Source: a virus
Strand: one strand, 5' to 3'
Virus record (IMG/VR): IMGVR_UViG_3300037502_001046
Span: 1-30,076 of that record
Length of the DNA stretch: 30,076 nt
Under the pieces are notes generated by a model that ran no database searches, was not told the DNA's origin, and saw only the letters and a program-made list of their open reading frames with translations. The translations under genes and the position numbers were made by a program. The first letter of the stretch is position 1. Every line of letters starts with the position of its first letter. This document shows positions 1 to 30,076 of the stretch, in pieces.

Positions 1-160
1 TGATTACCCCGAAGTAATTGATGAAACAAGTTTTTACTCCAATATAGATGACCCAAGAATATATGATTATTATACCTTCTATACTTACGCAGCAGAATAT
101 TTTGCAACAACCCCAAGTTCTTTTGCATTTAATTATGCTGAGTTTGCTATACCAGATTGC
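1..160. repeat. Terminal direct repeat, left copy (circular overlap)
   Basis: Positions 1-160 match 29917-30076 without gaps and with four mismatches, at 127, 142, 144 and 145. The frame of the gene starting at 29732 continues exactly into the frame read from position 2. I read this as the overlap of a circular or circularly permuted genome of about 29,916 bp rather than a true short terminal repeat. Two differences are synonymous (GCA/GCG, GAG/GAA); the other two turn TTT into TGG (Phe to Trp). Confidence 0.85.
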
Positions 161-1126
161 AGTCAATCATCCCCACCTAATACTTTCTATTGTTCTAATG
201 AATATCCTGTTGTTGGAGATATAATTTATAGTGATAGTTCTTTAACCACGCCATTCGTTGGTCTTGGTGGTGGAGGTTTAGCTTATTATACTTTCAATAT
301 TGAAGGTTCAACTAATATTTATAGTTGTGAAATTGATACTGATGGAACAATTTTAACAATAAGTTATTGTGCCAATTATTTTTATGAAATCTGTTTGGCA
401 TCAACAGCAGAAGATGCTTGTGATTATCCTTTGTCTTGTAGTGATTTTGGATATTATTATTTTTACAATTCATCACCGCAAGTTGGGGATAGAGTATATT
501 ATGATGGTGGAGGTTATATTACTCCTGTTAGTTATGCTGGTGAAATATTATATTTTGGAATAGATACATTAGGTAAGGTATATGAGTTTGATGGGGATAC
601 TGCTGTAATATTATCAGTTAATGATTGTGTTTCACCAACCCCTACTCCAACCCCAACGGCAACTCCTACACCAACCCCTACTAATACACCAACAATAACA
701 CCAACACCAACTCCTACATATACTCCATACACGAGTCCAAATCCTCAATACACAAATCAAACTGAATTTATTTTAACCGCAACAGGTTCAACTACTCCAG
801 CGGCAGGGGAAATAATTTTTGATACTGCTAATGCTTGTTTTGACCCTAAAACAACTATTATGAGAATATCATATACAGATAGATTGGGTAATAATGTTGA
901 ATCAAAAGTTAAATCATATACAGGAGCCACAGGTTCTACAGTTTTATTTACCACACAATTTAATAATAATGGAGTTGTCGATGGGCCAACATTCTATTAT
1001 CAAACAACTTCATTTACGGATTATGGAACTTATTTAGAGTTAGTCCATACAGTAGGAAGTGGAACTTGTGCCGAAGGAATTTGGGAATTAAACAAAATAA
1101 TAAAATTGGAAAAATATACATCTTAA
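2..1126 (+). CDS. Modular Pro/Thr-linked structural protein, C-terminal part (5' end lies at 29732 across the junction)
   Basis: This open frame enters from the left edge and ends at TAA 1124-1126. Joined through the terminal overlap to ATG 29732, it gives a protein of about 436 residues. It contains two tandem cysteine-bearing beta-rich modules of related sequence: one around nt 185-365, with a VVGDIIYSD core, and one around 425-630, with a QVGDRVYYD core. A Pro-Thr tract (635-739) follows, then a C-terminal beta-rich domain. It sits just upstream of the neck and tail-tip genes, so a virion surface, fibre or adhesin role is likely. The family is not identified. The ATG-like start at 395 is really an internal TTG and should not be used. 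Confidence 0.8.
   Translation, partial: DYPEVIDETSFYSNIDDPRIYDYYTFYTYAAEYFATTPSSFAFNYAEFAIPDCSQSSPPNTFYCSNEYPVVGDIIYSDSSLTTPFVGLGGGGLAYYTFNIEGSTNIYSCEIDTDGTILTISYCANYFYEICLASTAEDACDYPLSCSDFGYYYFYNSSPQVGDRVYYDGGGYITPVSYAGEILYFGIDTLGKVYEFDGDTAVILSVNDCVSPTPTPTPTATPTPTPTNTPTITPTPTPTYTPYTSPNPQYTNQTEFILTATGSTTPAAGEIIFDTANACFDPKTTIMRISYTDRLGNNVESKVKSYTGATGSTVLFTTQFNNNGVVDGPTFYYQTTSFTDYGTYLELVHTVGSGTCAEGIWELNKIIKLEKYTS
635..739 (+). repeat. Low-complexity tract encoding a Pro-Thr linker
   Basis: About 35 codons alternate CCN and ACN, with occasional Ala, Asn, Ile or Tyr codons. They encode a PTPTPT-type extended linker between the duplicated modules and the C-terminal domain of the surrounding gene. 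Such linkers are common in virion surface proteins of uncultured aquatic phages. The tract is a probable site of slippage and length variation. Confidence 0.85.
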
Positions 1127-1134
1127 ATTAGTGT

Positions 1135-1626
1135 ATGGCAAAAAAACTCGTCAAAAGACAGGCATTAGATGAATATGCAAATCTTTTTGTTAAGACACTT
1201 AAAGAACAACTCATCAATAACAAACCCTTTTCTAAAAAGGCGTCTGGTCGTCTTGTTGAATCAATCAACATAAAAATTGATGATACACAAGATGGGGAAA
1301 CAATCACCATTTTTGCCGAGGATTATTTAAAGTTTGTCGATCAGGGGGTTAGTGGAACAATTAGAAAATACAATACCCCCTATTCGTATAGGAACAAAAA
1401 ACCCCCGATCAGCGTAATCCTTCAATGGACGAGATTAAAGGGTATTCCCCAAGAGGCAGCATATCCAATTCAAAACAAAATATTTAGATTTGGTATTAAA
1501 CCTACTAATGTTATTGATAAGACATTTAGGGAAATACAATATAGGTCTAAATGGATTAATAAGTTCGAGGAAGAAATCACAAGTGATATTATAGATATGT
1601 TTAAAAAAACACTTGGCAAGCAATAA
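1135..1626 (+). CDS. HK97 gp10-like neck / head-tail connector protein
   Basis: The protein has 163 residues. It shows the layout of the HK97-gp10-like (tail completion/neck) family: a basic helical N-terminus, a GRLVESI segment, a beta region ending in a YLKFVDQGVSG loop, a PPISVILQWTRLKGI segment, an AYPIQNKIFRFGI helix and an IDKTFRE C-terminal helix. In that family the protein joins the head to the tail tube. It starts 8 bases after the upstream stop and is followed by two tail-tip genes. The family call is from pattern only; a tail-assembly role is the inference. Confidence 0.6.
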   Translation: MAKKLVKRQALDEYANLFVKTLKEQLINNKPFSKKASGRLVESINIKIDDTQDGETITIFAEDYLKFVDQGVSGTIRKYNTPYSYRNKKPPISVILQWTRLKGIPQEAAYPIQNKIFRFGIKPTNVIDKTFREIQYRSKWINKFEEEITSDIIDMFKKTLGKQ

Positions 1627-1646
1627 TATTTAATTAAAAATATACT

Positions 1647-3593
1647 ATGTCTTATTCTGCTATTACATTACCCCACGATTATATGGCGGCTTATTCAGCC
1701 ATTCCATTAAAGGTGTATGATACAAATTACGACCAATTAAATCAGTATAAGTATGTGGTAAATGCTGTATATGACGATGTATTCATTTCTACAGCAATCA
1801 CATATTCATATCAAGGTCAATTACAAACCAAACTAACATCAACAACCCCACATTCGTTTAAAAAGGGGGATTCCATTTTGTTAAATGATTATAACAATAA
1901 TATCTACACAGGGTATTACAATATCTTATCAATTGTTTCATCTACGGAGTTTGTAATCAATTTGTTTTTACCATCACCAATTCCAACTTACCCATTACGA
2001 GCTTCCAAGTTCTATAAATGGAAAATGTCCCCCGATCAAAATGGATATGGTAAATTAGATATGAGTAATGTAATGAAGGACTTGGTGTCTCAAAACCTAA
2101 CAGGAACTTCTGTAAATTATGGTTTAATTTATGACGGGCCTGACACTAAAAAGTGTTTTGGGTTATTGGCAGGTTATGAAGCCCAATATAAGTTTGAGTT
2201 TGAAGATAATATGTTTTTAACAGGGGGTTTTGTTGGGTTCTACAACTCATCAATTACTTCTTTGAATGGTATTCCATTTCAAATAGGACAAGTTATTCAA
2301 ATCCAACAAAACGAAGTGGCTTGGAACTACACAGGTATTACGCAAAATGGGGCTTATGCCAGATACAATTCTAATAACACACACGGGTTTTCAGCAACTC
2401 AACCAATACAAGTTCAAGGACAGACAACTTTAACCCAATACAACGGAAATACAACGGTATTATCAGTTCAATCAACAACATCCCTAACTACTTGGCAGTC
2501 ATATTGGGGGAACTCAACAGTAGCAGGAACAATATGGGGACAACCAAGACCAGAATATAACACAACTGCTGTAATTACGGACATCTATGTTGATGGAACT
2601 TTGGGTGTTGTGATTGAAACCAATTTGGGATTTGCTGGGTCATCACCTGTTATATCAGGAGAAATTACTTATCCAGGAAATCAAACCCCCGAAATACTTA
2701 CAGAATATAGTGATTACAACGCATTTTGTATCTATAATGCCCACATCAATAGAAATGATTATTCTATTACGGCATTTGACCCTTATGTAATTCAAAATAG
2801 ACCTTTTTCCGCCAATTCAATATCAACAATCTTGGAAGATGCCACTTGTTATAGAATTGAAAGAAACACAATAGGGTTTTTATTATTCCACACCTCATCG
2901 GCATCTTTGATCGACGGGGTAATTTATGAGTTCTTTGATTCCAATTATTCATCATTAGGTAAAATCAAATTGGATAAAAATATAATAAGTCAAATGGACT
3001 TCTATGCCCCATTTGGATTAAATCAAATATCCAATAGTTCTTATGTTGATATTACTAATACATTTTCAGCGTATTCGGGTAATGTGAATACTTATGTTAT
3101 TTATGGTTATGATGCCCCATTTGGAACTCCAACTCAAAGAACACAAGATAGATGTTTTAAATTGAACGATGATTGTTCTATGTATGAAATATGGCATTTG
3201 ATGTGGAAAGACCAATATGGTTCATTTGTTTCATACCCATTCATTTATTATTCAAGGGACTTTATTGAGGTAGATAGAAAATCATACTACCAACAAGACG
3301 GGACTTGGGAATACAACACATTTGGTTATGATGATTATGGAAGGGGTGAAAGAACATTTTATTCAAGAAGTAGAAAGACATACACCCTTAATTCAGGTTG
3401 GTTAAAACAATTTGAAGTTCCACTAATGGAAGATTTGATCCAATCAACAAGTGTTTATATTCAAACCCCCGATAATCGTTTATATGGGGCACAATTATTA
3501 GATAATAAAATAGAATTGTATAAGGAAAAACAAGAACAAATATATTCTTATACCTTTAATGTTTCTGTTTCAACAAACGAGTTTAGATTTTAA
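1647..3593 (+). CDS. Large tail-tip / baseplate-like structural protein, unknown family
   Basis: The protein has 648 residues, is rich in Tyr, Asn, Ser and Thr, and looks almost entirely beta. It has no signal peptide and no membrane segment. It starts MSYSAITLPHDYM, and proteins of this general look occur beside the tail-tip protein in Bacteroidota phages. An LTSTTPHSFKKGD segment followed by YTGYYNILSI resembles small barrel domains of structural proteins. The stop is 3 bases before the next ATG, so it is probably translationally coupled to the 1024-residue tail protein. I infer a distal tail or baseplate role from position; no enzymatic motif is visible. Confidence 0.6.
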   Translation: MSYSAITLPHDYMAAYSAIPLKVYDTNYDQLNQYKYVVNAVYDDVFISTAITYSYQGQLQTKLTSTTPHSFKKGDSILLNDYNNNIYTGYYNILSIVSSTEFVINLFLPSPIPTYPLRASKFYKWKMSPDQNGYGKLDMSNVMKDLVSQNLTGTSVNYGLIYDGPDTKKCFGLLAGYEAQYKFEFEDNMFLTGGFVGFYNSSITSLNGIPFQIGQVIQIQQNEVAWNYTGITQNGAYARYNSNNTHGFSATQPIQVQGQTTLTQYNGNTTVLSVQSTTSLTTWQSYWGNSTVAGTIWGQPRPEYNTTAVITDIYVDGTLGVVIETNLGFAGSSPVISGEITYPGNQTPEILTEYSDYNAFCIYNAHINRNDYSITAFDPYVIQNRPFSANSISTILEDATCYRIERNTIGFLLFHTSSASLIDGVIYEFFDSNYSSLGKIKLDKNIISQMDFYAPFGLNQISNSSYVDITNTFSAYSGNVNTYVIYGYDAPFGTPTQRTQDRCFKLNDDCSMYEIWHLMWKDQYGSFVSYPFIYYSRDFIEVDRKSYYQQDGTWEYNTFGYDDYGRGERTFYSRSRKTYTLNSGWLKQFEVPLMEDLIQSTSVYIQTPDNRLYGAQLLDNKIELYKEKQEQIYSYTFNVSVSTNEFRF

Positions 3594-3596
3594 TAT

Positions 3597-6500
3597 ATGG
3601 CATCAATCAATCAATTTCAAATTGTTTCTAATGGAGTTCTGTTAGATAGTTATGACGATTTAGATTTTTCATTCACCTATCAAATTGGGGATATTGAAGA
3701 TATTACATCTAAAAAGTCATCGTTCTCTAAAACAATTCTATTACCAGGAACCAAGACCAACCAAGATTATTTCAAACAGATTCAGGATATAAACATAGAT
3801 ATATCCAACACAACCTATAACCCAAAGAAATCATTACCTGTTGAGGTTAAAATCAATGATGAGTTAATTTTCAAAGGTAATTTTCAGTTATTAAATATCA
3901 TCACCAATCAAAAACAGGTTGATTTTGAGGTTGTAATAACGGGTGTATTCAAAAACATAATGGTCGCATTTAATGATTATTACTTAAATCAAATTAGTTT
4001 AAGTGAATACGACCATATTAGGAATGTTTCAACAATCACAAATTCATACGACAATAATATTTATGTGAATGGAGTTTTAACCCCATCACAAGTTGGGGAA
4101 GGATATACCTACCCTATGATTATCAACGGACAATCACAAGTCCAATTATCAAATGTTGGAGTTGGAATAAACGCAATTGACCTGAATCCTGCGATATATC
4201 TTAAAACCTTGATGGATAAGTTATTCCAATTCGCAGGTTTTACATACACATCAAACTTTTTTAATTCCCCATATTTCAAGTCGTTAATCATGCCACTTGA
4301 ATCTCCACAATATACCTCAAACGATATTGAAAATAGAATTGTTAGAGTGGGGATTAACTCCAATCAAAATTATTCATATCCAGCAACAGGAATATTTCCC
4401 CAACCAAATTCAGGTTATTTCCTATCAGCAGCTCTAACATTAGGTGGATTACCAGGTGTTATTCCAATCTCTCCAGCTATGCAAAAAAGTAATAGTTGGT
4501 GGTCTAATACATCTAACGGAAAATGGTGGATGAACTTTAATAGAGAAACGGGTTCTCAAGGAAATATTGTCTTTCAGGATAATAATAACCAATGGAGCAC
4601 AAACTATTTGGGACAAAATATTTGTTCTTACATAAATCAAGTATCGGGGTTCTATTCTATTGATTTGAACTTGGCATTCAACCCATTTTTCGTTCATAAG
4701 TTCGGGAATACTTTTAGGTGGTTGTCGGGACAATTAAGTTATATTTGTAGAATCTATAAAGTATCTACATCAGGTCAATTATCAATTATAGCTCAAACGG
4801 GAACACAACCATTCACTCCATCCTCAACAGGAGTTTTACCATCGGTTTATTTAGACCCAGTCACAAAATCTATGGACTTGAATGCTGCGAATGTATGGTT
4901 AAATGCGGGGGAACAAATTAGAGTGATGGTTCAATTTGTTTATCCAACGAATGTTTCTTGGCAATCAGTTAGTGATAATGTCTTGTTTCAGGCGGTAGTG
5001 AATTGTTGTAATCCACAAGCAAACTATTTAGAAATCAAACCAGCAACTACCATTAACTATTCGGTAAATACCCCACTTCCAATTACAGATATGTTGCCTT
5101 CTATGAAAATGAAGGACTTATTCTTGGATGTGGTTAAGATGTTTAACCTTATGGTTTATGATGACCCGAACACACCAAACAATTTAATTATTGAACCAAG
5201 AGACGAGTTCTTTGAATCTAAACCACGAGTTAAGGATTGGACTTATAAATTGGATTACAATAGCGACATCATACAGACCCCTATGAGTGAGTTAGATGTG
5301 AAGTCATACTATTTCACATACAAACCTGATAAGGACTACTACAACACACAATTTACCGAATTGACGGGTAAGGTTTATGGGGAATATGAGATTGATTTTC
5401 TAAATGACTTCTCCACCGAAGAAAAGAAACTTGAACTTTCATTATCGCCAACTTTGATTACAGATAATTTTATTGGTAATTCTAATTTGGTGGCACCTTT
5501 CTTTTGTGATATAGACACCAACCAACAATTATCCCCGATCAAAGTAAATCCTCGTATATTGTTCTCTAAAAAATTATCAAACTCACCAAGACCATATTTT
5601 TTAAGAAACGCACCAGGACAACCTACAACCAATATGAGTTCTTATATGTATTGTGGTATGTATGATGACCCATATAATCCAAACCATACATTAGAGTTTC
5701 AAAATAGCGGAGCTCTATATTACAATACTTCGTTGTGTTGTCCTAATAATACCTTGATTAACGAGTTCTACCTTTCAACACTTAATGACCTCACAGATGT
5801 CAATTCTAAACTATTGGAAGGGTATTTTCATTTAACTCCAAGTGATATAAATGATTTTGATTTTAGAGACACCATTTTAATTGATAATTCTTATTGGAGG
5901 GTGAATAAAATTGTTGATTACAACCCAAATGCTATAGACAAACTAACCAAAGTTGTTTTGTATAAGTTGAATTACTTGGATATATTCTTCAATGACAATA
6001 AAGATGTTAGTGAAAGTGAGGTAGATTGTCCTGATGATATAATAGCAAAACCAGCAAAAGGTGGAGGTTATATTTATGTTTCAGCTTCAAATCAACCAAT
6101 CACCGAATCATGTTGTGAAAACTTTGGGGGTATTTGGTCTAATGGAGTTTGTAAGGCAATACTAACACCAGGAACCCCAACACAAGTTGGAGGACAGACA
6201 AGTCCAAATTCAAACACCACAACTGGTAAAGTTGTTCCACAGACCCAAGTAAAATCGGGTGGTATTTATAATGAAAGACCACAACAATTATTAAAGAATC
6301 AAAATGTAAATAATTCCAATACCGTAATAATCGCAGGGTCAAATAACTTTGTTGATTTTGGTGTGAATAATGGTATTATAATAGGGGAAAACAACTCGAT
6401 TGGAAGTGATACAACAAACTCAATTATAGTTGGTGATGGAATTACTAACGCACCATCCAATTCGATTGTTGTGGGGGATATTTTAATCAACACAGATGGT

Positions 6501-6671
6501 ATTAGATATTTGAACCCCTACATAATTGAAGGTGGATATGAAGAAGTTATGGATGTATCAAAAACCAATTTGATTGATATTGTAGATGCGGGAAATGAAA
6601 GTGTTAGACCTTTTGGTGGCGATTCAAAACTTCGTCCTATAATTGATGGTAGTGAGCCCCCGATAGTGTAA
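3597..6671 (+). CDS. Tail hub / tail-tip protein with C-terminal left-handed beta-roll repeats
   Basis: The protein has 1024 residues. The N-terminal 50 residues (LDSYDDLDFSFTYQIGDIED, then SSFSKTILLPGTKTN) are typical of large tail-tip or hub proteins of flavobacterial-type phages. The middle is beta-rich. Residues about 530-630 carry segments such as YKLDYNSDIIQTP and YYFTYKPDKDYYN, which would fit a hub fold. Cys pairs occur near residues 840-855. From about residue 900, short periodic units (IIAGSNN, IIIGENNSIG, IIVGDGIT, IVVGD) resemble the YadA-head or left-handed beta-roll repeat, which trimerises and is often surface exposed. It lies between the 648-residue protein and the tail fibre. 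Confidence 0.65.
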   Translation: MASINQFQIVSNGVLLDSYDDLDFSFTYQIGDIEDITSKKSSFSKTILLPGTKTNQDYFKQIQDINIDISNTTYNPKKSLPVEVKINDELIFKGNFQLLNIITNQKQVDFEVVITGVFKNIMVAFNDYYLNQISLSEYDHIRNVSTITNSYDNNIYVNGVLTPSQVGEGYTYPMIINGQSQVQLSNVGVGINAIDLNPAIYLKTLMDKLFQFAGFTYTSNFFNSPYFKSLIMPLESPQYTSNDIENRIVRVGINSNQNYSYPATGIFPQPNSGYFLSAALTLGGLPGVIPISPAMQKSNSWWSNTSNGKWWMNFNRETGSQGNIVFQDNNNQWSTNYLGQNICSYINQVSGFYSIDLNLAFNPFFVHKFGNTFRWLSGQLSYICRIYKVSTSGQLSIIAQTGTQPFTPSSTGVLPSVYLDPVTKSMDLNAANVWLNAGEQIRVMVQFVYPTNVSWQSVSDNVLFQAVVNCCNPQANYLEIKPATTINYSVNTPLPITDMLPSMKMKDLFLDVVKMFNLMVYDDPNTPNNLIIEPRDEFFESKPRVKDWTYKLDYNSDIIQTPMSELDVKSYYFTYKPDKDYYNTQFTELTGKVYGEYEIDFLNDFSTEEKKLELSLSPTLITDNFIGNSNLVAPFFCDIDTNQQLSPIKVNPRILFSKKLSNSPRPYFLRNAPGQPTTNMSSYMYCGMYDDPYNPNHTLEFQNSGALYYNTSLCCPNNTLINEFYLSTLNDLTDVNSKLLEGYFHLTPSDINDFDFRDTILIDNSYWRVNKIVDYNPNAIDKLTKVVLYKLNYLDIFFNDNKDVSESEVDCPDDIIAKPAKGGGYIYVSASNQPITESCCENFGGIWSNGVCKAILTPGTPTQVGGQTSPNSNTTTGKVVPQTQVKSGGIYNERPQQLLKNQNVNNSNTVIIAGSNNFVDFGVNNGIIIGENNSIGSDTTNSIIVGDGITNAPSNSIVVGDILINTDGIRYLNPYIIEGGYEEVMDVSKTNLIDIVDAGNESVRPFGGDSKLRPIIDGSEPPIV

Positions 6672-6705
6672 AAACAAATAAAAAATATAGATATTTAATT
6701 TTAAG

Positions 6706-8829
6706 ATGAGTGATAAAACAGAATATAGCCGATTGTTATTAAAGAGAACTGGTATTTCAGGTGAAGTTCCAACAATTCCCCCAATAACAGCAACCACATT
6801 AAATGAGTTTAATGCAACCGACCTATTTGTTGGGGAAATGTATGTGAATACCGCAGATGACTTGTTATGGGTTAGAACCGATAGTGGAATACTTCCAATA
6901 TCATTATCAGGTTCAACAGGAACAACAATTCCTGACTTACTAACAGTATTAAGTCAAGGAAATACAACAGGGGCGTTCCCGATCGTAGTATCAAGTGGTT
7001 CAACAATTCAGTATTTAGGATTGAATACTGGTTCGACCTCTACAATACTTGGTTTAGATGCGTCAGGTAATACCATTACAACATCGGTTGTAGGAGCTAC
7101 ACAGGACTTGGATAATGTTTTATCTTATGGTAATTCAACGGGGGCTTACGATATTGTTGTTTCATCAGGTCAAACAATTCAATATCAAGGATTAAATAGT
7201 GGTTCAACCACAACAATCTTGGGTCTTGATGGTTCAGGTAATACAATTACAACATCGGTTATTGATAATGACACATACATAACAGGTGGAACTATCACAT
7301 ATATTAATTCTAACGGGACTTTGGACTTATTTGATAATAGTGGTTCAACCATATCAATAACAGGTCTTACAGATGTTTATTCAACAGGAGGCACATATTC
7401 TAATGGAACAATCACCATAGATAAAAATGATGGAACAAGTTTTAATGTTTCAGGGTTATTCACGGGTTATACTTCGGTTGTTGAAAGTTTAACAACGGGA
7501 ACTGGTCTATCAGGTGATACAACAACAGGAAATATTACACTTATCAATACGGCACCCGATCAGATAGTTAGTATTAGTGGGGGAACAAACATTAGTGTTT
7601 CAGGAACTTACCCAAGTTTTGCAATATCAGCCACAGGTTTAACAACTCCTGACTTATCCCAAGTATTAGCACAAGGAAATACAACCAACGGATATGATAT
7701 TATTGTTTCAACAGGGGATACGATTACTTCCCCAAGTGGTGAAAATGAAATATTTTTAGATACATCTGGTAATATGAGTATTCAATCTAATTATACTTTA
7801 GGTGGAGCAAATATTACCGAACAAATTAAAATGAGAGCTCTATCTGGTAGTGATGCAGGAATTGAAATAAGTAGTCAGGATACTACAAATACATTTTTAA
7901 CAAAAACTGAATATAGACCAATTAGTATCACAGATTATTCATTTGATAATTTTGGTTCTTATGTATCAACTATGTTGGAATATTCTGGTTTCACAATAGA
8001 TTTAACCAACACTTCGGCAGGTTATTTTAAAATAAAAGGATTATTGAATGGAACTGCCGATAAACTATTAGGTCTGGACTCAAATCAAAATGTAGTTCCT
8101 TACACAATTCCTTTGGATATTTATTCAACAGGAGGGACTTATTCAGCAGGAACTTTAACTATTGATAGAAACGATGGAAATAGTTTTAATGTTTCAGGGT
8201 TTTTTACAGGATATACAAGTGTTGTTGAAAGTTTAACAGCAGGAACAGGATTGAGTGGGGATTCTACAACAGGGAATATTACCCTTATCAATACGGCTCC
8301 CGATCAAGTAGTTTCAATATCAGGTGGAACAGGAATCATAACAGGGGGAACATACCCCAACTTTACAATAACAAACTCGGCTCCCGATCAAGTGGTTTCA
8401 ATATCAGGTTTAACTGGAATTGAGGTTTCAGGTTCTTATCCTAATTTCGCATTAACTAATACAATTCGTAAAGGTTCATTTGGAATCACAATAGATGGTG
8501 GTGGATCAGCAATCACAACAGGTCAAAAAGGATATATTACAATTCCTTATGATTGCACCATTACAGGATGGGAAATACTTGCTGATGTTTCAGGTTCAAT
8601 TGTTGTAGATGTATGGAAAGATACTTACGCAAACTTCCCTCCAACATCAGGAGATACAATTGCTGGTAGTGAAAAACCAACCCTATCATCAGCAGTTAAA
8701 AACCAAGATAATTTATTATCAACTTGGACTACATCAGTATCTGCAAATGACATAATCGCATTTAATGTTGATAGTGCCTCCACTTTAACAAGAGTTAATC
8801 TTACAATAAAAGTATTAAAAACATCATAA
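6706..8829 (+). CDS. Tail fibre / receptor-binding protein with internal repeats
   Basis: The protein has 707 residues and is rich in Ser, Thr and Gly. The N-terminal segment, LFVGEMYVNTADDLLWVRT, is a common attachment module of phage fibres. Residues about 80-310 contain repeats of the type VLxxGNxTxGxxIVVSxGxTI (three copies) and GLDxSGNTITTSV (two copies). Longer units of about 69 residues (YSTGGTYS to VSISGG) occur twice. The C-terminal 120 residues (YITIPYDCTITGWEILAD, VDVWKD, FPPTSGD, WTTSVSANDIIAFNVDSA) match a widespread C-terminal beta-sandwich of fibre tips thought to bind carbohydrate. It is the most likely host-recognition protein. Confidence 0.8.
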   Translation: MSDKTEYSRLLLKRTGISGEVPTIPPITATTLNEFNATDLFVGEMYVNTADDLLWVRTDSGILPISLSGSTGTTIPDLLTVLSQGNTTGAFPIVVSSGSTIQYLGLNTGSTSTILGLDASGNTITTSVVGATQDLDNVLSYGNSTGAYDIVVSSGQTIQYQGLNSGSTTTILGLDGSGNTITTSVIDNDTYITGGTITYINSNGTLDLFDNSGSTISITGLTDVYSTGGTYSNGTITIDKNDGTSFNVSGLFTGYTSVVESLTTGTGLSGDTTTGNITLINTAPDQIVSISGGTNISVSGTYPSFAISATGLTTPDLSQVLAQGNTTNGYDIIVSTGDTITSPSGENEIFLDTSGNMSIQSNYTLGGANITEQIKMRALSGSDAGIEISSQDTTNTFLTKTEYRPISITDYSFDNFGSYVSTMLEYSGFTIDLTNTSAGYFKIKGLLNGTADKLLGLDSNQNVVPYTIPLDIYSTGGTYSAGTLTIDRNDGNSFNVSGFFTGYTSVVESLTAGTGLSGDSTTGNITLINTAPDQVVSISGGTGIITGGTYPNFTITNSAPDQVVSISGLTGIEVSGSYPNFALTNTIRKGSFGITIDGGGSAITTGQKGYITIPYDCTITGWEILADVSGSIVVDVWKDTYANFPPTSGDTIAGSEKPTLSSAVKNQDNLLSTWTTSVSANDIIAFNVDSASTLTRVNLTIKVLKTS
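7378..7583 (+). repeat. Internal direct repeat of the fibre gene, copy 1
   Basis: This 206-base stretch aligns without gaps to 8122-8327. Both copies begin TATTCAACAGGAGG and end near CCCGATCA followed by a run encoding VSISGG. Divergence is mostly at third positions, so it is an old duplication of a shaft unit kept at protein level. Confidence 0.8.
8122..8327 (+). repeat. Internal direct repeat of the fibre gene, copy 2
   Basis: This is the partner of 7378-7583. A further partial unit follows at about 8375-8440, repeating the APDQ-VVSIS segment, so the end of the unit exists in three copies. Confidence 0.8.
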
Positions 8830-8832
8830 CAA

Positions 8833-9048
8833 ATGATTACAGAACACATTATAGACGACAAGTTTAAGTATGTTAGATTTTACATAGACCATCTACCATT
8901 TGAGATTAAAACAGAAATTGAAAATGACCCGATTGTTATTGTTGAAGTAAGAAAAGCAGAACTTGAAAAGGATTTTGAAAAGTATGGGGATTATTTACAC
9001 TCACACTTATACACAGAAAATATTAAACCTGAAAATATAGAAGAATAA
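8833..9048 (+). CDS. Small acidic protein of the fibre locus, unknown
   Basis: The protein has 71 residues and starts MITEHIIDDKFKYVRFYID. It is rich in Glu and Lys, with a predicted helix at residues 38-55. It begins 3 bases after the fibre stop and ends 1 base before the next fibre gene. That spacing suggests co-expression with the fibres, possibly as a fibre assembly chaperone or a small capping protein; this is inference from position only. Confidence 0.6.
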   Translation: MITEHIIDDKFKYVRFYIDHLPFEIKTEIENDPIVIVEVRKAELEKDFEKYGDYLHSHLYTENIKPENIEE

Positions 9049-9049
9049 A

Positions 9050-10306
9050 ATGGCAGTTAGAACAATTAGTGCGGCAGGGGGAAACTGGAACTCAACGGCA
9101 ACTTGGGTAGGCGGTGTAATCCCAACAACATCAGACCACGTCGTAGGAGACGCATCATCAGGACAACTTACAGTAAATGTGAATGCCACAGTTCAATATG
9201 TAGATTTTAGTGCTTATACACAAACACTCACGATTACGAACTTTTTACAAACTTCATTAGCATCTGCTACAAATGTTTTTGGTTCAGGTATGAGTTTTGC
9301 AGGAACAGGAAACTATAACTTTTACAATAGTCCAGGAACTATAATCTATAATACAACAAATAGATTACCAAGTTTGCAAATTGCTAATGGAACAAAAACA
9401 TTTTCTACTGATGTTTATTGTGTAAATTTTCTAACACAAAATGAAGTCACATATAATGGAAATTCAATTTATATTTCAGGTAATTTAATTTCTAATTCGG
9501 CTTGTAATGGAACAACAAAATTTGTAATTGACGGAACAGGAACTTTGACGACTTTAAATCATAATGTAGAAACAATAATAAATACGACAGGAACAACTAC
9601 ATTTAGTAATGTTAGGCTTGGAAATAATGTGAATAATTCAACTACAACAATTTTTAGACATCAACAAGGAACAATAGTAAATCCAAGAATAGGCACATTT
9701 TTAAATTATGGGGTTTCTGGTTCAACAACTTTTGATTTAATTTCAGGAACAACTTGGGATTTAACACTTTATTCCCAAACTTCAACACTAACAGTTCCTT
9801 CATTAGTCAATTTTACTGGAACTTGTAATTTTGATAATTTTGTTGTTTCTAATACAGGTGGTAGAGGTGATGCTTTTTCTACAACTTCAAGTAATAGTAT
9901 TAGATTATCAGGTGCAACAATAAATATAAATAATTTCCAATTACAAAATAATTTAGTAAATCCTGCTGGAACTCAAGCTATAGGAGATTTAACATTATTT
10001 CTTCAAACAGGACAAACAATAAATGTTAATAGTCAATTTAATTGTAATGGAGGAATAAATTATGGAACAACAGGAACTACCCCTAATGTTGAAATTAGAA
10101 CCTTTAATTCAGGTTCAACTGCGAATTTAAATATAAATACCAATAATCAATATATTTCATCAACAAGATTTACTGATATAGATTGTAGTGGTGGAAATGC
10201 TGTCTATGGGCAAAATCTTACATTAACAAGAACAACAAACATAACTCAATATACTTTACCTCCAACAACAGGTGGAGGTGGTGGTTCATTCACATTCGTA
10301 AATTAA
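9050..10306 (+). CDS. Second tail fibre / beta-helix surface protein
   Basis: The protein has 418 residues and is dominated by short Asn/Thr/Gly/Ser strands, as in parallel beta-helices. The N-terminus (GGNWNSTATWVGGVIPT, then a DHVV strand) matches the opening of beta-helix repeats in bacterial surface proteins, where a TW-GG--P motif precedes the first coil. The C-terminus ends in a glycine run (TTGGGGGSF). There is no signal peptide or membrane segment. With the fibre at 6706 it forms a fibre module between the tail tip and the tape measure. A depolymerase activity cannot be excluded, but no catalytic motif is visible. Confidence 0.65.
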   Translation: MAVRTISAAGGNWNSTATWVGGVIPTTSDHVVGDASSGQLTVNVNATVQYVDFSAYTQTLTITNFLQTSLASATNVFGSGMSFAGTGNYNFYNSPGTIIYNTTNRLPSLQIANGTKTFSTDVYCVNFLTQNEVTYNGNSIYISGNLISNSACNGTTKFVIDGTGTLTTLNHNVETIINTTGTTTFSNVRLGNNVNNSTTTIFRHQQGTIVNPRIGTFLNYGVSGSTTFDLISGTTWDLTLYSQTSTLTVPSLVNFTGTCNFDNFVVSNTGGRGDAFSTTSSNSIRLSGATININNFQLQNNLVNPAGTQAIGDLTLFLQTGQTINVNSQFNCNGGINYGTTGTTPNVEIRTFNSGSTANLNINTNNQYISSTRFTDIDCSGGNAVYGQNLTLTRTTNITQYTLPPTTGGGGGSFTFVN

Positions 10307-10318
10307 AATTAAATAGAT

Positions 10319-10783
10319 ATGCCAGTAAAAGAATGCCAAGACAATAATAAACCAGGATACAAGTGGGGTGATAGTGGTAAGTGTTATACTTATGACCCAA
10401 AGAATGAAACTTCAAAAAAAGAAGCAAGAAAAAAAGCCAACATTCAAGGTATAGCCATAGGAGACATCAAATTAGAAGGTTTGAGAGTATCTTTTGACTT
10501 CCACGATACTTTGACTACCGAAAAGGGAAAAGAGTTGTTAGATAAAGAAATGAAGGAAAGAAACATTATTTATATTATATCAGCAGCAAATAGTTCAAAA
10601 GATTTAAATGAGTTTGGAAAAAAATATGGTATTCCCTTAACAAGAATATTTGCCACAGGTTCTAATCAAAAAAAGGTTGATAAAATCAAGGAGCTCAATA
10701 TAGTTAGACATTACGACAACGCACAACAAGTAAAAGACATTATTGATAAGGAAGATGTCAAAGTTGAATTAATAAAGGTATAA
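10319..10783 (+). CDS. HAD-like phosphatase with an N-terminal phage-associated Cys domain
   Basis: The protein has 154 residues. Residues 1-46 form a small domain (PVKECQ, PGYKWGDSGKCYTY, then ARKKANIQGIAIG) that I associate with phage head or tail proteins. Residues 54-154 carry HAD-superfamily motifs: FDFHDTLT (motif I, Asp nucleophile and second Asp), IISAAN (motif II Ser), a Lys-rich QKKVDKIKEL segment (motif III) and HYDNAQQV (motif IV acid). The expected reaction is phosphoester hydrolysis on a small substrate, perhaps a nucleotide or polynucleotide end. There is no cap domain, so the substrate is unknown. It lies just before the tape measure gene, an unusual place for an enzyme. Confidence 0.6.
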   Translation: MPVKECQDNNKPGYKWGDSGKCYTYDPKNETSKKEARKKANIQGIAIGDIKLEGLRVSFDFHDTLTTEKGKELLDKEMKERNIIYIISAANSSKDLNEFGKKYGIPLTRIFATGSNQKKVDKIKELNIVRHYDNAQQVKDIIDKEDVKVELIKV

Positions 10784-10789
10784 AAACAC

Positions 10790-10812
10790 ATCTAAATCAC
10801 CAATATTTAGAT
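10790..10812. repeat. Perfect inverted repeat (8 bp arms, 7 base loop) before the tape measure gene
   Basis: ATCTAAAT at 10790-10797 pairs exactly with ATTTAGAT at 10805-10812 around the loop CACCAAT. No U-tract follows on either strand, so it is not a normal terminator. It lies 12 bases ahead of the tape measure ATG. It could be an RNA hairpin affecting translation or a binding site. Confidence 0.6.
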
Positions 10813-10824
10813 TAAAGATAATAT

Positions 10825-13785
10825 ATGGCACAAGAGGCAACAATCAAAATCAATATTGATTCCAAAAACGCTACTAACAATATTGGTAAATTACAAGATG
10901 ATTTACAAGCGACAAGACAAGAATTAGATAGAGTAATCAAAACCTATGGTGAAAACTCTAAACAGGCAGATAATTTACGAAAATCTGTTGCTGGTTTAGA
11001 GATTGAATTGAGTAAATTAGGAGTTGCAAGTAATGAAGTATCTACAAGTAGTCAATCATTAAAGGCTGAACTACGACAATTACAAAATGAATTGGCAAAA
11101 CTTGAACCTGGATCAGCACGATTCGTTCAATTATCCCAAAGAGCAGGTGAATTGAAAGACCAAATTGCCGATGCAAATGCGGTTGTGGGTCAATTAGCCG
11201 GAAATGTTGGTGAAAGATTATTTAATGGTATTACTTCCACAGTTCAAATTGGGGTTGCTGGTTTTTCTGCCGTCCAATCAGCAATCGCTTTAACAGGTGT
11301 TGAGAGTGAAGAACTACAACAAACTATGGTTAGATTACAAGCACTTTTAAATCTATCCCAATCACTTCAAACATTATCAGGATTACCTGATGAAATAACT
11401 AAAATTAGAGCGGCATTTGGGTCTTTAACTACCGCAACCAAAGCACAGAATCTCGCTCAAACACAAACAGCAGTATCCGCAGGTGCCACAGCAGTTGCTA
11501 TGGAAGGTGAAGCGGTCGCAGCAACAGGGGCAGCAGCCTCAACAAGTTTGTTTGCGACAGCTCTAAACGCATTACCACTTGTTGGTATTGTGGCCGCAAT
11601 TGGAGCAGTAGTATATGGATTATATCAATATGCAACTGCAACAGGTGAAACAACAGAACAAAAAGAAAAACAAAGAAAGGAGACAGAAGAATTAAATAAA
11701 AAAATACAAGAGGAAAACGAAAATATTGGTGAAAATGCTGGAGCATATCTACCTTTAATTTTTCAGTTAAAAAATACAAATAAAAACTCCAAAGAAAGAA
11801 AGACATTAATTAAAGAAATTAATGATACATATGGAACGACATTTAAAAACCTACAAGATGAGACAGCATTTCAATCACAATTAAATATTTCGATCAAAGA
11901 GTATATCGCATTACAGGTTTTAAAGGCAAGAGCTCAGGCCAAAGAAAAAGAACAAGCGGCAGCAGTTGGGGCTTTAATTAAGGCACAAGATGAATTGACT
12001 AAATTTCAAAACACTTATGCTGGAATGAGTGAAAAAGAAATTGCCGATTACGACCAAAAAAGATATGGAGTTTCTGTTTATAGTGATGGTTTAAATAAAT
12101 TGACTTTTGAAGTTTCAAGAGCCCAAGCCAAAGCAGAAGAATATGCAATTAGTTCAGGTGATTTACAAAAAGAAATTGATAAATTAACCCTATCTGGTAA
12201 AAGATATACAACACAAACTAACCATTCAACTAAATCTACTGATAATAATACAGAAGCAACTGAAAAGTATGCTGATTTATTGGATGAAGTTAAAAACAAA
12301 ATCAACAGAGAAATTGCCGTTCAACAAACATTAGATAAAATTACAAGTGAAAGGATTGATAATACCCTTAAAAAAGAAGAAAACGCAATCAATAAACAAT
12401 ATGGGGATGAAAGACAAAATATTATAAATAGGGCGATTGAAAGGGAAATACGAGCAACTGAAGAAAAGTTTAAAAAAGAGGGTAAAACAGAAGAACAATA
12501 TAGAACCCAAATCCAATCAATTAGAGACAACTACCAAACTTACTTACTTGATAGTGAAAAGAACTTATTAGACCAATTAGAAACATTTAGAAAAGAGGAT
12601 TTAACTAATCTTCAAAATACTTATACACTTCAAGAACAAATTGTTTTAAATAACACACAACAGATTTTAGAAAATACAAGGTTATTGGAATTGGAATATC
12701 AAAAACAAGCTGAAATTGATGCTGTTGATGCGACAACCCAAACCGAAGAAGTCAAAAATCAAAAGAAATTAGAGATTAGAAAAAAATATGCTGATCAGGA
12801 AATTGCGTTTATCAAATCATTAGCACAAAAAGAACAACAGGCATTAGATTTACAACTTCAACAAACACTAACGAAAGAAGGGATTACACAACAAGAAAAG
12901 GAACAAGCCCAAGCCAAGTATAGTCAAGATACTATTAAACTCGCACAGGAGACCGCAGACAAGATAAATGAGATAAATACTGGTATTAAATCCCCAATTC
13001 CTGAAACTCCACAAGCGAAAGTTGATTCTGCTGTCGCACAAGCGACCAAATATGTTGATACGATTGCATCACTTTATAATCAATTATCTAATGTAATCCA
13101 AATGGCAACAGAAAGTCAATTCGGTCAAAGACAAGATAAGATTGATGAAGCTTATAAAGTAGAAAAGGAATCATTAGAGGGGTCATTAGAACAACAGATA
13201 ATCACAAGAGAACAATATGATAGTGATATTGCGAGATTAGACCAAAAGAAGTTTGAAGAAGAAAAACAATTAAAGAAAGAACAATTTGAAATCAGTAAGA
13301 AATTACAGATTACAAACGCAATCATTCAAGGAGCACAAGCTGTATTGGCGGCATATTCATCAGGGGTTGCAGTTCCAATTGCCGGTATTACATTAGGGCC
13401 TATAAACGCGGCATTAGCAGGAGCCATCGCAGCGGCACAATTAGCGGTAATTTCAAACCAACAATTTACGGCAGCAGAAGGTGGTATAGTTCCTGGTTAT
13501 GGTCCAGGTAATATTGACTCTGTCCCTTCGTTATTGGCACCAGGGGAAGCTGTAATCAATTCACAATCAGCACAGATGTTCCCAAATCTTATATCACAGA
13601 TTAACGAAGCTGGTGGTGGTAAATCATTAGTTCCTGACCTTCCTCCAAAAAGTGCGTCCCAACAGACACCAAATGTATTCGTTCAAAAGGAAATGAACCA
13701 ACCAATAAAGGCCTTTGTTGTGGAAACCGATATAAGTGATTCACAACGAAGAATAAACCGAATTAAACAATCGGTAGAGTTTTAA
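10825..13785 (+). CDS. Tape measure protein
   Basis: The protein has 986 residues. The N-terminus is coiled coil with heptads (residues 20-125: KLQDDLQATRQEL and similar). It is followed by an Ala-rich region and a hydrophobic segment at about 241-270 (LPLVGIVAAIGAVVYGLY). Long Lys/Glu/Gln coiled coil fills about 275-830. A second hydrophobic stretch spans about 829-880. The C-terminal motif GGIVPGYGPGNIDSVPSLLAPGEAVI, at about 885-910, is a hallmark of tape measure proteins. Using the known rule of about 0.15 nm per residue, the tail would be near 150 nm. No lytic transglycosylase or peptidase domain is evident. The gene is preceded by a hairpin and an ATATTTA element. Confidence 0.9.
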   Translation: MAQEATIKINIDSKNATNNIGKLQDDLQATRQELDRVIKTYGENSKQADNLRKSVAGLEIELSKLGVASNEVSTSSQSLKAELRQLQNELAKLEPGSARFVQLSQRAGELKDQIADANAVVGQLAGNVGERLFNGITSTVQIGVAGFSAVQSAIALTGVESEELQQTMVRLQALLNLSQSLQTLSGLPDEITKIRAAFGSLTTATKAQNLAQTQTAVSAGATAVAMEGEAVAATGAAASTSLFATALNALPLVGIVAAIGAVVYGLYQYATATGETTEQKEKQRKETEELNKKIQEENENIGENAGAYLPLIFQLKNTNKNSKERKTLIKEINDTYGTTFKNLQDETAFQSQLNISIKEYIALQVLKARAQAKEKEQAAAVGALIKAQDELTKFQNTYAGMSEKEIADYDQKRYGVSVYSDGLNKLTFEVSRAQAKAEEYAISSGDLQKEIDKLTLSGKRYTTQTNHSTKSTDNNTEATEKYADLLDEVKNKINREIAVQQTLDKITSERIDNTLKKEENAINKQYGDERQNIINRAIEREIRATEEKFKKEGKTEEQYRTQIQSIRDNYQTYLLDSEKNLLDQLETFRKEDLTNLQNTYTLQEQIVLNNTQQILENTRLLELEYQKQAEIDAVDATTQTEEVKNQKKLEIRKKYADQEIAFIKSLAQKEQQALDLQLQQTLTKEGITQQEKEQAQAKYSQDTIKLAQETADKINEINTGIKSPIPETPQAKVDSAVAQATKYVDTIASLYNQLSNVIQMATESQFGQRQDKIDEAYKVEKESLEGSLEQQIITREQYDSDIARLDQKKFEEEKQLKKEQFEISKKLQITNAIIQGAQAVLAAYSSGVAVPIAGITLGPINAALAGAIAAAQLAVISNQQFTAAEGGIVPGYGPGNIDSVPSLLAPGEAVINSQSAQMFPNLISQINEAGGGKSLVPDLPPKSASQQTPNVFVQKEMNQPIKAFVVETDISDSQRRINRIKQSVEF

Positions 13786-13797
13786 TATTTATATCGT

Positions 13798-14760
13798 ATG
13801 AAATACTTTTTTAACGAAGATAAACTACCTGTTCTATTATTAGATTTTGAGGAAGAAGTAATGAACTCTGGTATGGACGCCATTTCGTTTGTTGATAATC
13901 CCGCAACTAAAATCAAATGGGAGATTTTTCAAGACATAGAAGATAGTTATAACGATTATCCAATATCAGCTCAAAACAACGCATGTAGAGCGTTGAAATA
14001 CAAAGAAAAACACCCAAACACAGATTGTGGAACAAGAACAGGTTGGGCAAGAGCCAATCAGTTATGCGGTAGAAGAAATATCACAGTAGAAACAATCGCA
14101 CGCATGGCATCGTTCAAAAGACATCAACAAAACAAAGATGTCCCTTATGATAAAGGATGTGGTGGTCTTATGTGGGACGCATGGGGTGGTGATGAAGGAG
14201 TTGATTGGGCCATTAGAAAATTGGAGTATATCAATAACAGATTAAAGGCTTCTTCATTCAACAAGTTTGAAACCATAGACGAAGAAAAAAGATTAGTTAG
14301 TTCCCCCGTTATGTTGGCAGACACTAACATTCTACGATACAATCCTGATCTAGGAAAATACTATGTGAAGTTCAAACCTGAAACCATAGAGAAAATGATG
14401 AAAAAGTATTTCAAAGAAAACAAAATCCATAAAGTAAATCTAAATCACGACCCCCGATCAAAACAAGACAATATCTATATGGTAGAAAGTTATATTGTTG
14501 GGGACAGGAACAAATCAAACTTATTTACGGATTTACCTGATGGAACTTGGGTTGCTACTTTCTTGGTTGAGAATGATGAAGTTTGGGAGAAAATTAAAAA
14601 CGGAGAATATAACGGATTTAGTTTGGAAGGGTTTTTTATTGAAAAATATGAAGACGAGATGATTTCCAAGATGGAACAAAAAATCAACGAGATTTTGGAA
14701 GGTAAAGAAAGTGATGAAGACAAAGAAATAAAAATAAAAAATCTATTAAATATCAAATGA
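13798..14760 (+). CDS. Prohead protease, XkdF type (Peptidase_S78_2), with an inserted Cys/Trp domain
   Basis: The protein has 320 residues. The protease fold is split: residues 20-45 (SGMDAISFVDNPA) give the N-terminal strand, and residues 165-282 the body. Conserved elements in the body are SSPVMLADTNILR, YYVKFKPETIEKM, VNLNHDP (His217, likely catalytic), YMVESYIV (Ser231, likely nucleophile) and GFSLEGFF. Residues 55-145 form an inserted domain with GTRTGWARANQLC, TIARMASFKRHQ and GGLMWDAWGGDEGVDWAIR. This module also occurs in other phage head proteins. The C-terminus is an acidic helix. It would mature the head and clip the scaffold encoded just downstream. The last 4 bases overlap the holin start (ATGA). 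Confidence 0.82.
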   Translation: MKYFFNEDKLPVLLLDFEEEVMNSGMDAISFVDNPATKIKWEIFQDIEDSYNDYPISAQNNACRALKYKEKHPNTDCGTRTGWARANQLCGRRNITVETIARMASFKRHQQNKDVPYDKGCGGLMWDAWGGDEGVDWAIRKLEYINNRLKASSFNKFETIDEEKRLVSSPVMLADTNILRYNPDLGKYYVKFKPETIEKMMKKYFKENKIHKVNLNHDPRSKQDNIYMVESYIVGDRNKSNLFTDLPDGTWVATFLVENDEVWEKIKNGEYNGFSLEGFFIEKYEDEMISKMEQKINEILEGKESDEDKEIKIKNLLNIK

Positions 14761-15182
14761 AAAATGTATTAAACGCAATTGGTGTGTTTTTATCACCAGT
14801 AATTCCTATGTTGGCTATTTGTTTCTTTTTTGTGTTGATTGACACAATAACAGGTAGAAAGGCCGCAAGAAAAAGAGGTGAAGATGTAAATTCTCGTAGA
14901 ACAAGATTGGGTGTTGTATCCAAATTACTAACATATTTTTCAGTAGTCCTTTTGGCATATTTTACTGACTACTATATTCTAAATGAAATTACAACTCGTT
15001 ATGTATGGTTTGATTACTTATTCACTCGTTCTTGGACTGGTGTTTTGATATGGATTGAATGGACGAGTATAAACGAAAATATTAAAACATTAAGGGGTAT
15101 TTCCCTAAATGAAAAAGCCATTTCCTTCATCGAAGGAGTAAAAAAAATCGTTAGAGAACTAATGGTGATTAAACAACAATAA
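14757..15182 (+). CDS. Holin, phage_holin_4 (toxin secretion/phage lysis) type
   Basis: The protein has 141 residues and hydrophobic segments at about 9-30, 56-76 and 84-103. The motif VLIDTITGRKAARKRG just after the first segment and the sequence RLGVVSKLLTYFSVVLLAY are typical of the Bacillus phi29-like holin_4 family, which permeabilises the inner membrane at lysis. The tail is basic and amphipathic. It overlaps the protease stop by ATGA and is followed by the scaffold, so the lysis gene sits inside the head operon. A structural membrane-associated role is the alternative. Confidence 0.7.
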   Translation: MKNVLNAIGVFLSPVIPMLAICFFFVLIDTITGRKAARKRGEDVNSRRTRLGVVSKLLTYFSVVLLAYFTDYYILNEITTRYVWFDYLFTRSWTGVLIWIEWTSINENIKTLRGISLNEKAISFIEGVKKIVRELMVIKQQ

Positions 15183-15206
15183 ACAAATAATAATTTAATG
15201 TGTATT

Positions 15207-15956
15207 ATGAACGGAAAATCAAACATTATAGCAAAAATTAGAGAACTTTTTGCTGAAACAAAAATGACGGCTGATTACACATCAACCACAAATGACATCA
15301 TTAGAGTATTCGGTGATTTCGCAGTTGGTAGTGATGTTAAGGCAGTCGCTCAAGGAGAGGAAACGACTTTACCTGATGGAACATATCCTTTGGATAATGG
15401 TAAATCAATTGTCGTAGAAGCTGAAAAAATCAAAGAGATTAACGACTTCCCAAAAATTGAAAATATGGGGGAAGATAAAAAAGAAGAAGTGAAAATGGAA
15501 GAAGATTACAAAAACGAGATTTTATCCAAACTGATCGACGGAACAGAAGTAAAAGTTTTATCAAAAGGTGAAGCTTTATCTGTTGGTGATAAAGTTTTGG
15601 TTAAAGCGGGTGAAGAGTTCATTAAAGCTCCTGAAGGAAAACACGAATTAGAAGGAGGACTTGTAATTTATGTTGATGCTGAAGGATATATCAACGAACT
15701 TGAAACAAAAGAAACCGAAGAAAAAGAAGACGAAACTGAAATGAAAACTATGTTTGAAGCAGTATCATCTTTGAAAGAAATGATTGAATCGTTAAAAGGA
15801 ACGATTACTGACTTGAAGAATGAAAATACTGATTTGAAAAACAGATTTGAGAAGTTCAGTAAATCCCCTTCAACTGAATCAATTACAACAAAACAAGAGA
15901 ACATCTCTATAACTGCCTCTAAATGGGAAAAAGCAAAACAATTGCGAATTAAATAA
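15207..15956 (+). CDS. Probable capsid scaffold with duplicated small modules and coiled-coil C-terminus
   Basis: From ATG 15207 the protein has 249 residues; an in-frame ATG at 15198 adds three residues (M-C-I), which I think are not used. The sequence is very acidic. Two related modules occur: GSDVKAVAQGEETTLPDGTY with DNGKSIVVEAEKIKEI, and DGTEVKVLSKGEAL with EGKHELEGGLVIYVDAEGYI. Each resembles a short beta-barrel repeat. A long coiled coil (MFEAVSSLKEMIESL, DLKNENTDLKNRFEKF) and a basic end (KWEKAKQLRIK) follow. Position between protease and major capsid protein, acidity and a basic C-terminal end all fit an internal scaffold. No homologue is assigned. Confidence 0.6.
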   Translation: MNGKSNIIAKIRELFAETKMTADYTSTTNDIIRVFGDFAVGSDVKAVAQGEETTLPDGTYPLDNGKSIVVEAEKIKEINDFPKIENMGEDKKEEVKMEEDYKNEILSKLIDGTEVKVLSKGEALSVGDKVLVKAGEEFIKAPEGKHELEGGLVIYVDAEGYINELETKETEEKEDETEMKTMFEAVSSLKEMIESLKGTITDLKNENTDLKNRFEKFSKSPSTESITTKQENISITASKWEKAKQLRIK

Positions 15957-15991
15957 ACAATAAAAATAAACCTTAAAAAAAGAAAAAAGAA

Positions 15992-16918
15992 ATGAGTTTA
16001 AATATTTCAAACTTAACGGCTTATGTGGATCAGCAAAGAATGGCGTTGATTAGAAAAATGGTTTTGGGTGGAAGAAGTATCAACTTCTTTACAGTTCAAC
16101 CTGACATCAAATCAGCAGCGTCAATCAACACTTTATCCTCTAACCTTGTAGCTCAGGCCGGAGCCTGTGGTTTCACCGATGCTGGAACAACTGACTTGAA
16201 CCAAAACACTTTGACTGTATGTCCTTTGAAAGTGAATGAATCAATCTGTATCAACGATGTAGAATCTGTATATCTACAATACTTGGTTGCACCTGGTTCA
16301 TACGCAGAGAACTTCGGTTTTGAAGAATTATACGCAGAAGACAAAGTTGCGAACATCTCTTCATTAATTGATACTTTGGTATGGGTTGGTGATACAAACC
16401 TTACAGGTCAAACTTCATTATGTGATGGTCTAATCACATTAGGAGAAGGGACTTATTCAGCTTCAACAGTAGCGGGTAATATCTCATCAGCAACAGCTAT
16501 TACAGCAAACAACATCATCGGTTTAGTAGATGATATGGTGTCTGTAATTCCTGCAAACATAATCGACAGAGATGACTTGTATTTATTTATGGGTTATGAC
16601 ACTTACAGATTATACGCATTAGCGTTGAGAAACGCAAACTTGTTCCACTACACAGGAGCAGAAGACCAGGGAGAACAATTCTCTCAAATGGTTCCTGGAA
16701 CTAATGTTAGAGCAATCGCTGTAAAAGGATTGAATGGTTCTAACAAAATGTTCTTATCCGCCAAAGCAAATATCGTTTATGGATGTGATTTATTAAATGA
16801 CTATGAAAACCTACAAATTTTCTGGTCTAACGACCACCAAGAAGTAAGAGTAGTTGCTAAATGGAAATCAGGTGTGAATTGTGCATTCTGGGATTATGTA
16901 GTATTATTCTCTCTATAA
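15992..16918 (+). CDS. Major capsid protein (HK97 fold, by context)
   Basis: The protein has 308 residues and follows the protease and scaffold, the classical site for the major capsid protein. It has a helical N-terminus (ISNLTAYVDQQRMALIRKMV), mixed beta/helix content, a segment with LYLFMGYDTYRLYALALRNANLF and a C-terminal beta ending in VRVVAKWKSGVNCAFWDYVV. The leader is A-rich with no Shine-Dalgarno sequence, as in highly expressed Bacteroidota genes. A GC-rich hairpin follows 18 bases after the stop and may protect or limit the transcript. The gene is somewhat richer in C at third positions than its neighbours, which would fit high expression. Confidence 0.82.
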   Translation: MSLNISNLTAYVDQQRMALIRKMVLGGRSINFFTVQPDIKSAASINTLSSNLVAQAGACGFTDAGTTDLNQNTLTVCPLKVNESICINDVESVYLQYLVAPGSYAENFGFEELYAEDKVANISSLIDTLVWVGDTNLTGQTSLCDGLITLGEGTYSASTVAGNISSATAITANNIIGLVDDMVSVIPANIIDRDDLYLFMGYDTYRLYALALRNANLFHYTGAEDQGEQFSQMVPGTNVRAIAVKGLNGSNKMFLSAKANIVYGCDLLNDYENLQIFWSNDHQEVRVVAKWKSGVNCAFWDYVVLFSL

Positions 16919-16935
16919 TCTAAATTGAAAAAACA

Positions 16936-16956
16936 AAGGGGGTGAAAGTCCCCCTT
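16936..16956. terminator. Hairpin between the capsid and tail tube genes
   Basis: AAGGGGG (16936-16942) pairs with CCCCCTT (16950-16956) around a 7-base loop. On the plus strand only TTATTA follows, so it would be a weak attenuator or an mRNA-stabilising end for the capsid transcript. On the minus strand the stem is followed by TTTGTTTTTT, a better U-tract, so it could also block antisense transcription. Confidence 0.6.
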
Positions 16957-16989
16957 ATTAAAAAATAAACAAAATTAAAAACAAATAAT

Positions 16990-17514
16990 ATGAGTTTTAC
17001 TTGTAATTTGAATGATGGATATGTTTTAGGTTGTTCTTCAATCGGTGGTGTAGAGAAATTATGGATCGGGGAGTGGTTGCCAATCACAGCATATACACAA
17101 GATGCTTGTGGTATTATCACAGGTTTAACTGCAGCAGGTTCTTTAAGTGTGTATGAGTTTGAACAAGATATAGAACATGCCGGATTAGTTCAAACAGGAC
17201 AATATTCCAGAGAAAATGGAACAGTATTCTACGAATCAAATATGTCAATTAAATTGATTGGACTTGATTGTAATGTAAGAAACCGAATGGTTGAATTGGG
17301 TAGAGCCCCATTATTCGCAGTTGTTAAATCAAACGCGGGTGATTACTACTATTTAGGTTTAGAATCAGCCGGTAGAGCGTCTGCTGGTGAAGCATCTTTG
17401 GGTGTTGCACTTGGAGATATGAACGGATTGTCTCAAACTATCCAATGGAAATCTGCGAATGGAGCGTTTCTTATTGACCCTGCATTATTAGGAACTACAA
17501 TTACTATTAACTAA
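16990..17514 (+). CDS. Probable major tail tube protein
   Basis: The protein has 174 residues, is beta-rich, and starts SFTCNLNDGYVLGCSSIGGVEKLWI. The opening (Cys, Gly, then IGGVEKLWIGEW) and later segments (VYEFEQDIEHAGLVQTGQ, RMVELGRAPLFAVVKSNAGDYYYLG) resemble tail tube-like proteins that follow the capsid gene in Bacteroidota phages. It ends the large plus-strand late block; a strong bidirectional terminator lies 37 bases downstream. A head decoration protein is the alternative. Confidence 0.6.
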   Translation: MSFTCNLNDGYVLGCSSIGGVEKLWIGEWLPITAYTQDACGIITGLTAAGSLSVYEFEQDIEHAGLVQTGQYSRENGTVFYESNMSIKLIGLDCNVRNRMVELGRAPLFAVVKSNAGDYYYLGLESAGRASAGEASLGVALGDMNGLSQTIQWKSANGAFLIDPALLGTTITIN

Positions 17515-17550
17515 TTGTAATCAGGCTCGACCTGTCTTTATATGTGGATG

Positions 17551-17580
17551 AACCCCCTAATGGATTTTAGGGGGTTTTTT
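17551..17580. terminator. Strong bidirectional intrinsic terminator
   Basis: A 10-bp stem (AACCCCCTAA at 17551-17560, TTAGGGGGTT at 17567-17576) surrounds the loop TGGATT, with TTTT following at 17577-17580. The stem-flanking bases serve both orientations. It separates the convergent tail tube gene (plus) and the 72-residue gene (minus). Confidence 0.9.
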
Positions 17581-17582
17581 AT

Positions 17583-17801
17583 TTACATCCAATCATCTTC
17601 AAAATAATCGTCGTTATAAATAGTTTCCATTACATCACCAAATAACTCATCAAATTCATTGTAAAAACCCGTTTCTACTTGTGATTGAGTATATCCTATT
17701 GGAATAGGTTTTTCATCCTCCACACACCAAGTTTCGTAGTTAAACAATACTGCTACATAACCCCTTCGGTTAAGTTCTTTAATCATTTCGTTTGTCGTCA
17801 T
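17583..17801 (-). CDS. Small acidic hypothetical protein
   Basis: The protein has 72 residues from ATG 17801 (MTTNEMIKELNRRGYVAVLF). The start is fixed by the promoter at 17825-17856: the longer frame would begin with TTG at 17855, inside that promoter. The C-terminus is very acidic (DDYFEDDWM). The N-terminal segment NEMIKELNRRGY looks like a short helical binding motif. It has its own promoter and ends next to the bidirectional terminator, forming a small cassette with the HNH gene. No function is assigned. Confidence 0.65.
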   Translation of the reverse strand: MTTNEMIKELNRRGYVAVLFNYETWCVEDEKPIPIGYTQSQVETGFYNEFDELFGDVMETIYNDDYFEDDWM

Positions 17802-17824
17802 ATTATTTGGTTTAAATGTTTCTA

Positions 17825-17856
17825 CAAATATAAATACTTCAGTTGATATAAACAAA
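17825..17856 (-). promoter_or_regulatory. Bacteroidota-type promoter for the 72-residue gene
   Basis: Read on the minus strand: TTTG (17856-17853), a 20-base spacer, then TATATTTG (17832-17825). This matches the known Bacteroidota consensus TTTG ... TAnnTTTG. Transcription would start near 17819, leaving a leader of about 18 bases before ATG 17801. Confidence 0.75.
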
Positions 17857-17863
17857 CAATCTA

Positions 17864-18310
17864 TTAAAATATATGATATTTCTTTTTGGCTTCTATATAA
17901 GTATTTCTTGCTTCTTCTTCTGTATCAAAAACTCCTAAATGAGTTAATTTACCATTTATCCTAATTAATGATTGCCATTTTTTCAATTTAGGTTTCCAAT
18001 AATATCCTTTTGAATTTCTATTTTCTGCCTGTTGAACTCTGTTTGATATTCTTAAATTAACTATTCTATTATCATTTTTAATTCTATTTTTGTGGTCTAG
18101 TTCAATAAAATCAACATTATCATAAGTCATAAACCAAGCGAAGTGATGTCCGAACAATTGTCCTGAAAAATTTTGATTATTTAATACTACATAACCATTC
18201 TTATCTCTACTAATAATTTCCTTACCTCTAATTCCATATATCTTGCCAGTTTCAAGGTCATAAGAATATCCTTTTAATTTTAATAATATACATTTTTCAA
18301 GTCGCGTCAT
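17864..18310 (-). CDS. Free-standing HNH homing endonuclease with AP2-like DNA-binding domain
   Basis: The protein has 148 residues from ATG 18310; the longer frame begins at TTG 18316. The HNH_3-type core is at about residues 52-95: FGHHFAWF (first His), IELDHKNRIKND (Asp-His) and NRIVNLRISNRVQQAEN (Asn). Residues 102-148 (GYYWKPKLKKWQSLIRING, GVFDTEEEARNTYIEAKKKY) form an AP2-like DNA-binding domain, the normal partner of HNH in phage homing enzymes. It would nick or cut DNA at a homing site. It is inserted on the opposite strand between structural genes, as expected of a mobile homing gene. No intron or intein is seen. Confidence 0.88.
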   Translation of the reverse strand: MTRLEKCILLKLKGYSYDLETGKIYGIRGKEIISRDKNGYVVLNNQNFSGQLFGHHFAWFMTYDNVDFIELDHKNRIKNDNRIVNLRISNRVQQAENRNSKGYYWKPKLKKWQSLIRINGKLTHLGVFDTEEEARNTYIEAKKKYHIF

Positions 18311-18313
18311 AAA

Positions 18314-18321
18314 CAAATATA
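18314..18321 (-). promoter_or_regulatory. Possible -7 box (TATATTTG) for the HNH gene
   Basis: The box matches TAnnTTTG on the minus strand and ends 3 bases before ATG 18310, so any transcript would be leaderless. The nearest TTTG lies about 27 bases upstream, too far for a normal -33 element. The call is therefore weak. Confidence 0.35.
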
Positions 18322-18351
18322 CTAAAAAAATATTTAATTAAAAAATATCAA

Positions 18352-18726
18352 ATGTTAAGCATTCCTAACTACACAACAGGTTTAACACCATTTACTTTGG
18401 TTGAGAATACCACTTTAACTGGAACAACATATTATATTTTAGATTTGTTCTCAAAACAGAAAGATGCGACTACTTTATTATTTCTAACCGGAGATACATC
18501 TAATAATACTATAAGGTTCAACTATTATCCAATAGATTTAACCCCGTATAATCTAATAGAAGGTCAATATAATTATAGAGTATGGCAAACATCAGGTAAT
18601 ACTTTATCAGTTTCAGGTCTAACAACCAACGATATTGTTGAAGATGGTTTGTGTTATATTTATAATAGCGGATCAACACAATTCCAAACTTACTCTCAAC
18701 CACAAACTAAATATGTTTTTGAATAA
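18352..18726 (+). CDS. Beta-rich structural-type protein before the portal gene, unknown
   Basis: The protein has 124 residues, Thr/Tyr/Asn rich, beta throughout, with LIEGQYNYRVWQTSGNTLSVSG near the middle. It has no signal peptide or membrane helix. The stop is 3 bases before the portal ATG, so it is probably co-translated with it. Small proteins of this look are found in head modules of Bacteroidota phages, where decoration or stopper roles are possible. An AT-rich gap with an ATATTTA element (18330-18336) precedes it. Confidence 0.6.
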   Translation: MLSIPNYTTGLTPFTLVENTTLTGTTYYILDLFSKQKDATTLLFLTGDTSNNTIRFNYYPIDLTPYNLIEGQYNYRVWQTSGNTLSVSGLTTNDIVEDGLCYIYNSGSTQFQTYSQPQTKYVFE

Positions 18727-18729
18727 AAT

Positions 18730-19887
18730 ATGAAAATAGAAAAAGAAATTAAAACCGAAGAAAAACAACAAGTAAAAATATTCTCATTTACGGAGGCATA
18801 CCAACCTCCCGTATATAATTTTGTTAAAAAAGGTGATGTGCATTATCTTTCATTCGGGCAAGATAATTTATATCCATACTACTTGTTAGATGTTTATAAC
18901 AATAGGGGTTCATCTTTACACCGAGCAATTATCAACAAGAAGTCCCGTTTGACTACAGGATTTGGTATTAAACCTATTATTGACCCCAATTTATTAAAAT
19001 GGGCTGATGATAATAATTTAGAACAATTGTATAAGTATATTGGAAAAGATTTTGAGATATACAACGGGTTCTGTATTGAAGTTATTTGGTCTAACGATGG
19101 TTCTACTTGTAAATTGAAATATCTTCCATTACACGCAATTAGAATCGGTTTGAAAAAAGAAGAAAAAGAAGCTGATTATTATTGGTATTCGAGTGATTGG
19201 GCACATTTCAAAAAAGACGAACACAAACCAGAGTATATCAAAAAGTATGACCCAAGTGATAGAACAGGTCGTCAATTACTTTATTACGCTGAACCGAACC
19301 CTTCTTATTCACATTTATACCCAATTCCAAATTATTCAACGGCTATGAATTGGGTTGAATTAGATTATGAAATAAGTGTATTTCATTTAAATCAAATCAA
19401 ACAATCATATACCCCTTCTATGTTAATCAATTTTTCAACAGGTATTCCAACACCTGATGAGATGAATACGACTTGGAGAGAGTTTGAAAGAAACTTTAAG
19501 GGAACATCTAATTCAGGTAAGGTTATTTTAACTTATAGTGATGGGAAAGAACAAGCACCCGAAATACTACCAATCAATTTGAACGATAGTGATGAAAGGT
19601 TTATTATGTTGGCCGATCAGGTTAGAGACCAAATTACTCAAGCCCACGAAATGCCACAACAATTAGTTTCATTTGTTCCTGGTAAATTGGGTGGAACTGA
19701 CGAAAGAAAAGAATTAAGTGCCGAGTTTCAAGTGTTTTATACGACAACTCGACAAGAACAATTAGAATATGTAATCAATAGTATCGCTTATGATTTAGGA
19801 TTTAGAGAAGAAATCAAATTGAGACAATATAGCGACGCTGATGAAACAGGACTTTTAACCGAGAATAAACAAATAAATACAATATAA
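18730..19887 (+). CDS. Portal protein
   Basis: The protein has 385 residues. Features of the phage portal family are visible: a clip/wing start (FSFGQ-like LSFGQDNLYPYYLLDVYN), RAIINKKSRLTTGFG, LEQLYKYIGKDFEIYNGFCIEVIW, then LKYLPLHAIRIGL and a C-terminal helical part (FIMLADQVRDQITQAHEMP, TDERKELSAEFQVFY, QEQLEYVINSI). The portal forms the dodecameric DNA gate at one vertex and docks with the terminase and head-tail adaptor. The next gene begins 1 base after its stop and is an adaptor candidate. The gene lies far from the terminase, which is atypical. Confidence 0.88.
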   Translation: MKIEKEIKTEEKQQVKIFSFTEAYQPPVYNFVKKGDVHYLSFGQDNLYPYYLLDVYNNRGSSLHRAIINKKSRLTTGFGIKPIIDPNLLKWADDNNLEQLYKYIGKDFEIYNGFCIEVIWSNDGSTCKLKYLPLHAIRIGLKKEEKEADYYWYSSDWAHFKKDEHKPEYIKKYDPSDRTGRQLLYYAEPNPSYSHLYPIPNYSTAMNWVELDYEISVFHLNQIKQSYTPSMLINFSTGIPTPDEMNTTWREFERNFKGTSNSGKVILTYSDGKEQAPEILPINLNDSDERFIMLADQVRDQITQAHEMPQQLVSFVPGKLGGTDERKELSAEFQVFYTTTRQEQLEYVINSIAYDLGFREEIKLRQYSDADETGLLTENKQINTI

Positions 19888-19888
19888 G

Positions 19889-20497
19889 ATGTCTTACACC
19901 CCAATAGTTCAATTTATATCAACAGAATATTTAAGACAATCAGTTCCAATCGAACAGAATGTGGATGATGATAAATTGATTCCATTTATTATTCAGGCAC
20001 AAGATACATACCTTCAACAATCAATCGGGGAAACAGGGTATAATGCTCTTAAAAATGGTATTACAAATAATACCCTAACTAATGATGAAACGAGTTTGAT
20101 GAGAAATTACATTCAACCATTAGTGGCTCAATATACATTCTACTTGTCTTTACCATTTATTGCGTTCAAGGCAACCAATAAATCAATTTCAAAAGAATCA
20201 AGTGAATATTCAACACCAGTTGATTTGGAGGAATTGAAGTATTTAAGAAATAATGTGAAGGATGTGGCCGAGTTTTACCAAAGAAGATTAGTTCAATACT
20301 TATTGGATTACCCTTCTATGTTTAGTTGGTATGCTAATCCAAACTCAAAAGACAATTTATACAAAACCACACAGGCTTATTTTAACGGAGTTTATACACC
20401 TTATCCATCTACTAACTTGGGTTATAGAGTTTGGAGTGAGCCATACGGACTACAAGACCCGTGTTCTGGTTGTGGAGGATGGACGAGAGGATATTAA
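19889..20497 (+). CDS. Head-tail adaptor, DUF6712-like
   Basis: The protein has 202 residues and is mostly helical. The start FISTEYLRQSVPIEQNVDDDKLIPFIIQAQDTYLQQSIGETGYNAL resembles the connector (gp6/gp15-like) and DUF6712 families that bind the portal. A long central helix pair and a Cys-containing end (DPCSGCGGWTRGY) follow. Gene order portal, adaptor, minor head protein supports the role. The DUF number is from memory of the pattern, not a search. Confidence 0.65.
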   Translation: MSYTPIVQFISTEYLRQSVPIEQNVDDDKLIPFIIQAQDTYLQQSIGETGYNALKNGITNNTLTNDETSLMRNYIQPLVAQYTFYLSLPFIAFKATNKSISKESSEYSTPVDLEELKYLRNNVKDVAEFYQRRLVQYLLDYPSMFSWYANPNSKDNLYKTTQAYFNGVYTPYPSTNLGYRVWSEPYGLQDPCSGCGGWTRGY

Positions 20498-20515
20498 AAA
20501 TTAAAAATATTATTT

Positions 20516-21130
20516 ATGTGTGATTTATCAAATGATTATACTTTGGAGGAACTTATTTCACATCCAAAATTAACGGATGAGTATAAGTTTGAGTATGTTA
20601 AAGAATTATTATGGGAAGAAGATTTTGTTGAATGGTTTGAGACATTAGATAATCTTGGAATATCCATAGATAGTTTGGGTCTAACAACCGAAATAATTGA
20701 TAATGTAGATTATATTTGGCAAATAGACGATAGTGATTTAGTCCCATCTCAAACATTTAGTGAAGAGAAGTTCGCAGTTATGAACTTATATCGTTATATC
20801 TCCACACAATATGGGCCAAGTAATATTGGCCCAAAGACAAGACCATTTTGTAAAACCCTTGTTAGTAGAACAAATCTTTCTTTAATGAGAAAACAAGATA
20901 TAGATATGTTAAATAGTTCTAACCCTGGTTTTGGTAAAGGCGGATCAAATACCTATTCGGTATTCAATTGGAGGGGTGGTGTTAATTGTAAGCACATTTG
21001 GGTTAAGTATAAGTTTGATACAACAACAAATAATTTGATTAAAGCCCCATCACAAGACCAACCACGAAATATTGTGGTAAATGGAAGAGTTCCATATGCA
21101 AACGGAACAAATTATCCTGACAAGAAATAA
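20516..21130 (+). CDS. Minor head-like protein carrying a Mu-F/SPP1 gp7-type C-terminal module
   Basis: The protein has 204 residues. The N-terminal half is acidic and helical (TLEELISHPKL, YVKELLWEEDFVEWFETL). Residues about 105-165 carry GPKTRPFCKTLV, RKQDIDMLN and NWRGGVNCKHIWVKYKF. This pattern of Arg-Pro-x-Cys, an acidic DI and GG-NC-H-W is found at the C-terminus of phage head morphogenesis or minor capsid proteins. Here it stands without the usual helical minor-head domain. The Cys and His residues may bind metal. It ends the head block; a terminator for the opposing operon lies just after its stop. Confidence 0.6.
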   Translation: MCDLSNDYTLEELISHPKLTDEYKFEYVKELLWEEDFVEWFETLDNLGISIDSLGLTTEIIDNVDYIWQIDDSDLVPSQTFSEEKFAVMNLYRYISTQYGPSNIGPKTRPFCKTLVSRTNLSLMRKQDIDMLNSSNPGFGKGGSNTYSVFNWRGGVNCKHIWVKYKFDTTTNNLIKAPSQDQPRNIVVNGRVPYANGTNYPDKK

Positions 21131-21133
21131 AAA

Positions 21134-21161
21134 ACCCCTAAAACCAAAGTGTTAAAGGGGT
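21134..21161 (-). terminator. Intrinsic terminator of the minus-strand operon
   Basis: ACCCCT (21134-21139) pairs with AGGGGT (21156-21161), and an inner AAC/GTT pairing shortens the loop. On the minus strand the stem is followed by TTTTTT and ATTTC, giving a proper U-tract. On the plus strand the U-tract is missing. Confidence 0.65.
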
Positions 21162-21203
21162 AAAAGTTGGGAGACTTATTAATACAAATCTACATATACA
21201 TAT

Positions 21204-21674
21204 TCATTTATAAATACTTGATAAATCAATTTTTTTGACTTTGAAGTATTTTTTTATTTCTGTTTCATTTCTTGGAATCAAATAACCTCTGGTGTTTGAT
21301 CCGTCGTCCCCACTTTGATAAGTTGTTAAAAAGGTATATTCTTCAATTAAATCTTTTAGGTCATCAGTTTTGATATACCAAATCTCTTTTAAATTGTGAA
21401 AATAATTTATCCACCAGTCAGCCTCTGTCGTTGAAATACCTGATGGTCTGTTTTTATATTCATACTCGACAAAAATGTTTCCACTATCTTTATCTGGTCT
21501 AACATAGAAATCAGTTTTAACCTCAAAAGACCTGATTATAGCATCCTTTTTAAGTAATAAGTCATATTTACCATCATCTCTTTTTTCAAGTCGTGTATAA
21601 CCTTCTTTTTCATATAGAAGTGATATTTTAATTTCAGTCTCATTTCCCTTTTTTAAATCTCCCCAAAAACTCAT
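21204..21674 (-). CDS. PD-(D/E)XK family nuclease
   Basis: The protein has 156 residues. Core residues fit the PD-(D/E)XK fold: Glu14 in GNETEIKISLLY, Asp38 in GKYDLLL, and Glu51-x-Lys53 in SFEVKTDF. A strand-helix (FVEYEYKNRPSGISTTEADWWINYF) with conserved Trp follows, as in Holliday-junction-resolvase-like and phage DNA-processing nucleases. Its ATG overlaps the stop of the sigma-like gene by 4 bases, so the two are coupled. Possible jobs are resolution of replication or recombination intermediates before packaging, or attack on host DNA. Its partner in the operon suggests early expression. Confidence 0.7.
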   Translation of the reverse strand: MSFWGDLKKGNETEIKISLLYEKEGYTRLEKRDDGKYDLLLKKDAIIRSFEVKTDFYVRPDKDSGNIFVEYEYKNRPSGISTTEADWWINYFHNLKEIWYIKTDDLKDLIEEYTFLTTYQSGDDGSNTRGYLIPRNETEIKKYFKVKKIDLSSIYK

Positions 21675-22324
21675 AACTTTATTATTTCGTAATTTTTATA
21701 TTTTGTTTTACCCAATTTAAAACCTAAAAGTATTTTGTCTTTCGACATACCTGTTTTTCTTGTTAATTCATTTTGAGATTTAATACCAATTGTATTTCCG
21801 TTCTCATATATTAATAAATACTTGTAATTTGGGAAAAGTCTAAATTTTATTTTACTTTTTAGATTTGTGTGAATTGCATATATTCTTCTTTCATCTAAAT
21901 TTAATTCATTTCCTATATCTTGAAGTTCATATCCTTTGAATGTTAAATCTATAAGTGTTCTTTCTTCATAACTAAATTTGTTTGATTTAAGAAGGTTTTG
22001 AAGTTCATTATATCTTATCTCCTTATCCATATCATTTTCTATCGTAGGATAGGATAAAATCATAGTCTCGTTGAAGTCTGGTTTATAATCTACCAAGTTC
22101 TTTTTGGTATAAAGTCTATAATGAATGAGGTTTTTGATACTTATAAAAATATAATTTTTATTTTTTTCAATTTCAGTAGATAATACACCTTCTTCTTCTT
22201 TTTGAAATAATTTAATAATTATATCTTGGATCAAATCCTGTTTGTCCTCAACCCTCATTTTATACTTGTTGAAGTATTGATTAAAGAGGGAATTGATATA
22301 CTTGTATAGTTCGGTGTAATTCAT
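21671..22324 (-). CDS. Sigma-70-like RNA polymerase sigma factor with an extra C-terminal domain
   Basis: The protein has 217 residues. Residues 8-76 resemble sigma region 2 (DKQDLIQDIIIKLFQ and YIFISIKNLIHYRLYTKKN). Residues 104-163 resemble region 4 (FSYEERTLIDLTFKGYELQDIGNELNLDERRIYAIHTNLKSKI), with a helix-turn-helix. The remaining 50 residues (ENGNTIGIKSQNELTRKTGMSKDKILLGF) look like a small NUMOD-type helix-turn-helix found in homing enzymes. It may direct host RNA polymerase to phage promoters. It overlaps the neighbouring genes by 4 bases on both sides. Strong divergence from ordinary sigma factors leaves room for a non-sigma DNA-binding role. Confidence 0.65.
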   Translation of the reverse strand: MNYTELYKYINSLFNQYFNKYKMRVEDKQDLIQDIIIKLFQKEEEGVLSTEIEKNKNYIFISIKNLIHYRLYTKKNLVDYKPDFNETMILSYPTIENDMDKEIRYNELQNLLKSNKFSYEERTLIDLTFKGYELQDIGNELNLDERRIYAIHTNLKSKIKFRLFPNYKYLLIYENGNTIGIKSQNELTRKTGMSKDKILLGFKLGKTKYKNYEIIKL

Positions 22325-22806
22325 TTGTAATCTTCAACATTCAAACCAAGTTTAATTAAATCTTCAATATCTTTTTCACTACTTAAATCAATACCTAATG
22401 ATTTCATATAATTATCATAAGCAGCATTTGCATTTAATTTTTCTTTTAATTTTTCTTTTACTTTTATTTTTTCTTTTACTTTTACTTTTAATGGTTCTTC
22501 ACAGGTTTCGTTTAGGTTTTCATTAGGTTTTTCTTGGGTTTCTGTTAGGTTATTTACAGGTTTCTTTGGACGACCACCTTTTTTACCATTTTCAACAGAA
22601 GAATCATATTTCTTTTGGACTTCGTCAATTTGATTTTTAATTAGTTTCCAAATACTAATCAAATAACCTTTTGATAAAATAGGGTCTTCAAAGTATAATG
22701 CATAATTTATGATGGATTCATACATAACACATCTATCTTCAAAATCTAAATCTTTGATACTATCATCAAATTTTTTTAAAAAAATAAAACCAGTTCTTTC
22801 TTTCAT
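22321..22806 (-). CDS. DUF6291-like phage protein, possible replication factor
   Basis: The protein has 161 residues. The N-terminal 70 residues (FIFLKKFDDSIKDLDFEDRC, YESIINYALYFEDPIL, IWKLIKNQIDEV) match the pattern of the DUF6291 family, found at the start of replication loci of Bacteroidota phages. A KKGGRPKK AT-hook-like motif follows at about 75-82. Then comes a Lys/Val/Glu repeat (KVKVKEKIKVKEKLKEKL) and a short C-terminal helix (DIEDLIKLGLNVEDYK). By analogy it may be an origin-binding or helicase-loading protein, but this is inference. It is the first gene after the structured leader and promoter at 22819-22946. Confidence 0.6.
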   Translation of the reverse strand: MKERTGFIFLKKFDDSIKDLDFEDRCVMYESIINYALYFEDPILSKGYLISIWKLIKNQIDEVQKKYDSSVENGKKGGRPKKPVNNLTETQEKPNENLNETCEEPLKVKVKEKIKVKEKLKEKLNANAAYDNYMKSLGIDLSSEKDIEDLIKLGLNVEDYK

Positions 22807-22818
22807 AATTTCTTAAAT

Positions 22819-22912
22819 TAAAAAACCCCCGTTAAAAGTAGGGGCTCTCAAATCCTAACATTCAACGAGGGTATTGTTTATATTAAATATCTTTCGGTTG
22901 AGAGCCGTATTA
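22819..22912 (-). ncRNA. Structured leader RNA / attenuator before the DUF6291-sigma-nuclease operon
   Basis: Read on the minus strand, the promoter at 22946-22916 is followed by GGCTCTCAA (22906-22898), which pairs with TTGAGAGCC (22851-22843) to enclose a 46-base loop. A terminator (CCCC 22844-22841, loop, GGGGG 22830-22826, six T) ends 13 bases before the gene ATG. CCCTCGTT in the loop (22871-22864) can pair over 8 bp (one G-U) with AACGGGGG (22833-22826), which would dissolve the terminator or make a pseudoknot. The stem also shares two bases with the terminator arm. A nine-codon ORF (22861-22832) overlaps both. It could be a regulatory leader or an independent small RNA of about 90 bases. 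Confidence 0.6.
22832..22861 (-). CDS. Candidate leader peptide (9 residues)
   Basis: ATG 22861 to TAA 22832 would encode MLGFESPYF. It starts 2 bases after the anti-terminator strand and stops inside the terminator loop, so a translating ribosome would cover the CCCC arm. There is no run of a single regulatory amino acid. Support is positional only. Confidence 0.3.
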   Translation of the reverse strand: MLGFESPYF

Positions 22913-22915
22913 TCA

Positions 22916-22946
22916 TAAATATACCATACTTTTTAAAAAGTTTCAA
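22916..22946 (-). promoter_or_regulatory. Promoter of the minus-strand operon
   Basis: On the minus strand, TTG (22946-22944), a 20-base spacer and TATATTTA (22923-22916) fit the Bacteroidota promoter with one change in the last base. Initiation near 22910 would place the structured leader at the very 5' end of the transcript. Confidence 0.65.
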
Positions 22947-22982
22947 TACCATTAAAAAAAAACTAATTTTTTTTATAACACA

Positions 22983-22990
22983 TATATTTA
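22983..22990 (+). promoter_or_regulatory. Possible -7 box (TATATTTA) ahead of the plus-strand small genes
   Basis: The box lies 7 bases before ATG 22998, so the transcript would be leaderless or nearly so. No TTG lies at the right distance; an A-run and a T8 run lie upstream instead. It may be a different promoter class or a translation-associated element. Confidence 0.35.
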
Positions 22991-22997
22991 TTAAAAG

Positions 22998-23231
22998 ATG
23001 AACGATAAATTAAACTTCATTTTAGATTCAATTAAAAACAATCCAAACGATATGGACTTGGGAGGTGAGATTAGAGCTATGAAACATTCTTTATTTGAAG
23101 AGGCTATAATCACAGACGACCCCTTATTTGAACTTTTATTTGCTCTTATAGACATATACCCCAATGATAGTGAGTTAGGGTCTAAAATAAGAGGAATACA
23201 ACATAAAATCAAAGAATATATGAATGCTTGA
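22998..23231 (+). CDS. Small protein made of two tandem copies of one helical unit
   Basis: The protein has 77 residues. The first half (KNNPNDMDLGGEIRAMKHSLFEEA) and second half (IDIYPNDSELGSKIRGIQHKIKEY) share the frame PND-x-x-LG-x-x-IR-x-x-x-H, so it is an internal duplication of about 36 residues. No known domain is recognised. It is the first plus-strand gene after the divergent control region and overlaps the second sigma-like gene by 8 bases, which suggests coupling and perhaps a regulatory or sigma-partner role. Confidence 0.6.
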   Translation: MNDKLNFILDSIKNNPNDMDLGGEIRAMKHSLFEEAIITDDPLFELLFALIDIYPNDSELGSKIRGIQHKIKEYMNA

Positions 23232-23754
23232 TAATATATTAAAAGAGATTACTTCACGGGGGACTATCTACGATGAAATAATAAATAACATAATCCAACC
23301 TAACTTCCACTTAAAACCAGAACTGATCAGCGAAATAGCATTATCATTTTTGGAAAATAGAGAAAAGATTGAAGGTGTAATAGAACAGGGATACTTTGTA
23401 TATTATTTTATTAGAACCGTAAAGAATCAAATACATTCCAAAACAAGTGGTTTTTATAAGAATACACGAATTAAAGACAACATTTCCATAGACAACATCT
23501 ACTCCATAGATGAAAGTGATTTAGAACAAAAAAAACAATTAGAAGAATTATACCAGTTGATAGACAAATCATATACCAAAATCCCCAAAACATATTTCCA
23601 AGAATACTTATGGCATGAGTATTTCACCTTAAATAAAACCCATAGACAGATTGGGTTGGAAAATGATATAAGCCATTGTCTATCATTCCACGAGATTAAA
23701 AAAATTAAAGAAAAATTGATAGAACAAATTAAAAAACAAATTGATTCTTTTTAA
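23224..23754 (+). CDS. Second sigma-like protein
   Basis: The protein has 176 residues. Residues 30-85 (PELISEIALSFLEN, GYFVYYFIRTVKNQIHSKTSGFYKNTR) resemble sigma region 2 of small phage sigma-like proteins. Residues 125-172 (EYLWHEYFTLNKTHRQIGLE, LSFHEIKKIKEKL) resemble a region 4 helix-turn-helix. The 8-base overlap with the preceding small gene is in a different frame. It is quite unlike the sigma-like protein at 21671-22324. It may redirect RNA polymerase to late promoters; a plain DNA-binding regulator is the alternative. Confidence 0.55.
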   Translation: MLDNILKEITSRGTIYDEIINNIIQPNFHLKPELISEIALSFLENREKIEGVIEQGYFVYYFIRTVKNQIHSKTSGFYKNTRIKDNISIDNIYSIDESDLEQKKQLEELYQLIDKSYTKIPKTYFQEYLWHEYFTLNKTHRQIGLENDISHCLSFHEIKKIKEKLIEQIKKQIDSF

Positions 23755-23771
23755 AAAAAGTCGTATATTTA
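23741..23771 (+). promoter_or_regulatory. Promoter ahead of the 61-residue gene
   Basis: TTG (23741-23743), 20 bases, then TATATTTA (23764-23771). It overlaps the end of the sigma-like gene. Initiation near 23778 gives a leader of about 12 bases before ATG 23790. Confidence 0.55.
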
Positions 23772-23789
23772 TTAAACAAACGACACATT

Positions 23790-23975
23790 ATGACAAAGGA
23801 AGAATTATATGAGGAATTATTGACTGATGAAAACTTTATTAGGTTTTTATACGAACAAAAACAATTAAGGATGAGACTTATGGAAGAAGAATTACAATCA
23901 ACCATTACAGATGGTGAGGTGATTAAAGCCGAACCGGCAATTGAAACAGGATTAGAGGATAGTAATAACAATTAA
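23790..23975 (+). CDS. Small acidic helical protein, unknown
   Basis: The protein has 61 residues, with helical acidic/basic segments (KEELYEELLTDENFIRFLYEQKQLRMRLMEEEL) and a disordered C-terminus ending in SNNN. It has its own promoter. Size, charge and place fit an early phage protein that acts on a host target, but nothing in the sequence shows which. Confidence 0.55.
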   Translation: MTKEELYEELLTDENFIRFLYEQKQLRMRLMEEELQSTITDGEVIKAEPAIETGLEDSNNN

Positions 23976-23989
23976 AATAAAAAAAAAAG

Positions 23990-24202
23990 ATGGGACAGAC
24001 AAAAGAAAGACAAATTTCGACACAATCGAATTTAAAATTGGTAGTAGAGTATATGAACTCTTGTGATAAATGTTTATCATTAGTAGAACTAATCCAAATC
24101 ACAACGGTATTAAATGACTTTGTGGAAAATGGATACACAAAAGAAATTAAAGACAGATTTGAAAAGATAGACCAAATCGTTTTTGATAGGAAGCCATTAT
24201 AA
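23990..24202 (+). CDS. Small protein, unknown
   Basis: The protein has 70 residues: a basic N-terminus, then helices (NLKLVVEYMNSCDKCLSLVELIQITTVLNDFVENGY, EIKDRFEKIDQIV). A single Cys-x-x-Cys (SCDKCL) is not enough for a zinc site on its own, but a dimer could share one. Its stop codon lies inside a short palindrome followed by a T run, and a second clear terminator follows, so it ends the transcription unit. Confidence 0.55.
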   Translation: MGQTKERQISTQSNLKLVVEYMNSCDKCLSLVELIQITTVLNDFVENGYTKEIKDRFEKIDQIVFDRKPL

Positions 24203-24220
24203 TAATGGTTAGGTTTTTTT
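24191..24220 (+). terminator. Palindrome plus T run over the stop of the 70-residue gene
   Basis: CCATTAT (24194-24200) and ATAATGG (24202-24208) form a near-loopless palindrome around one base. They are followed by AGG and eight T. It is weaker than the hairpin 30 bases later because the loop must open some pairs. Confidence 0.4.
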
Positions 24221-24237
24221 TAGTTTCCATATGAATT

Positions 24238-24263
24238 AGGGGGTTCTCATACCCCCTTTTTTT
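24238..24263 (+). terminator. Strong intrinsic terminator
   Basis: AGGGGGT (24238-24244), loop TCTCAT, ACCCCCT (24251-24257), then six T up to 24263. It ends the small-gene unit 22998-24202 before the methyltransferase promoter. Confidence 0.9.
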
Positions 24264-24272
24264 ATTGTATAA

Positions 24273-24301
24273 TTGATTTTTTTTAATCAACGATATATTT
24301 A
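24273..24301 (+). promoter_or_regulatory. Promoter of the zinc protein-methyltransferase unit
   Basis: TTG (24273-24275), 18 bases including a T8 run, then TATATTTA (24294-24301). The spacing is slightly short. It follows a strong terminator, so a new start is needed here. ATG 24323 is 21 bases downstream. Confidence 0.55.
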
Positions 24302-24322
24302 TTTAATAAACACATATAACAT

Positions 24323-24697
24323 ATGATAAAAAGGGAATATTACGACAGGGTATTCTATCTCACCCAACTAAAACGAGTAAGCAGAGACGAAGTAAAAGAG
24401 ATGGAGACAATCATTAGAACATTCAACGATAGATTTACACTATGTAGTAAATGTGGAGCCCAAATTAGACACGCTCAAAGAATACTTCAAAATTGGTTAA
24501 ATCAACAAGAAATAATTGAAGATGTAATTTCTTCTATTGAACCAAACCCTGATCCAGTATTAGTTAAAGAAGCCAACCTTGATATTGATGTTGATGAGGT
24601 TGAGGCAGAAAAAGTTGGTTGTTTGAAATGCCGATCAAAGAAAAAAACAACAACCACAACCACTAAAACTACAAGAAAACCAAGAATAAAAAAGTAA
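24323..24697 (+). CDS. Zinc-ribbon-like protein with basic tail
   Basis: The protein has 124 residues. The N-terminus is helical and basic. Cys41-x-x-Cys44 (CSKCGAQIRHAQR) and Cys100-x-x-Cys103 (CLKCRS) form a likely split four-Cys zinc site. The end is a Lys/Thr/Arg run (KKKTTTTTTKTTRKPRIKK), probably for nucleic-acid binding. The stop TAA shares its last base with the methyltransferase ATG, so the two are coupled. It may assist the methyltransferase or act as a regulator. Confidence 0.6.
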   Translation: MIKREYYDRVFYLTQLKRVSRDEVKEMETIIRTFNDRFTLCSKCGAQIRHAQRILQNWLNQQEIIEDVISSIEPNPDPVLVKEANLDIDVDEVEAEKVGCLKCRSKKKTTTTTTKTTRKPRIKK

Positions 24698-25986
24698 TGG
24701 AAAAAGTAAAATTATTAAAAGGGGACAATAGAGAACTCCTAAAAACATTAGAAGACAATTCAATAGATTCAGTTATTACTGACCCGCCATACGCTCTAAC
24801 AAGTATTAAAAATAGATTTGGGAAACCAGGTTCAGCAGAAGCCCAATATGGAACTGATGGAGCATTTCAAAGAGCATCAAAAGGATTTATGGGAAAAGAG
24901 TGGGATAGTGAAGTCCCATCAGTAGAAGTATGGAAAGAGGTTTTAAGAGTGTTAAAACCAGGAGGCCATGTATTAGCATTTGGCGGAACAAGAACTTATC
25001 ACCACCTCGTTATGAATATGGAACTGGCAGGTTTTGAGATTAGAGACAGCATTTCATATATGTATGGTTCAGGATTTCCAAAGTCCCATAACATCGGTAA
25101 GGCTGTTGATAAGTTAAATGGAAATGAAAGAGAAGTTGTTGGTGAAATGAGAGCAGGACAAACTGCTATGGGTCAAGGTAGTGGTTGGAACAAACACGAA
25201 AACAGAACTGAAATAGAAATTACCAAAGGACAAAGTGAATGGGAAGGTTGGGGAACGGCATTAAAACCTTCTATGGAGTTGATATGTTTGGCAAGAAAAC
25301 CTTTAACTGAAAAGTCAATTGCCGAGAATGTATTAAAACATGGAACAGGTGGAATAAATATTGACGATTGTAGAGTGAAAATTGATGGTGAAGATGATAG
25401 AAGTGCCGGTAAAAGAACTTGTAATATATTTGATGAAATTAAAGTAAGTGGTGGTATTGATAGTCCAGAATACATACCATCACCAGAAGGTAGATTTCCC
25501 GCCAATACCATATTGGAATGTATTTGTGATGAACCACACACCAACCATGAATGTCCTTGTTATATTTTAGACAAACAGAGTAAAGGTTCAAGTAGGTTCT
25601 TTTACACAGCCAAAGTATCAAAGAAGGAACGAAATATGGGGTTAGATGGATTTGAGGAAAAAAGTTCAGCATGGTTGTCTCCTGATAGTAGAACAAATAA
25701 AGACAATTATGAAAGAACTTCACCAGGAATGGAAAGATTTAGACCTCAACCAAGAGCCAATAATCATCCTACGGTCAAGCCAATAAACCTAATGACTTAC
25801 CTATGTCGTCTAATAACACCACCAAACGGCGTAATCCTTGATATGTATATGGGTTCAGGTTCTACTGGTATATCAGCACTTATTGAAGGATTTAACTTTA
25901 TAGGAATGGAAATGGATGAGGACTACTTCAACATCGCAGAAGCAAGAATAAACAATTACGAGAAGTATAGACAATTTAAGAAATGA
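24697..25986 (+). CDS. DNA methyltransferase, N6-adenine/N4-cytosine type (beta order)
   Basis: The protein has 429 residues. Catalytic motif IV DPPY is at 29-32 (SVITDPPYALTS). The AdoMet motif is at the other end (DMYMGSGSTG, about 382-391, followed by GMEMDEDYF), preceded by HPTVKP. Motif IV before motif I is the beta-class order, and DPPY favours adenine N6 methylation. The centre (FPKSHNIGKAVDKLNG, WEGWGTALKPSMELICLARKP, GRFPANTI) is typical of phage-encoded enzymes. Cys-rich segments (ECICDEPHTNHECPC) near residues 270-290 may be structural zinc ligands within the target-recognition region. It probably protects phage DNA from restriction; no cognate endonuclease is beside it. Confidence 0.9.
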   Translation: MEKVKLLKGDNRELLKTLEDNSIDSVITDPPYALTSIKNRFGKPGSAEAQYGTDGAFQRASKGFMGKEWDSEVPSVEVWKEVLRVLKPGGHVLAFGGTRTYHHLVMNMELAGFEIRDSISYMYGSGFPKSHNIGKAVDKLNGNEREVVGEMRAGQTAMGQGSGWNKHENRTEIEITKGQSEWEGWGTALKPSMELICLARKPLTEKSIAENVLKHGTGGINIDDCRVKIDGEDDRSAGKRTCNIFDEIKVSGGIDSPEYIPSPEGRFPANTILECICDEPHTNHECPCYILDKQSKGSSRFFYTAKVSKKERNMGLDGFEEKSSAWLSPDSRTNKDNYERTSPGMERFRPQPRANNHPTVKPINLMTYLCRLITPPNGVILDMYMGSGSTGISALIEGFNFIGMEMDEDYFNIAEARINNYEKYRQFKK

Positions 25987-26162
25987 TTAAGAACTTATTT
26001 ACAAGAAAACCAATTTACCAAATTACATTATCATCTCTTCCAACCCAAGAGGAGTTTGAAAAAATTAAAAAGGATTTAAAAGATGAACTTGGGGATGAAT
26101 ACAAAGTTGTTATTGTGGTAGATACATATAAAGTTCATACTGAAACAAAAATACTTAAATAA
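25983..26162 (+). CDS. Small protein between methyltransferase and terminase
   Basis: The protein has 59 residues from ATG 25983, which overlaps the methyltransferase stop by 4 bases (ATGA). Sequence features are a basic start (MIKNLFTRKPIY), then ITLSSLPTQEEFEKIKKDLKDEL and a beta strand (YKVVIVVDTYKV). It has a helix-strand layout with no recognised family. The coupling to the upstream gene and full use of the gap support it as a real gene. Confidence 0.65.
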   Translation: MIKNLFTRKPIYQITLSSLPTQEEFEKIKKDLKDELGDEYKVVIVVDTYKVHTETKILK

Positions 26163-26189
26163 CAAATATAAAGAATAATATTTATTTAT

Positions 26190-26564
26190 ATGAATAATTT
26201 AAACGAAAGACACAAAGCGTTTTGTGATGAGTATTTGGCAAATGGTATGAACGCAACTCAAGCGTATAAGAAAGTTTATAAGGTGAATGATAAAGTGGCG
26301 GGAGCAAGTGGGGGTAGATTGCTTGAAAATGTTAAAATAAAAGAATACCTTAAAGAACAGGGAGAAAAGACCGCAGAACGACTACAAATAACCAAAGAAC
26401 AACTCCTATTAGATTTGGAGGATATTAAAAATCGTAATATGGGAGTTAGGGATTCACTTTCAATTAAAGCAATTGAGGTGATGAGTAAGATGAGTGGATT
26501 TGATGCCCCGATCAAACAGGACATCAATATAACCGAACAACCATTATTACCTGACGATGAGTAA
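26190..26564 (+). CDS. terS: Terminase small subunit (Terminase_2 type)
   Basis: The protein has 124 residues. The N-terminus LNERHKAFCDEYLANGMNATQAYKKVYK is the classic small-terminase DNA-binding helix-turn-helix. It is followed by GASGGRLLENVKIKEYLKE and a second helical part (RLQITKEQLLLDLEDIKN, SIKAIEVMSKMSGFDAP). It binds the packaging site and recruits the large subunit, whose ATG follows directly after its stop. An ATATTTA element at 26178-26184 lies 5 bases before the start. Confidence 0.88.
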   Translation: MNNLNERHKAFCDEYLANGMNATQAYKKVYKVNDKVAGASGGRLLENVKIKEYLKEQGEKTAERLQITKEQLLLDLEDIKNRNMGVRDSLSIKAIEVMSKMSGFDAPIKQDINITEQPLLPDDE

Positions 26565-27746
26565 ATGAATTATAAACAGACCACATCATTAAAGAAAATA
26601 AGACAATTAAAGAACCGAATTAAAGTAATACAAGGGGGTTCATCAGCAGGAAAAACTATTGCCATTCTTATTTTACTTATAGATAAATGTATTAAGACCC
26701 CCAAGTTAGAAGTAAGTGTCGTTAGTGAATCAATCCCCCATTTAAGAAGGGGGGCCTTAAAGGACTTTCTAAAAATAATGAAGGACACAGGTAGGTTTAT
26801 TCCACAAAACTACAACAAGTCCCTTCTACGATATGAATTCACAAATGGGTCTTATATGGAGTTCTTCTCTGCCGATAGTGAGGAAAAACTACGAGGTGGT
26901 CGTAGAACAATTCTATATGTGAATGAGTGTTCTTCTATTGATTACGAATCATACCTTCAATTAGCGATTAGAACAAGTGGGGACATCTATTTAGATTATA
27001 ATCCATCACAGAAGTTTTGGGTCAATACAGAACTGATCGGGCAACCCAACACAGATTTTATCATTCTAACTTATAAAGACAACGAGGCATTACCTGATGA
27101 GGTTGTAATGATGTTGGAACATAATAGAGAAAAAGCCAAGACATCTTCATATTGGGATAATTGGTGTAAGGTTTATTTGGATGGTCTAACAGGACAAGTT
27201 GAAGGAACGATATTTACTGACTATGAGGTGATTGATAAAATCCCCGATGAAGCCAGATTACTTGGATATGGGATGGACTTTGGATATTCAACTGACCCAT
27301 TAGCCCTGATCGGTCTATACAAATACAACGACTCAATCATAGCAGATGAAATCATTTATCAAAAGGGATTACTCAATAGTGAGTGTTCTAAACTGATGAA
27401 GGATATGAAAGTAATGGGGGAAATATACGCAGATTCAGCAGAACCCAAATCAATTGCCGAAATCAAAAAGTATGGATTTAATATCAAACCAGTAGAGAAA
27501 GGTAGTGATAGTGTGAATTATGGTATTCAAGTTCTTCAACAACAACATATTTATATTACAAAACGAAGCACTAATCTTTTAGAAGAACTACAAAAGTATA
27601 TGTGGAAAAAGAGTAAAGATGGGGGATATGAGAACACACCAATTGACGCATACAATCACGCCATAGACGCCTTACGATATATCGCGATGATGAAGTTGGG
27701 TCAAAGAAAAGAAGGTAGTAGAGCTCCTGTAATGAGATTTATGTAA
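26565..27746 (+). CDS. terL: Terminase large subunit
   Basis: The protein has 393 residues. The ATPase carries Walker A GGSSAGKT (24-31) and Walker B ILYVNE (116-121), the latter after LRGGRRT. The motif III area is LDYNPSQKFWV. The RNase H-like nuclease carries Asp238 in GMDFGYSTDP, Asp290 in IYADSAEP and Asp368 in HAIDALRYIA. Length and motifs fit the PBSX/Terminase_3-like group. It starts immediately after the small subunit stop and powers DNA packaging into the prohead through the portal encoded about 7 kb upstream on this map. Confidence 0.93.
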   Translation: MNYKQTTSLKKIRQLKNRIKVIQGGSSAGKTIAILILLIDKCIKTPKLEVSVVSESIPHLRRGALKDFLKIMKDTGRFIPQNYNKSLLRYEFTNGSYMEFFSADSEEKLRGGRRTILYVNECSSIDYESYLQLAIRTSGDIYLDYNPSQKFWVNTELIGQPNTDFIILTYKDNEALPDEVVMMLEHNREKAKTSSYWDNWCKVYLDGLTGQVEGTIFTDYEVIDKIPDEARLLGYGMDFGYSTDPLALIGLYKYNDSIIADEIIYQKGLLNSECSKLMKDMKVMGEIYADSAEPKSIAEIKKYGFNIKPVEKGSDSVNYGIQVLQQQHIYITKRSTNLLEELQKYMWKKSKDGGYENTPIDAYNHAIDALRYIAMMKLGQRKEGSRAPVMRFM

Positions 27747-27788
27747 ATGGAAACAAAACAAATAAACAATATATTTATAAGAAAACAA

Positions 27789-27962
27789 ATGAAAAAAGAA
27801 CAAACATTAGGTATTTTAAGACACTCCCTAACATTTTTGGGGGGATTGTTGGTTATGAAAGGAATTATTGACGAAACAGCAGCTACCGAAATCATAGGTG
27901 GTGTAATAACATTAGTAGGGGCGATGTGGTCTATTATTGAAAAAACAAAAAACTATGATTAA
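27789..27962 (+). CDS. Small two-segment membrane protein, holin-like
   Basis: From ATG 27789 it has 57 residues; an in-frame ATG at 27747, directly after the terminase stop, would add 14 residues. I prefer the shorter form because the extension is coded across a TATATTTA box and does not look conserved. Two hydrophobic segments (LGILRHSLTFLGGLLVMKG and IIGGVITLVGAMWSI) are joined by an acidic turn. Similar proteins in phages are annotated as putative holins. It would be a second holin or antiholin beside the one at 14757. It overlaps the next gene by 8 bases. Confidence 0.6.
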   Translation: MKKEQTLGILRHSLTFLGGLLVMKGIIDETAATEIIGGVITLVGAMWSIIEKTKNYD

Positions 27963-28569
27963 AGTAGAAATAGAAATTGATGGTGAATTAACAACATATT
28001 CATTTCCTACTTCTTGGGACGACATAACAATATCCCAATATCAAAGGTTATACGAAATCCCAAAAAGAGAGGTAAATGACCTATTCTATTATTTTGATGT
28101 ATTACATGCCTTATCCAACATAGAACATAATGTTTTACAACAAATGAGTTTTGATGACTTCAAACAACTAACAGAACAACTACAATTCGTATTCACCCCA
28201 GTTGAAGATAAGAAACTAACGGCAATAGAATTGGATGGGGAGATGTATTATATTCATACAGACTTCAATAAATACACAGCAGGAGAGATTATCACAATAG
28301 ACACAATACTTCGTCAATATAACCACGATTATATTAAGTGTATGACTGATTTACTATGTGTATTTTTAAGAAAAAAGATAAACGATAAGATTGAACCATT
28401 TACCACAGATTTATTGAATAGAAAGGAATTATTTTCCAAGATTAAAATTGGGGATATAAATAGTGTGTTCGGTTTTTTTTTGTCTGGAAAAAATTCGTTA
28501 GAGAACAATATAAAGGACTCTATAAACGAGACATCCCCCAAAAAGAAAGTAAGTTTAAAAGAAAGTTAG
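27955..28569 (+). CDS. Probable tail assembly chaperone, short (unshifted) form
   Basis: The protein has 204 residues from ATG 27955; ATG 27937 would add six residues upstream, inside the previous gene. The N-terminus is a beta domain (IEIDGELTTYSFPTSWDDITISQYQRLY) followed by a helical part (FYYFDVLHALSNIEHNVL, DDFKQLTEQL) and CMTDLLCVFLRKKIND. Tail chaperones of many phages are made as short and frameshifted long forms, as proposed here. The unshifted end (KDSINETSPKKKVSLKES) is poorly structured. The tape measure is not adjacent, which weakens the chaperone call. Confidence 0.6.
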   Translation: MIKVEIEIDGELTTYSFPTSWDDITISQYQRLYEIPKREVNDLFYYFDVLHALSNIEHNVLQQMSFDDFKQLTEQLQFVFTPVEDKKLTAIELDGEMYYIHTDFNKYTAGEIITIDTILRQYNHDYIKCMTDLLCVFLRKKINDKIEPFTTDLLNRKELFSKIKIGDINSVFGFFLSGKNSLENNIKDSINETSPKKKVSLKES

Positions 28570-28742
28570 GAGAAAATAAAAAATTGGATGACAGGTATAG
28601 TTGGTTGGATTTTGTGTATAAATTGATGATGGACTTGAAACTAAAAGAAACGGAGGTATATGAAATGAACTACATTCATTGTCTAAACTGGTTGAGTTAT
28701 TTTAAAAACCTTGAAGATATAAAAGATAAAAATAAATTATAA
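27955..28742 (+). CDS. Frameshifted long form of the putative tail assembly chaperone (-1 at about 28479)
   Basis: The zero frame reads GGT TTT TTT TTG at 28471-28482. A -1 slip on the T run enters a frame open from 28464 to TAA 28740-28742, giving about 262 residues. The added 87 residues look like a real folded protein (FVWKKFVREQYKGLYKRDIP, DDRYSWLDFVYKLMMDLKL, VYEMNYIHCLNWLSYFKNL), rich in Trp, Tyr and Phe. This end shares its last base with the next ATG (28742), as coupled genes in this genome do, whereas the zero-frame stop would leave a 172-base gap. This parallels the G/GT pair of lambda. Confidence 0.65.
28473..28481 (+). promoter_or_regulatory. Slippery T9 run for programmed frameshifting
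   Basis: Nine T in a row; the heptamer T TTT TTT at 28473-28479 satisfies the X XXY YYZ rule in the zero frame. A run this long could also slip during transcription. No strong stem is obvious within 10 bases after it. Confidence 0.6.
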
Positions 28743-29584
28743 TGGCAATTACAAACATAATCACATTAAATCAACTTGTTAATTGGTTTAGCGACTTCCA
28801 ACAAAGACATTACTTTTTGAAGGACTTTGGATTTGGGGAAACCTACGATATTGGAACATCAAGACAAATGACTTTCCCTTATATGTGGGTGTCTTTGAAC
28901 GACAACTCAATTATCCAAGTTGGATCAAACAACAGGTCAGCAATCCCCCAATTTAGTTTTTCTGTGATGTTTATGGATAAGATAAACATTCAACCCAACT
29001 ATTTTGATACAAACGGATTTAAGAGTGATAATTCACAAGAGATATTAAGTGATACGACCCAATACTTACAGGATTTAATTATTGAGATTCAACAAGACTG
29101 GCAACAATACGGGGTGTTGTTTGCAAGTGATGTGTCATTTTTCGCTGTGGTAGATGAAACCCCCGATAAATCAACAGGAATTGTGGCAAACATCACATTC
29201 AAACTAAAACAAGTGAATTGTATTATCCCTGCTTCACCACTTGGATCGACCACAACTACAACCACAACTTGTCCTCAAACACAACAATTCTTGGAAGTGA
29301 GTGTGTTAAATTGTAATAACTTCCAATTATCATTATGGAATGATAGTGGATTTACAAGTAATGCAACTGCATTATGTGATTATGTAGTTAGTGGAACTGC
29401 TATTGGAACATCGGGAACAACATATACGGGAACTGAAACAATACTTCAGGGACAACACAATCATAACTTCAACCTGAACCCAGTATTACAACCTGGCGAA
29501 TGTGTTGCAAGTTTCCAAGTCCATAGTATAGATACTTCACAATGTATCTGTCCTGTGAATGTAGATTTTACACCTTATCAATAA
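28742..29584 (+). CDS. Tail-completion-like protein with a Thr linker and an added beta domain
   Basis: The protein has 280 residues. Residues 1-165 (LVNWFSDFQQRHYFLKDFGFG, FSFSVMFMDKI, DTTQYLQDLIIEIQQDW, ATVD-like VDETPDKSTGIVANITFKL) have the alpha/beta pattern of tail terminator or completion proteins. A Thr linker (GSTTTTTTTCP) leads to a 100-residue Cys-containing beta domain (LEVSVLNCNNFQLSLWND, VASFQVHSIDTSQCIC). That domain is likely Ig-like or surface exposed. Its start overlaps the stop of the frameshifted product. The first part would cap the tail tube; the second is a decoration. Confidence 0.6.
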   Translation: MAITNIITLNQLVNWFSDFQQRHYFLKDFGFGETYDIGTSRQMTFPYMWVSLNDNSIIQVGSNNRSAIPQFSFSVMFMDKINIQPNYFDTNGFKSDNSQEILSDTTQYLQDLIIEIQQDWQQYGVLFASDVSFFAVVDETPDKSTGIVANITFKLKQVNCIIPASPLGSTTTTTTTCPQTQQFLEVSVLNCNNFQLSLWNDSGFTSNATALCDYVVSGTAIGTSGTTYTGTETILQGQHNHNFNLNPVLQPGECVASFQVHSIDTSQCICPVNVDFTPYQ

Positions 29585-29601
29585 ACGAAAATAAATACAT
29601 T

Positions 29602-29742
29602 ATGGGAATTAGAATAATTAAAGACGGACAGGTAGTCCAAGAAGCCCCAAAAACTCAATTAGAATTAAAATTAGAGGAATTGGAAAGAAGAATTATTGAA
29701 TTAGAAAATAAAAAAACAAGAAAGAAAAAAAATGAAAATTGA
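29602..29742 (+). CDS. Small coiled-coil protein
   Basis: The protein has 46 residues from ATG 29602 (MGIRIIKDGQVVQEAPKTQL). A longer frame from 29542 would lie inside the previous gene and is not used. A leucine-heptad helix (LELKLEELERRIIELENKK) and a basic end (TRKKKNEN) follow. It overlaps the next gene by 11 bases. It may trimerise or dimerise as a small virion or assembly protein; no family is known. Confidence 0.6.
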   Translation: MGIRIIKDGQVVQEAPKTQLELKLEELERRIIELENKKTRKKKNEN

Positions 29743-30076
29743 TTTAACAACTTTTTTCTCATCGTTAGGAATAACAGGAGGGAACACACAAGCCACAAAC
29801 TTCTATGAGTTTTGGAAGGGTATTATTATGAATGGTGATACACAAATAAATAACATTACAGAGTTTATGACTTATTTGGGGACAAATCGTTATGAGTTCT
29901 TCAAGTCATTAAATAGTGATTACCCCGAAGTAATTGATGAAACAAGTTTTTACTCCAATATAGATGACCCAAGAATATATGATTATTATACCTTCTATAC
30001 TTACGCAGCAGAATATTTTGCAACAACCCCAAGTTCTTTTGCGTTTAATTATGCTGAATGGGCTATACCAGATTGC
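29732..30076 (+). CDS. Modular structural protein, N-terminal part (continues at position 2)
   Basis: It starts at ATG 29732 with 115 codons to the window end. The N-terminus is helical (LTTFFSSLGITGG, NFYEFWKGIIM, NITEFMTYLGTNRYEFFKSL) and Tyr/Phe rich, without a signal peptide. The frame is the same as that of the gene entering at position 2, so it is the same protein, of about 436 residues in total. The last 160 bases carry the variant copy with Trp in place of Phe (NYAEW versus NYAEF). Confidence 0.8.
   Translation, partial: MKIDLTTFFSSLGITGGNTQATNFYEFWKGIIMNGDTQINNITEFMTYLGTNRYEFFKSLNSDYPEVIDETSFYSNIDDPRIYDYYTFYTYAAEYFATTPSSFAFNYAEWAIPDC
29917..30076. repeat. Terminal direct repeat, right copy (circular overlap)
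   Basis: This is the partner of 1-160. The mismatches fall at 30043, 30058, 30060 and 30061, all in the final 34 bases. The first 126 bases are identical. Confidence 0.85.

Follow-up and report, generated by a model that had tools for sequence, protein, structure and literature searches.

The window analyzed here, by which we mean the whole 30,076-base stretch of a virus record, contains on its minus strand a promoter followed by a leader that can pair with itself in several ways and that ends in an intrinsic terminator just ahead of an operon. What would an RNA of this kind do at the entrance to phage genes, and does it switch between rival structures, as a preliminary description of the sequence proposed, or adopt a single one? 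The promoter, the GGCTCTCAA/TTGAGAGCC and CCCTCGTT/AACGGGGG complementarities and the U-run that had been read from the minus strand are all present, and the sequence supports a structured leader that has a promoter to itself and ends in an intrinsic terminator before the operon begins. The parts are listed in Table 1, where P1 is a small 5′ hairpin, P2 and P3 are the outer and inner helices of the terminator hairpin, and S1 is the crossing helix between the two hairpin loops. GGCTCTCAA and TTGAGAGCC lie 46 nt apart, and P1 and S1 have GG in common. The terminator core is formed by CCCTCGTT (22871–22864) and its complement AACGGGGG (22833–22826), followed by T6 (22825–22820) and by the ATG at 22806. 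An intrinsic terminator is therefore found in the sequence between promoter and first gene; a simple terminator scan with loops limited to 3–8 does not list it.

Table 1 Features of the leader RNA and of the genes behind it in the window.
Feature	Position	Strand	Basis or remark
Bacteroidota-type promoter	22916–22946	−	TTG 22946–22944 and TATATTTA 22923–22916
Whole leader RNA, ~91 nt	22820–22910	−	5′ end deduced from promoter, 3′ end from U-run
P1, small 5′ hairpin CGG[CTCTCAA]CCG	22895–22907	−	Predicted fold; loop presents S1 5′ strand
S1 5′ strand GGCTCTCAA, kissing/pseudoknot helix	22898–22906	−	
P2 5′ strand ACCCTCGTTGAA, terminator stem	22861–22872	−	
P3, TAGG 22857–22854 / CCTA 22842–22839, inner helix of terminator hairpin around S1 3′ strand	22839–22857	−	
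S1 3′ strand TTGAGAGCC, within terminator-hairpin loop	22843–22851	−	
P2 3′ strand TTTAACGGGGGT, terminator stem	22825–22836	−	
U-run TTTTTT, intrinsic terminator	22820–22825	−	
Nine-codon ORF, MLGFESPYF	22832–22861	−	Judged not functional: not conserved
First gene, DUF6291 protein, 161 aa, replication type	22321–22806	−	Pfam DUF6291, E = 2.4e-12
Second gene, sigma-factor-like, 217 aa, weak	21671–22324	−	PHROG RNA polymerase sigma factor, E = 0.0014
Third gene, 156 aa, weak PD-(D/E)XK nuclease match	21204–21674	−	Pfam, E = 0.017

Taken singly, the window sequence has a folding energy only a little out of the ordinary (z −1.5 to −2.1), and for this reason the case was built on comparison. Sequence search alone (nhmmer) gave homologous leaders in three loci (L015, L010 and L012), and the leader and its flanks, searched as DNA against phage records, gave no match. 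The window TerL used as bait returned many related contigs, and searches of viral contigs with the DUF6291 protein and the sigma-like protein returned one and two loci, respectively. A pseudoknot descriptor specifying stem 1, stem 2, their crossing and then a T-run produced 16 matches in the real loci versus 1 in shuffled ones, and it scored the window RNA at 58, whereas the best of 117 matches in 1.2 Mb of dinucleotide-shuffled sequence reached 49. Moreover, a covariance model (R1) built from a clade other than the window's, with the crossing helix omitted, recovered the window RNA with filters off (26.3 bits, E = 0.0021 in 36 kb) and yielded further copies beyond the descriptor and sequence matches, of which L108 and L144 also possess S1, judged by eye in L108. 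Most copies, including those of clade A1 (the L069 clade), were chosen by the descriptor, which demands both S1 and P2, so that finding these two helices 100% paired is in part built into the selection. This bias does not touch P1 and P3 in A1, which its selection did not require, nor S1 in the three loci recovered by sequence search (L015, L010 and L012) and in the two recovered with the covariance model (L108 and L144). The U-run is also present in these five homologues, which were found without demanding it.

Homologous leaders with compensatory changes, which the preliminary description had suggested as a check, were found: 35 copies were tabulated, and in the best clade, A1, two-sided changes occur in 21 of 27 pairs. 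The 15 aligned A1 sequences have 99.0% standard pairs, and the changes are distributed over P1 (5 bp, 4 of 5 pairs), S1 (5 of 7), P2 (8 of 11) and P3 (4 of 4). The covariation score of this clade is 0.622, compared with 0.218 for column-shuffled and at most 0.09 for slid alignments. The complementarity of the P1 loop to the terminator loop spans 6–12 bp across copies, and the 35 copies present 28 different S1 5′ strands, each fully paired with its own partner; when strands are swapped between copies, 10% of the combinations share 6 bp. Nearer to the window, L015, L010 and L012 keep both S1 and P2 via compensatory changes. P1 as read from the sequences is shorter in the window clade (CGG/CCG in L015, GGT/ACC in L010 and L155, AAGG/CCTT in L012), and P3 is UAGG/CCUA and touches full-length S1; in the window itself the two abut without a linker, so that P3 may compete with full-length S1. 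The only unpaired parts conserved within clades are the linker AAAGA..TATT, a UGAA/GGAU internal loop and ACA..ATA in the P1 loop. In the L069 clade the conserved linker after P1 reads AAAGAAGUUAUU, and the internal loop lies between P2 and P3, where it could form tandem G-A pairs. We regard it as almost certain from this covariation that a conserved RNA structure exists in flavobacterial phages. Because S1 and P2 are kept simultaneously across the 35 copies, the two pairings are assigned to one predicted fold, a kissing-loop or H-type pseudoknot, in which they are topologically compatible and not rivals.

What does this RNA precede? In the window it heads a divergent unit, and no other promoter is visible for the operon. 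The promoter-like site matches at 10 of 12 positions in a promoter scan, and such sites are no more frequent in the window region than in shuffled sequence. A 46-nt block that includes the promoter is 93% identical in L024, L084 and L085, though the leader behind the block differs, and relatives have TATATTTG at the equivalent position. The operon had been described as a sigma-factor operon, a name that the comparison does not bear out, since its first gene is a DUF6291 gene of replication type, the usual neighbor across loci is a replication-initiation gene, and the sigma assignment is weak (Table 1). Pfam lists DUF6291 as a domain of unknown function. Its homologues in isolated phages are annotated "replication protein", the RNA precedes the DUF6291 gene or its operon there, and DUF6291 appears to represent a family of phage replication initiators resembling helicase loaders. 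Across loci a gene of the replication-initiation type typically stands first or second (DUF6291, a DnaD-like helicase loader, E = 2.4e-30, or a primosomal/O-like protein, E = 1.5e-22; in L012 a winged-helix initiator is the second gene), a helicase or primase-like gene often follows it, and a protein with a DnaA C-terminal domain (DnaA-domain-IV-like) is often encoded upstream of the RNA. The downstream gene families are non-homologous among phages while the RNA is constant. In the L069 clade the upstream genes are co-directional with the RNA. The distance from the U-run to the first start codon is usually 15–27 nt, with exceptions of ~250 nt in L028 and L030, 7–10 nt in one or both of L047 and L155, and, in L128, 37 nt to a short ORF. 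In the sister phages L004 and L024, which lack DUF6291, the kissing-loop RNA is absent and a different leader, RNA B, precedes the sigma gene, in L024 behind the same, retained promoter block; for this reason the RNA and the replication gene seem to travel as a cassette.

Among isolated phages, the RNA is found in Cellulophaga phages phi19:3 and phi13:2, Olleya phage Harreka_1, and Flavobacterium phages elemoA, 11b, tooticki9-1 and hemulen6-1. The last two have two copies each, with different S1 strands and with the second copy ahead of another operon, which in tooticki9-1 begins with a NUMOD4/HNH endonuclease gene followed by an ssDNA-binding-type gene; phi19:3 likewise has a second copy, with a different S1, before a YopX gene. 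Searching 397 Flavobacteriaceae genomes with R1 gave one match, a full member on a small contig (L193) that is perhaps of phage origin, so that as far as searched the RNA is nearly restricted to phages. No such RNA was found at bacterial DUF6291 loci (Mesonia, Carboxylicivirga and Chryseobacterium), where weak R1 matches in two of the three genomes proved on inspection to be ordinary terminators, nor at the DUF6291 loci L007 and L008 and those of Riemerella, gammaproteobacterial and gut phages, and Elizabethkingia phage TCUEAP1 had nothing scoring at least 44. Flavobacterium phage FpV9 (L168, KT876725) has at 19880–19968 a promoter, a small hairpin, an A-rich linker and a similar terminator with no S1 pairing; this element is possibly a reduced relative or a chance resemblance and was left out of the copies. 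The preliminary description had recognized no known class, and in agreement with this a search of Rfam 15 at the gathering score gave no match at the RNA in the window or in L069, L119, L155, L112, L153 and L030; the sub-threshold matches, among them PyrG leader at 23 of 65 bits, appear to be due to chance. No description of the kissing-loop leader RNA or of DUF6291 was found in the open-access literature searched. We therefore propose a previously uncatalogued leader RNA class of flavobacterial phages, with P1, S1, P2 and P3 covarying, a U-run, and a promoter directly upstream, as a candidate for an Rfam entry.

How might such an RNA act? We hypothesize, with about even confidence, that it is a cis-acting leader whose built-in terminator, organized by the kissing loop, sets read-through into phage replication operons, in the window including the sigma-like gene. 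Transcription would start just behind the TAnnTTT(G/A) element, P1 would form at the 5′ end, and an AU-rich linker and then the terminator hairpin, P2 with P3 inside it, would follow. The P1 loop would kiss the terminator loop, such that P1, S1, P2 and P3 make up a compact pseudoknotted fold ending in the U-run, and hairpin and U-run together would terminate transcription. The window operon would then be reached only by read-through, because there is no room for a promoter between the U-run and the ATG and the neighboring gene is divergent. S1 can form once its 3′ strand emerges and before the terminator stem is complete, which would make the kissing loop the natural control element: whether S1 has formed when the polymerase is at the U-run would set the output of the replication operon. 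The terminator hairpin is predicted to be stable without S1 (median −17.1 kcal/mol), so S1 would be thermodynamically dispensable for termination; since the hairpin is strong alone and the S1 duplex fairly strong (−11.7 kcal/mol), S1 may accelerate termination, delay it or lock it. Once released, the 90-mer would persist as a stable by-product or serve as a second product. Because many flavobacterial phages carry this fold in rewritten sequence, the leader is probably a control point common to their replication genes. More tentatively, it may represent a new phage RNA class, a kissing-loop terminator module that phages of Flavobacteriia reuse at the heads of operons for replication and other functions; the loop-loop lock would be the timing device that decides read-through, and a phage or host factor acting on the nascent RNA or the polymerase might tune it.

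The preliminary description had instead proposed a riboswitch or translation-coupled attenuator, in which a terminator and an anti-terminator exclude each other over a leader peptide. In its favor, reading of the sequences reveals a GCCCC/GGGGG alternative, a second terminator that can use the S1 3′ strand, in the window and its closest relatives, and the linker AAAGA..TATT, being fairly well conserved, might serve as a binding site. However, outside the window clade this alternative pairing is not conserved, S1 and P2 can form together, no metabolic gene lies downstream, and the rival-pairings model was rejected as a general mechanism because all helices coexist. A conserved mutually exclusive anti-terminator strand was not found among the copies compared, which leaves a classic two-state attenuator unsupported. 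The nine-codon ORF that had been seen over the switching strands is present in the window, but its start, stop and peptide are not conserved (it is absent as such in L015 and starts with TTG in L155 and L012), and its shape therefore follows from the paired bases; the conserved short ORF that translational coupling would call for is not seen. Such a switch is thus very improbable. The least probable of the readings considered is that the RNA is a replication-origin transcript, a primer or origin activator, and not an element of gene expression; its recurrent position at a replication-initiation gene, often after a DnaA-domain-IV-like gene, is consistent with this role, and the second copies before the NUMOD4/HNH and YopX genes in genomes that also carry a copy at the usual site argue against it.

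The main rival to a cis-acting leader is that the phage makes an independent small RNA of ~90 nt, acting in trans and equipped with a promoter and terminator of its own; its location at replication genes would reflect genome order, those genes being served by longer transcripts or leak-through. The anatomy is complete for such an RNA, from a promoter only a few nt away through a compact fold to a U-run; the conserved fold is single and rigid and not a pair of alternatives, and the co-directional upstream genes of the L069 clade mean that the downstream genes there could be served by longer transcripts. We nevertheless judge this reading less likely, since the short distance from U-run to start codon is kept in most loci across different downstream genes and the window operon has no other visible promoter. 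Moreover, S1 strands differ between copies in one genome and S1 occupies the P1 and P3 loops, so that no common target-pairing sequence is visible. A further possibility, which we consider improbable, is that the fold caps the 5′ UTR, sealing the mRNA end against decay and leaving an AU-rich start region open, with the apparent U-run belonging to the translation start region. The placement of P1 at the extreme 5′ end and the usual end of the fold 15–27 nt before the ATG agree with a cap, as does the absence of Shine-Dalgarno sequences and the preference for unpaired start regions in Flavobacterium translation (PMC6847099). However, a G/C-rich stem with six T, the intrinsic-terminator pattern, is kept in L108, L144, L015 and L010, copies not selected for it, where translation would need merely an unstructured A-rich stretch.

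The cis-acting leader may be compared with several known systems. The AbiF-associated ncRNA of Clostridioides difficile (RCd22) consists of a promoter, a structured ncRNA of ~100 nt and a Rho-independent terminator followed by a gene with no promoter between, and the flavobacterial leader has this same order of promoter, structured RNA, terminator and promoterless gene (PMC12373285). Like the AbiF RNA and the RNAs of type III toxin-antitoxin systems (ToxI), it belongs to a phage-borne or anti-phage setting. ToxI folds as a pseudoknot, as the leader is predicted to do; the leader departs from AbiF RNA and ToxI in that its pseudoknot includes the terminator, that the genes behind it are replication-initiation genes from different families, and that each site has one unit and not the tandem repeats of type III systems. 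Type III toxin-antitoxin and AbiF systems were rejected as identities for this locus, no ToxN, AbiQ, CptN or AbiF toxin being found downstream with Pfam, PHROGs and PADLOC. The put sites of HK022 are structured leader RNAs of two hairpins that directly follow early promoters of the phage, number one or two per genome, and act on the elongating polymerase so that it passes later terminators, with no terminator of their own. The leader resembles them in its place after a promoter, in its number per genome and in its two hairpins, and differs in possessing its own terminator and in sequence and fold. The preQ1-I and SAM-II riboswitches are H-type pseudoknots whose ligand-binding core is conserved and whose linked genes are metabolic; the leader is likewise a small pseudoknot just before a putatively controlled gene, whereas its paired strands are freely rewritten and its genes are those of phage replication. 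In plasmid copy control by ColE1 RNAI/RNAII and R1 CopA/CopT, kissing loops form between two antisense RNAs; the leader also has kissing loops beside replication control, but both loops lie in one RNA. If correct, a terminator loop locked to the 5′ hairpin of its own transcript would be an unusual attenuator design. Little of the repertoire of structured control RNAs in Bacteroidota phages has been charted, and because the leader stands at the entry to DNA-replication genes in phages that grow on laboratory hosts, its function is directly testable. A leader of 100 nt is also long when set against the average of 33 nt in Flavobacterium johnsoniae (PMC6847099).

RNA B is a second, longer conserved leader that lies directly before a sigma-like gene (in L030 an HNH-like gene). 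It occurs on the minus strand at L004:4762–4912, L024:6507–6695, L035:1302–1525, L160:1761–1985 and L017:439–690, and on the plus strand at L028:5200–5440 and L030:480–710, in both of which it stands in tandem after the kissing-loop RNA. Its motifs are AGCCTCAAAAATAG ... GACCTAAAAATAGA, with a hairpin loop carrying two G5–6 runs (GGGGGGTAGGGGGG), and it had no match in Rfam. Elsewhere in the window, a second promoter-like block at 23740–23772 on the plus strand, 82% identical to the leader promoter over 33 nt, precedes a small gene at 23790, and a G/C-rich inverted repeat with a T-run (AGGGGG...CCCCCT) is found at 24203–24322 between two small plus-strand genes. The equivalent gap in L012, L013, L015, L016, L017 and L024 also contains a G/C-rich inverted repeat with a T-run; in some relatives its arms flank a loop of 20–50 nt, and it resembles another conserved element. 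Finally, the ORFs at the two ends of the window (1 to ~240 and 29838–30076) have a protein stretch in common, DYPEVIDETSFYSN..., in copies that differ slightly (AEFAIPDC and AEWAIPDC), and the window is therefore probably a complete genome with a near-perfect terminal repeat.
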